From: Gammaproteobacteria bacterium
Lineage (GTDB): Bacteria; Pseudomonadota; Gammaproteobacteria; JAABTG01
Reading direction: 5' to 3'
NCBI GenBank assembly: GCA_034522055.1
Contig: JAXHLS010000002.1
Span: 2,418,001 to 2,482,000, forward strand
DNA: 64,000 nt
This document shows positions 1 to 64,000 of the stretch, one piece after another (positions within the stretch are counted from its first letter, which is position 1; each line of letters starts with the position of its first letter). The notes beneath the pieces are model-generated. The model worked only from the letters and a program-made list of their open reading frames with translations, was not told the origin of the DNA and ran no database searches. A program made the position numbers and the translations under genes.

Positions 1-96
1 GCCGCCATCCCCCTCAAGGGCACCGTGGAGAGCCTCAACGTCTCCGTGGCGGCCGGCATCGCGCTGTTCGAGGCGGTGCGGCAGCGCGATCGATAG
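1..96 (+). CDS. rlmB: RlmB, 23S rRNA (Gm2251) methyltransferase, C-terminal end only
   Basis: The window opens inside this gene; 31 codons and a TAG stop remain. The residues IPLKGTVESLNVSVAAGI followed by ALFEA are the C-terminal trefoil-knot segment of SPOUT methyltransferases of the TrmH/RlmB type, which bind AdoMet there. RlmB methylates the 2'-OH of G2251 in the peptidyl-transferase loop. Its position just upstream of rpsF on the same strand is the usual gammaproteobacterial arrangement. The identity to RlmB rather than another TrmH-family member rests on that neighbourhood, because the distinguishing N-terminal domain lies outside the window. Confidence 0.85.
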   Translation, partial: AAIPLKGTVESLNVSVAAGIALFEAVRQRDR

Positions 97-104
97 GGAT
101 ACTT

Positions 105-231
105 TGGGGGAATAGGGGAATAGGGGAATGGTGAATGGTGAATGGTGAATGGTGAATAGGGAGTAGGGAGTAGGGAGTAGGGAGTAGGGAGTAGGGGAAA
201 AGGGAAAGGGGAAAGGGGAAAGGGAATGGGG
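105..231 (+). repeat. Purine-rich heptanucleotide tandem repeat array
   Basis: This is a run of short G/A/T-rich units between rlmB and rpsF. It contains consecutive copies of GAATGGT, then about five copies of GAGTAGG (also read as GGGAGTA), flanked by GGGGAATA and GGGAAAG units. It resembles the short tandemly repeated sequences known from cyanobacterial and some gammaproteobacterial intergenic DNA. A similar array follows xerD at 16274-16452. Frames through it read as low-complexity peptides and it is not coding. Confidence 0.85.
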
Positions 232-266
232 GCGGCTGTGGGGGCGGGGAGGCGCGCTTGCTGTTG

Positions 267-295
267 TTGCGTCGGGCGGGCCGGTGGATTAGACT
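267..295 (+). promoter_or_regulatory. Candidate sigma-70 promoter for the rpsF operon
   Basis: A TTGCGT hexamer at 267-272 and a TAGACT hexamer at 290-295 are separated by 17 bases, upstream of rpsF and downstream of the heptanucleotide array. The match is imperfect and was found by eye, so it is a candidate only. Confidence 0.3.
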
Positions 296-378
296 GCCCT
301 GCTTTTCCGTCCCCCATGCGGGACATCTCCTTGCCCCACCGCAGCGCAACGGGGGGCTCAACCCGAAAGGAACCCTAC

Positions 379-864
379 ATGCGTCATTACGAGATCGTGT
401 TCCTGGTCCATCCGGATCAGAGCGAGCAGGTGCCGGCCATGGTGGAACGATACCGATCCATGGTCGAAGGCGGTAACGGCAAGATCCACCGCTTCGAGGA
501 CTGGGGACGCCGCCCCCTCGCCTATCCCATCTCCAAGATCCATAAGGCTCACTACGTGCTTCTCAACATCGAGTGCGGACAGGAGGTGCTGGACGAGTTG
601 GTGAGTGCGTTCAAGTTCAACGACGCCGTGTTGCGCAACCTCGTTCTGAGCAGGAAAGAGGCGGTTACCGAACCCTCGTTCATGGCCAAGTCCAAGGAGG
701 AGAAGGAGCCGCGTTCGGGTGATCGGGATGGTGGCGATACGCGCCCGTCGCGGAGCCGCTCAGACGATGACTCCGGTGAAGACAGCGACGACGGTGACGC
801 GGATGACGGCGGTTCCCGTGGTGGTGACGATGACTCCGGGGGTTCGGACAAGGCCGCCGACTGA
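379..864 (+). CDS. rpsF: 30S ribosomal protein S6 with a long acidic C-terminal tail
   Basis: Residues 1-100 are a standard bacterial S6: [19 protein letters not shown] at the start, [18 protein letters not shown], then HYVLLNIE. S6 binds S18 and 16S rRNA in the platform of the small subunit. The start is the ATG at 379, eleven bases after an AAAGGAA Shine-Dalgarno. The protein is 161 residues, well beyond the conserved core; the last 55 or so are a D/S/G-rich tail with many acidic residues. S6 tails are known sites of RimK glutamylation in E. coli, but this Asp-rich extension is encoded. It heads the rpsF-rpsR-rplI-dnaB cluster. No priB lies in the 46-bp gap before rpsR. Confidence 0.95.
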
Positions 865-910
865 GGCCGCTACTTCACTTTTCGAACTCACGTATTCAGG
901 AGAAAGGGGC

Positions 911-1138
911 ATGTCCAGATTTTTTCGCCGCCGCAAGTACTGCAGGTTCACTGCCGAGGGAATTACCGAGATCGATTACAAGGATCTCGCCACCCTCAAG
1001 GCCTATGTCACCGAGACGGGCAAGATAGTGCCCAGCCGGGTGACGGGCACCAAGGCCCGTTACCAGCGCCAACTGGCCACGGCCGTCAAGCGGGCCCGTT
1101 ATCTCGCCTTGCTGCCGTTTTCGGACCAGCACGAGTAA
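911..1138 (+). CDS. rpsR: 30S ribosomal protein S18
   Basis: This 75-residue protein starts [18 protein letters not shown] and contains the signature [18 protein letters not shown], which contacts 16S rRNA. It forms the S6-S18 pair with the upstream gene. The start at 911 is preceded by AGGAGAAAGGGGC, a strong ribosome binding site. An in-frame extension upstream overlaps rpsF and is not needed. Length and content are typical, and the single Cys near the N-terminus is common in this family. Confidence 0.97.
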
Positions 1139-1215
1139 AATCGACGAGGGCGTGTCGAGGGGCGGGCAGGGCCTCCGGCGACGCCCGCGGTGAGTCACTG
1201 CCCGGCCAACCTACA

Positions 1216-2112
1216 GTGCGCTTGATCGCCCAATACACGATGCGGGGCCGCTTCCAGGCGGTCACCGTCATCGCGGTTTTCACGGTGTTGTCGCTGTTGG
1301 TGGCGCCCCTGGCCTATCTGGGCGCCGGAGCCCTGGTGCTCGTGGCCCTGCGCCACGGCGGGCGCGAGGCCCTGGTGGTGGGAGCCGCAGCCCTGCTGGG
1401 CACCGGCCTGCTGGCGACCCTGGCGTTGGGTTCCTTCGTGCCGGCCGTGGCCGTGGCCCTGAGCCTGTGGGTACCGGTCACCCTGCTGGCCCTGGTGCTG
1501 CGGGCCACAGGTTCCCAGGAACTGGCGATGTTGACGGCGGGTGCCTTGTCCGCCCTGGTAGTGGTGCTGCTGTATATTTTTCTGGAGTCGCCTGCCGACT
1601 GGTGGCGACAGATGCTGGAGGAGATCCTGGCCCCGGCCCTCAGCGGTCAGGGTGTAACCATGGATCCCCAGGCCCTGGACAACATCGCCGCGCTGATGAC
1701 GGGACTGGTGGCGGTGGCGTCCATGGTGGGCCAGTTGCTGTCCCTGTGGCTGGGTCGCTGGTGGCAGTCGGTGCTCTACAAGCCGGGCGGGTTCGGCGAG
1801 GAGTTCCGCGCCCTGCGTCTGCCCCAGGCCCTGGCGCTGGCGACCCTGGTATTGGTCGGTGTCGCCATGGTGGCCCCCGGCGGCTTCGGCCGCTTCGCCG
1901 GCGAGTTCGCGATCATCGGCATGGCCCTGTTCGTATTTCAGGGTCTGGCCGTGGTCCATGCCCTGGTGGCCAAGCGGGGCGCTTCCGTGGGCTGGCTGTT
2001 CGGAACCTATGTATTGTTGCTGGTGATGGGTGCGCCGGCGACCATTGCCCTGGGTGCGGCGGGGATGGCCGACACCTGGATCGATTTCAGACGCAAGGGA
2101 CTGCAGGACTAA
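1216..2112 (+). CDS. DUF2232 (YybS-like) polytopic membrane protein
   Basis: A 298-residue, very hydrophobic protein with about eight predicted membrane helices, for example VIAVFTVLSLLVAPLAYLG and LYIFL in the middle. A protein of this DUF2232 type commonly sits between rpsR and rplI in Gammaproteobacteria, which is why the family call is made; its biochemical role is unknown. The start taken is GTG at 1216; ATG at 1240 is an alternative that removes eight residues. It ends 18 bp before rplI, so it is probably co-transcribed with the ribosomal genes. Confidence 0.75.
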   Translation: MRLIAQYTMRGRFQAVTVIAVFTVLSLLVAPLAYLGAGALVLVALRHGGREALVVGAAALLGTGLLATLALGSFVPAVAVALSLWVPVTLLALVLRATGSQELAMLTAGALSALVVVLLYIFLESPADWWRQMLEEILAPALSGQGVTMDPQALDNIAALMTGLVAVASMVGQLLSLWLGRWWQSVLYKPGGFGEEFRALRLPQALALATLVLVGVAMVAPGGFGRFAGEFAIIGMALFVFQGLAVVHALVAKRGASVGWLFGTYVLLLVMGAPATIALGAAGMADTWIDFRRKGLQD

Positions 2113-2130
2113 CGCGAAAGGTAGACCGTG

Positions 2131-2580
2131 ATGGACGTCATACTGCTGGAGAAGGTTCACAACCTCGGTGGGTTGGGCGACAGGGTGCGGGTGCGGCCCG
2201 GTTATGGCCGCAACTTCCTGGTGCCTCAGGGTAAGGCCGTGGCGGCCACCAAGGAGGCCATCGCCGCCTTCGAGGAGCGGCGGGCCGAGCTGGAGGCCGC
2301 CCAGGCCTCTGCCCTGGCTAAGGCCGAGGCGCGCGCCGCGAAGCTGGGTGAGCTGTCCCTGCGCATCGAGCGCAAGGCCGGGGCCGAAGGCAAGCTGTTC
2401 GGCTCCGTGGGCACGGCGGATATTGCCGAGGCCGCCGTCGCCGCGGGGGTGGAGCTGGAGAAACAGGAGGTGCTGCTGCCCGAGGGGCCCTTGCGTCATA
2501 CCGGTGATTTCGAGGTGGAACTCAACGTGGACGGCGAGGTGCGTACCAGCCTGCGCTTGGAGGTGGTGGCGGAGGACTGA
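2131..2580 (+). CDS. rplI: 50S ribosomal protein L9
   Basis: A 149-residue protein with the L9 N-terminal RNA-binding signature [17 protein letters not shown] followed by [17 protein letters not shown] long connecting helix ([20 protein letters not shown]) and the C-terminal domain with [13 protein letters not shown] follow. L9 binds domain V of 23S rRNA and helps keep reading frame. An in-frame GTG lies directly before the ATG; the ATG at 2131 matches the family N-terminus. A GAAAGGTAGACC stretch upstream supplies a binding site. Confidence 0.96.
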
Positions 2581-2843
2581 ACCGGCCGTTGGCCCGGTGC
2601 CGGTGGAGATGACGCCGCCGGCGCCACGGCGTAACCTGAGGTCAAGGCTGCGGCCGGACCAGAGGGGCTGATTCAGTCGGTTCCGGCTTGCATCGGCCCG
2701 GTCCAGCCGGTGGCACGCCGGCGCCCCCGCGACGGTATCGCTGTGGGAACGTCATGGAGGTCCGGCCCTGGGCCACGTGGGTATCGCTGAATCTTTCGGC
2801 GTTTTCCATGGCCCCGCCAGGATCAACCATTCAGGGTGGCACC

Positions 2844-4241
2844 ATGCAGGAAACCGCGTCCCGGTTGCGCGACCTCGATTCACAGACCGCGGCCCTCAAG
2901 GTGCCGCCCCATTCCCTCGATGCCGAGCAGTCCGTGCTCGGCGGCTTGCTGCTGGACAACTCCGCCTGGGACCAGATCGCCGACCGGATCTCCAAGGAAG
3001 ACTTCTATCAGCGCGCCAACGCTCTCATCTTCGGGGCCGTGCGTGCCCTCATCGAGGCGGGCTCGCCCTGCGACCTGGTCACCCTCTCCCAGTGGCTGGA
3101 GAGTCGCAACCAACTGGACGACGCCGGCGGGCTGATCTATCTGACCGAACTGGTGGAAAGTACCCCCAGTGCCGCCAACGTCAGGGCCTACGCGGCCATC
3201 GTGCGCGAGAAATCGGTGCTGCGCCAACTCATCCGGGTGGGTGGGCAGATCGCCGATGCGGCCTTCAACACCGAGGGCCGGGAGACCCGCGAGTTGCTGG
3301 ACCACGTGGAACAGCTGGTGTTCCAGATCGCCGACGGCGAGAACCGCGGTCGCGGGGGCTTCTCCGGCATGAGCGACGTGCTGACCCGGGTCATCGAGCG
3401 CATCGACGCCCTGCACCAGTCGGGTTCCGCCCTCACCGGGGTGTCCAGCGGTTTCACCGATCTCGACGACAAGACCGCCGGCCTCCAGCGCTCGGACCTC
3501 ATCATCGTGGCCGGGCGGCCCTCCATGGGCAAGACCAGCTTCGCCATGAAGCTGGCGGAGAACGTGGCCCTGGCGGAGAAGCAGCCGGTGGCGGTGTTCA
3601 GCATGGAGATGCCGGCGGAGCAACTGGTGATGCGCATGATCTCCTCCCTGGGGCGCATCAACCAGTCCAAGATCCGCACCGGCCGCCTCACCGACGACGA
3701 CTGGCCCCGCTTCACCTCCACTACCGCCCTGTTGCGGGACAGCGCCCTGTTCATCGACGATTCCCCCGCTCTTACGCCCACGGATCTGCGGGCCCGGGCA
3801 CGGCGTCTGAAGCGCGAGAACGGTGATCTCGGGCTCATCATCGTGGACTACCTGCAGCTCATGCAGGTGCCCGGTACCAAGGAGAACCGCACCAACGAGA
3901 TCTCCGAGATCTCCCGCTCCCTGAAGGCTTTGGCCAAGGAGCTGGACTGCCCGGTGGTGGCCCTGTCCCAGCTCAATCGCAGCCTGGAGCAGCGCACCGA
4001 CAAGCGCCCCGTGATGTCGGACCTGCGGGAATCCGGCGCCATCGAGCAGGACGCCGATGTCATCCTGTTCGTCTATCGTGACGAGGTCTACCACGAGGAC
4101 AGCGCCGACAAGGGTATGGCGGAGATCATCATCGGCAAGCAGCGCAACGGGCCCATCGGCATGGTGCGCCTGACCTTCCTGGGGGAGTTCACCAGCTTCG
4201 AGAACTACACCTCCGCCTATGATGGGGGAGGCTATTCGTGA
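2844..4241 (+). CDS. dnaB: Replicative DNA helicase DnaB
   Basis: A 465-residue protein with the DnaB layout: an N-terminal primase-interaction domain (PHSLDAEQSVLGGLLLDN near residues 17-35) and a RecA-like motor with Walker A GRPSMGKT near residue 224 and Walker B IIVDYLQLM near residue 334. The RESGAIEQDADVI segment is typical of the family. It is the 5'-3' hexameric fork helicase. The ATG at 2844 was preferred over an upstream in-frame ATG at 2688 because it gives the normal length; the 263 bp before it contain no other gene. The stop overlaps the GTG of alr, indicating coupling. Confidence 0.97.
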   Translation: MQETASRLRDLDSQTAALKVPPHSLDAEQSVLGGLLLDNSAWDQIADRISKEDFYQRANALIFGAVRALIEAGSPCDLVTLSQWLESRNQLDDAGGLIYLTELVESTPSAANVRAYAAIVREKSVLRQLIRVGGQIADAAFNTEGRETRELLDHVEQLVFQIADGENRGRGGFSGMSDVLTRVIERIDALHQSGSALTGVSSGFTDLDDKTAGLQRSDLIIVAGRPSMGKTSFAMKLAENVALAEKQPVAVFSMEMPAEQLVMRMISSLGRINQSKIRTGRLTDDDWPRFTSTTALLRDSALFIDDSPALTPTDLRARARRLKRENGDLGLIIVDYLQLMQVPGTKENRTNEISEISRSLKALAKELDCPVVALSQLNRSLEQRTDKRPVMSDLRESGAIEQDADVILFVYRDEVYHEDSADKGMAEIIIGKQRNGPIGMVRLTFLGEFTSFENYTSAYDGGGYS

Positions 4242-5317
4242 CCCGCCCCCTGCGGGCCAGAATCCAGCTTCATGCCCTGACCCACAACCTGGCCCGCGTG
4301 CGCCGGCTGGCCCCGGCCAGCCGGGTCATGGCGGTGGTCAAGGCCGATGGCTACGGTCACGGCCTGGGGCCCGTGGCCGGTGCCCTGGCGGACGCTGACG
4401 CCTTCGGCGTCACCACCCTCGACGAGGCCCTGGCCCTGCGCGCCGCGCTGCCGGCGGCGCGGGTGGTGCTGCTGGAGGGCCACTTCCACCGCGACGAGCT
4501 GGGTGTGGTGATGGAGCATGGTCTCGATTTGGTGGTCCACCAGGCCCGCCAGGTGGAGGAGCTGGAGGCCGTGACGGCGGCGGCGGGGCTCGGGGTGTGG
4601 CTGAAGGTGGATACCGGCATGTCCCGCCTCGGCTTCGCCCCCGCCGAGGTGGCCTGCCACTGGCAGCGCCTGCGGGACGCGCCGGCGGTGGCGGACGATA
4701 TCGTCTTCATGACCCACCTGGCCTGCGCCGACGATCGCGATGACCCCATGAGCGTGGGCCAGCAGATGCGCCTCGTCGAGGCCCGGGGCGAACTCCCCGG
4801 GGCCTGTTCCATCGCCAATTCGGCGGGCATCGCGGGGTGGCCCGATAGTCACCATGAATGGGTGCGTCCCGGCATCATGCTCTACGGCGTGAGCCCGCTC
4901 CAGGGGGTCACGGCCGCGGGTCTCGGCCTCGTCCCGGCGATGGCCCTGGAGTCAAGACTCATCGAGGTTCGCCATTGCCGGGCCGGCGCCACCGTGGGCT
5001 ATGGCGCCACCTTCCGTTGTCCCGAGGCCATGCCTGTGGGGGTGGTGGCGGCGGGCTACGGCGACGGCTATCCCCGCCATGCCCCCAGCGGCACGCCGGT
5101 GCTGGTGGACGGCCACCGGGTACCCCTGGCCGGCCGCGTCTCCATGGACATGATCACGGTGGATCTGCGCACCCGGCCCCACACCCGCATCGGCGATCCC
5201 GTGGAACTGTGGGGCCCCGGCCTGCCGGTGGCGGAGGTGGCCGGCGCCGCCGGCACCATCGCCTACGAACTCCTGTGCGGTGTCGCCCCGCGGGTGCCCC
5301 GGGAGTACGTGGAATGA
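4238..5317 (+). CDS. alr: Alanine racemase
   Basis: A 359-residue fold-type III PLP enzyme that interconverts L- and D-alanine for peptidoglycan. The PLP lysine is K35 in VVKADGYGHG, and the opposing catalytic tyrosine is Y255 in VGYGATFR. The GYGDGYPR and GRVSMDMITVDL segments are also typical. The GTG start overlaps the dnaB stop by four bases (GTGA). The order dnaB-alr-radA is a conserved gammaproteobacterial neighbourhood. Whether it is the housekeeping or a catabolic isozyme cannot be told here; the position favours housekeeping. Confidence 0.96.
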   Translation: MTRPLRARIQLHALTHNLARVRRLAPASRVMAVVKADGYGHGLGPVAGALADADAFGVTTLDEALALRAALPAARVVLLEGHFHRDELGVVMEHGLDLVVHQARQVEELEAVTAAAGLGVWLKVDTGMSRLGFAPAEVACHWQRLRDAPAVADDIVFMTHLACADDRDDPMSVGQQMRLVEARGELPGACSIANSAGIAGWPDSHHEWVRPGIMLYGVSPLQGVTAAGLGLVPAMALESRLIEVRHCRAGATVGYGATFRCPEAMPVGVVAAGYGDGYPRHAPSGTPVLVDGHRVPLAGRVSMDMITVDLRTRPHTRIGDPVELWGPGLPVAEVAGAAGTIAYELLCGVAPRVPREYVE

Positions 5318-5353
5318 CGCTTGAATGTCCCCAAGGTGCGCTTGTGGAGGATT

Positions 5354-5420
5354 GTAGGTCGGGCTTCAGCCCGACAAACTTCCCTATTCAACCCCGCTGT
5401 CGGGCTGAAGCCCGACCTAC
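5354..5420. repeat. REPIN: two inverted GTAG-footed REP hairpins
   Basis: A 22-nt REP at 5354-5375 (foot GTAG, stem GTCGGGCT/AGCCCGAC, loop TC) is followed, after 23 bp, by its exact reverse complement at 5399-5420. Two REPs in inverted orientation around a short spacer is the definition of a REPIN. The same REP recurs at 35190, 35331, 60097 and, with a four-base internal duplication, at 60241. Confidence 0.9.
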
Positions 5421-5422
5421 TC

Positions 5423-5686
5423 AAAGCGTAACCGCGAAAGACGCGAGTGACGCGAAAAGGGAGAAGGTCAGGGAGGAGTGGCAGTTTGAAAAGGCGCAGC
5501 GGATCCACCGTTTCGGCGTCAGCAGAGCGGACGCACGGGTGGTAATCTTTTCCCATTTCCCATTTCCCCTTTCCCATTTTCCCTGGGGAGAAGGACAGAG
5601 GCGTAGGCCGGCTGCTCCTGGCAGCCGACGGAAACTCGGCGGTTTGCGGGTGCGGATGTCGGTTGCCGAGAGCAACCGACCTACAG
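5423..5686 (+). repeat. Intergenic repeat module, copy 1
   Basis: This non-coding stretch between alr and radA is closely matched by 34902-35144. Shared landmarks in order are AAAGCGTAACCGCGAAAGAC, AGGAGTRGCAGTTTGAAAAG, GGCGTCAGCAGAGCGGACGC, a TTTTCCCATTTCCC tract, GAAGGACAGAGGCGTAGG, and a terminal hairpin GTCGGTTGCC...GGTTGCTCTC-type REP ending GACCTACAG. Copy 1 carries about 21 extra bases of CCCATTT-like heptads at 5557-5584. In-frame ORFs across it are shadows. Confidence 0.9.
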
Positions 5687-5751
5687 ACTGCTTGACAGGA
5701 AACGGAGTATCTACACTCCGGTCCGGTACCCCTGCCGCGGAGGGCCTGTAG

Positions 5752-7125
5752 GTGGCTGCCAGGGAGAAACGGCTCTATACCTGCACCGAGTGCGGCGGGC
5801 AGCAGCCCAAGTGGGCGGGCCAGTGTCCGGACTGCGGGGCCTGGAACAGCCTCCAGGAGATCGTCGCTGCGGCCCCCGGTGCCGAGCGCCACCGCCGGGG
5901 CGGCTTCAGCGGCAGCGCGGGGCAGGGGCGCGATGCCCTGGACCTGGCGGACGTGGATCTGGTGGCCGAGCAGCGGGTCAGCCTCGACATGCCGGAGCTG
6001 GAACGGGTGCTGGGAGGCGGGTTGGTGCCGGGCTCGGTGGTGCTGTTGGGCGGGGACCCGGGGATCGGCAAGTCCACCCTGCTGCTGCAGGCCCTAGCCG
6101 CCGCCGCCGCGCGGGGGGTGAAGGCCCTGTACGTGACCGGCGAGGAATCGCCCCAGCAGGTGCGGCTGCGGGCCGAACGCCTGGGGCTGTCGGGCGAGGC
6201 GGTGCGGCTGCTGGCGGAGACCCAGGTGGAGCGCATCCTGGAGGTGGCGGCCCACGAACGTCCCGGGGTGATGGTCGTCGACTCGGTGCAGACGGTGTTC
6301 ACGGATCTGCTCCAGTCGGCCCCGGGCAGCGTGGCCCAGGTGCGGGAGAGCACGGCCCAGCTGGTGCGCTTCGCCAAGACCACCGGTTCCACCCTGTTCC
6401 TGGCCGGCCACGTCACCAAGGAGGGCGCCCTGGCCGGCCCGCGGGTGCTGGAGCACATGGTGGATACGGTGCTCTATTTCGAGAGCGATGCCGGCAGCCG
6501 CTATCGCATTATCCGTGCCATCAAGAACCGCTTCGGGGCGGCCAACGAGCTGGGTGTGTTCGCCATGACCGACGGCGGCCTGAAACCGGTGTCCAACCCT
6601 TCGGCCATCTTCCTGTCCCGCCACGATGCCCCGGTTTCGGGGAGTGTCATCACCGTCACCCGTGAGGGCAGCCGGCCCCTGTTGGTGGAGGTCCAGGCCC
6701 TGGTGGATGCCTCCCATATCGCCAACCCGCGGCGTGTGACCCTGGGTCTGGACAATAGCCGGCTGGCCATGCTGCTGGCGGTGCTGCACCGCCACGGCGG
6801 CATCGCCACCTTCGACCAGGACGTGTTCGTCAACGTGGTGGGCGGGGTGCGCCTCAACGAGACGGGTGCGGATCTGGCCGTGGTGATGGCGGTGCTTTCC
6901 AGCTTCCGGGACCGCGACCTGCCGGCGGAGCTGGTGGTGTTCGGCGAGGTGGGCCTGGCGGGCGAGATCCGTCCCGTGCAGGGGGGCGAGGAGCGCCTGC
7001 GGGAGGCCGCCAAGCACGGCTTCCGGCGCGCCGTGGTGCCGGCGGCGAACAAGCCGCGCCGGGCCGTCAAGGGCATGGAGGTGATCCCGGCCAAACGCCT
7101 GGGCGACGTGCTGGACGTCTTCTGA
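5752..7125 (+). CDS. radA: RadA, branch-migration/recombination ATPase
   Basis: A 457-residue RadA/Sms protein. The N-terminal zinc ribbon has C11, C14, C25 and C28 (YTCTECGGQQPKWAGQCPDC). The RecA-like core has Walker A GGDPGIGKST, the RadA-specific KNRFG motif (IKNRFGAANELGVF) and a C-terminal Lon-like domain (GGVRLNETGADLAVVMAVLSS). RadA processes recombination intermediates with RecA. The GTG start follows GGAGGGCCTGTAG. The gene is downstream of alr but separated by the repeat-filled 434 bp, so it probably has its own promoter there. Confidence 0.96.
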   Translation: MAAREKRLYTCTECGGQQPKWAGQCPDCGAWNSLQEIVAAAPGAERHRRGGFSGSAGQGRDALDLADVDLVAEQRVSLDMPELERVLGGGLVPGSVVLLGGDPGIGKSTLLLQALAAAAARGVKALYVTGEESPQQVRLRAERLGLSGEAVRLLAETQVERILEVAAHERPGVMVVDSVQTVFTDLLQSAPGSVAQVRESTAQLVRFAKTTGSTLFLAGHVTKEGALAGPRVLEHMVDTVLYFESDAGSRYRIIRAIKNRFGAANELGVFAMTDGGLKPVSNPSAIFLSRHDAPVSGSVITVTREGSRPLLVEVQALVDASHIANPRRVTLGLDNSRLAMLLAVLHRHGGIATFDQDVFVNVVGGVRLNETGADLAVVMAVLSSFRDRDLPAELVVFGEVGLAGEIRPVQGGEERLREAAKHGFRRAVVPAANKPRRAVKGMEVIPAKRLGDVLDVF

Positions 7126-7146
7126 ACTTCCAGCCCCCGCCGTCCG

Positions 7147-7533
7147 TCACGGTGGCAGCGGGTCGCCCCCCACCAGGTGGGCGAGTTCCCGGTACACCGC
7201 CTCGGGGTCGCCCAGGTTGAGGGCCACCAGGCGCTTCAGATGGGTGATGCTGTCCACGTCGATGCCCTCGCAACGCAGCCCCAGGCGCTCACTGTCCCGA
7301 TGGGCCACGGTGAAATCCATGACGATCCGCGTCTCGCCGTCATCCAGGGGCAGGGTCAGGGTGCCCCGGCTATCCAGCTCCGGGCCCTCGCCGGGCGGGC
7401 ATTCCACCAGGGCCCCGTGGAGAGAGATGTCCAGTAGGGTGGCCCGGCACGGCGGTCCATCGCCGGCCACCGTGACCGCCATGGCGAAGGGGACCCGACT
7501 GAAGCGGCGCTTCTCGCCACGGTTGTCTGACAC
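7147..7533 (-). CDS. PilZ-domain protein, predicted c-di-GMP binder
   Basis: A 128-residue single-domain protein. The N-terminal arginine motif (KRRFSRVPF) and the DISLHGALVE strand correspond to the RxxxR and D/NxSxxG elements with which PilZ domains bind cyclic di-GMP. The rest (GTLTLPLDDGETRIVMDFTV) fits the PilZ beta-barrel. It is convergent with radA, a placement I have seen for PilZ genes in related bacteria. The output target is not evident. Confidence 0.85.
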   Translation of the reverse strand: MSDNRGEKRRFSRVPFAMAVTVAGDGPPCRATLLDISLHGALVECPPGEGPELDSRGTLTLPLDDGETRIVMDFTVAHRDSERLGLRCEGIDVDSITHLKRLVALNLGDPEAVYRELAHLVGGDPLPP

Positions 7534-7574
7534 GCTTCACCTCCTGAGATGAATGGGCCGGCTCGTCACCGGCG

Positions 7575-8870
7575 TTATGGTGTGCCCTCTCCCTCCCGGG
7601 GTGCGGAGGGCTCCGCCAGTTGGGGATTGATGCGTACGCGCCGCACCGCGTTGTCTTTGGTGGCCACGATCTCGATGGGATAGCCGGCGAGCCGCAGGCT
7701 GATGCCGGGCTCGGGGATGAATTCCATGTGTTCCAGGATCAGCCCGTTGAGGGTCTTGGGACCGTCGGTGGGCAGGTGCCACTGCATGGCGCGGTTGAGG
7801 TCGCGGATGTTGGCGCTGCCGTCCACCAGGTACGTGCCGTCGGCCTGGGCCACCACGTCCGGGGTGAAGGCCGCGGGATCGCTGGTGAACTCGCCCACGA
7901 TCTCCTCGAGGATGTCCTCCAGGGTCACCAGCCCCTCGACGTCCCCGTACTCGTCCACCACCAGGCCGATGCGGCGCCGCTGGCGCTGAAAGTTGATGAG
8001 TTGGGTATGGAGCGGCGTGCCGGAGGGCACGAAGTAGGGCTCCTGGGCCAGCTTCTCCAGGTCCTCCCGGGAGAAGCGGTCCTCCCTGAGCAGGCGCAGG
8101 GCCCGCCGCAGGTGGATGATGCCCACCACATGGTTGATATGGCCGCGGTAGAGGGGCAGGCGCGTGTGCTGGCTGCCGCTGATGACGTCCAGCAGCACGT
8201 CATCGGGTTCCTCCAGGTTGAGTCCGGCCACCTCGTTACGGGGCACCATGATGTCGTCGACGGTGACCTTCTCCAGGTCGAGGATGCTCACCAGCATGCG
8301 CTTGTGGCGCTGGGGGATCATGGCGCCGGCCTCCTTCACCACCGTGCGCAGCTCCTCCTGGCTGAGGGGGGTGTCGGCGGCCCGGTCGGCCCGAATGCCG
8401 AACAATCCCAGGAGCCCGTTGGCCAGGCCGTTGATGACCCACACCAGGGGATACAACAGCCACAGCAGGGGCTTCAATACCCACGACGCGGGGAAGGCGA
8501 TGCGCTCGGGCTCCAGCGCGGCGATGGTCTTGGGCGTCACCTCGGCGAAGATGAGAATGACGATGGTGAGGGCGATGGGGGCCACGGCGATGCCCACCTC
8601 GCCGAACAGGCGGATGGCGATGAGGGTGGCGAGGGTGGAGGCCAGGATGTTGGCGAAGTTGTTGCCGAGGAGAATGACGCCGATGAGGCGGTCCGGCCGC
8701 TCCAGCAGGGTGCTCACCTGCCGGGCGGAGCGATGGCCGCCCTTGGCGAGATGGCGCAGCCGGTAGCGGTTGATGGCCATCATGCCGGTCTCGGAACCGG
8801 AGAAGAAGGCGGACAGGACGATCAGGCCCAGCAGGGCAAGGGCCAGCAGGCCCAGGGGAATGTCACTCAT
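7575..8870 (-). CDS. CorB/HlyC-type CNNM transporter with CBS domains
   Basis: A 431-residue membrane protein. The N-terminal DUF21/CNNM domain (residues about 1-190) has the SAFFSGSETGMMAINR signature and TPKTIA; a CBS pair follows (MVPRNEVAGL, then GLVVDEYGDVEGLVTLEDILE), then a C-terminal CorC/HlyC domain (LVDGSANIRDLNRAMQW). The family is linked to magnesium/cobalt handling; CorB-type proteins of this size are Mg2+ transporters or efflux factors. It runs in the same direction as ypjD upstream, a common corB-ypjD pair next to ffh. Confidence 0.88.
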   Translation of the reverse strand: MSDIPLGLLALALLGLIVLSAFFSGSETGMMAINRYRLRHLAKGGHRSARQVSTLLERPDRLIGVILLGNNFANILASTLATLIAIRLFGEVGIAVAPIALTIVILIFAEVTPKTIAALEPERIAFPASWVLKPLLWLLYPLVWVINGLANGLLGLFGIRADRAADTPLSQEELRTVVKEAGAMIPQRHKRMLVSILDLEKVTVDDIMVPRNEVAGLNLEEPDDVLLDVISGSQHTRLPLYRGHINHVVGIIHLRRALRLLREDRFSREDLEKLAQEPYFVPSGTPLHTQLINFQRQRRRIGLVVDEYGDVEGLVTLEDILEEIVGEFTSDPAAFTPDVVAQADGTYLVDGSANIRDLNRAMQWHLPTDGPKTLNGLILEHMEFIPEPGISLRLAGYPIEIVATKDNAVRRVRINPQLAEPSAPREGEGTP

Positions 8871-8901
8871 GGCGCGATATCAGGGAGGCATCCAGCCCGG
8901 A

Positions 8902-9741
8902 TCAGGTACCGAGGATGAGTTCGAGCACCAGCTTGCTGCCGAAGAAGGCCAGCATGAGGGCGAAGAAGCCGCCCAGGCTCCAGCGGATGGCTTTGCGTCC
9001 CCGCCAGCCGAAGCGCCAGCGGCCCCACAGCAACACCCCGAACAACACCCAGGCGACGATGGACAGCACGGTCTTATGGGCTACCTGCTGCTCGAACATG
9101 TCGTCCAGGAACATCATGCCGCTGACGATGGCCAGGCTGAGGATGAAAAAGCCCAGGCCGATGATCTGGAACAGCAGTTTCTCCATGGTCTGCAGGGGGG
9201 GCAGGGCGCGCAGGAAGCCGCCGGGGTGACGGCGTCGCAGCTGGTGGTCCTGAAACGCCAGCAGCAGGGCCTGCACGGCGGCGATGGTGAGCAGGCTGTA
9301 GGCTAGTACGGCCAGCGCGATATGAGATTCCAGCCCCAGTCCGGCGTCCAGCGGCAGGTAGTGGTCGCTGGTGAAGGAGACCGACAGCAACAGGGCCAGG
9401 GCCGCAACGGGAAGGGCCAGCAGGCCCAGATTCTCCACCGGCCGGGTAAGCATGCCGGCCAGCAGCAAGACCACGATGACCCATGCTACCAGGGACAGGG
9501 CATTGAAGAAGCCGAGGTTGATGCCGGCGCTGGTCACCATCTCCAGGTACAGCACGGCGCTGTGCAGTATCAGGGCCACCAGCCCCAGGGCCAGGAGTTG
9601 TGCCTTGATGCGCCGGGGCGGCGGCGGATCCACGAAGAGGCCGGCCGCCACCCGGCCGGTGGCGGCCAGGTAGAAGACCAGTGCGATGAGAGCGAGAGCG
9701 AAAGTGTTCATCCAGGAGAGCCGGACCACTCGGAACTTCAT
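8902..9741 (-). CDS. ypjD: YpjD, CcsA-like cytochrome c assembly family membrane protein
   Basis: A 279-residue polytopic protein with about eight hydrophobic helices and the CcsA-type core LESHIALAVLAYSLLTIAAVQA, given here only in part as ESHIALAVLAYSLLTIAA, followed by HKTVLSIVAWVLFGVLLWG. The two conserved histidines (ESH and AHKT) match heme-handling members of the superfamily, though YpjD itself is little studied. It is divergent from ffh, the classic ypjD-ffh arrangement. The start at 9741 gives MKFRVVRLSWMNTF; the internal Met at 9711 is a possible alternative. Confidence 0.85.
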   Translation of the reverse strand: MKFRVVRLSWMNTFALALIALVFYLAATGRVAAGLFVDPPPPRRIKAQLLALGLVALILHSAVLYLEMVTSAGINLGFFNALSLVAWVIVVLLLAGMLTRPVENLGLLALPVAALALLLSVSFTSDHYLPLDAGLGLESHIALAVLAYSLLTIAAVQALLLAFQDHQLRRRHPGGFLRALPPLQTMEKLLFQIIGLGFFILSLAIVSGMMFLDDMFEQQVAHKTVLSIVAWVLFGVLLWGRWRFGWRGRKAIRWSLGGFFALMLAFFGSKLVLELILGT

Positions 9742-9823
9742 GATGGCATACTTGCCGCCATGGATGAAATGATTCGCGGCTTGTTAGAATCTAACACTTT
9801 CCCTTCAGCGTAACCGAGCCCCG

Positions 9824-11188
9824 ATGTTCGAGAATCTAAGCGATCGCCTGTCCCGCAGCCTCAAGACCATCCGTGGTCAGGGCCGGATCACCGAGGACAA
9901 CATCAAGGACACCCTGCGCGAGGTGCGTATGGCCCTGCTGGAGGCCGACGTGGCCCTGCCGGTGGTCAAGGAGTTCGTGGACCGGGTGCGCGAGCGGGCG
10001 GTGGGTCAGGAGGTCATGACCAGCCTCACTCCCGGCCAGGAGCTGGTGCGTATCGTCCGGGACGAGCTGGTAACGGTGATGGGCGAGGCCAACGAGTCCC
10101 TGGACCTCAAGGCCCAGCCGCCGGCGGTGATCCTGATGGCCGGCCTGCAGGGCTCGGGCAAGACCACCACCGTGGGCAAGTTGGCCAAGCGTTTGACGGA
10201 GCGGGACAAGAAGTCGGTGCTGGTGGTGAGCTGTGACGTCTATCGCCCGGCGGCCATCCACCAGTTGGAGACGGTGGCCGGCCAGGTGGGGGTGGAGTTC
10301 TTTCCCAGCAGCACCGACCAGCGGCCCGAGGACATCGCCCGGGCGGCCCTGGAGCACGCCCGGCGCAAGTTCGTGGACGTGCTCATCGTGGATACCGCCG
10401 GTCGCCTGCACATCGACGAGGCCATGATGGGGGAGATCCAGGCCCTGCACCGTGCCGTGTCGCCGGTGGAGACCCTGTTCGTGGTGGATGCCATGACCGG
10501 CCAGGACGCCGCCAACACCGCCAAGGCCTTCGGTGACGCCCTGCCCCTGACGGGCGTGGTGCTCACCAAGACCGACGGCGACGCCCGGGGCGGTGCGGCC
10601 CTGTCGGTGCGCCACATCACCGGCAAGCCCATCAAGTTCCTCGGAGTGGGGGAGAAGCTGGCGGCCCTGGAGGCCTTTCACCCGGACCGCGTGGCCTCGC
10701 GCATCCTCGGCATGGGAGACGTGCTCACCCTCATCGAGGACGTGGAACGGCAGGTGGACCAGGACCAGGCCCAGAAGCTCGCGAAGAAACTGGCCAAGGG
10801 CAAGGGCTTCGACCTCGAGGACTTCGCCGAGCAGCTGCGCCAGATGAAGAAGATGGGGGGCATGGCCGGGCTCATGGACAAGCTGCCCGGCATGTCGGAG
10901 GTGCCCGACAAGGTGAAGGGACAGGTGAACGACCGGGAAATGGTGCGCATGGAGGCCATTATCAACTCCATGACGGCCCAGGAACGCCATTTCCCTTCCA
11001 TCATCAAGGGCTCCCGGCGGCGGCGCATCGCCCAAGGCTCGGGGACCCAGGTGCAGGATGTGAACCGGCTGCTCAAGCAGTTTGCCCAGATGCAGAAGAT
11101 GATGAAACGCATGAAGAAAAAGGGTGGCCTGGCCAAGATGATGCGCGGCATGAAGGGCGGCATGCCCCCCGGGATGCCCCCGGTCTGA
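9824..11188 (+). CDS. ffh: Signal recognition particle protein Ffh
   Basis: A 454-residue SRP54 homologue with N, G and M domains. G1 is GLQGSGKTT, DTAGRL is the G3 motif and TKTDGDARGG is G4. The Met-rich M domain from about residue 330 (MKKMGGMAGLMDKLPGM, later MQKMMKRMKKKGG) binds signal peptides and 4.5S RNA (SRRRRIAQGSG). It delivers nascent membrane proteins to FtsY. It leads into rpsP-rimM-trmD-rplS as in most Gammaproteobacteria. Confidence 0.97.
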   Translation: MFENLSDRLSRSLKTIRGQGRITEDNIKDTLREVRMALLEADVALPVVKEFVDRVRERAVGQEVMTSLTPGQELVRIVRDELVTVMGEANESLDLKAQPPAVILMAGLQGSGKTTTVGKLAKRLTERDKKSVLVVSCDVYRPAAIHQLETVAGQVGVEFFPSSTDQRPEDIARAALEHARRKFVDVLIVDTAGRLHIDEAMMGEIQALHRAVSPVETLFVVDAMTGQDAANTAKAFGDALPLTGVVLTKTDGDARGGAALSVRHITGKPIKFLGVGEKLAALEAFHPDRVASRILGMGDVLTLIEDVERQVDQDQAQKLAKKLAKGKGFDLEDFAEQLRQMKKMGGMAGLMDKLPGMSEVPDKVKGQVNDREMVRMEAIINSMTAQERHFPSIIKGSRRRRIAQGSGTQVQDVNRLLKQFAQMQKMMKRMKKKGGLAKMMRGMKGGMPPGMPPV

Positions 11189-11309
11189 GGACTCCGGACG
11201 GCCGCCGCAAAACTATGCTTCTATTCGCGGCCGATAATCAGTAGAATCTTCGCCTTTTCGGTGCCGGGATTCCTTCGGGCGTCCCGCCTACAGTGGATTG
11301 ACAGCATTT

Positions 11310-11552
11310 ATGGTTACGATTCGTCTGAGCAGGGGTGGGGCCAAGAAGCGGCCTTTCTACCATGTGGTGGTGACCGACAGCCGCAACAGGCGCGACGGCC
11401 GCTTCATCGAGCGCATTGGCTTCTACAACCCGGTGGCCGTGGAAGGAGAGGAGGCGGTGCGTATCGACAAGGAGCGCTTCGATCACTGGGTCTCGAAGGG
11501 CGCCCAGGCCTCGGAGCGGGTGGCCAAGCTGGTGAGCGCGCTGCCGGCCTGA
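11310..11552 (+). CDS. rpsP: 30S ribosomal protein S16
   Basis: An 80-residue protein with [35 protein letters not shown] and [16 protein letters not shown], all S16 signatures. S16 stabilises the 5' domain of 16S rRNA. The ATG at 11310 gives the family N-terminus; the in-frame ATG four codons earlier does not. The 121 bp after ffh contain a GATAAT hexamer near 11231 that may be a -10 element for the rpsP-rimM-trmD-rplS operon. Confidence 0.97.
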
Positions 11553-11580
11553 CGGGGTCGACCCCGGGAGCGGCTCCCCG

Positions 11581-12096
11581 GTGAGCGACGACGAGGCCGG
11601 TTCGCGCATCGTCGTGGGCCGGATCAACGGGCTCTACGGCGTGGCCGGCTGGATGCGGGTGTATTCCCACACCGCGCCCCGGGCCGGGATCCTCGACTAC
11701 TCGCCCTGGTACCTGGAGCAGGCGGGAACCTGCCGGGCCTATGCGGTGGCAGAGGGACGCGTCCACGGCAAGGGCATCGTGGTGCGCCTGGACGGCGTGG
11801 CCGACCGGGAGCAGGCCCGCGCCCTGCTGGGCAGCGACATCTCGGTGGAGCGCCGCCGGTTGCCCGCCCTGCCCGAGGGTGAGTTCTACTGGGTGGACCT
11901 GCTGGGGCTCGAGGTAGTGACGGTGGCGGGCGCGGTCCTGGGCACGGTGGCGGATTTCATCGAGACCGGGGCCAACGACGTACTGGTGGTGCGGGGTGAA
12001 CGGGAGCGCCTCGTGCCCTACCTGCCGGACCGGGTGGTCACGGCGGTAGACCGCGGGGCGGGACGCATCACCGTGGATTGGGATCCGGACTTCTGA
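11581..12096 (+). CDS. rimM: Ribosome maturation factor RimM
   Basis: A 171-residue protein with the two-domain RimM layout: an N-terminal barrel ([23 protein letters not shown]-type RYRXL region replaced by [18 protein letters not shown]) and a C-terminal PRC-barrel ([33 protein letters not shown]). RimM binds S19 and helps mature the 30S head. The GTG start lies 28 bp after rpsP, and the stop is two bases before trmD, consistent with a single operon. Confidence 0.95.
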
Positions 12097-12098
12097 CC

Positions 12099-12851
12099 AT
12101 GCACATCGGCGTGGTGACCCTGTTCCCGGAGATGTTCGACGCGGTGCGCTGTTGCGGCATCACCCGCCGTGCCCTGGAGCAGGGCATCATCGCCCTGGAC
12201 ACGTGGAACCCGCGGGACTGGGCGGATGATCGCCACCGCACCGTGGATGACCGGCCTTATGGCGGTGGGCCGGGGATGGTGATGCGGGTGCATCCCCTGC
12301 ACGACACCATCGTGGCGGCGCGGGAGGCCATGGGCGGATCCGGAGTGACCACGGTCTATATGTCGCCCCAAGGCCGGCGGCTGGATCAGGCCGGGGTGGA
12401 GTACCTGGCCGCCATGCCCCGCCTGCTGCTGGTGGCGGGGCGGTACGAAGGGGTGGACGAACGGATCATCGAGGCCACCGTGGACGAAGAATGGTCCCTC
12501 GGCGATTACGTGCTGTCGGGGGGCGAGCTGGCGGCCATGGTGGTCATCGATGCCGTCACGCGGCTGCGGCCGGGGGCCCTGGGGCACGAGGACTCGGCGC
12601 GGCAGGACTCCTTCGCGGCCGGGTTGCTGGACTGTCCCCACTACAGCCGGCCCGAGGAGGCCCTGGGGCGGCGGGTCCCGCCGGTGCTGCTGGAGGGCAA
12701 CCACGGCGACATCGCCCGCTGGCGTCTCAAGCAGGCCCTGGGCCGCACATGGCGGCGGCGTCCGGACCTGCTGGCCGGGCGGGTGCTGGACGCGGAGCAG
12801 CTGGCATTGCTGGACGAATTCATACGGGAAGCGGAAGACGGGAGCCTTTAG
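12099..12851 (+). CDS. trmD: tRNA (guanine-N1-)-methyltransferase TrmD
   Basis: A 250-residue SPOUT enzyme that makes m1G37 in tRNA. Motifs include [12 protein letters not shown] at the start, [27 protein letters not shown] and [18 protein letters not shown], which form the AdoMet knot and the catalytic loop. The start at 12099 immediately after the rimM stop gives the family N-terminus. It sits in the rpsP operon as expected. Confidence 0.97.
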
Positions 12852-12877
12852 CCTCCCGGACATTTGAGGGTAACGAC

Positions 12878-13222
12878 ATGAGCAACATCATCGAAGCACT
12901 GGAACAGGAACAGATGACCAAGGACGTGCCGGTTTTCAATCCCGGCGACACCGTGGTGGTCCAGGTGAAAGTGACGGAGGGCACCCGGGAGCGGCTGCAG
13001 GCCTTCGAGGGGGTGGTGATCGCCCGCCGCAACCGCGGCCTCAATTCCTCGTTCACGGTGCGCAAGGTCTCCCACGGCGAGGGAGTGGAGCGGGTGTTCC
13101 AGACCTACAGCCCGGCGGTCCACGAGATCAAGGTCAAGCGCCGGGGTAAGGTGCGTCGCGCCAAGCTCTACTACCTCCGCGCCCTGCGCGGCAACGCGGC
13201 CAAGATCAAGGAAAAGATTTAA
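12878..13222 (+). CDS. rplS: 50S ribosomal protein L19
   Basis: A 114-residue protein: [47 protein letters not shown] and [15 protein letters not shown] are L19 signatures. L19 is at the subunit interface near bridge B6/B8. The ATG follows TTTGAGGGTAACGAC, which contains a GAGG binding site. It is the last gene of the operon, and no hairpin plus T-run is seen; instead a palindromic element follows directly. Confidence 0.97.
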
Positions 13223-13223
13223 T

Positions 13224-13378
13224 GCCCTGTCCCGTACGAATGTTCAAGAGATCGCGCCGGGCGCGTTGAGCCAGGCAAGGCGAGAGGAGGAGTCATAGCA
13301 CCGCTATGGCGACGACGAACAACGCCGTATGGCTCGGCGAGAACCAGCGAGGATTGAATGATTCTTGCGGGACAGGAC
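13224..13378. mobile_element. MITE-like palindromic intergenic element
   Basis: A 155-bp non-coding element starting two bases after the rplS stop. Its ends are inverted repeats: 13224-13241 and 13361-13378 pair at 15 of 18 positions around the core CCTGTCCCG. The centre holds the perfect palindrome CATAGC-ACC-GCTATG. Size, terminal inverted repeats and lack of coding frame fit a MITE or similar non-autonomous element. No target-site duplication was confirmed by eye. Confidence 0.6.
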
Positions 13379-13434
13379 ATTAGCCCCATGGCGCGGGGCG
13401 GGGCCGCCGGAGGGGGCTGTCCGGAGCGGGTGTC

Positions 13435-15213
13435 ATGGTCTGCATGACACCCGTTTTTCGTTGGGTCCGGCCATCGTCCCGTTGCCCCCTGCTGCTGGCA
13501 CTGTGGCTGCTGGTGGCCCCCGCGGGGGCCACCGGCGAGGCGGTGTCCCTGGAGGAGGTGCGTGCCGTGGCGGCGGCCGGTGCCCCCGGGCTCGCCCTGC
13601 GGTTGCTGGACGGGGCCCAGCCCGCCCGTGCCGACGACCCTGCGGCATGGCTGGCCTGGGAACGGGAACGGCTGGTGGTGCTGGAGTCCCGGGGTGCCTG
13701 GGGACGATTGGTGGCGCGGGTGGACGGCTACGGGGCCGGCTTGCCGGCCGATTTCCATGGTCACGCCGTGCTGCGCGCCGTGCGGGCCGAGCTGGAACGG
13801 GGCCGGGGCGCCGAGGCGCGGCGGCGCCTGCGGGCGCTGCTGTGGTCCGCGCCCCGGCCTGCCGCCGCCGAGGAGGTGCGGCGGCTGGTGATCGAGAGCT
13901 ACGTGGTGGACGGCGAGGCCGCGGATGCCTTCAAGGCCCTGTTGCGCCACCGCCTGGATTTCGGTGACGGCGCGGAGGCGTGGCGCCGTCTGGCGGCGCG
14001 GGTGATGGTGCTGGCGGGCCAGCCCGACGAGGCCCTGGTGACCCTGGAGGAGGTTGCCGGTGACGAGGCCGCCTTCCTGCGGTTGCTGGCGCAGATCCAG
14101 GCCGGCCGGTTGGACTGGGAGGCGGGCATGGCGGCGGTGGACGAGGTCGCCACGGACCATGAACTGTCCGCCGGCCGCCATTACCAACTCGCCGTGGCGC
14201 TGGCGGATCGTGCCGCCACACCCGCCCAGCGCGTGCTGGCCCTCGAGCGTGCCATGACCCACCGCCGGCTTGCAGGCACGGCACATCTGGTTGCGGCGTC
14301 CCCCAAGGCGTTGTGGGATGCCTACGGGACCCATGCCCGCATCCTGTCCAACGTCCACCAGCTCCTCATCGGCCGTTTCGAGACGTGGCTGGAGCTGGCG
14401 GCCACCGTCGCGGAGCGGGAGCCGGTGGCGGCACGCAGCCTCTATGCCTTCGTGGCTCGTGGGGCCGAGGACGAGGTATGGCGGCGGCAGGGCGAGACCG
14501 CCCTTGTGGCCGCCCTGCGGGCGCTGCCCGGGGGCCTCGAGGTGCTGCGCCAGCTCTATCTGGAAAGGGATGACGGGCCGGAAGCGGCGCGCTTGCCGGA
14601 GGCCATCCGCTACGCCCTGGTGGAACAGGCTCTCGCCGCGGGGGACATCCCTCTGGCCTCCGAGATGGCCCGGGATCTCGAGGCGTCGCCGCCCGGTGGT
14701 GACGGCTTCGAGTGGCCCCTGCGGCGCGCCCGGGTGCTGGTGCTGGGGGGGCTGCCTGATGAGGGTGCCCGCGTACTGGGGGAGTTGCTGGCCGCCCACC
14801 CGGCCTTGGCCCCCAGAGATGTGGACCGCATCAACCAGGTGCTGTTCGAACTCCAGGCGGTGGGGGAGCCGGAGTTGGCCTACGGGCTGTTCGAGGACAT
14901 GCGGGCGCGGGTGGCCGATGAGCAGCGGCGCCGGGAGATCCACTACTGGATGGCGGAGTCCAGGGAGGCCGCCGGGCAACCCCTGGCGGCCGCGCGCCTG
15001 TACCTGCGCTCGGCGGTGTTGCCGGGGCCGCGAGTCATGGATCCCTGGTCCCGGACCGCCCGCTACCGGGCCGCCGAGGCCTTGGCCGAGGCCGGCCTGA
15101 ACGACGACGCCCGGAATCTCTACGAGACCCTGCTGGCGGTGGCCGCCGAGCCCGAGCGCCAGGCGCTGTTGCGGCGGGCCATCCGGCGTCTGGGATTGCC
15201 CGGGAGCCGCTGA
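13435..15213 (+). CDS. Secreted helical-repeat (TPR-like) protein of unknown function
   Basis: A 592-residue protein. The N-terminus has basic residues and a hydrophobic segment (CPLLLALWLLVAPAGATG) that reads as a signal peptide. The rest is Ala/Leu/Arg-rich alpha-helical sequence with pairs such as GQPDEALVTLEEVAGDEAAF and AAEALAEAGLNDDARNLY, which look like tetratricopeptide repeats. No catalytic motif is seen. It lies between rplS and xerD on the same strand. The start could be ATG 13435 or 13444. A periplasmic scaffold role is possible but not shown. Confidence 0.7.
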   Translation: MVCMTPVFRWVRPSSRCPLLLALWLLVAPAGATGEAVSLEEVRAVAAAGAPGLALRLLDGAQPARADDPAAWLAWERERLVVLESRGAWGRLVARVDGYGAGLPADFHGHAVLRAVRAELERGRGAEARRRLRALLWSAPRPAAAEEVRRLVIESYVVDGEAADAFKALLRHRLDFGDGAEAWRRLAARVMVLAGQPDEALVTLEEVAGDEAAFLRLLAQIQAGRLDWEAGMAAVDEVATDHELSAGRHYQLAVALADRAATPAQRVLALERAMTHRRLAGTAHLVAASPKALWDAYGTHARILSNVHQLLIGRFETWLELAATVAEREPVAARSLYAFVARGAEDEVWRRQGETALVAALRALPGGLEVLRQLYLERDDGPEAARLPEAIRYALVEQALAAGDIPLASEMARDLEASPPGGDGFEWPLRRARVLVLGGLPDEGARVLGELLAAHPALAPRDVDRINQVLFELQAVGEPELAYGLFEDMRARVADEQRRREIHYWMAESREAAGQPLAAARLYLRSAVLPGPRVMDPWSRTARYRAAEALAEAGLNDDARNLYETLLAVAAEPERQALLRRAIRRLGLPGSR

Positions 15214-15320
15214 ACGGCGGTGTGGAATCCGGCTATCTCGTCAGGTATTGCGGGTAACCGGCGCTCTGTCCCGAGACGTTCAGTGACCGGTGTTTGGAAT
15301 CATCGAGTCAGAGACCGGCA

Positions 15321-16244
15321 GTGACTTCCACCCTGGATCAGGGCGCGACAAACCGTGCCGAGGCCGGGCAGGGCCTCATCGACGCCTTCCTGGATGCCCT
15401 GTGGATGGAGCGGGGCCTGGCCCGTAGCACCCTGGCGGCCTACGGCACCGATCTGCGCATGCTGGCGACATGGCTGGATGCCCGTGGCCTCGGGCTGCTG
15501 GAGGCCCGGCGCGAGCACCTGCTGGAATATCTCGCCGGCTTCGCCGCTGCGCCGCCCCGCAGCACCGCCCGGCGGCTGTCCACCCTGCGGCGGTTCTACG
15601 GCTACCAGGTGCGGGAGCAGCGTCTCTCGGCGGATCCCAGCGCCAACATTGCCGGACCCCGCCTGGGTCGCGGCCTGCCGGGGGTGTTGTCGGAGGCGGA
15701 GGTGGAGGCCCTGCTGGCGGCCCCGGATACGACCACGGTGCTCGGATTGCGGGACCGCGCCATGCTGGAACTGCTCTACGCCACGGGCCTGCGGGTATCC
15801 GAACTGGTGGGCCTCGAGATGGCGCGCCTCAGCCGGCGCCAAGGTTTGGTGCGGGTCATGGGCAAGGGTGCCAAGGAGCGGCTGGTACCCTTCGGCGAGG
15901 AGGCCGCGGCGTGGCTGGAGCGCTATCTCCAGGACGGCCGGGAAGGGCTCGTTCGGGGACGTCCCACCGGCGTGCTGTTCCCCACCGCCCGCGGCCGCGC
16001 CATGACCCGCCAAGCCTTTTGGCACAACATCCGCCGCTACGGTACCGCGGCCGGGATCCGCAAGCATCTCTCCCCCCACACCCTGCGCCACGCCTTCGCT
16101 ACTCACCTCCTGAACCACGGTGCGGATCTGCGCGCCGTGCAGATGCTGTTGGGTCACAGCGACATCTCCACCACCCAGATCTATACCCACGTGGCCCGCG
16201 AGCGCCTCAAAAGACTCCACCAGCAACACCATCCGAGGGGGTGA
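15321..16244 (+). CDS. xerD: Site-specific tyrosine recombinase XerD
   Basis: A 307-residue integrase-family protein. The N-terminal SAM-like domain includes GLARSTLAAYGTDLRML. The catalytic domain carries the tyrosine recombinase residues: R in ATGLRVSELVGL, H-x-x-R in HTLRHAFATHLL, H in LGHSDISTTQ and Y in IYTHV. XerC/XerD resolve chromosome dimers at dif. XerD rather than XerC is favoured by its position upstream of a dsbC-like gene. GTG 15321 was chosen for normal length; TTG 15294 would add nine residues. Confidence 0.92.
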   Translation: MTSTLDQGATNRAEAGQGLIDAFLDALWMERGLARSTLAAYGTDLRMLATWLDARGLGLLEARREHLLEYLAGFAAAPPRSTARRLSTLRRFYGYQVREQRLSADPSANIAGPRLGRGLPGVLSEAEVEALLAAPDTTTVLGLRDRAMLELLYATGLRVSELVGLEMARLSRRQGLVRVMGKGAKERLVPFGEEAAAWLERYLQDGREGLVRGRPTGVLFPTARGRAMTRQAFWHNIRRYGTAAGIRKHLSPHTLRHAFATHLLNHGADLRAVQMLLGHSDISTTQIYTHVARERLKRLHQQHHPRG

Positions 16245-16273
16245 GCCGCGACCGTTGTGATTCGATGCATGCT

Positions 16274-16452
16274 TGGGGAAAAGGGAAAAGGGAAAAGGGA
16301 AAAGGGGAATAGTGAATAGTGAATAGTGAATAGTGAATAGTGAATAGTGAATAGTGAATAGTGAATAGTGAATAGGGAAATCGGAATGGTGAATAGGGAA
16401 TAGTGAATAGGGAAATGGGCAAGAGAAGTGGGAAATGGGAAATGGGAAATAG
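16274..16452 (+). repeat. Heptanucleotide array, nine perfect GAATAGT copies
   Basis: Downstream of xerD a GGGAAAA run leads into nine perfect tandem GAATAGT units at 16307-16369, followed by decayed units (GAATAGG, GGAATGG) and GGGAAAT units up to about 16452. Unit length and composition match the array at 105-231. It is non-coding; peptides from it are simple HYSLFTI repeats on the other strand. Confidence 0.9.
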
Positions 16453-16560
16453 TCACCCCGGCGTCCGAGCGGGGGCACCGCTCGGCTAGTCCCACCCTGC
16501 GTGTCTCCCTGGCGTTAACTTCGTCGCGTCACTCGCGCCTTTCGCGGTTAGGCTCTTGGC
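16440..16560 (-). repeat. Decayed third copy of the intergenic module
   Basis: Read on the minus strand, the stretch near 16520-16553 gives AACCGCGAAAGGCGCGAGTG followed by ACGCG, almost the same as the start of the module at 5423 and 34902. About 80 bases further on is a TATTTCCCATTTCCC tract, as in those copies, which then expands into the heptanucleotide array. The middle and the terminal hairpin are not recognisable. DNA from 16561 to 16739 contains no feature I can support. Confidence 0.55.
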
Positions 16561-16739
16561 TGTTCGCCCCGGCCTTTTCCTTTTCGTGCAGTTTCGTGTC
16601 TTTCGTGGTGACGCTTTTCCCGGCCCTGCGCGTCATACGGAGGGCGGTGCTTCAGTCTCGGCGGGTACCACCTTGAAGAACCGGGCGGGTGGGGCCAGGG
16701 GCAGGCCGCCCGTCAGGGCCTGCCGCTGGTGGGGCTCCA

Positions 16740-17246
16740 TTATCGTTGGTGCCTTGCACCTTCGATCTCATCGACCCGCTCGACGAATGCCGCATACAGT
16801 GGGTTGGACAGGCGAAACCCGCTGTCGACGGCCTTGTGCACCACGGCTTTCACTTCCGCGGCGGAGCAAACGCCCGACTCCACCGCGAGACACAGCACGC
16901 CCACCAGGCCTACTACGGGTATCCCCATCATGCGGGCGATGGTGCGGCCCTTTTTCTCGTCCACCAGGAGGGGAATGCGAAGTTCCTTGGCCAGGGCGAT
17001 GGCCTCGGCCTCACCCGGGTCCAACAGTGCCTGCAGTTCCTCCAATACGTCACCTCGAGGTGACGCGACGACCCTCAAGAAGCGGTGCTGGGCCATCAGA
17101 TCCTCGACCCTGGCATCACCCCGCAACCATTCCTCGTAGACGGTCGGCGGCAGCAATATGCGTTCGAAACACGCCCCCAGGATGGCGATGCGTTGTTGTC
17201 TGGCGAGTACGATCAGCGCCGTCGTGTCGCTGACGATGCTGTCCAT
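16740..17246 (-). CDS. DUF3368 PIN-like predicted toxin nuclease
   Basis: A 168-residue protein. IVSDTTALIVLARQQRI at the N-terminus is the first acidic PIN motif (SDT/S-x-L), GEAEAIALAKELRIPLLVDE carries the second and third acidic positions, and GRTIARMMGIPVVGLVGVL is typical of DUF3368. These are VapC-related RNases found beside UPF0175 antitoxins. The gene begins one base after the stop of the partner, so the two form an operon. Activity is inferred from family and context only. Confidence 0.82.
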   Translation of the reverse strand: MDSIVSDTTALIVLARQQRIAILGACFERILLPPTVYEEWLRGDARVEDLMAQHRFLRVVASPRGDVLEELQALLDPGEAEAIALAKELRIPLLVDEKKGRTIARMMGIPVVGLVGVLCLAVESGVCSAAEVKAVVHKAVDSGFRLSNPLYAAFVERVDEIEGARHQR

Positions 17247-17247
17247 G

Positions 17248-17574
17248 TCAGCGCGTTTTCAACCCCAGGGTTTCGAGGTCCTGATCGAGGTCGTAATCGG
17301 CGATGGCGATGCCCAGGCATGCCAACAGCCGCATCGTCTCTTCCTTGGACTTGTCGAACACCTGGGCCACCTGGCCGAGGGACAGGTCGCCCGCCTCGAA
17401 GGAACGGATGGCAAGCCATTTTTTCAAGCCCAGGTCGAGGACGCCATCCTCGAAGGCCGAGGCGATGCCGATCGGCTTGCCGCGTTTGGTGATCAGCAGG
17501 TATTCCCGGTCCTCCAGGGCCTTGCTGAGCAGGGAGGGATTGGTTCTGAGTTCTTTGATGCCGACGGCGCGCAT
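17248..17574 (-). CDS. Predicted antitoxin, Phd-like N-terminus fused to UPF0175-like HTH
   Basis: A 108-residue protein from ATG 17574 (an upstream in-frame start at 17613 is less likely). Residues about 5-45 (VGIKELRTNPSLLSKALEDR, then LLITKRGKPIGIA) look like the Phd/YefM fold that binds DNA and neutralises a toxin. Residues about 50-100 (RSFEAGDLSLGQVAQVFDKS, ETMRLLACLGI) resemble the UPF0175 helix-turn-helix. Both halves are antitoxin-type modules. It is upstream of, and one base from, the PIN toxin. Autoregulation of the pair is likely by analogy. Confidence 0.7.
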   Translation of the reverse strand: MRAVGIKELRTNPSLLSKALEDREYLLITKRGKPIGIASAFEDGVLDLGLKKWLAIRSFEAGDLSLGQVAQVFDKSKEETMRLLACLGIAIADYDLDQDLETLGLKTR

Positions 17575-17846
17575 TGGAAGTACTCCGCTAAAGGGGTACT
17601 TCAAGTCTAGCACGACGGTCCGCGGTGGACTGAGTCAGCGCCCATGGACGCGATGGTCGTTCCGCAGGGCAGGCCCGGTGCGCACGGGCACGATAACCTC
17701 GATGGTGCCTTGGTGGGAACCCCGCTACGAGCTTATACTGCAGCGCCTCCGACCTCGAAGGAAGATGAAAAACGCGTTGCCCTGAGATATGGGGCCTTCA
17801 CTGCATGCCCCCGCCGGGGGTGGCCGACAATCCCGGGAGCCTGACA

Positions 17847-18329
17847 ATGCCATCGTTCGATGTGGTGTCCGAGGTGGACATGCACGAGATCACCAACGCC
17901 GTGGACCAGACCAACCGCGAGGTCGCCACCCGTTTCGATTTCAAGGGCAGCGACGCCCGGGTGGAGATGGTCGAGGGCGGCCTCTCCCTGGAAGGCGAAA
18001 ACGAGTTCCAGCTGGACCAGATGATGTCCATTCTCGAGACCAAACTGGCCAAGCGCAAGGTGGACATCAACGCCCTGGATCCCGGCGAGGTGCAGGAGAG
18101 CAACCGCCGCGCGCGCCGCCCCATCACCCTGCGCCAGGGCATAGACAAGGAACTGGCCCGGCGCATCGTCAAACAGGTGAAGGAGAGCAAGCTCAAGGTC
18201 CAGGCCTCGGTGCAGGGGGAGCAGGTGCGGGTGACGGGCAAAAAGCGCGACGAGTTGCAGCAGATCATCGCCTTGTTAAAGGAACAGAAATTCGACCAGC
18301 CATTGCAGTTCATCAACTTTCGCGACTGA
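17847..18329 (+). CDS. yajQ: YajQ family nucleotide-binding protein
   Basis: A 160-residue protein with the YajQ signatures MPSFDVVSEVDMHEITNAVD, TRFDFKGSDA, and KDEL-equivalent KKRDELQQIIALLKEQ near the end. Members bind nucleic acid or nucleotides, and one homologue is a c-di-GMP effector. The ATG at 17847 gives the invariant MPSFD start. The 272 bp between this gene and the antitoxin contain nothing I can name. Confidence 0.95.
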   Translation: MPSFDVVSEVDMHEITNAVDQTNREVATRFDFKGSDARVEMVEGGLSLEGENEFQLDQMMSILETKLAKRKVDINALDPGEVQESNRRARRPITLRQGIDKELARRIVKQVKESKLKVQASVQGEQVRVTGKKRDELQQIIALLKEQKFDQPLQFINFRD

Positions 18330-18342
18330 CGGCGGTCTCATG

Positions 18343-18397
18343 GGGAACGACCAGGGAACGACCAGGGAACGACCAGGGAAGGACCAGGGAAGGACCG
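18343..18397 (+). repeat. 11-bp tandem repeat, five units
   Basis: Three units of GGGAACGACCA are followed by GGGAAGGACCA and GGGAAGGACCG, directly after yajQ and 90 bp before the DsbC-like gene. The units are not a multiple of three and no plausible start codon context reads through them. Confidence 0.9.
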
Positions 18398-18486
18398 GCA
18401 AATACGGCCCTTTCCCGAAAGGCCGGACCATGGTCTCGTCGGCGCCGCGCCGGCGGACTCACCGCAGACATCTTTTGGAGCACCAG

Positions 18487-19197
18487 ATGAAGAAGATCCT
18501 AACCACCCTGTGCCTTGCCTCCATCACCCTGGGGGTCGGCGCCGCGCCGGACGACGTGCCCGACAGCGTCATGGAGGCGGCACGGATGGTGTCGCCCCAT
18601 GGGGCCGACGCGGTGCGACCCGCGCCGCTCGACGGTTTCTACGAGCTGGTGTTCGGCTCCCGCATCGTCTATGTCTCGGAGGATGGACGGTATCTGCTGG
18701 TGGGGCAGCTCTACGACACCCGGGAAGGAAAGAATCTGACGGACCAGCGCATGAACGGTATCCGGCTGGATATGATCAACGGCGTGGCCGGGGATTCGAT
18801 GATTCGCTTCGCCCCGGATAAACCGCGCCACGAGGTCTACGTGTTCACCGATACCCGCTGCGGCTACTGCCGCAAGCTGCACGACGAGGTGTCCGAACTC
18901 AACGCCCTCGGCGTGGCCGTGAACTATCTCGCCTATCCCGCCCTCAGCCCCCGGTCCCGCCCCGACGCCATCGCGGTATGGTGTGCCGACGACAGGCAAG
19001 CGGCCATGACCCGGGCCAAGACCGGGAAGACGGTGGAGCCCCAGGAGTGCGCCCACCCGGTGGACGAGCATTTCCGCCTGGGCAAGGCCATGGGTGTGCG
19101 GGGTACGCCGGCCATCGTCCTGGAGACGGGCGAGCTGCTGCCCGGCTATGTGCCCGCCCGGAAGCTGGCCCAGCAGCTCGAACAGGGCGGAGGTTGA
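18487..19197 (+). CDS. dsbC: DsbC-like periplasmic disulfide isomerase
   Basis: A 236-residue protein with signal peptide (MKKILTTLCLASITLGVGAA). A short dimerisation-type domain (DGFYELVFGSRIVYVSEDGR) leads to a thioredoxin fold with active site C125-G-Y-C128 in FTDTRCGYCRKLH and the cis-proline loop GVRGTPAIV. DsbC isomerises wrong disulfides in the periplasm and is kept reduced by a DsbD-type membrane protein. DsbG is the alternative; CGYC and the xerD neighbourhood favour DsbC. ATG 18487 has AGCACCAG upstream. Confidence 0.88.
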   Translation: MKKILTTLCLASITLGVGAAPDDVPDSVMEAARMVSPHGADAVRPAPLDGFYELVFGSRIVYVSEDGRYLLVGQLYDTREGKNLTDQRMNGIRLDMINGVAGDSMIRFAPDKPRHEVYVFTDTRCGYCRKLHDEVSELNALGVAVNYLAYPALSPRSRPDAIAVWCADDRQAAMTRAKTGKTVEPQECAHPVDEHFRLGKAMGVRGTPAIVLETGELLPGYVPARKLAQQLEQGGG

Positions 19198-19199
19198 CC

Positions 19200-19583
19200 A
19201 TGGCGGCCGTGACCCCTGCGCGGGTGGAGGCCTTTGCACGGGATGTCCTCGGGTGCCAGTGTCCGGCGGAGGTGTTCGCCCGGGTCCGGGTGGACGAGGC
19301 GCCCAACGTGGGCGACGTGGTGCTGCGGGACCGCATCACCGTGGGGGACCGCTTGCTCATCTATGTGGTGGAGGGCGACCGCGTCGACGGCGCTGGTGGC
19401 GTCACGGAGCTTTGCCAGCGGGGCGCCGCGGAGCGGGATGCGCGGGGACTCCATCGCTTTCGTCTGGTGATCGCGGGTGATGACGGAGCGGATAAGGGGC
19501 ATACGGCCATGGCTGATCTCCCGGACGACCGCTGCCACATCCATCGTGTCAGCCGCGAGGAGGCCGCATGGGGGGACGCGTGA
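19200..19583 (+). CDS. Conserved hypothetical protein with CxC motif
   Basis: A 127-residue, probably cytosolic protein I do not recognise by name. It begins MAAVTPARVEAFARDVLGCQ and has CQCPAEVF near residue 18, then a mixed alpha/beta sequence (VGDVVLRDRITVGDRLLIYV) and DDRCHIHRVSREE at the end. The CQCP and HIH elements might bind a metal, but that is a guess. Its start follows the dsbC-like stop by two bases, and its end overlaps the next ORF, so the three are likely co-transcribed. Confidence 0.6.
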   Translation: MAAVTPARVEAFARDVLGCQCPAEVFARVRVDEAPNVGDVVLRDRITVGDRLLIYVVEGDRVDGAGGVTELCQRGAAERDARGLHRFRLVIAGDDGADKGHTAMADLPDDRCHIHRVSREEAAWGDA

Positions 19584-19750
19584 TCGTCCTGCTGCTTCTG
19601 GTGGTGGCGGGTACGGCCTGGGCCGGCTGGTACGTGCGCCGGCGCGACCCCATCGCGGCGGGCCTGCTGTTCGCCTTCTCGGCCACCCTGGCCGTGCTAC
19701 TGGCGGCCGCCTTCTTCGGCTTCATCGGCGGCTCGCCCAACGGCGCCTAG
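19568..19750 (+). CDS. Small two-helix membrane protein
   Basis: A 60-residue ORF starting inside the end of the upstream gene. It has two hydrophobic segments, VIVLLLLVVAGTAWAGWYV and GLLFAFSATLAVLLAAAFFG, joined by RRRDPIAA. The composition is that of a genuine small inner-membrane protein. No family is recognised. Its stop overlaps the convergent DUF3108 gene by three bases. Confidence 0.5.
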   Translation: MGGRVIVLLLLVVAGTAWAGWYVRRRDPIAAGLLFAFSATLAVLLAAAFFGFIGGSPNGA

Positions 19751-20490
19751 TCGGAATCTTCCCGCGCCAAAGCCCGAATGCCTTTCAGGGACTCCAGGGT
19801 CATGGCCAGCACGTCGCCGTCCTTTTCGTCCTGCTGGACCTTCACCGGCAGGTAGTCCAGTTCGGGGGCGGCCCACAGGGTGGTGTGGCGCTTGCCTTTG
19901 GGGTCCTGCCGGTAGAGCCTGACGGTGTGGAAGGTGCCCAAGGGGGTGTCGAGGCGCTCCCGTGCCTGGCGTTCGATGGCATATTCCTTCAGATAACCGC
20001 CATCGGCGATGGGGTAGACGAGATCCCGGGCGCCCCGTGCCAGGTCCTGCATGAGGGCCAGGAGATAGACCAGCTTGTCCTGGGTGCCGGCCGTGACATC
20101 GAGCTTCCAGCTGTTGCCCTCATGGCGGTTGATGGCCTGGCCTGCATCCCAATCGAAGATGACCTCCACCTCCCGGGCCTTCCGCCCGGTGCGCACATAA
20201 CGATATGCCAGCGGCCGCACGCGGCCCTCGTGGTGAGTCCACAGGCTCTGCTCCGTGCGCCTGCCCGAAAACAGCAGGGACATGAAGCCCGTGGCCCGGG
20301 TCTCGGAGCGGAAACGGTACCGTCCCTCATCCACGGCATCGAGGGTCCAGGTGGTGCGGCCGATACTGCTGCCATTGCTGGTCACGGCGAACTCGGCCAT
20401 GAAGGACTCGGGCAGGGCGGCGGCGGTGCCTCCGGCGCCCAGGCACAGCAGCGCCGCCAGGACGCGGGTCAGAAGGGAAGATGAGGGCAT
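19747..20490 (-). CDS. DUF3108 secreted/periplasmic protein
   Basis: A 247-residue protein with a signal peptide (LLTRVLAALLCLGAGGTAAA). The body matches DUF3108: FMAEFAVTSNGSSIGRTTWT, then RATGFMSLLFSGRRTEQS, DTPLGTFHTVRLYRQD and LDYLPVKVQQDEKDG. The family is a beta-rich envelope domain without a fixed biochemical role. The ATG at 20490 was chosen; the ATG at 20511 adds seven residues. It is divergent from hldE, with about 130 bp between them. Confidence 0.85.
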   Translation of the reverse strand: MPSSSLLTRVLAALLCLGAGGTAAALPESFMAEFAVTSNGSSIGRTTWTLDAVDEGRYRFRSETRATGFMSLLFSGRRTEQSLWTHHEGRVRPLAYRYVRTGRKAREVEVIFDWDAGQAINRHEGNSWKLDVTAGTQDKLVYLLALMQDLARGARDLVYPIADGGYLKEYAIERQARERLDTPLGTFHTVRLYRQDPKGKRHTTLWAAPELDYLPVKVQQDEKDGDVLAMTLESLKGIRALAREDSD

Positions 20491-20622
20491 AAAACTGATC
20501 CTAGCGGGCATCGTGGCTCCCGGCCAGCCCGCCGCGGCATGGGCCGGCGGTGCCCTGTGGTAGACTCGCGCCACCCCAGACGCCGTGCCTTCGCCGTGCC
20601 CGCCACCCCCCATGATCCGACC

Positions 20623-22050
20623 GTGCCCGACTTCAGCCGCGTGACCGCGCTGGTGGTGGGCGACGTCATGCTGGACCGCTACTGGTACGGCGCCACCTCC
20701 CGCATATCGCCCGAGGCCCCCGTGCCGGTGGTGCACGTGCAGGACGTGGAGGAGCGCGCCGGCGGAGCGGGTAACGTGGCGGTCAACGTCACCGCCCTGG
20801 GCGCGCGCGCGGTGCTGGTGGGGATCGTCGGCGATGACGGCGCCGCCACCAGTCTCGAGGCCCTGCTGGACGCCCATGGCGTGACCCGCCGGCTCGAGCG
20901 CCGGCCGGGCCATGCCACGGTCACCAAGCTGCGGGTGGTGAGCCGCCATCAGCAACTCCTGCGCCTGGATTTCGAGGATCGGCGCACGGGGGGTGTTACT
21001 CTGGAGCCACGACTGATGGCCGCGGACGCGGTCCAGGTGATGGTGCTGTCGGACTACGCCAAGGGTGCCCTGGAGGACCCCGCGCCCCTGATCCGCGACG
21101 CCCGCGACCGCGGCATACCGGTGGTGGTGGACCCCAAGGGGCGCGATTTCCACAAGTACCGCGGTGCCACGGTGCTGACCCCCAATCTCGCCGAATTCGA
21201 GGGCATGGCGGGCGCCTGCGCGGACCTGGAGACCCTGGAGACCCGGGGGGCGCGGCTGCGGGAGGAACTCGAACTCGAGGCCCTGCTGATCACCCGCAGC
21301 GAACACGGCATGACCCTCGTCACGGCCGGCGGCGCCCGGCACATCCCGGCGCGGGTGCGGGATGTGTTCGATGTCACGGGTGCCGGTGATACCGTGGTGG
21401 CCACCCTGGCCGCCGCCCTGGGCGCCGGTCTCGACTTCGACCCGGCGGCGCGCCTGGCCAACTTGGCGGCGGGCCTGGTGGTGGGCAAGCTGGGTACCGC
21501 GTCGGTGAGCCGTGCCGAGCTGCGGGGCGCGGTGCAGGAGCAGGAGGGGCGCGGCAGCGGCGTGGTGGACGAATCGTCTCTGCTGGCGCTGGTGGACGGG
21601 GCCCGGCGCAAAGGCCAGCGGGTGGTGATGACCAACGGCTGTTTCGACATCCTCCATGCGGGCCACGTGCGCTATCTGGAGCAGGCGCGGGCCCTCGGCG
21701 ACCGCCTGGTGGTGGCCGTGAACGACGATGCCTCCGTGAAGCGTCTCAAGGGTCACGACAGGCCCATCAACCCCCTGTCCCGGCGCGCCGCCGTCCTGGA
21801 CGCCCTGGCGGCGGTGGACTGGGTGGTGCCCTTCCCGGAGGACACGCCGGAGCGTCTCATCTGTGCGGTACGTCCCGGGGTGCTGGTGAAGGGCGGTGAC
21901 TACCGCCCCGAGGATATCGCCGGAGCGGACTGTGTGCGCGCCCGGGGTGGCGAGGTGGTGGTGCTCGATTTCCTCGAGGGCTGCTCCACCACCGACATCA
22001 TCGAGGCGGTCAAGGGGCGGGTGCGGGAGCCCGGCGCCGAATCGTCGTGA
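20623..22050 (+). CDS. hldE: Bifunctional heptose kinase/adenylyltransferase HldE
   Basis: A 475-residue two-domain enzyme for ADP-heptose synthesis. The N-terminal ribokinase-like domain has VVGDVMLDRYWYGATSRISP, AGGAGNVAVN and the catalytic VTGAGDTVVA. The C-terminal nucleotidyltransferase begins VVMTNGCFDILHAGHVRYLE and has VAVNDDASVKRLKG. It makes heptose-1,7-bisphosphate and later ADP-heptose for LPS core. GTG 20623 gives the usual length; GTG 20596 is also possible. It lies 57 bp upstream of waaA, fitting an LPS-core operon. Confidence 0.95.
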   Translation: MPDFSRVTALVVGDVMLDRYWYGATSRISPEAPVPVVHVQDVEERAGGAGNVAVNVTALGARAVLVGIVGDDGAATSLEALLDAHGVTRRLERRPGHATVTKLRVVSRHQQLLRLDFEDRRTGGVTLEPRLMAADAVQVMVLSDYAKGALEDPAPLIRDARDRGIPVVVDPKGRDFHKYRGATVLTPNLAEFEGMAGACADLETLETRGARLREELELEALLITRSEHGMTLVTAGGARHIPARVRDVFDVTGAGDTVVATLAAALGAGLDFDPAARLANLAAGLVVGKLGTASVSRAELRGAVQEQEGRGSGVVDESSLLALVDGARRKGQRVVMTNGCFDILHAGHVRYLEQARALGDRLVVAVNDDASVKRLKGHDRPINPLSRRAAVLDALAAVDWVVPFPEDTPERLICAVRPGVLVKGGDYRPEDIAGADCVRARGGEVVVLDFLEGCSTTDIIEAVKGRVREPGAESS

Positions 22051-22107
22051 CCCCGTGTTGCGGTGACTCGGAGGTGGCGGTCCCCCGGCCTCCCGGCCAC
22101 TGATCCC

Positions 22108-23382
22108 GTGCGTGCCCTCTATACCGCCGCCCTGTTCCTGGCCCAGCCTCTCGTCGCCTTCCATCTGGCCTGGCGTGGGCTGCGCAATCGTGGCTACTGG
22201 CGCCACTGGCCCCAGCGTTTCGGCCTGCCGCCAGCCGCCATAAAGGGTCCCTACGACCTGTGGATCCACGCGGTGTCGGTGGGTGAGACCCAGGTGGCCC
22301 TGCCCCTCGTTCGTACCCTGCAGCGGCGCCGGCCGGGGCTGCGGGTGCTGGTGACCACCACCACCCCCACGGGCATGGCGCGCCTGCGCGAGGCCGGCGC
22401 CGGGGCCTTCGAACTGTGCTACCTGCCCCAGGATCTGCCGCCCATGGTGGGGCGTTTCCTCGACCGGGTGCGGCCTCGGCTCGCGGTCTTCGTGGAGACC
22501 GAATTGTGGCCCAATTACCTGGCCGCCCTGGCGCAGAGACGGACGCGGGTGGTGTTGGCCAATGCCCGGCTGTCGGAGCGCTCCCGGCGCGGTTATGCCC
22601 GCTTCGGGGCGCTGACCCGGGAGATGCTCGGCAACCTGTCCGTGGCCGCGGCCCAGTCCGCTGCCGACGGCGCCCGCCTGGCGGCCCTGGGGCTGCCACT
22701 AGAGCGTCTCGTGGTGACCGGCAGCGTCAAGTTCGATCAGGAGATCCCCGCCAGCATCAGGGAGAAGGCCCAGGTGTTGCGCCGGCGCATGGGGGTGGAG
22801 CGGGAGGTATGGATCGCCGCCAGCACCCATGAGGGCGAGGAAGAGGCGGTGTTGGAGGCCCACGAGCGGTTGCGGCGGTGCTTTCCCGATGCCCTGCTGC
22901 TCCTGGTGCCCCGCCATCCCGAGCGCTTCGAGCGGGTCCATGGCCTGGCGGTGCGCAGGGGCTTCGCCACCGCCAGACGCACGGACTCTGGCGCGGACTG
23001 GCGGGCCGCCGAGGTGGTCATCGGCGACACCATGGGCGAACTCCTGCTGTTCTACGCCGCCGCCGATGTGGCCTTTGTCGGCGGCAGCCTGGTGGCGCGA
23101 GGCGGCCACAACGTGCTGGAACCCGCCGCCCTGGGACTGCCCGTCGTCACCGGACCCCATGTGTTCAATTTCCAGGAGATTACGGATCTGCTGGTGGACC
23201 GTGGCGCCGCCGTGCGCCTGGCGGGCGGCGAGCGGTTGGCCGGCGTGGTGGAGGAGTGGCTGGGCGATGCCAACCTGCGCCATCGCGTGGGGGCGTGTGG
23301 CCGCCGGGTGGTGGTGGAGAACCGGGGCGCCCTGGGGCGCCTGGCCGATACCCTGGAGCACCTGCTCGACGCTCCGCACTGA
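22108..23382 (+). CDS. waaA: Kdo transferase WaaA (KdtA)
   Basis: A 424-residue GT-B glycosyltransferase that adds Kdo to lipid IVA. An N-terminal membrane anchor (LYTAALFLAQPLVAFHLAW) is followed by IHAVSVGETQVALPLVR, VFVETELWPNYL, AASTHEGEEE and FVGGSLVARGGHNVLEPAAL, the last being the nucleotide-sugar loop. The GTG start at 22108 gives the usual N-terminus. It ends convergent with the TolC-type gene. Confidence 0.95.
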   Translation: MRALYTAALFLAQPLVAFHLAWRGLRNRGYWRHWPQRFGLPPAAIKGPYDLWIHAVSVGETQVALPLVRTLQRRRPGLRVLVTTTTPTGMARLREAGAGAFELCYLPQDLPPMVGRFLDRVRPRLAVFVETELWPNYLAALAQRRTRVVLANARLSERSRRGYARFGALTREMLGNLSVAAAQSAADGARLAALGLPLERLVVTGSVKFDQEIPASIREKAQVLRRRMGVEREVWIAASTHEGEEEAVLEAHERLRRCFPDALLLLVPRHPERFERVHGLAVRRGFATARRTDSGADWRAAEVVIGDTMGELLLFYAAADVAFVGGSLVARGGHNVLEPAALGLPVVTGPHVFNFQEITDLLVDRGAAVRLAGGERLAGVVEEWLGDANLRHRVGACGRRVVVENRGALGRLADTLEHLLDAPH

Positions 23383-23434
23383 ATCCGGGGCCGGGGGGCT
23401 GCTCTACCATGCGAGGGAATGAAGAAGGTGAGGC

Positions 23435-24769
23435 CTATTGTTCCAACCAGCTGCTGAAGTACTCGATATCCTCGGGGGAGAGGGTGCCGGCGGCGAGTTT
23501 CAGGGCCAGACTGTTGATGACGTAGTCATAGCGTGACGCCGCCAGGTCGCGGCTGGCGCGGAAACGGTCCACCTGGGCATTCACCACGTCCACCGTGGTA
23601 CGCGTCCCCACCTGAAAGCCGGCTTCCGTGGCCTTGAGGGCGGTCTGGGTGGATACCAGGGACTGCTTGAAGGCCTTGATGCGGCTGATGTCGGCCAGCA
23701 CGCCGAGGTAGGCGTCCCGGGCCAGCCGCTGGGCCGCCCGCCGCGCCTGCTCGCGCTGATCCGTGGCCTGCCGGTAGAGATGGCGGGCCTCCTCCACCCT
23801 GGACGAGGCGAAGCCACCGGAGTACAGGGGTACCGCCAGTTCGAGTCCGATGGCGTCGGTCTTGTTGGTGGAACCGCCGAAGTTGCCGCCCCCGCTGTTG
23901 TTGTAGGAGCGGCTGGCCACCACGTCCAGGGTGGGGTAGTGGCCGTCGGCGCTGCGCCGGCGGATCTCTTCGCGGGCGTTTTCCGCGGCGAACTGCGCGG
24001 CCTGGAGATTGAGGTTCTGCTCCAGGGCGATGGCGGTCCAGGCATCGATGTCCTCGGGGTCGGGGCGCTCCAGGGGCAGGTCGTCCTTGAAGCCCTGCAC
24101 CTCGTCGTGGTACTCGCCGATGATCTCCCGCAGGGCCTCGTGGGCGTTGGCGATGTCGTTTTCCGCCCGGATCTCGTCGGTCACCGCCAGATCGTAGGCG
24201 GCCTTGGCCTCCTCCACGTCGGTGATGGCGATGAGGCCCACCTCGAAGCGCTGTTCCGCCTGGTTGAGCTGGCGGCCGATGGCCTCCTTGGTCTTGCGCA
24301 CGAACTCCAGGTTGTCCTCGGCGCGCAGCACGTCCAGGTAACGGCTGGTGATGCGCTGGATGAGGTCCTGGTGGGCCGCGTCCAGCACCGCGTTGGCCTG
24401 CTGGATACTGAGGTCCGCCTGTTCCAGCTGTACCCAGCGGTCCCAGCGGAACACCGGTTGGCGCAGGGAGAGCTGATAGCCGTGGCTGTTGAACTTTTCA
24501 CTGCCGCTGCCGGCTCTGAACTGCGAACTGCTCTCCTGGTCGTTATAGCTAGTGTTGCCGGTGGCCTGGGCGTTGGGCAGCAGGCCCGCCAGGGCCTGGG
24601 GACGAGCCTCCTGGGCGGCGCGATTGGCGGCCTGGGCGGCCAGGTATTCCGGGTCGTTGGCCAAGGCCAACTCGTAGGCCTCGAGTAGATCGAGGGCGGA
24701 CACCGTGAAAGGGGCGAACGCGAGGGCGGCCCCCAGAAACAGGGTCTTGATGGGTTTCACGGCGAACAT
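23435..24769 (-). CDS. tolC: TolC-type outer-membrane efflux channel
   Basis: A 444-residue protein with signal peptide (FLGAALAFAPFTVSA) and two internally similar halves of long helices. LLEAYELALANDPEYLAAQA is the classic TolC start; RFEVGLIAITDVEEAKAAYD and VGTRTTVDVVNAQVDRFRAS are the repeated coiled-coil elbow motifs. It forms the trimeric exit duct for type I secretion and RND pumps. It begins four bases after the upstream methyltransferase gene, a pcm-tolC pairing common in Gammaproteobacteria near waaA. Confidence 0.93.
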   Translation of the reverse strand: MFAVKPIKTLFLGAALAFAPFTVSALDLLEAYELALANDPEYLAAQAANRAAQEARPQALAGLLPNAQATGNTSYNDQESSSQFRAGSGSEKFNSHGYQLSLRQPVFRWDRWVQLEQADLSIQQANAVLDAAHQDLIQRITSRYLDVLRAEDNLEFVRKTKEAIGRQLNQAEQRFEVGLIAITDVEEAKAAYDLAVTDEIRAENDIANAHEALREIIGEYHDEVQGFKDDLPLERPDPEDIDAWTAIALEQNLNLQAAQFAAENAREEIRRRSADGHYPTLDVVASRSYNNSGGGNFGGSTNKTDAIGLELAVPLYSGGFASSRVEEARHLYRQATDQREQARRAAQRLARDAYLGVLADISRIKAFKQSLVSTQTALKATEAGFQVGTRTTVDVVNAQVDRFRASRDLAASRYDYVINSLALKLAAGTLSPEDIEYFSSWLEQ

Positions 24770-24772
24770 CTC

Positions 24773-25426
24773 CTAGAAATCGAATGGCTCGGGCTCGGCG
24801 AGTCCGGATACGGGGGGCAGTTCGGTATCGAACAGGCTGGTGGTGGACCAGTAATCGTCGGTCTCTCGTTGGTATCTCATGGCCTCCATCACCGGCGGCG
24901 TGCCCACCACGGCCACCAGGCGCCCGCCCAGGGTCAGGGAACGCAGCAGCGTATCGGGGACTTCCGTGAGAGAACCCGTCACCACGATGGCATCGAAAGG
25001 GGCGTGCTCGTCCCATCCCGCCAAGCCGTTGCCCACGCCGAGGGTGACATTGGCAATGCCCTGCTTCTCCAGGACTTGTGCCGCCGCCTTCGACAAGCCG
25101 GGGGATATCTCCATGCTGTAGACATGGCGGCACAGGCGCCCCAGCAGTGCCGTCAGATAGCCGCTGCCGGTACCCACCTCGAGCACCCGATCGGTGGCTT
25201 CGAGCAGGAGTTCCTGGGTCAGCCGGGCCGCCACCTTGGGCGGCATCATGAGCTGGCCGTCCGCCAGGGGCAGGGCGGCATCGGCGTAGGCGAGCATGCC
25301 GAAGGATGGCGGTACGAAGGCCTCCCGCGGCAACCCCTCCACCGCGTCGAGCACCCGCTGGTCCAGCACATCCCAGGGCCGAATCTGTTGTTCGACCATG
25401 TTGAAGCGAGCCTTCTGGTAGTTCAT
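24773..25426 (-). CDS. Protein-L-isoaspartate O-methyltransferase family protein
   Basis: A 217-residue Rossmann methyltransferase. RFNMVEQQIRPWDVLDQRVL and AFVPP lead into the AdoMet motif VLEVGTGSGYLTALLGRL. It follows the tolC-linked PCMT-like family rather than classical Pcm (a second, classical copy is at 45674). Repair activity on isoaspartyl residues is uncertain in this subfamily. It is co-directional with tolC and divergent from thiC. Confidence 0.85.
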   Translation of the reverse strand: MNYQKARFNMVEQQIRPWDVLDQRVLDAVEGLPREAFVPPSFGMLAYADAALPLADGQLMMPPKVAARLTQELLLEATDRVLEVGTGSGYLTALLGRLCRHVYSMEISPGLSKAAAQVLEKQGIANVTLGVGNGLAGWDEHAPFDAIVVTGSLTEVPDTLLRSLTLGGRLVAVVGTPPVMEAMRYQRETDDYWSTTSLFDTELPPVSGLAEPEPFDF

Positions 25427-25435
25427 CGCGTATTC

Positions 25436-25470
25436 GTCATGTGGGCGTCATGTGGGCGTCATGTGGGCGT
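25436..25470 (+). repeat. 11-bp tandem repeat, three units
   Basis: Three perfect GTCATGTGGGC units lie immediately upstream of the methyltransferase start and are followed by GTCG. They occupy the divergent gap to thiC and could hold a regulator site, but nothing more can be said. Confidence 0.85.
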
Positions 25471-25603
25471 CGAGTGGTGGCAGGGAGTGGGGCTAATGCA
25501 CGGAGAATATCCGTTTATCCCCCTGGTGGTCTGCTTGCATCCGAGCGTCCCATTATATAGCTTTGAAAAGTGAAAATGCATGGCTAGGCCTTGTTTTTTT
25601 TGA

Positions 25604-27586
<1,983 letters not shown>

Positions 27587-27653
27587 CGCCGCATCGTCGT
27601 GCGCCCCCCGCATTGGCGCCCGAGGGTGTCAACGGCCTGTGGCCGGGGCGCCG

Positions 27654-28289
27654 TCAACCCGCGCGCCCCAGATACGCGAAGTAGCTCCACAGGCCCGCGT
27701 ACGCCGGCATCACCCGGCGCTCCACGGTGGTGAAATCCCGTTCCATGGCGGGTAGCAGCTGGCCCTCCATGCGCACGTGGTTCATCCCCATCCAGCGGCG
27801 AAAGCCCGCGTTGGGGCTGTGGTGGAAGTCCACTGCGGCAAGCAGCCCGCCGGGGGCCAGATCCGCCCGGGCCGCCTCCAGGGCCTCCGGCCAGCCCGGG
27901 TTGATCATGGACAGACAGTAGGAGAACAGCACCACATCGAAGGCCTGGTCCGGCGCCGCCAGGGGCCTGTCGTAGGCGGCCTCCGTCAGGGTGGCCGGGG
28001 CGCCGGCCCTGGCGAGGCGGCGTCTTGCGGTGGCCAGCATGGCGGCCGAGACGTCCACGCCCTGGAGATGGGCGGCCGGAAAGCGCCGGCCGAGGGCCAG
28101 CAGGTTGCGGCCGGTGCCGCATCCCACTTCGAGGATGTTCCGGGGTGCCGGTGCGTGGCGGGCGATGGCATCCACGAGGGCCGCGCGGCCGAACAGGAAG
28201 GCCCAGCGAGTGGCATCGTAGATGCGGGCGTGGAAGCGATAGTAACGCTGGAGCGCCGCCTCGTTGGCGGCGCGGGAGGTGCCGTTCAC
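27654..28289 (-). CDS. btaB: BtaB-like S-adenosylmethionine N-methyltransferase (betaine lipid)
   Basis: A 211-residue class I methyltransferase with AdoMet motif ILEVGCGTGRNLLALG and LQGVDVSAAMLATARRRLA. BtaB trimethylates diacylglyceryl-homoserine to DGTS, a phosphorus-free membrane lipid. The call rests on the adjacent btaA: the GTG start at 28289 overlaps the btaA stop by four bases (GTGA), so the two are translationally coupled. Length fits bacterial BtaB. It is convergent with thiC. Confidence 0.85.
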   Translation of the reverse strand: MNGTSRAANEAALQRYYRFHARIYDATRWAFLFGRAALVDAIARHAPAPRNILEVGCGTGRNLLALGRRFPAAHLQGVDVSAAMLATARRRLARAGAPATLTEAAYDRPLAAPDQAFDVVLFSYCLSMINPGWPEALEAARADLAPGGLLAAVDFHHSPNAGFRRWMGMNHVRMEGQLLPAMERDFTTVERRVMPAYAGLWSYFAYLGRAG

Positions 28290-29461
28290 CGCACCACGGC
28301 CAGGTTGACGCTGCCGTAGGTACCCACCCGATCCTCCAGGTGCAGGGTCTGGGCGAGGTCCGGCCGGAAGGTCAGGGCCTCCCGTATCCCCTCGGGGATG
28401 AAGTCCACCCGATGGCTGGCCGAGCGCATGAGCACCCTGGCCCCGGGCCCGCCGTTGGCGAGGATGAGGCGCCATTCCTGTTCCAGGGCCATCGGATCAT
28501 GACGGGCCAGCCAGTCCTGATGGTCGAGCAGGACATAATGACTGTAGGTGCCCGGCCGCCGGCGCAGGAAGTCCGTCACCGTGGTGGTGTGCACCCGTAT
28601 CCGGTGCACATTGGCTCGCAGGGTATCGAAGTGTTCCCGCCGCAGATAGTTCGGGCAGCAGTCCGCGGTGTAGGAACCCGTCAGATAGACGCGCCAGAAG
28701 TAGTTGTCGTGGATCAAAACCTCGGTGAGCACATGCTTGAACTTGTCCCGAATATAGCCGACGAGCCCTCCCGGATACTCGTCCTTGATGAGCCGGATCT
28801 GGGGCCGCGGCACCCCCAGCATGGACATGATGAGGGGCTGATTCAGCAGCCAGCCATCGACGCGGCGCCACAGGCGCGGTTCCATGGCGGCATAGATGGC
28901 CCGTTGTTCCTCCAGGGTATCGGCCTGGATGAGGTCGTGGAGATGGGGTTTGAGCTGGCGGCGGGGTTGGAGCAGATAACGGGTGAGCAGCCACGCCACG
29001 GCTCCTGAAGTCCCCCGATAATAGAACGAGCCCTGGCGGCTGGCGGCGTCGAAATAGTCCACGTGGTGGTCCCAGAACCGCCGCGCCTCCGCCGGCAGAC
29101 GGTGGCGGAGTTCGCCATAGACGCGCCGGTGCTCGGGGTGGTGGCCGTCACCGAAGAAGCGGAACAGGTCGTCGTGGCGGCCCCGTTCGATGAGGGCGAT
29201 CTTCAACCACAGCAGCGCGTTCTGGCGGGGATTGACGTCCACGGCGTCGATGCTCGCGGAACGATCGAGGAGATAATCCAGGGCGTTGCAGCCGGCGCTG
29301 GTGAGCACCACGACGCGGCTCCGTTGGTCGAGCTCCAGGAGGCGTCGATCGATGCGCGGGTCCTCCCAGCAGGCGTTGTATATGAGATTGCGGGAATGGA
29401 CGGTGCGGAATACCAGGTCGTGGGTACGCTGGGCCAGCTTGCGGGAGAGGGTCTTTACCAT
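28286..29461 (-). CDS. btaA: BtaA, SAM:diacylglycerol 3-amino-3-carboxypropyltransferase
   Basis: A 391-residue DUF3419 protein. RNLIYNACWEDPRIDRRLLE, VVVLTSAGCNALDYLLD and IDAVDVNPRQNALLWLK are conserved in BtaA and form its AdoMet site; GTSGAVAWLLTRYLL follows. BtaA transfers the aminocarboxypropyl group of AdoMet to diacylglycerol, the first step of betaine lipid synthesis, often used to spare phosphate. A Nudix gene is upstream on the same strand, 38 bp away. No Pho box was identified by eye. Confidence 0.9.
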   Translation of the reverse strand: MVKTLSRKLAQRTHDLVFRTVHSRNLIYNACWEDPRIDRRLLELDQRSRVVVLTSAGCNALDYLLDRSASIDAVDVNPRQNALLWLKIALIERGRHDDLFRFFGDGHHPEHRRVYGELRHRLPAEARRFWDHHVDYFDAASRQGSFYYRGTSGAVAWLLTRYLLQPRRQLKPHLHDLIQADTLEEQRAIYAAMEPRLWRRVDGWLLNQPLIMSMLGVPRPQIRLIKDEYPGGLVGYIRDKFKHVLTEVLIHDNYFWRVYLTGSYTADCCPNYLRREHFDTLRANVHRIRVHTTTVTDFLRRRPGTYSHYVLLDHQDWLARHDPMALEQEWRLILANGGPGARVLMRSASHRVDFIPEGIREALTFRPDLAQTLHLEDRVGTYGSVNLAVVR

Positions 29462-29499
29462 GGGGAGCGGCAGCCTCGTGGCCGGGAGAAAGGGCCCTG

Positions 29500-30057
29500 T
29501 CAGCCAAACAGTTCGCGGCGCAGTTTCTCCACGGCACCGGGAGTATGGCGCAGGTGATTCAAATAGTCTGACAACCCTTTGTTACGGAATCGTGTATCCG
29601 CGGCCAGGTCGAGAAACTGCCCGAGGCCCACGACGAAGGGCTGGATGCGTTCCCCGGGTTCCTGCTCCGGTGGCCGGACGCGGCGGCAGCGCCTGGCGAT
29701 GAAATCGTGGCTCTGGTACTGGATGGTGCCGCCGCGATGGGTGGTGCGCCACGGGGTCCAGGTCTCGGCGGTCATCCCCAGTTCCTCCAGCAGTTCCCGG
29801 CGCGCCGTCTCCTCGGGACCATGATCCCGTTCCACGCGGCCGCCGGGAACGGATATGAATTCGCCGACGAAGGGTTGCTCCTCCATCAGCAGGATGATGC
29901 CGTCCTCGGGTGTGGTGGCGATGATCTGGACCGACGGCAGGCGGTGTATGGCCTCGAAGGTGGTGGTGGAGCCGTCGAACAGTTCCTGTTCCCATTGATA
30001 GACGTCGAACAGAATCCCCTGGAAGACCCGACGGGCGTGAGGGGGGATGGATGCCAT
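29500..30057 (-). CDS. Nudix hydrolase (ADP-ribose pyrophosphatase-like)
   Basis: A 185-residue protein with a complete Nudix box, GGRVERDHGPEETARRELLE followed by ELGM, which binds the metal that helps cleave a nucleoside diphosphate linked to another group. PSVQIIATTPEDGIILLMEE precedes it as in NudF/ADP-ribose pyrophosphatases. The true substrate is unknown. It lies just upstream of btaA on the same strand, so it may be part of that transcript. Confidence 0.82.
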   Translation of the reverse strand: MASIPPHARRVFQGILFDVYQWEQELFDGSTTTFEAIHRLPSVQIIATTPEDGIILLMEEQPFVGEFISVPGGRVERDHGPEETARRELLEELGMTAETWTPWRTTHRGGTIQYQSHDFIARRCRRVRPPEQEPGERIQPFVVGLGQFLDLAADTRFRNKGLSDYLNHLRHTPGAVEKLRRELFG

Positions 30058-30140
30058 GGCGTCGCGGGGTTACGGGCCGGCCGGTGGAGGGCGGGTGCGT
30101 GGAGGCGGACGGCCGGGTGACCGCCCGCCCGCCGCCGCCG

Positions 30141-30344
30141 TTAGCCGAAGGCCTGGCCGGATTTCTGACCGGTGGCCTTGAGGATCGCGGCCATGGGACA
30201 GAAACCCGTGAAGGCGGACTGCAGCAGGTTGAGCCCTACGAAGGCGGTGAAGTAGAGCCAGTAGGGGTGATGGACCTGTGACAGGACGACGGAAAGCAGC
30301 ACCATGGTGCCGGCCACTGCGAGTACGATGCGTTCGATGGTCAT
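30141..30344 (-). CDS. DUF2892 small membrane protein
   Basis: A 67-residue protein: [20 protein letters not shown], then a second hydrophobic segment around [23 protein letters not shown]2892 proteins with the FTGFCPM motif are often linked to rhodanese or sulfide genes and have two membrane helices. The cysteine in GFCP is conserved in the family. Upstream, 30355-30395 is AT-rich and may hold the promoter. Confidence 0.8.
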
Positions 30345-30578
30345 TTGGGCAACCTCAGATTAATTGAAGATTAAAGATGCCTAATATTCTAATGTTGTCC
30401 CGTGAGATTATCACCTGTCCGGTGGCGGGGGAATCTCACGCCGAGGCATTGTCGGCACCCCAACCGGGGGTGGTACCTGCGTGTTGGACCGATATCGCGC
30501 GTGAAGGGTTTCGCGAAGGAGTTCATCATCGCCTCATTCATCGCCTCATGGTAATCCGCCAGCGGAGCAAAACACCTC

Positions 30579-31274
30579 GTGTTCCTGCCACTCTATGACG
30601 CCAACCCGCTGCGGGTCATCGCCTTTCAGCGTACGACCACCGCCCTCATCGTCCTGTGCACCCTGGTCTTTTTATACCAGAATCCGTCGGCCGGGATCGA
30701 AGGGCGGGCATTCGTGGTGGCCTACGGCATGGTGCCGGCGGTGTTGTTCGGTCACGCGGAACTGGCGTCCGAACTGGCTCGCGTGCCCGCCGGCGCCACC
30801 CTGCTCACGACCCTGTTCCTGCACGGGGATCTACCCCACCTGTTGGGCAACATGCTGTTCCTGTGGGTGTTCGGTGACAATGTGGAAGAGGCCATGGGGC
30901 ACCTGCGGTTCCTGGCCTTCTATCTCCTGTGTGGAGTGCTCGCGGCCCTCGCCCATGGCCTGGCGGACCCCTATTCCATAAAGCCCCTCATCGGCGCCAG
31001 CGGCGCGGTGGCGGGGGTCATGGGCGCCTATGTGATGCTCCACCCGCGGGTCAGGATCCTGATCCTGGTGGTGGGCCGCCTGCCTCTGTATCTGCCTGCC
31101 TATCTCATCCTTGGCGCCTGGCTGCTGTTCCAACTGGTGATGCCCATGGCGGCCGGAGACGGCCATGCCGTGGCCTGGTGGGCCCACGTGGCGGGATTCA
31201 TGGCGGGGGCGGTGCTGGTGATTACCTTTCGCCGCTCCGGCGTCGTGCTCTTCGACCGTGGTGTGCCCCATTGA
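30579..31274 (+). CDS. Rhomboid family intramembrane serine protease
   Basis: A 231-residue protein with about six membrane helices. The catalytic serine is S141 in IGASGAVAGVMG and the catalytic histidine H203 in WAHVAGFMAG; HLLGNMLFLWVFGDNVEEAM and MGHLRFLAFYLLCG are typical rhomboid sequences. GTG 30579 is the start. Function is cleavage of transmembrane substrates; the substrate is unknown. It lies upstream of the cNMP/rhodanese protein gene on the same strand, 364 bp away. Confidence 0.9.
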   Translation: MFLPLYDANPLRVIAFQRTTTALIVLCTLVFLYQNPSAGIEGRAFVVAYGMVPAVLFGHAELASELARVPAGATLLTTLFLHGDLPHLLGNMLFLWVFGDNVEEAMGHLRFLAFYLLCGVLAALAHGLADPYSIKPLIGASGAVAGVMGAYVMLHPRVRILILVVGRLPLYLPAYLILGAWLLFQLVMPMAAGDGHAVAWWAHVAGFMAGAVLVITFRRSGVVLFDRGVPH

Positions 31275-31638
31275 CAGCCGCGAACAATGCGAAACAAGGT
31301 ACTGGAGTAGCGACGGCCAGTTGAGTAAAGTCGGGAGTCCTGGGTCACACTCCGGATTCAGCGTATTCAAGAGTCCCGGAAAGGGCGCCGAACAGGACAT
31401 GCATGAGCCAAACCCGCTTCCCCACTTTCCCTTGTCCGGCTCGCCGTCCATGACAGGACTGCCGAAGGACCCGGGGTATCGGGCGGCGTCCCTGGAGGGT
31501 CTGGATGAGGGGCATTCACCCTATCATGAAGACGGTTCACGTTCTCCTGCGCCGTCCCGGCGGCTGCCGTGTCGCGGAGCGGACGGCGGTGCCGTAAGCC
31601 CTGTTCTGCCGCGACCCCGCCGTCCGTAGAAGGGAACC
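31275..31638. other. Gap without a supported feature
   Basis: No gene, hairpin with T-run or repeat was recognised in these 364 bases between the rhomboid and the cNMP/rhodanese gene. A weak open frame at 31258-31629 has a composition unlike neighbouring proteins and is treated as chance. Confidence 0.6.
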
Positions 31639-34600
31639 ATGAGTCCCGAAATCGAAAAATACCAGCAGCGGCTGCGCGATCTCGTGCCGGTGGAGGGCCT
31701 GTCGCCCGCCCTCCAGGATGAGCTATTCGAACGCGCCGAGATCGTCGAATATCCCCAGGGCCGTTTCGTGTTCAGGGAAGGGGATACCGACGACTACAAT
31801 TATTATCTGCTGGAAGGTGAACTGGAGATGTCCACCCACGGCACGGTGACCAATCGTTACGTCGGGGGCTCCGATACCTGCCGCTATCCCGTGGCACAGC
31901 TGAGACCGCGCAAGTTCTCGGCCCAGGTGGCCAAGCCGGCCATGGTATTTCGGGTCCATCGCCATCATCTGGATGAACTGCAGCGACGCCATGCCTCCGG
32001 CGGCGGCGTCATCCAGGTAGAGGAGGCCGCCGGCGGCGGCGACTGGATGAGCAGCATGCTCCAGTCGGAGCTGTTCTCGCGTATCCCCGCCACCAACCTC
32101 CAGCGCCTGTTTGCCGCGGTGGACTACATCGAGGTTCAGGCGGGCCAGGAAATCATCACCCAGGGGGACCCGGGGGACTTCTATTACATCATCCACCAGG
32201 GCACCTGCGATGTGCTGGTGGAGCCCAAGTCCGGGGGCAAGAAGGTGAGGGTGGCCACCCTCAAGCCCAATGACAGCTTCGGCGAGGAGGCCCTGGTCAC
32301 CGACGCGGCGCGCAATGCCACCATCCGCATGACCAGCCCGGGGCAGCTGTTGCGCCTCGGTAAGAGTGACTTCCAGGCCCTCATCCGGGACGTGCTGCTG
32401 GAGTCTGTAAGCTTCGACAAGGCCGAGCGCATGGTGGCCGAGGGCGCCCGCTGGCTGGACGTGCGTTTCGTCGAGGACTTCGAGAAAGTCTCCATACCCG
32501 GTGCCCTGAACATCCCCTTCAACGTGCTGCGCCTGCGGCGGGAGGAACTGGACCCGGACACGCGCTATATCACCTACTGCAACAACGGCCTGCGCAGTTC
32601 GGTGGCGGCATTCCTGCTGATCCAGCGCGGCTTCGACGTCTGTTTCCTGGATCGGGGGTTGGAGAACAGTCCCCTGGCGGGGCGGCTGGCGGCGCAGAAT
32701 GTCGACACGCCTACCGTGCCGGGGACCACGGCACTTGCTTCCGAAGCGCCCGCTGCGTCGGCCCCCGAGGTCGTAGCACCCTCCCCGGCAGCCCCCGCTG
32801 CCCCTACCAACGACAAGGCCCTGGAGCGTCTCAGGGAGGAACTCGAAAAGACTCGGACGCAGCTCGAACAGGCCGCGCATATGAAACGCGAGGCGGACGC
32901 CTCCAGGCGCGCCTTCGAGAAGATGGTGGAGCAGAAGTTCAACCTGGCGAAGCAGAAGATCAGGGACGAAGCGGGCAAGGCCGCCCATGCCAGGGAGGAG
33001 GCCGCACGCCTGGGTCGGGAACTGGAAGCGGCCCGCGGCGAGGCCGCGGAAGGGGACAAGCTGCGCCAGTTGGCGGAGGACCATGCCGCCCAGCTCGACG
33101 AACAGCGCAGCAGCCTGGAGGTCCGGTTCCAGGAAGACATGAAGGTCGCGCGTGCCGAATGGGACGAGAAGGAACACCGGCTCACGGCGGAGAGGGAGGC
33201 CCTGGAGCAGGAGTTGGAGCAGCTGCGGCAGGAACTCAACCATGCCCGCGAGCAGGCGGCGTCAGACCTCGAGGAGGTGGTGAGCCAGGCCCGTGAGGCC
33301 GCCGAGCAGGAACGGGCGTCCCGCGCGACGGAGCTGGCATCCCTCACGGAACAGCTCGCGACCGTGGACGTAGACAAGGCGCGCCTCGAGGAGGAACTGG
33401 AAGCTCTGCGCGGTCACAGCGCCGAAGCCGGGCGTCAGGTGGAGGACCTCACGCGCGAGCGGGACGAGGGCGCCACTGCCATGGCCGGGTTGCGTGACGA
33501 GGTCGAAAGCCTCCAAGAGGCACGGCAGGCCTTGGCCGAAGAACTGGAGTCCGCCAGGGCCCGGAACGCCGAGGATGCCTCTCAGTTGGACCGGCTCACG
33601 GAGGAACGGGACGCCGCCCACGAGCGCCTGGCGGCCCTCGAGGACGAACTGGCGGCCGAGCGTGCGTCACGGGACGAGGCGCAGGCGGCCCTGACTGGAG
33701 AGCGGGATACGGCCCGGCAACGAGTCGAGGAGTTGGAGCGGCAATTGGAGGCCCTGGGGCAGGAAAGGGACACGTCCGGGCAACGAGCCGAGGAGGCGCA
33801 ACGGCAAATCGACGTCTTGCGGCAGGAACGGGAGGATGAGCAGCGCGTCCTGGCCACAGAGCGGGACGACGCCTGCCAGCGTGCGGAGGCGCTGGAAACG
33901 GAACTCGCCACTTTACGGGAGGAATTGGAGAAGGAGCAGGCCGCCGTTGCCGTCGCGCAGGATGCCCTGACCCGGGAACGGGATGAGCTGGCCGGGCGCG
34001 TGAAGACCCTTGAGGAATCCCTGGCCGCTGCCCGCGAAGGCGGCGATGCGGCGGCTCGGGACGCCGGCGAGCGGGCTCGGCAGGCCGAGGAGACATTGAC
34101 CGAGGCCCGGAGCCAATGGGAAGAACAACGGGTCGCCCTGGAGTCCCAGCTGGCAGAGGCCAATGCCGTGATGGGCGAATTCGACAAGCTGCGGGAGGAC
34201 ATGGAGAGTGGCCGACGGGCGGTGCAGGAGGCGGCGGAACGCCAGGAGCAGGAACTCGACTCCCTGGAGCAGACCCTGCGGCGGGAGGCGGAAGAGGCCC
34301 TGGAAAACGAGCGGGCACGCCTGGAACGGGAATTCGACGAGCGTCTGGCCAAGACCAAGCAATCCTGGCAGGCGGACGTGGGGGTGGATACCGCCGGGGA
34401 CGTGGCCGCCTTCATGGCCGGCGATGAACGAGTCGATCGGTTGGAGGCGGAACTCGCCACCAGCCGCGAAGAACTGGAACGGACGAAGGATGCCTTGAGG
34501 TCTGCAGAAGTGGCCCGGGAGGCCGCCGAGGAGCAGCTGCGCCAGACCCGCGAGGTGGTGCCCAGGAAGGAAGATCTGCCGGACGATCAGAACCGCCTCG

Positions 34601-34677
34601 TGGATCCGGCCAAGATCCGCGAACTCATGGAGCGCCGCCGCGAACTCCTGAAGCGCCAGTCCAAGGAGAAGGACTGA
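31639..34677 (+). CDS. cNMP-binding x2 / rhodanese / long coiled-coil protein
   Basis: A 1012-residue protein with no signal peptide. Residues about 20-115 are a cyclic-nucleotide-type beta-barrel that lacks the FGE phosphate-binding cassette. Residues about 143-250 form a second barrel with a recognisable cassette, FGEEALVTDAARNATI, where the arginine that contacts the phosphate is present. Residues about 265-345 are a rhodanese domain with the active cysteine C314 in ITYCNNGLRSS. From about 392 to 995 is a continuous E/R/A/L-rich coiled coil. Rhodanese plus cNMP domains are known together in short proteins; the 600-residue coil is unusual. A structural or scaffolding role in sulfur or redox signalling is only inference. 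Confidence 0.85.
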   Translation: MSPEIEKYQQRLRDLVPVEGLSPALQDELFERAEIVEYPQGRFVFREGDTDDYNYYLLEGELEMSTHGTVTNRYVGGSDTCRYPVAQLRPRKFSAQVAKPAMVFRVHRHHLDELQRRHASGGGVIQVEEAAGGGDWMSSMLQSELFSRIPATNLQRLFAAVDYIEVQAGQEIITQGDPGDFYYIIHQGTCDVLVEPKSGGKKVRVATLKPNDSFGEEALVTDAARNATIRMTSPGQLLRLGKSDFQALIRDVLLESVSFDKAERMVAEGARWLDVRFVEDFEKVSIPGALNIPFNVLRLRREELDPDTRYITYCNNGLRSSVAAFLLIQRGFDVCFLDRGLENSPLAGRLAAQNVDTPTVPGTTALASEAPAASAPEVVAPSPAAPAAPTNDKALERLREELEKTRTQLEQAAHMKREADASRRAFEKMVEQKFNLAKQKIRDEAGKAAHAREEAARLGRELEAARGEAAEGDKLRQLAEDHAAQLDEQRSSLEVRFQEDMKVARAEWDEKEHRLTAEREALEQELEQLRQELNHAREQAASDLEEVVSQAREAAEQERASRATELASLTEQLATVDVDKARLEEELEALRGHSAEAGRQVEDLTRERDEGATAMAGLRDEVESLQEARQALAEELESARARNAEDASQLDRLTEERDAAHERLAALEDELAAERASRDEAQAALTGERDTARQRVEELERQLEALGQERDTSGQRAEEAQRQIDVLRQEREDEQRVLATERDDACQRAEALETELATLREELEKEQAAVAVAQDALTRERDELAGRVKTLEESLAAAREGGDAAARDAGERARQAEETLTEARSQWEEQRVALESQLAEANAVMGEFDKLREDMESGRRAVQEAAERQEQELDSLEQTLRREAEEALENERARLEREFDERLAKTKQSWQADVGVDTAGDVAAFMAGDERVDRLEAELATSREELERTKDALRSAEVAREAAEEQLRQTREVVPRKEDLPDDQNRLVDPAKIRELMERRRELLKRQSKEKD

Positions 34678-34877
34678 ATAAACCCTTTATCTCCACCACT
34701 AAACACACGAAAGATACGAAATAAAAAGGTGGGACAGCTGGAGCGCCCAGATCGACCTCCAACGCCCAGGGGTCCGTCGGGTGCATCCTATACTTGGCGC
34801 TCGCCGCGAACGAAACATTCACCCAACGCCGGCGGGTGGTACCCACCCGGCGCGAGGTATGCGCGGCGGGTTTGATT

Positions 34878-35352
34878 GTCGGGATGAATCCCGACCTACA
34901 AAAAGCGTAACCGCGAAAGACGCAAAATGACGCGAAAAGGAAGAATGTCAGGGAGGAGTAGCAGTTTGAAAAGGCGCAGCGGAGCCAGCGTTGCGGCGTC
35001 AGCAGAGCGGACGCACGGGTGGTAATCTTTTCCCATTTCCCCTGGGAAGAAGGACAGAGGCGTAGGTTGGCTGCTCTTGGCAGTCGACGAGATTCGGCGG
35101 TTTGCGGGCACGGATGTCGGTTGCCGAGAGCAACCGACCTACAGCCGTGCCGCAGGAACAGGCGGTGTCTTCTCTTCGTAGGTCGGGCTGTAGGTCGGGC
35201 TTCAGCCCGACAGCGTGCGGGTGGTACCGACCCCGCGCGCGGTATGCGCGGCGGGTTTGAATGTCGGGATGAATCCCGACCTACATCCGTGCCCCGGGAA
35301 CGAGCGGTGGGGGTATTTGTAGGTCGGGCTGTAGGTCGGGCTTCAGCCCGAC
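34878..35352. repeat. REP cluster flanking intergenic module copy 2
   Basis: This gap holds five REP-type hairpins. The ATTCAT-loop variant is at 34878-34899 and 35263-35284; the TTGCT...GGCAA long-stem variant at 35116-35142; the CTTCAG variant at 35190-35211 and 35331-35352, the last two each preceded by a half copy GTAGGTCGGGCT (35178 and 35319). All share the GTAG foot. Runs such as GGTGGTACCGACCC and GCGCGGCGGGTTTGA recur between them. Confidence 0.9.
34902..35144 (+). repeat. Intergenic repeat module, copy 2
   Basis: Nearly collinear with 5423-5686, ending in the same GTCGGTTGCC-type hairpin and GACCTACAG. It lacks the extra CCCATTT heptads of copy 1, going straight from TTTTCCCATTTCC to CCTGGGAAGAAGGACAGAGG. 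The rest of the 730-bp gap (34678-34877) has no feature I can name. Confidence 0.9.
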
Positions 35353-35407
35353 AGGCGGCTTTGTCCATGGACATCATCAGACTCAAATCGATACTGAACT
35401 GATTGGT

Positions 35408-36445
35408 ATGTGCATGAAGACCATGCGAGTAGCACGCCATCGTCCCGTGTTCCTGACTGTCCTGGCCGTGGTGTGCAGTGCCATGGCCGCCGCTTCGACC
35501 CTTGCCGGCGAGGTCGACAGCATAACCACCCGAAGGATCGCGCTCGACGACAGCGTGGAAGCCGTCAACGAGATTTTCAATGAGCGCCTGAGGGAAGGGG
35601 TAGAGAACGCTAATGCCAAGGACATCGAGAACACGGATGCCAGTGAGTTCTGCGACGAAGAGCGCCTGTACTCAGAACTCCGAAAAGGTGTCTTCCATTC
35701 CTTTATTCCCCAGTGGGGATTAAGGGGCTACGACTTGGACCTGCAACTGCGCGAATTGCTTTCCGAGCACAGTTATACCTTGTCCTTGAGAGATTCAGTT
35801 TATCGCGATATCGATTACATGGAGGGCTTTTCTCTCAATCTCAAGAAACTCAGTGACGTAATCAATGCCGATGGCCATTTGATCGGCACAGACAAGATTG
35901 GACATTTTTTCGCCGAGGGTTGGGCGTATTTCGAACGAACACGATATGAGGGTGAATCGATTGAAGACGCGATGAAATGGGGAAGACGACAAGAGGCCGG
36001 CACGTTCGGTTACACGACGACCGGCATCCATTCTTTTGCCGATCTGACGGCCAACTTCAATGGGTGGCGTTTCTGGAACGATATCCTGCGCACCCAGGAT
36101 GATCCATTGAAAGGGCTTATAAGTAATTTTTTCGGTGACCCTTACGTAGAATGTGAAGTACAGCTTATCTCCTCATTAAAGCACCGAAAGATCGTAAAAG
36201 CATGGCGTTTGAACAAACGCTTCGATCTTTCGGAGTTCGTTGATGGAGCGTGGGACGAAGGAAACAACTGCAACAGTTACGCCGATCCGACCATCGAGGG
36301 AAAGGTCGATACCCGGGTCAGCGAAATTGCCCCCGGGTTGCGTTGTCCCGTGGAACCGATTGAATGCCTGAATGCGCGACGGAAATATGGGAAATTCGCC
36401 AAACACCTATTGCATCCCCGGTGCCTTACCATCACGAAAAAGTAA
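35408..36445 (+). CDS. Secreted protein of unknown function, atypical composition
   Basis: A 345-residue protein with a signal peptide (PVFLTVLAVVCSAMAAASTLAG). I do not recognise the family. Notable segments are FHSFIPQWGLRGYDLDLQL, HLIGTDKIGHFFAEGWAYFE and GTFGYTTTGIHSFADLTANF; the D-K-x-x-H-F-F pattern may hold a metal or membrane-associated site, but no call is made. Codon use is visibly richer in A/T than in neighbouring genes, a sign of later acquisition. It sits between the REP cluster and katG. ATG 35408 or 35414 can be the start. Confidence 0.75.
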   Translation: MCMKTMRVARHRPVFLTVLAVVCSAMAAASTLAGEVDSITTRRIALDDSVEAVNEIFNERLREGVENANAKDIENTDASEFCDEERLYSELRKGVFHSFIPQWGLRGYDLDLQLRELLSEHSYTLSLRDSVYRDIDYMEGFSLNLKKLSDVINADGHLIGTDKIGHFFAEGWAYFERTRYEGESIEDAMKWGRRQEAGTFGYTTTGIHSFADLTANFNGWRFWNDILRTQDDPLKGLISNFFGDPYVECEVQLISSLKHRKIVKAWRLNKRFDLSEFVDGAWDEGNNCNSYADPTIEGKVDTRVSEIAPGLRCPVEPIECLNARRKYGKFAKHLLHPRCLTITKK

Positions 36446-36617
36446 GCGTGTAAGACGACGCGGGCTCCGTCACATCGAAGCAATGGGGCGCGGAACGGAT
36501 AGGGTAAAGGACAGACTGCCACGGCCGTAACCCGTCCTATCCGGTGCCGCACCTTTCATCTGGTGGTACCTCGATAGCGGACGAGGGATCGGCCTTGTGG
36601 ATATCCGATATGGACGA

Positions 36618-36654
36618 TAAAAAAAACGCCGTTTCAGCCTTGACTGAAACGGCG
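36618..36654 (-). terminator. Intrinsic terminator of katG
   Basis: On the minus strand an 11-bp perfect stem (CGCCGTTTCAG / CTGAAACGGCG, six-base loop) is followed by a run of seven or eight T. It lies 75 bp after the katG stop. Confidence 0.92.
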
Positions 36655-36728
36655 CCGGTGGGTTGCCCGCGGGCTCGGAGGGCGTTCAGGGCAGCGGTCG
36701 GCGGCTTCGGAGCACGGGTTTCATGGCG

Positions 36729-39032
<2,304 letters not shown>

Positions 39033-39074
39033 TCAGGGCTGTTCATCCCCGGGCCGGCGAGCCGGCGCGCGCCC

Positions 39075-39668
39075 TCACCAGGGCATCATGCGACCCATCC
39101 GGCCCATGGTGGAATCGACGCCGTAGGTCATGATGCCCATCTTGTGGTTCATCTGCTGCATCTCGCCCGCCATCACCGGCACGCCGTTCATCTTCACGTT
39201 CATCTGGTCCATGATGCTGGCGATGCGATCCATATCCGCGCCTATGCGCGGCATCACCTCCAGGGTCTCCTTCAAATCGTGAAGGATGACGGCGATGGCG
39301 TGGCCCGGCTCCATGGCGTCCGCCTCCAGGCCCGCGAGCCTGCCCTTCAGGGCCTTCATCCGGCCCTCGAAGCCCGCCCGGGCGTCATCCGTGGCCCTTT
39401 CGACCTTGGCCACCTCGTCCCCGGCATCCTTCTTGATATCCCGCTCCATCTCCTGCAAAGGCGTCTCCCGGGCCTCGGCGTGGGCCTGGCCCATGAGGGA
39501 TGCGGTGTTGTCGTAGAGCAGAAGGACCAACGCCAGCACCAGCCCTCCGGTGGTCCACCGCAACAGCCCCTCGGTCCGGCGCAGCCGGCGCTCATTGCTC
39601 GCACATGCGGCGGCCAGGTTCTCCACCACCGCGTCCAATTCGTAATATGGATCGTTTGCCTTTTCCAT
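39075..39668 (-). CDS. Single-pass membrane protein with coiled coil and Met-rich C-terminus
   Basis: A 197-residue protein I cannot assign. After a soluble N-terminus (ELDAVVENLAAACASNERRL) there is one transmembrane segment (TTGGLVLALVLLLYDNTASL), a charged coiled coil (about 70-115) and a Met-rich tail (MDRIASIMDQMNVKMNGVPV, MAGEMQQMNHKMGIM, MGRMGRMMPW). Met-rich tails can bind copper or form hydrophobic contacts; neither is shown. It lies upstream of katG on the same strand. The start at 39668 gives no signal peptide. Confidence 0.65.
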   Translation of the reverse strand: MEKANDPYYELDAVVENLAAACASNERRLRRTEGLLRWTTGGLVLALVLLLYDNTASLMGQAHAEARETPLQEMERDIKKDAGDEVAKVERATDDARAGFEGRMKALKGRLAGLEADAMEPGHAIAVILHDLKETLEVMPRIGADMDRIASIMDQMNVKMNGVPVMAGEMQQMNHKMGIMTYGVDSTMGRMGRMMPW

Positions 39669-39816
39669 CTCGGTTCCTCTTCAGTTTCGAGACCTGGGAA
39701 TTTCAGGAATTTCAGGGACGGTATACTTTTTGCGCTTTCGAAGCGGGCCAGGCCTCCTTTGTTACATCGTCGTGTCTCGCTGGAAAGGGCTGTTGGGGTT
39801 CGTTCCTCACCCCAAC

Positions 39817-40284
39817 CTACCGGTTGCCCGTGGTCTGGCGGTTGTTATCGAGGTACAGAGTCTGGGTGAAGGTGCCGTCGCCGTTGTTGACGGTTCGCAT
39901 CTCCCCTGCGGCCCCGGCGTAGGCGCCGGTGCCGCCGACGATGGGGATCATGGTGGCCCCTTCATCGAACTCGCGGCCGGCCACCTGGATGGTGCCGTCG
40001 GGCAGGCTGAGGGTCCATTGGCACTGGTAGCTGTGGCCGATGCGGGTACGCACGCAAAAGCCGCTGTTGGTGCCGATGGGTTCGCCGGTCTCGTTCAGCA
40101 GAGGCTGGTCGAAGGTGAGCAGGTCACCGGTGGAGTCGCCGGGCTCGCCGAGGTCGACGCCCCGGGCCTTGCTGGTGCGCGCATCGGCGATGGTGGTCCA
40201 CCCGTGTGCGCAAGGTTCGGCCGCGGCCGTGGACATCAGGGTGGTCGAGAGCAGTGTAATGGCGGCTGGAGGAAATAGTTTCAT
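39817..40284 (-). CDS. Allene oxide cyclase-barrel-like secreted protein
   Basis: A 155-residue protein with signal peptide (MKLFPPAAITLLSTTLMSTA). The body, GDLLTFDQPLLNETGEPIGT, CQWTLSLPDGTIQVAGREFD and IVGGTGAYAGAAGEMRT, matches the dirigent/allene oxide cyclase-like barrel family found in many bacteria; the GGTGxYxGAxG signature is clear. No enzymatic role is established for bacterial members. The internal Met at 40284 was used because it begins the signal peptide. Confidence 0.75.
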   Translation of the reverse strand: MKLFPPAAITLLSTTLMSTAAAEPCAHGWTTIADARTSKARGVDLGEPGDSTGDLLTFDQPLLNETGEPIGTNSGFCVRTRIGHSYQCQWTLSLPDGTIQVAGREFDEGATMIPIVGGTGAYAGAAGEMRTVNNGDGTFTQTLYLDNNRQTTGNR

Positions 40285-40432
40285 GGGCTCAAAGGGACGT
40301 TCTGCATCCGGCAAGAGGTGAGGATTGAAGGATTAGGCATAATATGGCCCGCATGCAAACCGTTTCGCGCCACCGTGGGTGACGAGGGAGGCCGGAACGA
40401 GGTCCTGGAGAGAGGGCACTACCCCCTCGTCA

Positions 40433-40451
40433 TGCCGGGCTTGACCCGGCA
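40433..40451. repeat. Palindromic intergenic repeat
   Basis: A perfect stem TGCCGGG/CCCGGCA around CTTGA within a CGTCATGCCGGGCTTGACCC context. Sequences of this form are widespread in proteobacterial intergenic DNA. It is the only structure recognised in the 286-bp gap before the histidine phosphatase gene. Confidence 0.7.
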
Positions 40452-40570
40452 TCCAGGGGCCGGTGGCAGCGGGGGCGGTCTCGAGGGCCGGCCATTCGTT
40501 GATAGCCCATCGACCCATAGATCCGACGAAAGAGCCAAAATCAGGCTATTACGTCATTGAAAAGCCAGCC

Positions 40571-41131
40571 ATGAACGTTCGTCTCTGTTGGTTTGTCCCT
40601 TGGATGATTTTGCTGGCGGGTCCGTGGGCCGCCGTGGCGGCTGAACAGTCGGAGCCCCTGGCAGTTCTGCGGGAGCCCGGCACGGCCCTGCTGCTGCGCC
40701 ATGCCCTGGCCCCCGGTGTCGGGGACCCGCCCGGTTTCGAGCTGGACGACTGCTCCACCCAGCGCAACCTGTCGGATGCCGGCCGGGCGCAGGCGCGGGC
40801 CCTGGGGGAGCGCCTGCGTGCCCTCGGTGTCTCCTCGGCCCGGGTCTACTCCAGCCGCTGGTGCCGTTGCCTGGAGACGGCGCGGCTGCTGGACCTGGGG
40901 CCCGTTCAGGCCTTGCCCGCCCTGGATTCCTTCTTCCAGCAACGCAGCATCGCCCCCTCCCGCACCCGCGCGGCCCGCGAATTCCTGCACGCCCTGCCGC
41001 CCGGCCCGCCCGTGATCCTGGTTACCCATCAGGTCAACATCTCCGCCCTCACGGGCCGTTTCACCGACTCCGGGGCCGGCGTCCTGGTGCGGCCGTCGGC
41101 GGCGGGGGAGGTGGAGGTGCTGGAGGAATGA
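40571..41131 (+). CDS. Secreted histidine phosphatase family protein
   Basis: A 186-residue protein with signal peptide (MILLAGPWAAVAA). The phosphoacceptor motif is R43-H44 in LLLRHALAPG, a variant of RHG; the second histidine is in ILVTHQVNISALTG. SSRWCRCLETARLL is the usual third motif. Substrate unknown; members of the SixA/phosphoglycerate mutase branch dephosphorylate diverse compounds. Its TGA overlaps the ATG of the patatin gene (ATGA), so the two are coupled. Confidence 0.85.
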   Translation: MNVRLCWFVPWMILLAGPWAAVAAEQSEPLAVLREPGTALLLRHALAPGVGDPPGFELDDCSTQRNLSDAGRAQARALGERLRALGVSSARVYSSRWCRCLETARLLDLGPVQALPALDSFFQQRSIAPSRTRAAREFLHALPPGPPVILVTHQVNISALTGRFTDSGAGVLVRPSAAGEVEVLEE

Positions 41132-42033
41132 TAAAGACCCTGCGCGCGCTATGGGCCGCGGGCCTGATCATGGCCGCCAGCGCCGTCACGGCTGCCGATT
41201 GCACGCGGCCCTCCATCGGGCTGGCCCTGGGCTCGGGCGGCGCCGGCGGGCTCGCCCATATCGCCATGCTGAAGGTGTTCGAGGACCTGGAACTGCGGCC
41301 GGACGGCATCGCGGGCACCAGTATCGGCGCCATCATCGGTACCCTCCACGCCGCCGGCCTGAAGGCGGAGGAGATCCAGACACTGTTCCGCGAATTCGGC
41401 GGCTCCGCCCTCGATCCCCTGTCGGGCCTGGCCGGGGACGACGCGCCCCCGGGCTGGAGCGACCTGCTGATGTTCGACCTGGAGAACGGCGGTTTCGTCG
41501 ATGCCGGCAGGTTCCTGGATTTCATCGCCGAAAGCTTCGATGCCCGCGATTTTGGCGAGTTGGAGATACCGTTGCAGATCGTCGCCACCGATTACTGGAG
41601 TGGGGAGTCCCACGTCTTCAGGGAGGGCGATCTGCTCACGGCCGTCAAGGCCAGTATGGCCGTGCCCGGCCTGTTCGCGCCGGTACGGCTCGATGACAAA
41701 TTGCTCATCGACGGCGGTACGTCCAATCCCCTGCCCGTGGATCTGCTGGGGGACTTCGATGTGGTGGTGGCCATCGATGTGACGGGCGTGCGCAAGCAGT
41801 CCGGAGACGATGCGCCGGCCATCACCGAGTTGCTGTTCAAGACCTTCGACATCATGCAGCAATCCATCATCCGCTCGAAGACGAACGCGAACGCGCCGGA
41901 CATCTACATCAAGCCGGAATTGGCGGGGGTGCGTCTGCTCCATTTCGACCGCGTCGACGAGATCGTCCGGGGGGTGGAGGACGATGCCGCCACGCTCCGT
42001 GACAGGCTCGAGGCCCTGACTGCCTGCCGTTGA
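41128..42033 (+). CDS. Patatin-like phospholipase
   Basis: A 301-residue protein with a likely signal peptide (ALWAAGLIMAASAVTA). The oxyanion loop GSGGAGGLAH, the nucleophile S65 in GTSIG and the catalytic D195 in LIDGGTSNP form the patatin Ser-Asp dyad. It resembles RssA/NTE-type serine hydrolases acting on lipids. Export would place it in the periplasm. ATG 41128 overlaps the preceding stop. Confidence 0.9.
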   Translation: MIKTLRALWAAGLIMAASAVTAADCTRPSIGLALGSGGAGGLAHIAMLKVFEDLELRPDGIAGTSIGAIIGTLHAAGLKAEEIQTLFREFGGSALDPLSGLAGDDAPPGWSDLLMFDLENGGFVDAGRFLDFIAESFDARDFGELEIPLQIVATDYWSGESHVFREGDLLTAVKASMAVPGLFAPVRLDDKLLIDGGTSNPLPVDLLGDFDVVVAIDVTGVRKQSGDDAPAITELLFKTFDIMQQSIIRSKTNANAPDIYIKPELAGVRLLHFDRVDEIVRGVEDDAATLRDRLEALTACR

Positions 42034-42076
42034 ATCCCGGGGCGGCGGGGCAGGGGCAAGCCATGGCCCGCGGTCC

Positions 42077-42691
42077 TCAGACGTAAAACAATATCGCGAA
42101 GTAGTGGGCGGCGCTGCCTGCCAGCACGAACAGGTGCCAGACGCCGTGGGCCCAGGGATACCAGTGGTCCAGGGCATAGAAGACGACCCCCAGGGTGTAG
42201 CTGAGGCCACCGGCCAGCAGCCATTGGAAGCCGGCGGGGGGGAGGACGGCAAGCAGGGGCTCCAGGGCGAATAGGATCATCCATCCCATGACGAGATAGA
42301 TCACTACCGGCAGGATCCGCCGGCCGTCGCGGGGTACGGCATCGAGGATGACGCCCAGGACCGCCAGCCCCCAGGTGGCGCCGAACAGCCACCAGCCGGT
42401 GGCGCCCCCCAGGGTGACCAGGGTGAAGGGGGTGTAGGTGCCGGCGATGAGCAGATAGATGGCCTGATGGTCGAGGATGCGAAACACGGGTTTGGCGCTG
42501 CCCCGCAGGCCGTGATAGAGGGTGGAGATCAGGTAGAGCAGGAACAGGGTGGTGCCGTACACGGCGAAGGCCACCACCCGGGCGGCGTCGCCCGTCCCGG
42601 CGGCGGCGACGATGAGTACCACCCCACCGGCCAACGCCAGGGCCGCCCCCACGAGGTGGCTGATGCTGTTGAACAGTTCACCGCGATACAT
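42077..42691 (-). CDS. Hemolysin III / PAQR family membrane protein
   Basis: A 205-residue protein with seven predicted helices. FNSISHLVGAALALAG, LYLISTLYHGLRG, RILDHQAIYLLIAGTYTPF and SAAHYFAILFYV contain the conserved S-H, H-G, D-H and H residues that bind zinc in PAQR proteins. Despite the name, haemolysis is not established. ATG 42691 begins at MYRGELFNS; an upstream in-frame start at 42775 adds 28 atypical residues. Confidence 0.88.
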   Translation of the reverse strand: MYRGELFNSISHLVGAALALAGGVVLIVAAAGTGDAARVVAFAVYGTTLFLLYLISTLYHGLRGSAKPVFRILDHQAIYLLIAGTYTPFTLVTLGGATGWWLFGATWGLAVLGVILDAVPRDGRRILPVVIYLVMGWMILFALEPLLAVLPPAGFQWLLAGGLSYTLGVVFYALDHWYPWAHGVWHLFVLAGSAAHYFAILFYV

Positions 42692-43047
42692 GGCAGCCAG
42701 TCCCTGGGAAAACCAGCGGGAAAACCAGGGACGAACCACGGTTGATTGCGGCGTGACGGCACGCCACACGTCCATGGAGGACCCTTACGGCAACGCTCTC
42801 GTGTTCCGCTACGATGTCAGCGGCGGACCGGTCAAGCTGCGCCGGTCTGACGGTGCTGTGGTTGCGTGCGGGAACCATGATGGACGCCATGTTTACGTGA
42901 CAGAGGGGAGCCGACAATACCCTATTCAGCAAACTATAGGAGACGTCGTTTTATACTGCGTATATGGTGGCACTCTCAAGACTATGCTGCCGGAGCGGCG
43001 TGGCCTTCGTCGGGGTAATGGGCAGAGTTAGGGAGAAGCGGAAAAGG
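42692..43047. other. Divergent gap, AT-rich promoter-like end only
   Basis: Between the hemolysin III gene and the thioredoxin/CcdA gene. A TATACT hexamer at 42952 is a possible -10 for the rightward gene, but no matching -35 at normal spacing was found. A short open frame at 42774-43031 has no binding site and no recognisable product. Confidence 0.4.
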
Positions 43048-44307
43048 ATGAGCAGATTCTTCGCCGGGGTCGTCCTCTGGTTGCTGGTAAACGGTATAGC
43101 CATCGCTCAAGCCGACGACTTGTGGATCCAACCGGGGGCCGACGGCCGACCCCAGGTGCAGCTTTATTTCTTCTGGGCCCTCACCTGTCCCCACTGTACC
43201 GAGGCCCGGCCCCACATCCGGGCCATGGCCGAGGCCCGGCCCTGGGTGCGGCTGCATGACCTCGAACTCACCCGCAGTGCGCAAAACGTCGCTCTCTACC
43301 GTGCCCTGGCGGAGCGGCTGGGCGAGGAGGCGAGATCGGTGCCGGCGCTGCTGTTCTGTGGCGGGATGCATGTGGGTTGGGGCAGCGACGATACCACCGG
43401 CGCGCTGATCCGCCGGCGCCTCGAAGACTGCCGGGCACAGGCCGCGGGCGGTGAGCCAGGGGTGGGCCCGGGGGCGCCGGCCGATGTCTTCGAGGTGCCG
43501 CTCCTCGGCACCATTCATCAGGGCGACCTTTCCCTGCCGGTCCTGACCCTGGTGCTGGCCGGCCTGGACGCCTTCAACCCCTGCGCCTTCTTCGTGCTGC
43601 TGTTCCTGTTGTCCATGCTGGTGCACCAGAAGAACCGGCGGCGCATGGCCGTCATCGGGGGGGCGTTCGTCGTGGTCTCGGGCCTCATGTATTTCGCCTT
43701 CATGGCGGCGTGGCTCAACGTCTTCCAGGTCTTCGGGCATCTCAGGGGCGTGACCGTGGCGGCCGGCGCCCTGGCGGTGCTGGTAGGCGTGCTCAACGTC
43801 AAGGACTTCTTTCTGTTCGGGCGTGGGCCCACCCTGTCCATTCCCGAGGCCAGGAAACCCACCATCTTCCGCCGTGCCCGCACCATCCTCAGCGCCGAAA
43901 ACCTGCCGGCCATGCTCGGGGCGACGATCCTCCTGGCCGTGGCCGCCAACTTCTACGAGCTGCTGTGCACCGCGGGTTTTCCCATGGTGTTCACCCGCCT
44001 GCTGACTCTGGCCGACCTGTCCGTGGCGGCCCGTTACGGCTACCTGGCCGCCTACAACGTGATCTACGTGGTGCCCCTAGCGCTCATCGTCCTGCTGTTC
44101 GTGCGCAGCCTGGGGGCGAGGAAACTGACGGAGCGTGAAGGGCGCCTGCTCAAGCTGCTGTCGGGGGTGATGATGCTGGGGCTGGGAACCCTGCTGCTGG
44201 TGGCCCCTGAGGCGATCAGCCGCGTGGGCATCGCCTTCGGCCTCATGGCGATGGCCATCGCGGTGACCTGGATCGCCGCCCGTCTCACCCGCGGGGGAAG
44301 CCCCTGA
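43048..44307 (+). CDS. Thioredoxin-like / CcdA-DsbD-type membrane fusion
   Basis: A 419-residue protein. A signal peptide is followed by a thioredoxin-fold domain (residues about 30-140) with the C-P-H-C site in FFWALTCPHCTEARP. A membrane part of about six helices follows, with one cysteine in DAFNPCAFFVLLFLLS and a second in LLCTAGFPMVFTRL, the pair that CcdA/DsbD uses to carry electrons across the membrane. It probably moves reducing power to periplasmic targets. The ATG at 43048 has a GGAAAAGG site just upstream. Confidence 0.85.
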   Translation: MSRFFAGVVLWLLVNGIAIAQADDLWIQPGADGRPQVQLYFFWALTCPHCTEARPHIRAMAEARPWVRLHDLELTRSAQNVALYRALAERLGEEARSVPALLFCGGMHVGWGSDDTTGALIRRRLEDCRAQAAGGEPGVGPGAPADVFEVPLLGTIHQGDLSLPVLTLVLAGLDAFNPCAFFVLLFLLSMLVHQKNRRRMAVIGGAFVVVSGLMYFAFMAAWLNVFQVFGHLRGVTVAAGALAVLVGVLNVKDFFLFGRGPTLSIPEARKPTIFRRARTILSAENLPAMLGATILLAVAANFYELLCTAGFPMVFTRLLTLADLSVAARYGYLAAYNVIYVVPLALIVLLFVRSLGARKLTEREGRLLKLLSGVMMLGLGTLLLVAPEAISRVGIAFGLMAMAIAVTWIAARLTRGGSP

Positions 44308-44484
44308 TACCACCCCAGGGCGCCATCGCGCCCGTGCCTTGCGAGCATCCACCACCGCCTCCCGGGCGCCGGCCCTGCCGTCGCACACGTCGTGATGGCA
44401 CCGTGCGCACCCCAAGGGTGGTCCTGGCCTGCTTGACCCCTCGCCTGCTTGACTTTGGCGAATTAATGGTTAGGATTCCTTACT

Positions 44485-45078
44485 ATGAACTTCGACGTCA
44501 TCTCGGAACCCCTGGAGCGCCGCCTCGCCGACGGCCTCGCCCGCCTGGCCGTGGTGGCCCGCCAGCTCGATTGGCAGGCGGCCGCGGCCGCCGGTCTGTC
44601 GCCCACCCAGGCGGATATCCTGCGCTTCGTCGCCGAGCGTCCCGCGGGCGTGCGCCTGTCCGCCGCGGCGGCCCATGCCGGCGTCCATAAGGCCACGGCC
44701 AGTGACACGGTGGCCGCCCTGGAGCGCAAGGCCCTGGTGAGCAAGGGTGCCGATCCCCGCGACGGGCGCGCGGTGATGCTGAAGGCCACCGCCAGGGGGC
44801 GACAAATGGCGCGGGACTGGCCGGCCTCTTTTGGGCCCGTGATTGCGGAACTGTCCGCGGCCGAACAGGAGGTGCTTTACGGGCTCGTGGTGAAGATGAT
44901 CCGCCGCCTGCAGCAGCACGGTCTCATAGCCCCCCAGCGCACCTGTGTGAGCTGCCGCCACTTCCGTGAGAACGTCGCACCCGGCAGTCCGACGCCCCAC
45001 TACTGCGCCCTGGTGGGGGCCCCCATGGCGGAGCACCACCTGCGGGTGGACTGTCCCGAACACCAGACCGCCGCCTGA
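44485..45078 (+). CDS. MarR family regulator with cysteine-rich C-terminal tail
   Basis: A 197-residue protein. Residues about 10-145 are a MarR winged helix: LSPTQADILRFVAERPAGVR, HAGVHKATASDTVAALERK (recognition helix) and DPRDGRAVMLKATARG (wing). The last 45 residues add TCVSCRHFRE, HYCALVGAPM and LRVDCPEH; four cysteines and three histidines could bind a metal or Fe-S centre. Similar tails occur on MarR proteins of other proteobacteria but have no known ligand. It precedes a P460-type cytochrome and may sense a redox or nitrogen-oxide signal (inference). Confidence 0.88.
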   Translation: MNFDVISEPLERRLADGLARLAVVARQLDWQAAAAAGLSPTQADILRFVAERPAGVRLSAAAAHAGVHKATASDTVAALERKALVSKGADPRDGRAVMLKATARGRQMARDWPASFGPVIAELSAAEQEVLYGLVVKMIRRLQQHGLIAPQRTCVSCRHFRENVAPGSPTPHYCALVGAPMAEHHLRVDCPEHQTAA

Positions 45079-45091
45079 GGGCGGCCTGGGT

Positions 45092-45117
45092 CCCGTGCCC
45101 CGGGCACGGGCCTTTTC
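45092..45117 (+). terminator. Candidate intrinsic terminator after marR
   Basis: CCCGTGCCC and GGGCACGGG form a near-perfect palindrome, followed by CCTTTTC. The T-run is short. It would separate marR from the cytochrome gene 33 bp later. Confidence 0.55.
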
Positions 45118-45142
45118 ACGCCGATGATAGTAAGGAGTCCTT

Positions 45143-45619
45143 ATGAAAAAGCTGACGATGATGTTGTTATCCGCCGCCCTGGCCGCCCCGGCAGGAGCCG
45201 CCGAGCCCCCTGTTCCCTATCCCGATGGCTACCGGGATTGGCACCACGTGAAGAGCATGGTGATCGAGGAAGGGCATCCCCTCTACGAGTCCTTCGGTGG
45301 CATTCATCACCTCTACGCCAACCCGCTGGCCTTGGCGGGCTACCGTTCCGGCCGCTTCCCCGATGGGTCGGTTATCGCCTTCGACCTGCTGGAGGCCCGG
45401 CATGCGGACAACGCGGTGACCGAGGGCTCCCGCAAGGTGCTTGGGGTGATGCACAAGGACGCCAAGGCCTATGGGGCCACGGGTGGCTGGGGCTTCGAGG
45501 GTTTCGGCGGCGGCGATGGGGACAACCGGGTTGTGGGGCCCAATGCCGAGAGCGCCTGTTTCGGTTGCCATGCCCCGCAGAAGGATAACGATTACGTCTT
45601 CAGTCGCCTGCGGGACTGA
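45143..45619 (+). CDS. Cytochrome P460 family protein
   Basis: A 158-residue exported protein (signal MLLSAALAAPAGA). The C-terminal heme-c motif is C139-F-G-C142-H143; YPDGYRDWHHVKSMVI, HHLYANPLALAGYRSG and DLLEARHADNAVTEGSRKVL are P460/cytochrome c'-beta signatures. These proteins bind heme by CxxCH near the C-terminus; P460 members oxidise hydroxylamine, and c'-beta members bind NO. Which applies depends on a lysine cross-link that cannot be settled from sequence alone. A good AAGGAG site precedes ATG 45143. Confidence 0.9.
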   Translation: MKKLTMMLLSAALAAPAGAAEPPVPYPDGYRDWHHVKSMVIEEGHPLYESFGGIHHLYANPLALAGYRSGRFPDGSVIAFDLLEARHADNAVTEGSRKVLGVMHKDAKAYGATGGWGFEGFGGGDGDNRVVGPNAESACFGCHAPQKDNDYVFSRLRD

Positions 45620-45641
45620 AACGGTACCTGACACCGTTCTT

Positions 45642-45675
45642 GAGGGGCGCCGGGGGGGACCCGCTGGCGCCCCTC
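45642..45675. terminator. Hairpin between convergent cytochrome and pcm genes
   Basis: GAGGGGCGCC and GGCGCCCCTC form a ten-base stem with a 14-base loop. It has no long T-run on either strand. It ends at the stop codon of pcm and may block converging transcription. Confidence 0.5.
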
Positions 45676-46336
45676 AGTCGCGGGGAGCGGACCGTGTCAG
45701 GGGCACGAAAGCCACGTCCAGCACCTTCCTGGTGGACGTGGTGCCGTCTTCCTCCCTGGCCACCACCATCAGTTCCTGGTGGGCGAGGGGGGCACCGACG
45801 GGGATCACCATGCGGCCGCCGGGCTTCAGCTGCTCCACCAGGGCCGGCGGTATGGCGGGGGCGGCGGCCGTGACCAGGATGCCGTCGAAGGGGGCTTTCT
45901 CGGGCCAGCCGTCGTAGCCGTCGCCCACCCTGCAGATGACGTTGTCATAGCCGAGGCGCCGCAGGATCGCCTCTGCCCGCCGGGACAGGGAGCCGTGAAC
46001 CTCCACGCTGTAAACGGTGTGCACCAGTCGCGACAGCACCGCCGCCTGATAACCCGAGCCGGTGCCCACCTCGAGGACGACATCTTCGGGCTCCGGGTCG
46101 AGGAGATCCGTCATGAGGGCCACGATATAGGGCTGGGATATGGTCTGGCCGTCGCCGATGGGCAGAGGGCGGTTGTCGTAAGCGTAGTCCCGGGCGCCAT
46201 CGGGTACGAACTCGTGGCGGGGCACCGTGGTCATGGCCTCCAGCACCCGTGGCGCGAGGGTGGCGCGCCCGGTCATGTAGCGGGTGTGGCGTACCTCCGC
46301 CTCGATCTCCCTGAGCAGCTGTTTCACTTGTGACAT
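45674..46336 (-). CDS. pcm: Protein-L-isoaspartate O-methyltransferase Pcm
   Basis: A 220-residue classical PIMT, distinct from the tolC-linked homologue. TVPRHEFVPDGARDYAYDNR, LPIGDGQTISQPYIVALMTD and VLEVGTGSGYQAAVLSRLV are its hallmark segments. It starts repair of isoaspartyl residues in aged proteins. ATG 46336 was chosen since the upstream extension is not family-like. It is divergent from the aor operon, with 259 bp between. Confidence 0.94.
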   Translation of the reverse strand: MSQVKQLLREIEAEVRHTRYMTGRATLAPRVLEAMTTVPRHEFVPDGARDYAYDNRPLPIGDGQTISQPYIVALMTDLLDPEPEDVVLEVGTGSGYQAAVLSRLVHTVYSVEVHGSLSRRAEAILRRLGYDNVICRVGDGYDGWPEKAPFDGILVTAAAPAIPPALVEQLKPGGRMVIPVGAPLAHQELMVVAREEDGTTSTRKVLDVAFVPLTRSAPRD

Positions 46337-46595
46337 TCCGCACCTCGTTCCGTCCGTCCCCCCGGCTGGAGGTGGCAGGGCGCCTGCGCACGCCGTTACG
46401 TCGCTGCGGTGGCACCCATGCGTCACCGGCGCCGCCGATGGGCTTTTGTACGAGATTGGCGCCAACTTCCGTGTCGTGCAACCGCTTTTCGACCGGGGCC
46501 CGCCGCGGTGGACGTTGACCACTGCGAAAGGGGCTGTCTATATTTTCCTGACCCCTCGCAGGGATTGCGCCGGCCCACCTCCAGAGGAGCCCCCC

Positions 46596-47066
46596 ATGCA
46601 GCGAGCCCTGCACATCACGCCGGCCAAATGCACCGGCTGCCTGCAATGCGAGATGGCCTGTTCCTATGTGAACGAGGGCCGATTCAATCCTGCCAGGTCC
46701 CGCATCAAGGTATTCACCTTTCACCACGAGGGCCGTTTCGCCCCCTATACCTGCACCCAGTGTGCCGAGGCCTGGTGCCAGAAGGCCTGTCCGGTGGATG
46801 CCATCCAGGTGGACCGGCAGACGGGGGCCAAGGTGGTGGTGGAGGCCCGCTGTGTGGGCTGCAAGGTATGCACCATCGCCTGCCCCTTCGGCACCGTGAA
46901 CTACAACTCGGCCAGCGGCAAGGTGATCAAGTGCGATCTGTGCGGCGGCGACCCGGAGTGTGCCAAGGCCTGCCCCACGGCGGCCATCACCTACGTGGAT
47001 GCCGACTGGACGGGGCTGGACCGCATGCGCGCCTACGCCGGCCAAAGCCTGGCCGGCACGGCCTGA
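46596..47066 (+). CDS. aorA: AorA-like polyferredoxin subunit of aldehyde oxidoreductase
   Basis: A 156-residue protein with sixteen cysteines in four CxxC-type sets: CTGCLQCEMAC, CTQCAEAWCQKAC, CVGCKVCTIAC and CDLCGGDPECAKAC. This is enough for four [4Fe-4S] clusters, as in the electron-transfer subunit of the Aromatoleum-type aldehyde oxidoreductase. The order here (polyferredoxin, tungstopterin subunit, FAD subunit, MoaD-like, small unknown) is that of aorABCDE; the symbol rests on this synteny. A CAGAGGAG site precedes the ATG. Confidence 0.85.
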   Translation: MQRALHITPAKCTGCLQCEMACSYVNEGRFNPARSRIKVFTFHHEGRFAPYTCTQCAEAWCQKACPVDAIQVDRQTGAKVVVEARCVGCKVCTIACPFGTVNYNSASGKVIKCDLCGGDPECAKACPTAAITYVDADWTGLDRMRAYAGQSLAGTA

Positions 47067-47082
47067 GCAGAGGAGTAATGAT

Positions 47083-48933
47083 ATGGCCTGGACCGGAAAG
47101 ATCCTGCGCGTCGACCTCGACGCCGGCACCTGCACCCCCGAGCCTCTCGACATGGAATGGGCCCGCGCCTACCTCGGCCAGCGTGGCCTGGCCACCCGGT
47201 ACCTGGCCGCGGAGACGGATCCCACCTGTGATCCCCTCGGCCCCGACAACCGGCTCATCATGGTCACCGGCCCGCTGACGGGCACCATGGCCTCCACCGG
47301 CGGGCGCTATTCGGTGGTCACCAAGAGCCCCCTCACCGGCCTGGTGGCCTGCTCCAACTCCGGCGGCTTCATCGGCGCCGAGATGAAGAACGCCGGTTGG
47401 GACATGATCATCTTCGCGGGGCGGGCCGCCGAGCCGGTCTACCTGTACGTGGAGAACGACCACGCCGAGCTGCGCTCCGCCGCGGACATCTGGGGCAAGT
47501 CGGTGTGGGCGGCGGACGAGCACCTCCACAAGGTGCACCAGGACCCGCAGCTCCGCATCGCCTGCGTGGGCCGGGCGGCGGAGGCGGGGTGTCTGTACGC
47601 GGCGGTGATCAACGACCTCCATCGCGCCGCCGGGCGCTCCGGGGTCGGCACCGTGATGGCGTCGAAGAATCTCAAGGCAGTGGCGGTGCGCGGCACCCTG
47701 GGGGTCGGCAACATCGCCGATCCGCCGCGTTTCATGGCGGCGGTGAACGACGGCAAGCGGGTGCTGGCGGACAACGCCGTCACCGGCCAGGGCCTGCCCA
47801 CCTACGGCACCCAGGTGCTGATGAACGTCATCAACGGCATGGGGGCCATGCCCACCCGCAACATGCGCGAGGTGCAGTTCGAGGGCGCCGAGCGCATCTC
47901 CGGCGAGGCCATGCACGAGCCGCGCCCCGGCGACGGCAGGCCCAACCTCACCACCAATGCCGGCTGCTTCGGCTGCACCATCGCCTGCGGGCGCATCTCC
48001 ACCGTGGAGAAGGGCCACTTCAGCGTGCAGAACAAGCCCGAGTACTGGGGCAACTCCGGGGGCTTGGAGTACGAGGCGGCCTGGGCGCTGGGCTCGGATA
48101 CCGGCATCGACGACATGGATGCCCTGACCTACGTGAACTTCCTGTGCAACGAGGACGGCATGGATCCCATCTCCTTCGGTGCCACCGTGGCGGCGGCCAT
48201 GGAGCTGTTCGAGGCGGGGGCCATCACCACCGCCGACACCGGCGGCATCGACCTGCGCTTCGACCGTGCCGAGGCCCTGGTGCGGCTGGCGGAACTCACC
48301 GCCCGCGGCGAGGGCTTCGGCCGCGACATCGGCCTCGGCTCCAAACGCCTGTGCGAGAAGTACGGCATGCCGGAGCTGTCCATGACGGTGAAGGGTCAGG
48401 AGTTCCCGGCCTACGACCCGCGCGCCATCCAGGGCATGGGGCTGGCCTACGCCACCTCCAACCGCGGCGCCTGCCATCTGCGGGGCTATACCGTGGCCTC
48501 GGAGGTGCTGGGGATCCCGGTGAAGACCGATCCCCTGGCCACCGAGGGTAAGGCCGAGCTGGTGAAGGCCTTCCAGGACGCCACCGCGGCGGTGGATTCC
48601 GCGGGCCTGTGCGTGTTCACCACCTTCGCCTGGAGCCTGGAGAACATCGCCCCCCAGGTGGATGCCGCCTGCGGCGGCGGCTGGACGGTCGACCGCATGC
48701 TGGAGGCGGGAGAGCGCATCTGGAACCTGGAGCGGGACTACAACCTGCGGGCCGGCATGACCGCCGCCGATGACACCCTGCCCAAGCGCCTGCTGAAGGA
48801 GGCCGCCAACGTGGGCCCGGCCAAGGGCCGGGTCAACGACCTCCACCAGATGCTGCCGGAATACTACGCCCTGCGGGGCTGGACGGCGGACGGCCGCCTG
48901 ACGCCGGAGACGCGGTCGCGCCTCGGTCTCTAA
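47083..48933 (+). CDS. aorB: Aldehyde:ferredoxin oxidoreductase, tungstopterin catalytic subunit
   Basis: A 616-residue AOR-family protein that oxidises aldehydes to acids, and may reduce acids in reverse. The cluster cysteines C295, C298, C302 (CFGCTIAC) and C510 (DSAGLC, which also contacts the pterin) match the four ligands of archaeal AOR. GQRGLATRYLAAE, ASTGGRYSVVTKSPLTG and NAGWDMIIFAGRA belong to the family N-domain. Tungsten rather than molybdenum is typical of the family. It starts 16 bp after aorA. Confidence 0.93.
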   Translation: MAWTGKILRVDLDAGTCTPEPLDMEWARAYLGQRGLATRYLAAETDPTCDPLGPDNRLIMVTGPLTGTMASTGGRYSVVTKSPLTGLVACSNSGGFIGAEMKNAGWDMIIFAGRAAEPVYLYVENDHAELRSAADIWGKSVWAADEHLHKVHQDPQLRIACVGRAAEAGCLYAAVINDLHRAAGRSGVGTVMASKNLKAVAVRGTLGVGNIADPPRFMAAVNDGKRVLADNAVTGQGLPTYGTQVLMNVINGMGAMPTRNMREVQFEGAERISGEAMHEPRPGDGRPNLTTNAGCFGCTIACGRISTVEKGHFSVQNKPEYWGNSGGLEYEAAWALGSDTGIDDMDALTYVNFLCNEDGMDPISFGATVAAAMELFEAGAITTADTGGIDLRFDRAEALVRLAELTARGEGFGRDIGLGSKRLCEKYGMPELSMTVKGQEFPAYDPRAIQGMGLAYATSNRGACHLRGYTVASEVLGIPVKTDPLATEGKAELVKAFQDATAAVDSAGLCVFTTFAWSLENIAPQVDAACGGGWTVDRMLEAGERIWNLERDYNLRAGMTAADDTLPKRLLKEAANVGPAKGRVNDLHQMLPEYYALRGWTADGRLTPETRSRLGL

Positions 48934-48972
48934 TCCGCGGCACCCGTCCCCTGCCGTGGAGAGATAGCAGCC

Positions 48973-50202
48973 ATGGACCATCTGATCATCGGCACCGGAC
49001 CGGCGGGGGTGAACGCAGCCGAGACCCTGCGTGACGTCGACCCCGGGGCCATGGTGCGCCTGGTGGGCGACGAGCCGGAGCCGCCCTATTCCCGCATGGC
49101 CCTGCCCTACCTGTTGATGGGGCGTATCGGCGAGGCGGGTACTTACCTGCGGGAACGGCCGGAACACTTCGCGGAACGCGACATCGACGTGGTGCGGGAC
49201 CGCGTGACGCGCATCGACCCCGCGGCCCACCGGGTCACCCTCGAGGGCGGCGACAGCCTGGCCTACGATCGCCTGCTGGTGGCCACGGGTTCTTCCCCCG
49301 TAAGCCCGCCCATCCCGGGGGTGGACGGCCCGCACGTTTCCAGCTGCTGGACCCTGGCCGATGCCCGCGCCATCGCCGCCGGCGCGACGAAGGGCAGCCG
49401 GGTGGCCCTCATCGGCGCCGGCTTCATCGGCAGCATCATCCTGGAGTCCCTGGCAATGCGCGGTGTCACTCTGGCGGTCATCGAGCAGGGCGAGCGCATG
49501 GTGCCCCGCATGATGGGGCCGGTGGCCGGTAACATGCTTAAAGGTTGGTGCGAGGCCAGGGGGGTGGCGGTGCATACCGGCGTCGCGGTGGAGGCCATCG
49601 AGGAGGCCGGCGTGCGCCTGGGGGACGGCACCCTGGTGGCGGCCGAGCGGGTGATTACGGCCACCGGGGTGCGGCCCAACGTCGGCTTCCTCGACGGCAG
49701 CGGCGTGGATACGGACCAGGGAGTGCTGGTGGACCACCATTTCCGCACCAGCGTCGACGACATCTATGCCGCCGGCGACGTGGCCCAGGGTCTCGATTTC
49801 TCCACCGGCGGCCATGCCGTGCATGCCATCCAGCCCACCGCCGCCGACCACGGCCACCTGGCCGCCCTCAACATGAGCGGTCGCGATGCCCCCTACGAGG
49901 GCTCCCTCAATATGAACGTACTGGACACCCTGGGCCTGCTGTCCTGCTCCTTCGGGCGCTGGGAGGGCGTGGCGGGGGGCGAGGAGGCGGAGCTGCACAG
50001 CCCCGGGGACCATCGCTACCTGTCCCTGCAGTTCGAGGACGACCGCCTCATCGGCGCCCACGCCGTGGGTCTCATCCAGCACGTGGGAGTGCTGCGGGGC
50101 CTCATCCAGCGCCGCACCCCCCTGGGGGTGTGGAAGGAACGCCTGGTGCGGGACCCGACGCGGCTGATGGAGGCCTACCTGGCCACCACCCAGGTCATCT
50201 GA
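48973..50202 (+). CDS. aorC: AorC-like FAD/NAD(P)-dependent electron-transfer subunit
   Basis: A 409-residue two-dinucleotide-domain flavoprotein. The FAD motif is IIGTGPAGVNAAETL at the N-terminus, the NAD motif VALIGAGFIGSIILESLA, and the second FAD motif DIYAAGDVAQGLD. In the Aromatoleum-type complex this subunit links aldehyde oxidation to NAD+; that role is inferred. No redox-active cysteine pair is seen. It starts 39 bp after aorB. Confidence 0.85.
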   Translation: MDHLIIGTGPAGVNAAETLRDVDPGAMVRLVGDEPEPPYSRMALPYLLMGRIGEAGTYLRERPEHFAERDIDVVRDRVTRIDPAAHRVTLEGGDSLAYDRLLVATGSSPVSPPIPGVDGPHVSSCWTLADARAIAAGATKGSRVALIGAGFIGSIILESLAMRGVTLAVIEQGERMVPRMMGPVAGNMLKGWCEARGVAVHTGVAVEAIEEAGVRLGDGTLVAAERVITATGVRPNVGFLDGSGVDTDQGVLVDHHFRTSVDDIYAAGDVAQGLDFSTGGHAVHAIQPTAADHGHLAALNMSGRDAPYEGSLNMNVLDTLGLLSCSFGRWEGVAGGEEAELHSPGDHRYLSLQFEDDRLIGAHAVGLIQHVGVLRGLIQRRTPLGVWKERLVRDPTRLMEAYLATTQVI

Positions 50203-50207
50203 CGGCC

Positions 50208-50459
50208 ATGGAGGTGCAACTGGAACTGTACGCCTCCCTGATGGGCTACCTGCCCCCCGGGGCGGACTGTCACCGGGTGCGGCTGGAGGTGGCCCCGGGT
50301 ATCACCGCCCATGGCCTGCTGGACCACTGCGGCGTGCCCCGGGCCCAGACCCACTTGGTGCTGCGCAACGGAGTCTTCCTCCATGCCGCCGAGCGCGACA
50401 GGGTCGCCCTCGAGGACGGCGATGTGCTGGCGGCGTGGCCGCCGGTGGCCGGTGGGTAG
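50208..50459 (+). CDS. aorD: AorD-like MoaD/ThiS-fold protein
   Basis: An 83-residue ubiquitin-like protein. It has LELYASLMGYLPPGADCHRV, ITAHGLLDHCGVPRAQTHLV and ends DGDVLAAWPPVAGG. The C-terminal Gly-Gly is the sulfur carrier end in MoaD. It may supply the dithiolene sulfur of the tungstopterin cofactor of AorB. It begins five bases after aorC and overlaps the next gene by eight bases. Confidence 0.85.
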   Translation: MEVQLELYASLMGYLPPGADCHRVRLEVAPGITAHGLLDHCGVPRAQTHLVLRNGVFLHAAERDRVALEDGDVLAAWPPVAGG

Positions 50460-50769
50460 GCCCGGCCCGGAGACGCGCATCGAGCGGGAGATGGGCTATT
50501 CCATGGCGGAGTTCGCCCGCGCCCTGCCGGCGGCCATGCGCGACTGGCCAGTCAAGGGCGGGCCGGTGACGGGCGGCGACGGCCGCTGGGTCGTCCGGGA
50601 CGGCGAGGGGGGCGAGATTGCCACCATCGAGGCCATGCCGTTGCCGGACCGGCTGGTGGCCGCGCTGCGCCTGCCGGTGCTGCGGGTCACCATCGACCTG
50701 CGCCGCGCCGCCACGGCACCGGAGTTCCTGCGCCGCTTCGAGCGCGGCCTCCACCGCGGCGGGGGCTGA
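50452..50769 (+). CDS. aorE: AorE-position small protein of unknown function
   Basis: A 105-residue protein: REMGYSMAEFARALPAAMRD, GGDGRWVVRDGEGGEIATIE, LPVLRVTIDLRRAATAPEFL. It is compact, soluble and without cysteines. It occupies the aorE position in the five-gene layout; function is not known, perhaps assembly of the cofactor or complex. The GTG at 50452 overlaps the MoaD-like gene; ATG 50494 would shorten it by 14 residues. The symbol is positional only. Confidence 0.65.
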   Translation: MGRPGPETRIEREMGYSMAEFARALPAAMRDWPVKGGPVTGGDGRWVVRDGEGGEIATIEAMPLPDRLVAALRLPVLRVTIDLRRAATAPEFLRRFERGLHRGGG

Positions 50770-50814
50770 GACCCGGGGGTCCATCGCCGGGCCGTGTGGG
50801 TATACTTGGCCGCC

Positions 50815-51603
50815 ATGGACATGAACGAGCACGCCAAGGTGGCCCTGCTGGCGGGTCTGACCGTGGCGGTGGTGGCGGCCGTCGCGGCCCTGCCGCCCAT
50901 TCCCCAGTGGCAGTCCTATCATGACTTCGCCGATCGGCGCGCGTGGCTGGGGATTCCCAACACCCTCGACGTGGGTTCCAATCTCGCCTTCATCCTGGTG
51001 GCCGCGGCGGGCCTCGGACGCCTCCTGGGGAGCGACCGGCCGATGTTCGCGGACCCCCGGGACGCCATCCCCTACCGGGTGTTCTTCCTCGCCCTCGGCG
51101 CCGTCGGCTGCGCCTCGGCCTGGTACCACCTGGCGCCGGACGACGGGCGCCTGCTGTGGGACCGCCTGGCCATGGTGGGGGTGTTCATGGCCTGGGTGGC
51201 GGCCCAGTTCAACGAACGCCTGGGGCCCCGGGTGGGGGCGGTGATGTTGCCCGTGCTGTTGCTCCTCGGCGCCGCCGCGGTGGTGTACTGGGGCGTCACC
51301 GAGGCCCGGGGCCACGGCGACCTGCGGCCTTACGGCATGGTGCACCTCTATCCCATGGTGCTGGTGCCCCTGCTGCTGTGGCTCTATCCCTCACGCTACA
51401 GCCGCGGCGGCGATGCCCTGGTGGTGCTGGGGCTGTACCTGGTGGCCCTGGCCGCCGAGCAGCTCGATGCCTTTATTTTCGGCCTGACCGGCGTCGTGAG
51501 CGGCCATACCCTGAAGCACCTGGCGGGCGCGGCGGCGGCCCTGTGGGTGTTGCACTCGCTGTTGCACCGGCGCCCGACGAGCCCTGTTGTAAGGGGTGGT
51601 TGA
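50815..51603 (+). CDS. Ceramidase-family (CREST) membrane hydrolase
   Basis: A 262-residue protein with about seven helices. YHDFADRRAWLGIPNTLDVG, SAWYHLAPDDGRLLWDRLAM and SGHTLKHLAGAAAALW carry the conserved H, D and H/H residues that bind zinc in alkaline ceramidase/CREST proteins. Whether the organism contains sphingolipids is unknown, so the substrate may be another amide or ester. It starts 45 bp after aorE, on the same strand; a shared transcript is possible. Confidence 0.82.
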   Translation: MDMNEHAKVALLAGLTVAVVAAVAALPPIPQWQSYHDFADRRAWLGIPNTLDVGSNLAFILVAAAGLGRLLGSDRPMFADPRDAIPYRVFFLALGAVGCASAWYHLAPDDGRLLWDRLAMVGVFMAWVAAQFNERLGPRVGAVMLPVLLLLGAAAVVYWGVTEARGHGDLRPYGMVHLYPMVLVPLLLWLYPSRYSRGGDALVVLGLYLVALAAEQLDAFIFGLTGVVSGHTLKHLAGAAAALWVLHSLLHRRPTSPVVRGG

Positions 51604-51680
51604 GTCAAGCGTGGGCGTGCCTCGGTCGGTTCCGGCTTGAATCCTTGGAGTGCCTTCCGTGGCGACGTGATTCAGAGCCG

Positions 51681-52295
51681 CTACGGCGCCGTTTCAGCGC
51701 CGGTGAGCGCCGCCACCGGCAGGATGCCGAGGACCTCGGCGCTGCCGGCGCCGTCGGGCTGGAGCACCACCATGTCGCCCGGCTCGGTCTGCTGGAAGGT
51801 CACGGTGTTGATGGTGCTGCGGTGGCTAATCAGCACCAGGTTGCCTTCGCCCTCGAATTCACCCATGCGTTCCTCGACGTCCGCCATCACGAAGGCCAGA
51901 TCCGTCGGGTCCTGGATCTCCACCAGGTTGAGGGCGTCCCAGGCCTCGAACTCGCCGAAGGCCAGGCGCGCGGTGTCGCGGGCGCGGCAGAATTCGCTGC
52001 TGTAGACCTCCGCCACGGCGATGCCGTGGGCGGCGAAGCCCGCGGCAATGGCCTCGGCCTGGGCGCGGCCGGTGGCATCCAGATTCTGCTCTTCCTCGCA
52101 GTCGCCGCTGAGGTGCATGGAGACCTCGGGTTCCGCCTCCTGGGTCTGGGTGTGTCGCATCATGACCGCCTTACCGCCCTCCGCCAGGGCCGCGATGAGT
52201 TCCTGGGGCGGCGCCGCCAGGGTGGATGCGGGTATTGCCGTCAGGGCGGCGGTCATGAGCAGGCGGAAAGCCAGGGTCTTGTATCCGGGTCGCAT
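51681..52295 (-). CDS. Secreted histidine phosphatase family protein
   Basis: A 204-residue protein with signal peptide (FRLLMTAALTAIPASTLAA). R47-H48 (VMMRHTQTQEA) and H in LVLISHRSTINTVT give the branch-2 type catalytic pair; YSSEFCRARDTARLAFG is the third motif. It parallels the gene at 40571 in layout, but the two share little sequence beyond motifs. A GGAGGAGTCCCACC site precedes ATG 52295 on the minus strand. Confidence 0.85.
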   Translation of the reverse strand: MRPGYKTLAFRLLMTAALTAIPASTLAAPPQELIAALAEGGKAVMMRHTQTQEAEPEVSMHLSGDCEEEQNLDATGRAQAEAIAAGFAAHGIAVAEVYSSEFCRARDTARLAFGEFEAWDALNLVEIQDPTDLAFVMADVEERMGEFEGEGNLVLISHRSTINTVTFQQTEPGDMVVLQPDGAGSAEVLGILPVAALTGAETAP

Positions 52296-52433
52296 GGTGG
52301 GACTCCTCCGATTTTTATGAATAAAAGGGATGCCTTCCAGCAGCAGGTTAAACCATGAAAGCTGGTGAGGGTGAACGGACCCTCCGGGTGCTACCCTTCG
52401 GCCCATGGATTTTACGGCAGGCAGGCATCATCA

Positions 52434-54143
52434 GTGATACCCCACAGCGTGCCCCTCATCGCCACCATCGCCGCCGCCCTGGGGCTGGCGCTGGTGTTGG
52501 GTTTCATCGCCGTCAAGCTGAGGCTGCCGGCCCTGGTGGGGTATCTGCTGGCCGGCGTGATCCTGGGGCCCCACACCCCCGGCTACGTGGCGGACATGGA
52601 ACTGTCGGCCCAGTTGGCCGAGATCGGCGTCATGCTGCTGATGTTCGGCGTGGGCCTGCATTTCTCCCTGGACGACCTGATGTCGGTGCGCCGCATCGCC
52701 CTGCCGGGGGCCCTGGTGCAGATCGCCGTGGCCACCGCCCTGGGCTTGGCCCTGGCGACCTATTGGGGCTGGCCCCCCGGCACCGGCGTGGTCTTCGGCC
52801 TCGCCCTGTCGGTGGCCAGTACCGTGGTGCTGCTGCGGGCCCTGGAAAGCCGCGGCCTGCTGGATTCCATCAACGGTCGCATCGCCGTGGGTTGGCTGGT
52901 GGTGGAGGACCTGGTGATGGTGCTGGTGCTGGTGATGCTGCCGCCGCTGGCGGGTTGGCTGGGCGGCGGTACGGGGCCCGCGGCGGGTGGGGCATCGGGC
53001 GGCGGGTTGCTGTCCACCCTCGCCTGGACTCTGGGCCAGATCGCCGTCTTCGTGGTCCTCATGCTGGTGGCTGGCCGGCGCTTCTTCCCCTGGCTGCTGT
53101 GGCAGGTGGCGCGCACCGGCTCGCGGGAGCTTTTCACCCTCTGTGTCATCGCCGCAGCCGTGGGCATCGCCTATGGGTCCTCGCTGCTGTTCGGGGTCTC
53201 CTTCGCCCTCGGTGCCTTCTTCGCCGGTATGGTGCTGCGGGAGTCGGCCCTCAGCCATCGCGCCGCCGAGGAGTCCCTGCCCCTGCGGGATGCCTTCTCG
53301 GTACTGTTCTTCGTTTCGGTGGGCATGCTGTTCGATCCGGCGGTGCTGCTGGAGGAACCCCTCAAGATCGTGGCGGTGGTGGCCATCATCGTGCTGGGCA
53401 AGTCCCTGGCGGCCTTCGTCATCGTCCTCGCCTTCCGCTATCCCCTGAACACGGCCCTCACCGTCTCCGCCAGCCTGGCCCAGATCGGCGAGTTCTCCTT
53501 CATCCTCGCCGGACTGGGGGTCATGTTGCAGGTGCTGCCGGTGGCGGGTCAGGACATGATCCTGGCGGGGGCCCTGATCTCCATCGCCCTCAACCCCCTG
53601 GTGTTCCAGGCGGTGGAGCCGCTGCAGGCGTGGATCCGGGCGCGCTCGAAGCTGGCACGCGCCCTGGAGCGGCCGGCGGATCCCCTGGCGGAGCTGCCCA
53701 TGAGCATCGCCCAGCACCGCCTCAGCGGCCACGTCGTGCTCGTGGGCTACGGCCGTCTCGGGCAGCGCATCGGCAAGGCCCTGGGTGCCCGCGGGATCTC
53801 GGTGGTGGTGGCCGAACAGAATCGCGAGATCGTGGAGCAGTTGCGGGCCGAGGGCATCGCCGCCGTGAGCGGTGACGCCGCCGATCCGGCGGTGCTCATC
53901 CAGGCCCACATCGCCCGCGCCGCTTTCCTCGTCACCACCACACCGGACCTGCTGGCGGTGCGGCGGATGATCGAGATCGCCCACACCCTCAAACCGGATG
54001 TCGTCGCCCTGGTGCGTGCGAGCCAGGAGGATGGGGCGGACCCGCTGGGCCACGATGGCTCCGCCACCCTGTTCACCGCTGAGGAGGCGCTGGCTACGCG
54101 CATCGTGGAACGGGTGATGGACGTCGCGGCCGCGCGCCGCTGA
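52434..54143 (+). CDS. CPA2 cation/proton antiporter with RCK/TrkA-N domain (YbaL/KefB-like)
   Basis: A 569-residue protein: about twelve membrane helices (for example LIATIAAALGLALVLGFIAV; LPALVGYLLAGVILGPHTPG; QLAEIGVMLLMFGVGLHFSL) and a C-terminal TrkA-N domain with VVLVGYGRLGQRIGKALGAR, the NAD(H)-binding loop. It resembles YbaL and Kef potassium/proton exchangers. No KefF/KefG partner is adjacent. GTG 52434 gives a normal length; the frame is open further upstream to 52365. Confidence 0.88.
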   Translation: MIPHSVPLIATIAAALGLALVLGFIAVKLRLPALVGYLLAGVILGPHTPGYVADMELSAQLAEIGVMLLMFGVGLHFSLDDLMSVRRIALPGALVQIAVATALGLALATYWGWPPGTGVVFGLALSVASTVVLLRALESRGLLDSINGRIAVGWLVVEDLVMVLVLVMLPPLAGWLGGGTGPAAGGASGGGLLSTLAWTLGQIAVFVVLMLVAGRRFFPWLLWQVARTGSRELFTLCVIAAAVGIAYGSSLLFGVSFALGAFFAGMVLRESALSHRAAEESLPLRDAFSVLFFVSVGMLFDPAVLLEEPLKIVAVVAIIVLGKSLAAFVIVLAFRYPLNTALTVSASLAQIGEFSFILAGLGVMLQVLPVAGQDMILAGALISIALNPLVFQAVEPLQAWIRARSKLARALERPADPLAELPMSIAQHRLSGHVVLVGYGRLGQRIGKALGARGISVVVAEQNREIVEQLRAEGIAAVSGDAADPAVLIQAHIARAAFLVTTTPDLLAVRRMIEIAHTLKPDVVALVRASQEDGADPLGHDGSATLFTAEEALATRIVERVMDVAAARR

Positions 54144-54165
54144 ACCCTGGGGCCGACGGCTAGCG

Positions 54166-55398
54166 TCAGTTTCGGAGAGGGGTGCCGGCCAGGGTGAGCC
54201 GCGCCGCCAGGGCCGCGGCGAGGATGGTCAGGGCGATGCCACCGGCGAGGGTGGTGGTATGCAAGCCAAGGTCCAGCAGCCATCCCAGCAGGGGCGGGCC
54301 GATGGCGGTGGACAGGATCATCAGGGCCTGCACGAGGGCGCGGATGGCGCCCAGGTGCATCACGCCGTAACGCTCCGCCAGCAGGGGGGTGAGGGCGGTG
54401 GAGGCCAGCCCCAGGCCCAGCCCCAGCAGGGCCGGCCATAGCAGCGCTCCCCACGGGGCCTCCACCAGGGCCAGCACCGCCATGGCCCCGGCCAGGGGCA
54501 GTTGGGCGGGTACGAACACCCGGGTCGCCGACCAGCGATCCACCAGGGGGCCGGCCCCCAGCAGGCCGCTGACGTGTCCCAGCGCGAACAGGGCCATCCC
54601 CGAGGCCACCAGCTCCGTGGACCAGCCTTTGAGCAGGGCCATGGGCACCTGGTGGAATAGGGCGACCGTGACCACGAAGGGTGGCGCCAGGGCGGTGGGC
54701 AGGATGAGGACGAAGCGCCAGTCCCGCACCACCTGGCCGACGCGCCAGTCGGGGTGATTTTTTGCCGCCGGTGCGGCCGGCGTCTCGCCGCCGGGTTGCC
54801 CGCGCAACAGCAGTAACAGCAGGGGCAGGAACAGTCCCGCCACCACGGCGGCGCTGATCTGCCACAGGCCGCGCCACTCCACCAGGGCCAGCGCGGCCAC
54901 CGCCACGGCCGGGAACACCGCCTCGGACAGGGGGAAGCCCATGGAGGCCAGGCTCACGGCCTTGCCGCGCCCGTGGTGGAAACGCTGGGCCATGGTGGTC
55001 ATGGCGATGTGGCCCATCAGGCCCTGGCCACCGAGGCGCAGCAGGAACAGGGCGGCCATGAGCGCCATCATCCCACCGGCAGCGGCCAGCAGCAGGCAGC
55101 CGGCGGCCACTATGGCCACCGCGCCACTCAGGAACAGCCGCAGATCGAGACGGTCGTAGAGCCGTCCCACGCCCAGCAGCAGGGTGGCGCTGGCCAGGGT
55201 GGCGCCGCCATAGACGAGCCCCAGTTCGCTATGACTGAGGCCGAAGTCCGCACGCAGGGCGGTGTTGAACAGGCCGATGTAGAAGGTCTGGCCGAAGCCG
55301 GACAGGGCAGCCGCCAGCAGGCCGAAGGCCAGCAGCCGACGGTGCCGGAGGACGAAGCGCGCATAATCGCGCAGGGCGTGAAACACCACCACGTTCAT
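54166..55398 (-). CDS. MFS transporter
   Basis: A 410-residue protein with twelve hydrophobic segments. The motif-A position between helices 2 and 3 reads GVGRLYDRLDLRLFL, and SGFGQTFYIGLFNTALRADF is in helix 1. MFS members of this type are exporters of small organic compounds; substrate unknown. It is convergent with the antiporter and downstream of the mutarotase-like gene. ATG 55398 or 55413 are both possible. Confidence 0.82.
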   Translation of the reverse strand: MNVVVFHALRDYARFVLRHRRLLAFGLLAAALSGFGQTFYIGLFNTALRADFGLSHSELGLVYGGATLASATLLLGVGRLYDRLDLRLFLSGAVAIVAAGCLLLAAAGGMMALMAALFLLRLGGQGLMGHIAMTTMAQRFHHGRGKAVSLASMGFPLSEAVFPAVAVAALALVEWRGLWQISAAVVAGLFLPLLLLLLRGQPGGETPAAPAAKNHPDWRVGQVVRDWRFVLILPTALAPPFVVTVALFHQVPMALLKGWSTELVASGMALFALGHVSGLLGAGPLVDRWSATRVFVPAQLPLAGAMAVLALVEAPWGALLWPALLGLGLGLASTALTPLLAERYGVMHLGAIRALVQALMILSTAIGPPLLGWLLDLGLHTTTLAGGIALTILAAALAARLTLAGTPLRN

Positions 55399-55513
55399 GC
55401 CGATGGATCCCAAGGATACCCCGGGCGTGCGCCGGGGCCGTGCGGAAGTGGAGGAGAAGGGGCGCTTCTCGCCATGACCCCGCCATCCTCCGCGGGACCA
55501 TGACGCGAGGGGC

Positions 55514-56389
55514 CTACTCCACGCCGATGGTCATGGTGAGGGTATGGGAGGCGCCCGCCTTCAGGGTGTAGGCGTTGTCCAGGGCGTTGGCCGCCTCCAC
55601 GCAGACCATGGACACCCAGTCCTCGTCGGGCATGTCCGCGAAGCCCCGCGCACCCTCGGGGCCGGGGTTCCACACCACGGTGCTGGCACTGCCGGACTTG
55701 TGTACATGGATGCGCCGGCCGCCGTCGTGGAGGATGGCGGCGCCGTCGTGGTCCAGGTAGACGCAGTCCATGGGGGCCTTCACCCGTAAGGCCCCGTGCT
55801 GCACGCCGCGTCCCCCGGCCACCTTGTCCACGTAGGTGATCCCTTCCAGCCCTTCCACCTCGAGGTCCCGGGCGTCGGCCACCCGGAAATAGGTGTGGAG
55901 TGCCTCGGACACGGTCCAGTCCTGGTCGCTGAGGTTCTCACCGCTGAGTTCCATGGTCAGGCGCTGGCCCAGGGTGACGGCGAGGCGCAGGCGTAAGTCC
56001 CCCGGCCACGCCGCGCGGATGTCGTCGTCCGGCTCCAGACGGAACACCACGCGGGTGGCGTCGTCCACGGACTCCACCGCCTCCACCTCCCAGGTGACGT
56101 AGCGGGCCACGCCATGGGCCTTCTGGCCGGCGTCATCGGGATGGGGGCCGAACCAGGGCCAGCACACCGGCACCCCACCGCGCACCGGTTTGGCGCCGTC
56201 GTAGCGGGCGGTCTCGCTCACCCAGATCACCTCTGCGCCGTTCCGGGGAACATAGCTCAACAGGGTGGCGCCGAAGGGGGTGAGGGTGGCGTTGCCGTGG
56301 CGGTTGGCCAGCTCCACCATGACCAGTTGGTCCCGCTCGTAGAAACGGATTTCGGGGTGGGGGAAACGGCGCTGCAGGTCTTCGATCAT
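55514..56389 (-). CDS. D-hexose-6-phosphate mutarotase (YeaD-like)
   Basis: A 291-residue aldose-1-epimerase-fold protein. WVSETARYDGAKPVRGGVPV and CWPWFGPHPDDAGQKAHGVA are the YeaD/Ymr099c signatures; the catalytic histidines are in KAHGVAR and LHTYFRV. It equilibrates alpha and beta glucose-6-phosphate in yeast homologues. ATG 56389 follows GAGCCCCGTC on the minus strand. Full length. Confidence 0.9.
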   Translation of the reverse strand: MIEDLQRRFPHPEIRFYERDQLVMVELANRHGNATLTPFGATLLSYVPRNGAEVIWVSETARYDGAKPVRGGVPVCWPWFGPHPDDAGQKAHGVARYVTWEVEAVESVDDATRVVFRLEPDDDIRAAWPGDLRLRLAVTLGQRLTMELSGENLSDQDWTVSEALHTYFRVADARDLEVEGLEGITYVDKVAGGRGVQHGALRVKAPMDCVYLDHDGAAILHDGGRRIHVHKSGSASTVVWNPGPEGARGFADMPDEDWVSMVCVEAANALDNAYTLKAGASHTLTMTIGVE

Positions 56390-56505
56390 GACGGGGCTCC
56401 TTTGTGGGGGGAATGCCGGGCGGCCGGCGGGAGGGGCGCATGATCCCCCGCTCCGGCGGCAACGGCAAGCCGCGCCGTCGCCCCGTGCCGCCGGCCCTTG
56501 TCCGT

Positions 56506-58581
56506 TCAGGGGACGGCCGGTGAAGCGGTGTCGGGGATCAGTGCCGTCGCCTTGCCCACGTGGGTGAGGGTCAGGCGGTGCATGGCACGGGTGCAGGCGA
56601 CATAGAGCAGGTTGCGATCCAGGGCGGTGTGGTAGTTCCTGGCGGTCGCCTCGGCGACGATGACCTGGTCGAACTCCAGGCCCTTGGCCATGTGGGCCGT
56701 GCACACCATGATGCCCTGGCTGAAGGTGGTGCTGGAGGCGGAGAGCAGGTGGGGGTCGAGGCCGGCCTCCTCGAGGGCGCCGGCCAGCGCCTCGGCGCGC
56801 GCCTGGGTCTTACAGATGATGCCGAGGGTATGGTGGCCGCAGTCCGCCAGGCCCGCGGCGATGGCGGCGATGTGGGCCGTCTCCTCGGCCTTGTTCCTGC
56901 AGCGGATGACCCGCGGGGGCTCACCGTGGCGCTCGATGGCCACCAGCTCCGGGTCGGGGGAGATGCCCTGGGCGAAACGGGTGATCTCCCAGGTTGAGCG
57001 ATAGCTCTTGTTGAGCTGGACACAGCTGCCCTGCTGGAAGACGTCCCGGATGGTGGTGGCGGTGGACGAGCCGTAGGGGTTCACCGACTGGTTGGCGTCC
57101 CCCAGGATGGTCTTCTTGCAGTTGAAGAGCCTGGCGATGACGGCGTATTGCACCGGCGTGTAGTCCTGCATCTCGTCGATCAGCAGGTGCTTGACCCGCC
57201 GCGGCGAGGTGCTCTTGCCCTCCAGGCGCATCTTGAGATGGATGAGGGGGAACACATCGGCGTATTCGAGCCTGCCGCCCGTCGCCTTGAACAACTCCGG
57301 CCTGCCCATCCAGGTGAAGAGGCCCTTGTAGGTCTCGCGCAGGGTGGAACGGCGGTACATGCCCCTGATGGCCTGCTTGAGTTCGGCGCGCTCGTCCGCC
57401 CTGAGGTCGTAATGGTACTGGATGCCGATCTTCTGCTCGATGGCGGCGGCGGTGCGGTTGACGCGCTCCGTTAGGGCATAACCCCGGTTTTTCTGGAAGG
57501 TCTCCTCCAGCAGCCAGCCCGGCACGAGGCGACGCCCGATCCACAGGTCCCCGGCGATGAAGCTGTTCTTCTCCACATGGGCCGCGTAGGCGTTGATGGT
57601 GGCGAGGAAATCGGCCGACGACTTGACGGCGATGCGTTCCTGCAGGGCCTCGTCCGGTTTTTTCAGCAACTGGGCGGTCTGCTCGAAGAAGGTCTGGAAG
57701 CGATACTCGTGCTCCAGCAGCTCGGCCGCCAGGGTCTCCATCTGGACCTCGCTGACGGTCTCCTCGCCGAGTTCCGGCAGCACGTTGGAGATATAGTCGG
57801 CGAACACGCGGTTCGGCGAGATGATGAGGATGTCCTCGGAACTCAGGGTATCCTTGAAGCGATAGAGCAGGAAGGCGATGCGGTGCAGGGCGATGGAGGT
57901 CTTGCCGGAGCCGGCCACGCCCTGGATGATGAGGACCGATGCGTGCTCGTCGCGAATGATGGCGTTCTGATCCCGCTGGATGGTGGCCACGATGTTCTTC
58001 ATGCCCTCGTCGGAGGTGCGGCTCAGTTCCTCCTGGAGGACGTCGTCCATGATGTTGACGGCGCTGTCAAGCATGAACTCCATCTCGCCGTCGCGGATGC
58101 GGAACTGGCGCTTCATGACCATCTCGCCGTGCACCCGGCCGGCCGGGGCCTCGTACCATGCGGGGCCGGTCTCGTGGTCGTAGAACATGGAGGCGACGGG
58201 GGCGCGCCAGTCATGGACGATGGCCTTGTTGTCGCCGTCGTCGTGGAAGCCGTGGACGCCGATATAGATGGCGTTGGCATGAGCCCCGTCCGCGGGGACG
58301 AAGTCGAAACGGCCGAAATAGGGTGAGCCGGCCAGCTTCAGCAGGCGCTTCCGGGACGCCAGCAGCTGGTCGCCGCTCATGAGGGCCTGCTCGATGGACT
58401 GGCGGCTGGCGATCTTCTCTACGTGGTCCATCTCGGCCCGGCTCTCCCACAGATAGGTCTTCTGGGCCTGGATGTCCTGGCGATATTCCTCCAGCCGGGT
58501 GTCGATGGTCTCGAGGGCGGCGCGCAGCCGCCTCTTGACCTCGGAGAGATGGGCGCGTTCGTGCTGTTCGGCTGCTTTCAT
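56506..58581 (-). CDS. HelD-like superfamily 1 DNA helicase
   Basis: A 691-residue helicase. A charged N-terminal coiled coil (LRAALETIDTRLEEYRQDIQ) precedes Walker A in IQGVAGSGKTSIALHRIAF; LLIDEMQDYTPVQYAVIARL is motif II, DANQSVNPYGSST follows, and KGLEFDQVIVAEA and LLYVACTRAMHRL are motifs V and VI. HelD proteins of this type bind RNA polymerase in Firmicutes and recycle it; the role here is unknown. ATG 58581 removes a long artificial upstream extension. Confidence 0.9.
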   Translation of the reverse strand: MKAAEQHERAHLSEVKRRLRAALETIDTRLEEYRQDIQAQKTYLWESRAEMDHVEKIASRQSIEQALMSGDQLLASRKRLLKLAGSPYFGRFDFVPADGAHANAIYIGVHGFHDDGDNKAIVHDWRAPVASMFYDHETGPAWYEAPAGRVHGEMVMKRQFRIRDGEMEFMLDSAVNIMDDVLQEELSRTSDEGMKNIVATIQRDQNAIIRDEHASVLIIQGVAGSGKTSIALHRIAFLLYRFKDTLSSEDILIISPNRVFADYISNVLPELGEETVSEVQMETLAAELLEHEYRFQTFFEQTAQLLKKPDEALQERIAVKSSADFLATINAYAAHVEKNSFIAGDLWIGRRLVPGWLLEETFQKNRGYALTERVNRTAAAIEQKIGIQYHYDLRADERAELKQAIRGMYRRSTLRETYKGLFTWMGRPELFKATGGRLEYADVFPLIHLKMRLEGKSTSPRRVKHLLIDEMQDYTPVQYAVIARLFNCKKTILGDANQSVNPYGSSTATTIRDVFQQGSCVQLNKSYRSTWEITRFAQGISPDPELVAIERHGEPPRVIRCRNKAEETAHIAAIAAGLADCGHHTLGIICKTQARAEALAGALEEAGLDPHLLSASSTTFSQGIMVCTAHMAKGLEFDQVIVAEATARNYHTALDRNLLYVACTRAMHRLTLTHVGKATALIPDTASPAVP

Positions 58582-58937
58582 GGTTGCGGGGTTTCGTCTT
58601 ACTTGCTGGGTCCGGCCACGGGCGGGACCGTGGCCGGACGAGGATTTGTCGAGGGGGCTCGGGGAGGTGCCGGGTCGCTGGCGCAGCCGGCGTGATAAGC
58701 CCCTCATGACCGGAGGCGTAGTGTAACGGAAATGGCGACCGACCTTGAGGGCCGAGGAGCGCCGGTGTGTGTTTTCATGACGGCAACCAGCGGGAGTGGC
58801 CCCACCCGCCGCCGGTCCGCGGCGTCTCCCGGCGGGGCGGGAGGGGCGGGTTGCTGGTAGCATTGCGAGTCCATTCACGGCAGCAGGACACCCTGCGCCG
58901 CCCCCATGAGCCGATTATTGACTCCCTTGGCAGGCCG
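58582..58937. other. Divergent gap without a supported feature
   Basis: No gene, hairpin or repeat was recognised between the helicase and the Hen1-like gene. Their promoters must lie here. Confidence 0.55.
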
Positions 58938-59571
58938 ATGACTTCCGAACTCCACGAAGAGCGCCTCGATGCCGTGCACCAGGCCGTGCACGCCTGTGGG
59001 GCGCGCAGCGTCCTCGATCTCGGTTGCGGCGATGGCGACCTGCTCGCCCGCCTGGTGGCTGATGGGCGCTTCGAGCGGCTCACGGGGGTCGATTCCTCCC
59101 GGGCGGCCCTGGCACAGCTCCGCGTCCGCCTGGACGGCATGGCGCCCCTTGCCATGGCGCAGCGCGTGGAACTGGTTCACGGCTCCATGACCGAGGCCAC
59201 GGCCGCCCTGTCGGGTTTCGACTGTGCCGTGCTGGTGGAGACCATCGAGCACGTGGATCCCCGGCGCCTGTCGGTGCTCGAGCGCGCGGTATTCGAACAC
59301 ATGCGCCCGGGTGCGGTGGTGATCACCACCCCCAACGCCGACTTCAACCCTTTGCTCGGGCTGCCGCCCGACGGCCTCCGGCACCCCGGCCACCGTTTCG
59401 AGTGGGGCCGCGCGAAGTTCCGCCATTGGTGCCAGGGCGTGGCCCGGCGCAACGGCTACCAGGTAACCTGTTCCGATCTTTTGGGTGGATCCCCTCCACG
59501 GCGGGGCCAGCCAGATGGCAGTGTTCCATCTGGCCGCCGCTGCGGCCCGGCAATCCCCCGCACACCCATGA
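58938..59571 (+). pseudogene. Hen1-like 3'-terminal RNA ribose 2'-O-methyltransferase, frameshifted
   Basis: From ATG 58938 the frame gives a HEN1-type methyltransferase: ARSVLDLGCGDGDLLARLV (AdoMet), VETIEHVDPRRLSVLERAVF (the E-x-x-E-H metal site) and HPGHRFEWGRAKFRHW (third histidine). At TTTT 59479-59482 the reading frame is off: in frame, it continues as GGSPPRRGQPDGSV; one base shorter, it reads DLWVDPLHGGASQMAVFHLA and stops at 59571, the expected end with QMAVF. The break could be a real mutation, a sequencing error or slippage. The uncorrected frame runs on into the next gene, producing a false fusion. HEN1 methylates RNA ends after repair, usually with Pnkp, which is absent here. Confidence 0.75.
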
Positions 59572-60044
59572 GGCATGCCATGACGATCATCTGGAGCCTG
59601 TTGGTCCTGCTGCCGGTGGGGGTGGCGGTGCTGTTCGCCATCCTCGGCGTGGTATCCCGGCAGGGCGAGCCACCGGGTCTGGCCGATGGCCGCCTCGCAC
59701 CGTGCCCCGACCGGCCCAACTGCGTCAGCAGCGAGGGGGCGCCGGACCCCCGGCACCACGTGGAGCCCCTGGTCTTCCGGGAAGGCGCCATGACCGTCCT
59801 CGAGGCGGAGATAAAGGATATGGGAGGGCGCATCCGCGCCCGGGAGGAGGGCTACCTCGCGGCGGAGTTCTCGTCACGGCTGTTCGGTTTCGTGGATGAT
59901 CTGGAGGTCCGTGTCGACGAGCCCCGGGGGGTGATCCACCCGCGCTCGGCCTCCCGGGTGGGCTACGGCGATGGCGGCGTCAACCGCAAGCGCGTGGCTG
60001 CCCTGAGAGCCCGTTATGAAGCGCGGATGGAATCCGGCCCCTAA
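59568..60044 (+). CDS. DUF1499 protein with N-terminal membrane anchor
   Basis: A 158-residue protein. One hydrophobic segment (IIWSLLVLLPVGVAVLFAIL) is followed by the DUF1499 core: PCPDRPNCVSSEGAPDPRHH, FSSRLFGFVDDLEVRVDEP and HPRSASRVGYGDGGVNRKR. The cysteine pair in CPDRPNC is conserved in the family, whose function is unknown. ATG 59568 overlaps the corrected stop of the Hen1-like gene as ATGA; ATG 59580 is an alternative. Confidence 0.85.
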   Translation: MRHAMTIIWSLLVLLPVGVAVLFAILGVVSRQGEPPGLADGRLAPCPDRPNCVSSEGAPDPRHHVEPLVFREGAMTVLEAEIKDMGGRIRAREEGYLAAEFSSRLFGFVDDLEVRVDEPRGVIHPRSASRVGYGDGGVNRKRVAALRARYEARMESGP

Positions 60045-60096
60045 TCTGCAACAGGACGCCTGCCGGTCTCCTGTGGGGTGGGTTGTACGTCGGACT

Positions 60097-60266
60097 GTAG
60101 GTCGGGCTTCAGCCCGACACCGACCGCCGGCGGACCCCAACCCGGCCCGGGTTGCACGGGCCCGGGCCGGATGTCGGGATGAATCCCGACCTACATCCGT
60201 GCCCAGGGAATGGGCAGGGGGCTGTCGTGCGGGTCGGGCTGTAGGTCGGTCGGGCTTCAGCCCGAC
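60097..60266. repeat. Second REP cluster
   Basis: CTTCAG-type REP at 60097-60118, ATTCAT-type REP in inverse orientation at 60173-60194, and a further CTTCAG REP at 60241-60266 that carries an internal GGTC duplication. GCGGGTGGTACCGACCCGGC follows, also found in the 35-kb cluster. These are the same family as the REPIN at 5354. Confidence 0.88.
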
Positions 60267-60303
60267 AGCCTGCGGGTGGTACCGACCCGGCGCGGGGTGT
60301 GCC

Positions 60304-60438
60304 CGCTACCGCGATCTGGTGGCGGCCTGCAACGCCTGCCACGCGGCGACCGAGCACGCCTACATCCGCATCACCGTGCCGGGTGAAGGCGCCGGGCGCT
60401 GGAACCAGACCTTCAAGGCGAGCGTGCTGGATTGGTGA
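60304..60438 (+). pseudogene. C-terminal fragment of a cytochrome c-like protein
   Basis: The frame reads RYRDLVAACNACHAATEHAY, with the heme motif C-N-A-C-H, then IRITVPGEGAGRWNQTFKAS and a stop. The sequence before it is REP DNA, so the start of the gene is gone. The remnant looks like the end of a small periplasmic cytochrome c. Confidence 0.7.
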
Positions 60439-60463
60439 TGGGCGTCTTCAGTGGGTGAATAGG

Positions 60464-60524
60464 CGATCCGGTTGAGCAGGTCCGAGAATTGGCGTGCCGC
60501 TTTGGTGGCGATGATCGTTTCCAT
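60464..60524 (-). pseudogene. Phd/YefM-type antitoxin, N-terminal fragment
   Basis: METIIATKAARQFSDLLNRI is the conserved start of Phd/YefM-type antitoxins. After about 21 codons the similarity stops and the frame runs into the cytochrome fragment on the other strand. No toxin partner follows. Confidence 0.65.
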
Positions 60525-60611
60525 CCCGGATTTGGATTTCGCCGTTGACAATAATGGACGCTATGATGTTTTGACGCCACAATGCCTATCTAATGATATT
60601 TGGAGCATGCC

Positions 60612-60845
60612 ATGAGCGAGACATCAAAGCGTTCCACGATTTATTTTGACCCTCAGTTACACGCCGCGCTGCGGTTGAAGGCCGCGCATACGCACCGTTC
60701 CCTATCAGGTATCGTCAACGATGCTGTTCGTGCGGCATTGGCAGAGGACCAGGAAGATTTGGCGGCGTTCGAGGAACGGGTTTCCGAACCAACAATGAGC
60801 TATGAGGCCTTGCTGGACGATTTGAAGGCCCATGGGAAACTATAA
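60612..60845 (+). CDS. Ribbon-helix-helix antitoxin
   Basis: A 77-residue protein: SKRSTIYFDPQLHAALRLKA is the RHH strand and first helix, RSLSGIVNDAVRAALAED the second. The acidic second half (EEDLAAFEER-type, MSYEALLDDLKAHGKL) would wrap the toxin. TTTGGAGCATGCC provides a binding site before ATG 60612. It overlaps the downstream RelE gene by 14 bases. Autoregulation through the RHH is typical. Confidence 0.85.
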   Translation: MSETSKRSTIYFDPQLHAALRLKAAHTHRSLSGIVNDAVRAALAEDQEDLAAFEERVSEPTMSYEALLDDLKAHGKL

Positions 60846-61095
60846 GATTGTCTTCAAGAAATCTGTCTCCAAGGATCTGCGGCCAATCCCAAACAAAGAT
60901 ATTGCCCGTATCCTTCAGCGCATGAATGAACTGCAGGAGAATCCCCGCCCGGTCGGCAGTGAAAAGCTTTCAGGGAAGGAGCGCTACCGGATTCGACAGG
61001 GTGTGTACCGAATCATATATGAAGTGGCAGATGAGCTTCTTGTCGTAACGGTTGTGAAGGTGGGTCACCGAAAACATGTCTACAAGCGCAGCTAA
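60832..61095 (+). CDS. RelE/ParE-family toxin
   Basis: An 87-residue protein with the RelE fold: YKIVFKKSVSKDLRPIPNKD, LSGKERYRIRQGVYRIIYEV, VVTVVKVGHRKHVYKR. The basic residues and C-terminal H-R-K-x-x-Y-K-R are those of mRNA interferases of this branch; ParE gyrase inhibitors have the same fold, so target is not certain. It is coupled to the RHH antitoxin. Confidence 0.88.
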   Translation: MGNYKIVFKKSVSKDLRPIPNKDIARILQRMNELQENPRPVGSEKLSGKERYRIRQGVYRIIYEVADELLVVTVVKVGHRKHVYKRS

Positions 61096-61163
61096 CCAGG
61101 CCACGCAACTGCGGAAAAAGGGTCAAGTCTTGCAATATATAGTGATGGTGATATTGATGGCAT

Positions 61164-61304
61164 ATGGCACGCCCCCTTCGAATTGAATATCCGGGTGCCT
61201 TCAGGGTAGGCAACACCGATCAGGCCCTGCGCGCCCTGAGCAAATTCTTCCCGGTATCGGTCAATGCCGGCACACGCTACTGGGTGACCGTGGTGGAAAA
61301 GTAA
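61164..61304 (+). pseudogene. Chimeric remnant starting with a RAYT N-terminus
   Basis: The first codons, MARPLRIEYPGAF, are the hallmark beginning of REP-associated tyrosine transposases. The next residues should be a YHVTSRG-type motif but instead the frame reads RVGNTDQALRALSKFFPVSV and NAGTRYWVTVVEK to a stop. The second part is not transposase; its origin is unknown. The transposase catalytic region is absent. Confidence 0.6.
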
Positions 61305-61529
61305 TTACGGCTGCACAGTCAGCAAAGCCGACTAGGATCATCGCGCCCAAGCGCCGACGCCAGGATTGGGCTCGCTCTTATCTGACGGCGGTACTGCCGC
61401 GCGACCTCAAAAACATTGCCGACATTGAGAAATCGACCGAACTGCCGAAATTCGCTCAGAAGGTCTGCGAATTACCCGATCGGCACACTCGTGTAGTGCA
61501 TCATACTATTTCGCACTCGCCCGAAGGGA
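61305..61529. other. Decayed DNA with an open frame lacking a start
   Basis: The + frame from 61304 is open for more than 60 codons (PTRIIAPKRRRQDWARSYLT, then AVLPRDLKNIADIEKSTELP) but has no good start. It may be a piece of a lost gene. No family was recognised. Confidence 0.35.
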
Positions 61530-61534
61530 ACTCC

Positions 61535-61756
61535 GTACAACCACGATCGCCGGGTTGGAGCTTCAGTATCGATATCGGAGAAGGATTCCGCCAAGGGATC
61601 GAGAGTGGTGAGCAGCGCCAGCAGTCTGCCTTTACGGATGGGTCAATGATCAGTCGATCACCCTCCATCTCTTACTCGCGGGGGAATGCGTAGTGCCTGC
61701 TTACGCCCGTTGCGAAAGAGGCGTACGTGGCGTTCAGACGTTGGTATTCCAATTTC
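61535..61756 (-). pseudogene. VapB/AbrB-type antitoxin, broken by deletion and frameshift
   Basis: On the minus strand, PTSERHVRLFRNGRKQALRI matches the start of AbrB-fold VapB antitoxins. A deletion removes the middle, then EGDRLIIDPSVKAD continues in a second frame, and LLALLTTLDPLAESFSDIDT in a third. Together they outline an almost full-length antitoxin that cannot be made. No partner toxin follows on the minus strand; 61757-61958 has nothing I can name. Confidence 0.65.
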
Positions 61757-61958
61757 TTTAGGTTGACTGGGCATATGTCAAAGCATTTGCTGGCAAGTTC
61801 AGTCAGTCGACCGATCCCGGAAACTCCGTTGCTTTTGCTATGGATCGAACGTGATTTTCTCCCTGGTTCACCCGACCTTGCAGCCGCCAGTCACGCGGGC
61901 ATCGGATTTATCTTCCCGTTCCATTTCGGGCTGCATCTGGAAACGCCTCCTCTGCATT

Positions 61959-62240
61959 TCAGGCGAGGGTTACCAGATGCTGCGCGCTGGCGCCCTGAAC
62001 CGCAGCAATGCCGATACGCTGATCGAAGGTGACAAAACGACTCTCATGGCGCACGGCCAGCGCCAGCAGATAGGCATCGGTCACCTGGCGATGCCCCAGG
62101 ATCCGATCCCAGCGCAGCCGGTCGTCGGCCAGGGGGGCGATGTCATCGGGCCAGAAAACGTGGGCCGGCCCGGCCGTGGCCTCGCCGAGGCGCTGGGCCA
62201 CGTCGCGCGTGCGCAGCGCGCCGGGATAGGCCGGCTGTGA
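61959..62240 (-). pseudogene. VapC-type PIN toxin, C-terminal fragment
   Basis: SQPAYPGALRTRDVAQRLGE and VTDAYLLALAVRHESRFVTF with DQRIG are the C-terminal half of a VapC toxin, including the acidic D in TDAYLL and the terminal FDQ. The N-terminal PIN acidic residues are missing, and the frame ends just downstream of mazF. It is most likely inactive. Confidence 0.72.
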
Positions 62241-62251
62241 TACGTCTGGCT

Positions 62252-62629
62252 TCAGGCCAACTGCACGATCTGGTTGAGCAAAGCCAGTACCTCGGCAAAG
62301 CGGGCATCAGTAATGCGTTTCATTGGATGGGGCGCGCCGCCACGCAAGCGCCAGTCGAAGGATTTGGGCTGGTGGCAAAGGACGTAACTGGTTCGCCCGG
62401 CCTTGCGCCTGCCGGCAATGCCGGCGGCTACCGCGAATGGATTGTCGGCGTTGTAGGCGGCTGTGGTCATGGGCAGGCCAATCACCAGGGAAGTGCGCTC
62501 GTTGAACACTTTGGGAGACAGGACGAGAAAGGGATGGACATCGCGCATTTCTCTCCCACGCTGGGGGTTGCAGTCAATCCAGATGATGTACTGGCGATCG
62601 GGTATCCAGCCCTTGGCCGGTTTTACCAC
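62252..62629 (-). CDS. mazF: MazF/PemK-type endoribonuclease toxin
   Basis: A 125-residue protein with the MazF fold: RQYIIWIDCNPQRGREMRDV (first strand and the R-G-x-E-x-x loop), HPFLVLSPKVFNERTSLVIG, LPMTTA and KSFDWRLRGG. Cleaves mRNA at short sequences in the family. The ATG at 62629 overlaps the antitoxin gene by seven bases, so the pair is an operon. Confidence 0.88.
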   Translation of the reverse strand: MVKPAKGWIPDRQYIIWIDCNPQRGREMRDVHPFLVLSPKVFNERTSLVIGLPMTTAAYNADNPFAVAAGIAGRRKAGRTSYVLCHQPKSFDWRLRGGAPHPMKRITDARFAEVLALLNQIVQLA

Positions 62630-62877
62630 CTTTCTGCCCCCAGCCTTTCATCGACGGACATGGCCTCCCCACCGTGGCGCTCGGGATCAAAGCGGGCCAG
62701 GCGCTGTTCCAGGCTCAGGGGTTCGTCATGTAGCGGCGTGATAATGATCCGCTCGCCTTCTACGGTAATGCGCACGCGTTGGTCAGCATGCAGGTGCGCA
62801 GCACGGGCCACGGCCGCAGGCAAACGCACGCCAAGATTGTTGCCCCATTTTTTGATGTCAAGGACGGTCTCGGCCAT
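62623..62877 (-). CDS. mazE: MazE-type AbrB-fold antitoxin
   Basis: An 84-residue protein: VLDIKKWGNNLGVRLPAAVA and RVRITVEGERIIITPLHDEP form the AbrB/MazE DNA-binding swapped hairpin; the C-terminus (LSLEQRLARFDPERHGGEAM) is acidic and should bind MazF. ATG 62877 gives the normal start. AT-rich DNA at 62895-62915 (TTTAAACAAAGTATAAACG) probably holds the autoregulated promoter. Confidence 0.88.
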   Translation of the reverse strand: MAETVLDIKKWGNNLGVRLPAAVARAAHLHADQRVRITVEGERIIITPLHDEPLSLEQRLARFDPERHGGEAMSVDERLGAERW

Positions 62878-62978
62878 GTCAACCTCAAGCTCGACGTTTA
62901 AACAAAGTATAAACGCCGCCCGCCGTGCGGGCAAACGCAGTGAATCAAGGGCATTAGGGCGCGCTCTTCGTTAACTCT

Positions 62979-63030
62979 CATGGCGATACGCGCCGCCCGA
63001 GATGATGAAAGAGGAGCGCGTATCGCCATG
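62979..63030. repeat. Perfect 15-bp inverted repeat
   Basis: CATGGCGATACGCGC at 62979-62993 and its exact complement GCGCGTATCGCCATG at 63016-63030 flank 22 bases. There is no T-run. It may be the end of a lost mobile element or an operator. Confidence 0.75.
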
Positions 63031-63048
63031 TTCGTTCCCTCACCCCAT

Positions 63049-63069
63049 CCCTCTCCCAGAGGGAGAGGG
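63049..63069. repeat. CCCTCTCCC palindrome
   Basis: CCCTCTCCC-AGA-GGGAGAGGG, preceded by CCCTCACCCCAT. Such palindromes are common intergenic repeats in several Gammaproteobacteria and may act as bidirectional transcription terminators. It is the last structure before the FGE-like gene; 63070-63209 has nothing else I can support. Confidence 0.7.
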
Positions 63070-63209
63070 GGAGTTCGTGCTTCGCGACTTTCACGTTAAC
63101 CATACCCTTTGGCTGGTGGCCGGTTTTGCCAGCGGCGGTCCGGGATTTGCCAGTTTAGCCCTGAGCCAGGCGCGTCAGGGGCGAGAGGTTGTCGGGTTCG
63201 GGCCGGCCG

Positions 63210-63986
63210 TCAGGGCCCATGCCGCGGTTCGGCCACCACCCGCAGGCCCAGCACCGTATAGCGGACATGGGGGGCATTGGCTCCCCGGTAGGCGGGGCGG
63301 ATCTGGTGCTCGGGGCAGTGGTAAGAGCCGCCGCGGCGCACCTTCGAGCGGCTCGTAGTCGGGCCCTGGGGGTCGCGGCGGGGCGCCGCGGTATAGGTGT
63401 CCGGGGCATAGTCGTCCGCCACCCATTCCCACACGTTGCCGAGGGTGTCGTAGAGGCCGAAGGCGTTGGGCTCGCGGGTCGCCACGGCATGGGGGTGGTC
63501 GCCGGAGTTGGCGATGTACCAGGCATGGTCGGGCAGGGCCTCCGTGGCCACGGGCCGTAGCCCCGTGGTGCCGGCGCGGGCGGCGTATTCCCATTCGGCC
63601 TCGGTGGGGAGGCGGTAGCGGTGGGCGGGATCCATGCGGTTCAGTTCCTCCACGAAACGGGCCGCCATGTTCCACGACACCGCCGCCACCGGCAGCCGTG
63701 CCCAGTCGTCGCCCTCCCACCACGCGGCGGGACCGGGCTGGTTCTCCATCACCTCGAGCCATACCCCCTGGGTGACTTCGGTCTGCCCCATGTAGAAGGG
63801 GCGGGAGATGGTGACCTCGTGGGCGGGGGTCTCGTCCTCGGCGTAGGCGGGGTCCGGGTCGGCCACCTCGGCGGCGGCCGCCGCCGGATCCGCTGTGCCC
63901 ATGACGAAGCTGCCGGCAGGGATGTGCACGAAGCGCATGCCGAGGACGTTTTCAATGATCTTCCCGGCCAAGATCTCCCGAGCCAT
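63210..63986 (-). CDS. SUMF1/FGE-fold protein, probably not a formylglycine generator
   Basis: A 258-residue protein with the full sulfatase-modifying-factor fold: MRFVHIPAGSFVMGT, YMGQTEVTQGVWLEVM, YRLPTEAEWEYAARAGTT, GLYDTLGNVWEWVADDY and VRRGGSYHCPEH. True FGEs use two cysteines near the C-terminus (RGGS-x-x-C and C-R-x-A); here one remains and the second is replaced in IRPAYRGAN. The activity is thus more like that of non-heme iron or uncharacterised SUMF1 proteins. No sulfatase is adjacent. Confidence 0.85.
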   Translation of the reverse strand: MAREILAGKIIENVLGMRFVHIPAGSFVMGTADPAAAAAEVADPDPAYAEDETPAHEVTISRPFYMGQTEVTQGVWLEVMENQPGPAAWWEGDDWARLPVAAVSWNMAARFVEELNRMDPAHRYRLPTEAEWEYAARAGTTGLRPVATEALPDHAWYIANSGDHPHAVATREPNAFGLYDTLGNVWEWVADDYAPDTYTAAPRRDPQGPTTSRSKVRRGGSYHCPEHQIRPAYRGANAPHVRYTVLGLRVVAEPRHGP

Positions 63987-64000
63987 GATGGACGGGGCGC

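Follow-up and report, generated by a model that had tools for sequence, protein, structure and literature searches.

The gene at positions 31639-34677 on the forward strand of the window (the whole 64,000-nucleotide stretch of gammaproteobacterial DNA that was analysed) encodes a member of a common and apparently unstudied protein family that, judged from its sequences, most likely senses cAMP and would pass this signal to a rhodanese domain and a long, rod-like coiled coil. The domains concerned are already known. What is new is a modular family that combines degenerate and intact cyclic-nucleotide-binding (CNB) barrels, coils that are under selection, and a link to cyclases.

The window gene and its cyclic-nucleotide-binding barrels

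The gene is a single intact frame that opens with ATG, has no internal stop codons, and carries the sequence AAGGGA just 5′ of its start. Its parts are arranged in the following manner.

31639..34677, +: CNB-CNB-rhodanese-coil protein of 1012 amino acids, span including the stop codon
31744..31992, +: first cNMP-binding barrel, residues 36-118 (PF00027, 31.9 bits); has lost FGE and retains the conserved P90-R91
32131..32388, +: second cNMP-binding barrel, residues 165-250; intact phosphate-binding cassette FGEEAL (214-219)...R225-NAT
32416..32664, +: rhodanese domain, residues 260-342 (PF00581, 6e-12); active-site loop C314-NNGLRS
32674..32814, +: Pro/Ala-rich linker, residues 346-392, placed by proline positions in the translation
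32815..34353, +: long coiled coil, residues 393-905; proline-free, heptad z 12.5
34354..34674, +: C-terminal end, residues 906-1012; glycine-containing break, short weak coil and basic end, without the ~60-residue C-terminal motif of most clade members

A Pfam scan of the whole protein returned two cNMP_binding matches (8.8e-26) and one Rhodanese match (6e-12, residues 260-342). Together with the intact frame, this confirms the combination of two barrels, a rhodanese and a long coil in one protein that had been proposed in an earlier note on this DNA. The start of the gene and its first 126 residues are kept at 85% identity in a sister genome (L009, recorded as a Thiotrichales MAG), and the rhomboid-protease gene upstream is syntenic there. 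Given that the codon-position G+C holds one register through core and coil (GC3 0.83, 0.83, 0.79 and 0.81), the gene is not a frameshift-joined pair, and the joining of two genes by frameshift that the earlier note had named as a danger to its reading fails on this constant register and the single open frame. More generally, we assign a negligible probability to a chance fusion or frameshift of a CNB-rhodanese gene with an unrelated coil gene. Core-only homologues of 350-390 amino acids are common, which speaks for such an event, but it is refuted by the one continuous frame with its one codon signature and by the inheritance of coil tails across a clade of approximately 27-36 sampled members.

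Long open frames also lie antisense (−) over the gene, at 31723-33243, 32574-33377 and 33582-34460. Because similar frames cluster among the homologues, as the codon structure of a coil rich in Glu, Arg and Ala predicts, we take them to be shadows. A single-sequence structure prediction of the window protein (pLDDT 34) was set aside, and no pocket was taken from the model.

Both barrels have the PF00027 fold, and only the second also has the FGE...R signature. Scored alone, the first barrel reaches 31.9 bits against PF00027 (cut-off 27.5), and the second reaches 68.2 bits. The FGE (214-216) and phosphate arginine (R225) of the second barrel are exactly as the earlier note had read them; each is preserved in 107 of 109 homologues. 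Moreover, F214, G215, E216, L219, R225, N226 and A227 are invariant in an alignment of 28 family sequences, which places the cassette among the best conserved regions of the entire protein. The first barrel had been described as lacking a cassette, which holds for the FGE but not for the Pro-Arg: P90 and R91, at the place of the cassette Pro-Arg, are also invariant in the 28 sequences, and therefore this barrel appears to have lost the ribose-binding FGE while retaining the residues that align with the cassette arginine. Given that an Asn follows the cassette Arg in nearly all members, unlike in the kinases, the ligand may be a cyclic nucleotide other than cAMP; as far as the alignments indicate, ligand specificity cannot be read from this Asn.

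Distribution, tail types and inheritance of the coil

The domain-architecture search and comparison of coil lengths proposed in the earlier note recovered the CNB-CNB-rhodanese core (E <= 1e-25) in 168 of 369 sampled Gammaproteobacteria genomes, with tails of discrete types. In a wider sample of the phylum, 17 of 299 genomes match, 12 of them Gammaproteobacteria, and the five matches outside this class are weaker and lie in frames of 355-381 amino acids. The core was not found in phage families, and plasmids gave matches to the CNB region only, in Rhizobiales, with no record holding 80% of the core in one place. The genome that carries the window gene has three full-core genes, the others being an 816-amino-acid coil form ~57 kb away and a core-only gene of 388 amino acids. 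Because the core is common and occurs three times in its own genome, the window protein is not an oddity.

Sorted by tail, the 109 full homologues comprise 44 core-only proteins (tails of 0-28 residues), 39 whose tail has no detected membrane segment, and 26 with a coil and a transmembrane segment. The soluble-coil tails are ~240-940 residues long and nearly all coil (34 complete, five cut by a contig end). An FGE-sulfatase motif is carried by 17 of the 26 membrane forms; in L068, L073, L046, L139, L172 and others, the order is a long coil, one transmembrane segment and then the FGE-sulfatase domain; if the core is cytoplasmic, this last domain would sit on the far side of the membrane. Two relatives within the coil clade have a PP2C phosphatase between the rhodanese and the coil, in the order CNB-CNB-rhodanese-PP2C-coil-transmembrane (L124:3779-8986 and L118:2705-7591). 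The first ends in an FGE-sulfatase domain and the second is cut by its contig at the start of one; Pfam confirms both the PP2C and the FGE-sulfatase assignments.

Every family member recovered has the rhodanese domain. In the window protein, the cysteine of this domain lies at C314 within CNNGLRS, where the earlier note had placed it, and the PF00581 match is accompanied by the active-site Cys loop. Of the 109 homologues, 105 retain Cys314, and the strict loop CxxGxRS is found in 39/44 core-only, 31/39 coil and 19/26 coil-transmembrane forms; four proteins have lost the Cys and retained the cassette. Sulfur transfer by this domain is possible. Relaxation of the loop in the long forms and loss of the Cys in a few make it probable that catalysis is not the sole conserved role, and in the few long forms without the Cys the domain would be able to bind but not to transfer. 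Nothing besides the cysteine speaks for the redox signal that had also been suggested. These data bear on whether sulfur transfer or persulfide carriage is the primary function of the protein, with the CNB pair tuning its activity by energy state and the coil only placing it in the cell. The near-universal Cys314, a loop conserved in nearly all members, and the alignment of this ever-present domain with catalytic single-domain rhodaneses and CoA-persulfide reductase domains agree with that account. We nevertheless consider it unlikely, given the relaxation of the loop beyond the Cys in long forms, the Cys-less proteins that keep the cassette, and a search of the family loci examined in which no conserved sulfur-metabolism neighbour was seen.

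The earlier note had described an uninterrupted coil of 600 residues. The long coil is real, but its length was slightly overstated: a strong heptad signal extends over ~513 residues (393-905; z = 12.5 versus shuffles), preceded by the 47-residue Pro/Ala-rich linker and followed by a glycine-containing break at ~906-934 and a weaker end. Proline is absent from 390 to 974.

Mapped on a maximum-likelihood core tree, the core-only label requires five changes, versus a mean of 34.6 for shuffled labels. The window protein lies among soluble-coil members, and the smallest starred set that holds it has 36 rows, 31 of them coil forms. Homologues that end after the rhodanese, which the earlier note had listed as evidence against its reading, exist in numbers, but they mostly form separate lineages. 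We do not claim a single origin of the coil, because the tree was made by a quick method and resolves its deep branches only in part. Between close orthologues the coil length is maintained, with two pairs gap-free over ~455 residues, and identities are 66-82% in the tail and 77-87% in the core. The corresponding dN/dS values, from close orthologue pairs of relatives, are 0.09-0.30 for tails and 0.075-0.20 for cores. Because tail type follows the core tree and lengths are kept under purifying selection, we conclude that the coil is inherited rather than acquired by chance fusion. The low conservation of the coil that had been named as a further objection is contradicted by lengths that are kept, often without gaps, and by dN/dS well below 1. 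On the same grounds, together with tail inheritance, we reject the idea that the coil is a poorly conserved decoration. These measures come from relatives: the contig of the sister genome ends after 126 residues of the gene and a tail search found nothing of the remaining part there, and therefore the window coil has no direct orthologue for comparison.

A C-terminal segment of ~60 residues (W...RIK.RA..A...LLDEIA.QL) is common to 19 coil-clade members. It is seen at the C-termini of L061, L062, L063 and L114-L126 and ends most soluble-coil members; in the one member scanned (L061), it matched no Pfam family. The motif is absent from the window protein and from all six frames of the window, and thus a frameshift does not explain why the window tail lacks it.

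At seven loci, coil-type genes occur as neighbouring pairs, either divergent or in tandem (these loci include L116, L117, L119, L120, L121, L123 and L064). Some of these loci come from related genomes, and therefore the number of independent cases is less than seven. Paired members could form heteromeric coils. Such pairs are expected of partner filaments or heteromeric rods, and they raise the prospect that the coiled-coil protein has a cytoskeletal or organising role, its CNB and rhodanese heads being mainly folded caps or docking sites with marginal ligand binding. The long coils, selected and of kept length between close orthologues, and the C-terminal motif common to 19 members would also suit such a role. 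However, the cassette is among the best conserved parts of the protein, coil-less members with a bare core are equally common (44/109), and coil length varies from ~240 to 940 across lineages, so that we regard this role as quite unlikely. Our best reading is that the coil serves as an oligomerising spacer; judged by its heptad signal (z 12.5), it may form either a dimeric rod or a filament.

Co-distribution with cyclases and gene neighbours

The genome that carries the window gene encodes one class I adenylate cyclase and five class III cyclase domains. Across the 369 Gammaproteobacteria genomes, 165 of the 168 that bear the core also have a class I or III cyclase, leaving three in which neither was detected, and 98 of the 108 genomes with a class I cyclase have the core. 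When one genome per family is taken (n = 156), 42 have the core and class I, 29 the core only, two class I only, and 83 neither, such that 42 of the 44 class-I-bearing representatives have the core. An amtB control is likewise associated (44/75/0/37, one genome per family), with both CyaA and the core, and lifestyle therefore contributes to the co-distribution. Nevertheless, among amtB-bearing genomes of at least 2 Mb, core and class I are still associated (39/25/2/37, odds ratio 29). The per-family statistics account for relatedness up to the level of the family and leave in kinship above it. We regard the co-distribution as good, though indirect, evidence for cAMP. The presence of the family follows that of the cAMP-making enzymes almost genome by genome, which points to a cAMP response beyond CRP. 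With the second-barrel cassette in nearly all homologues and this co-distribution with class I and class III cyclases, the ligand sensing suggested in the earlier note is well supported for the core, and the ligand bound is presumably a cyclic nucleotide.

In one lineage, the core-only gene sits between amtB and aroE. An upstream amtB was seen at 12 loci, one of which (L145) is a coil form, and a downstream aroE at 14. The genome of the window gene has the row glnK, amtB, core-only gene, aroE (L042:3378-7145; C2 near 459000-463000), with domains confirmed. This placement of core-only copies by glnK-amtB and aroE suggests a link to nitrogen status. For the coil clade, no conserved partner gene was found among the neighbours compared; some loci are near Sel1-repeat genes, and some near genes that, judged by eye, resemble MoxR/VWA genes. 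Neighbours of the membrane FGE forms include PfkB, Rieske, TerB and HU-like genes.

Known systems and proposed function

The core profile aligns with the tandem CNB of PKG and PKA regulatory chains over residues 10-260 (E to 6.6e-51), and its rhodanese domain aligns separately with rhodaneses; for none of the best 60 solved chains listed does the best stretch extend over both regions. PKA regulatory subunits and apicomplexan PKG share with the family two consecutive CNB barrels and a PKA-type cassette, whereas the family has no kinase domain, has lost the first cassette, continues into a rhodanese and a coil, and has Asn after the cassette Arg. Membership among PKA regulatory subunits is rejected, given the lost first cassette, the short stretch before the first barrel, and the lack of a recognised kinase nearby. 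A looser analogy would have the protein hold and release a Ser/Thr kinase or phosphatase on binding a cyclic nucleotide. In its favour, tandem CNB pairs linked to kinases give the top database matches, two relatives carry a PP2C fusion, and the genome of the window gene encodes six Ser/Thr kinases, two in the same frame as a CNB domain. Even so, we find this arrangement very unlikely: in the part of the neighbours scanned, no kinase gene was recognised adjoining the family members examined, the rhodanese and coil have no counterpart in PKA regulatory subunits, and the CNB fold alone explains the sequence match. The two kinase frames lie outside the window (G000:C2:3270375-3271523 and 3305767-3306906), encode 428-429 amino acids with a Ser/Thr kinase and a cNMP-binding domain, and are possible cyclic-nucleotide-regulated bacterial kinases.

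Other likenesses are more limited. GlpE, PspE and CoA-persulfide reductase rhodanese domains share the fold and cysteine loop, but here the rhodanese is a domain inside a CNB protein and scores far below the GlpE and PspE model cut-offs. SMC-type proteins are alike in coil composition only (NCBIfam SMC, 35.7 bits, cut-off 567); no head ATPase or hinge domain was found, and SMC membership is rejected. A CRP/FNR transcription factor is also rejected, with no HTH in the whole-protein Pfam scan and a rhodanese following the second barrel. A bacterial CNB fused to a rhodanese homology domain, the same fusion as here, is listed under 'Other_bacterial' (family 23, Table 1) in Kannan et al. 2007 (PMC2246266). 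That entry is one line in a catch-all group, and the line itself gives no tandem barrels, degenerate cassette, coil, membrane or FGE tails, distribution or function. Our literature search, whose reach excluded most subscription journals, found no study of the CNB-CNB-rhodanese family.

With moderate confidence, we propose that the window protein is a cytoplasmic, non-transcriptional effector of a cyclic nucleotide, most likely cAMP, with the rhodanese as output and a coil that oligomerises or spaces it. In this scheme, cAMP from CyaA or class III cyclases would bind the second barrel, a step that we rate higher on its own than the scheme as a whole. Like the non-binding barrel of other tandem CNB proteins, the degenerate first barrel may relay the conformational change or lock it. 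That change would then pass to the adjoining rhodanese domain, whose output may be persulfide chemistry or partner binding. The coil would dimerise or oligomerise the protein and would either fix the distance of the sensor heads (~76 nm for a fully helical coil) or recruit partners. The modular outputs joined to the same core (PP2C and FGE-sulfatase) favour an effector, and the long soluble form, which has no conserved partner gene that names an output, counts against it.

A broader proposal, which we offer tentatively as possible rather than probable, is that Gammaproteobacteria have in this family, alongside CRP, a second major cAMP effector system, one that is non-transcriptional. One sensor core would serve interchangeable outputs, namely a free rhodanese, long coiled-coil scaffolds that are often paired, membrane rods with an FGE-type domain presumably outside, and PP2C, and would connect cAMP with both persulfide chemistry and the organisation of the cell. 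What is understood of cAMP action in the best-studied gammaproteobacterium runs almost wholly through CRP. A family that occurs in nearly half of the sampled Gammaproteobacteria, almost never without a cyclase, with its cassette preserved and without a DNA-binding domain, is an obvious candidate to mediate cAMP action directly, at the post-translational level.
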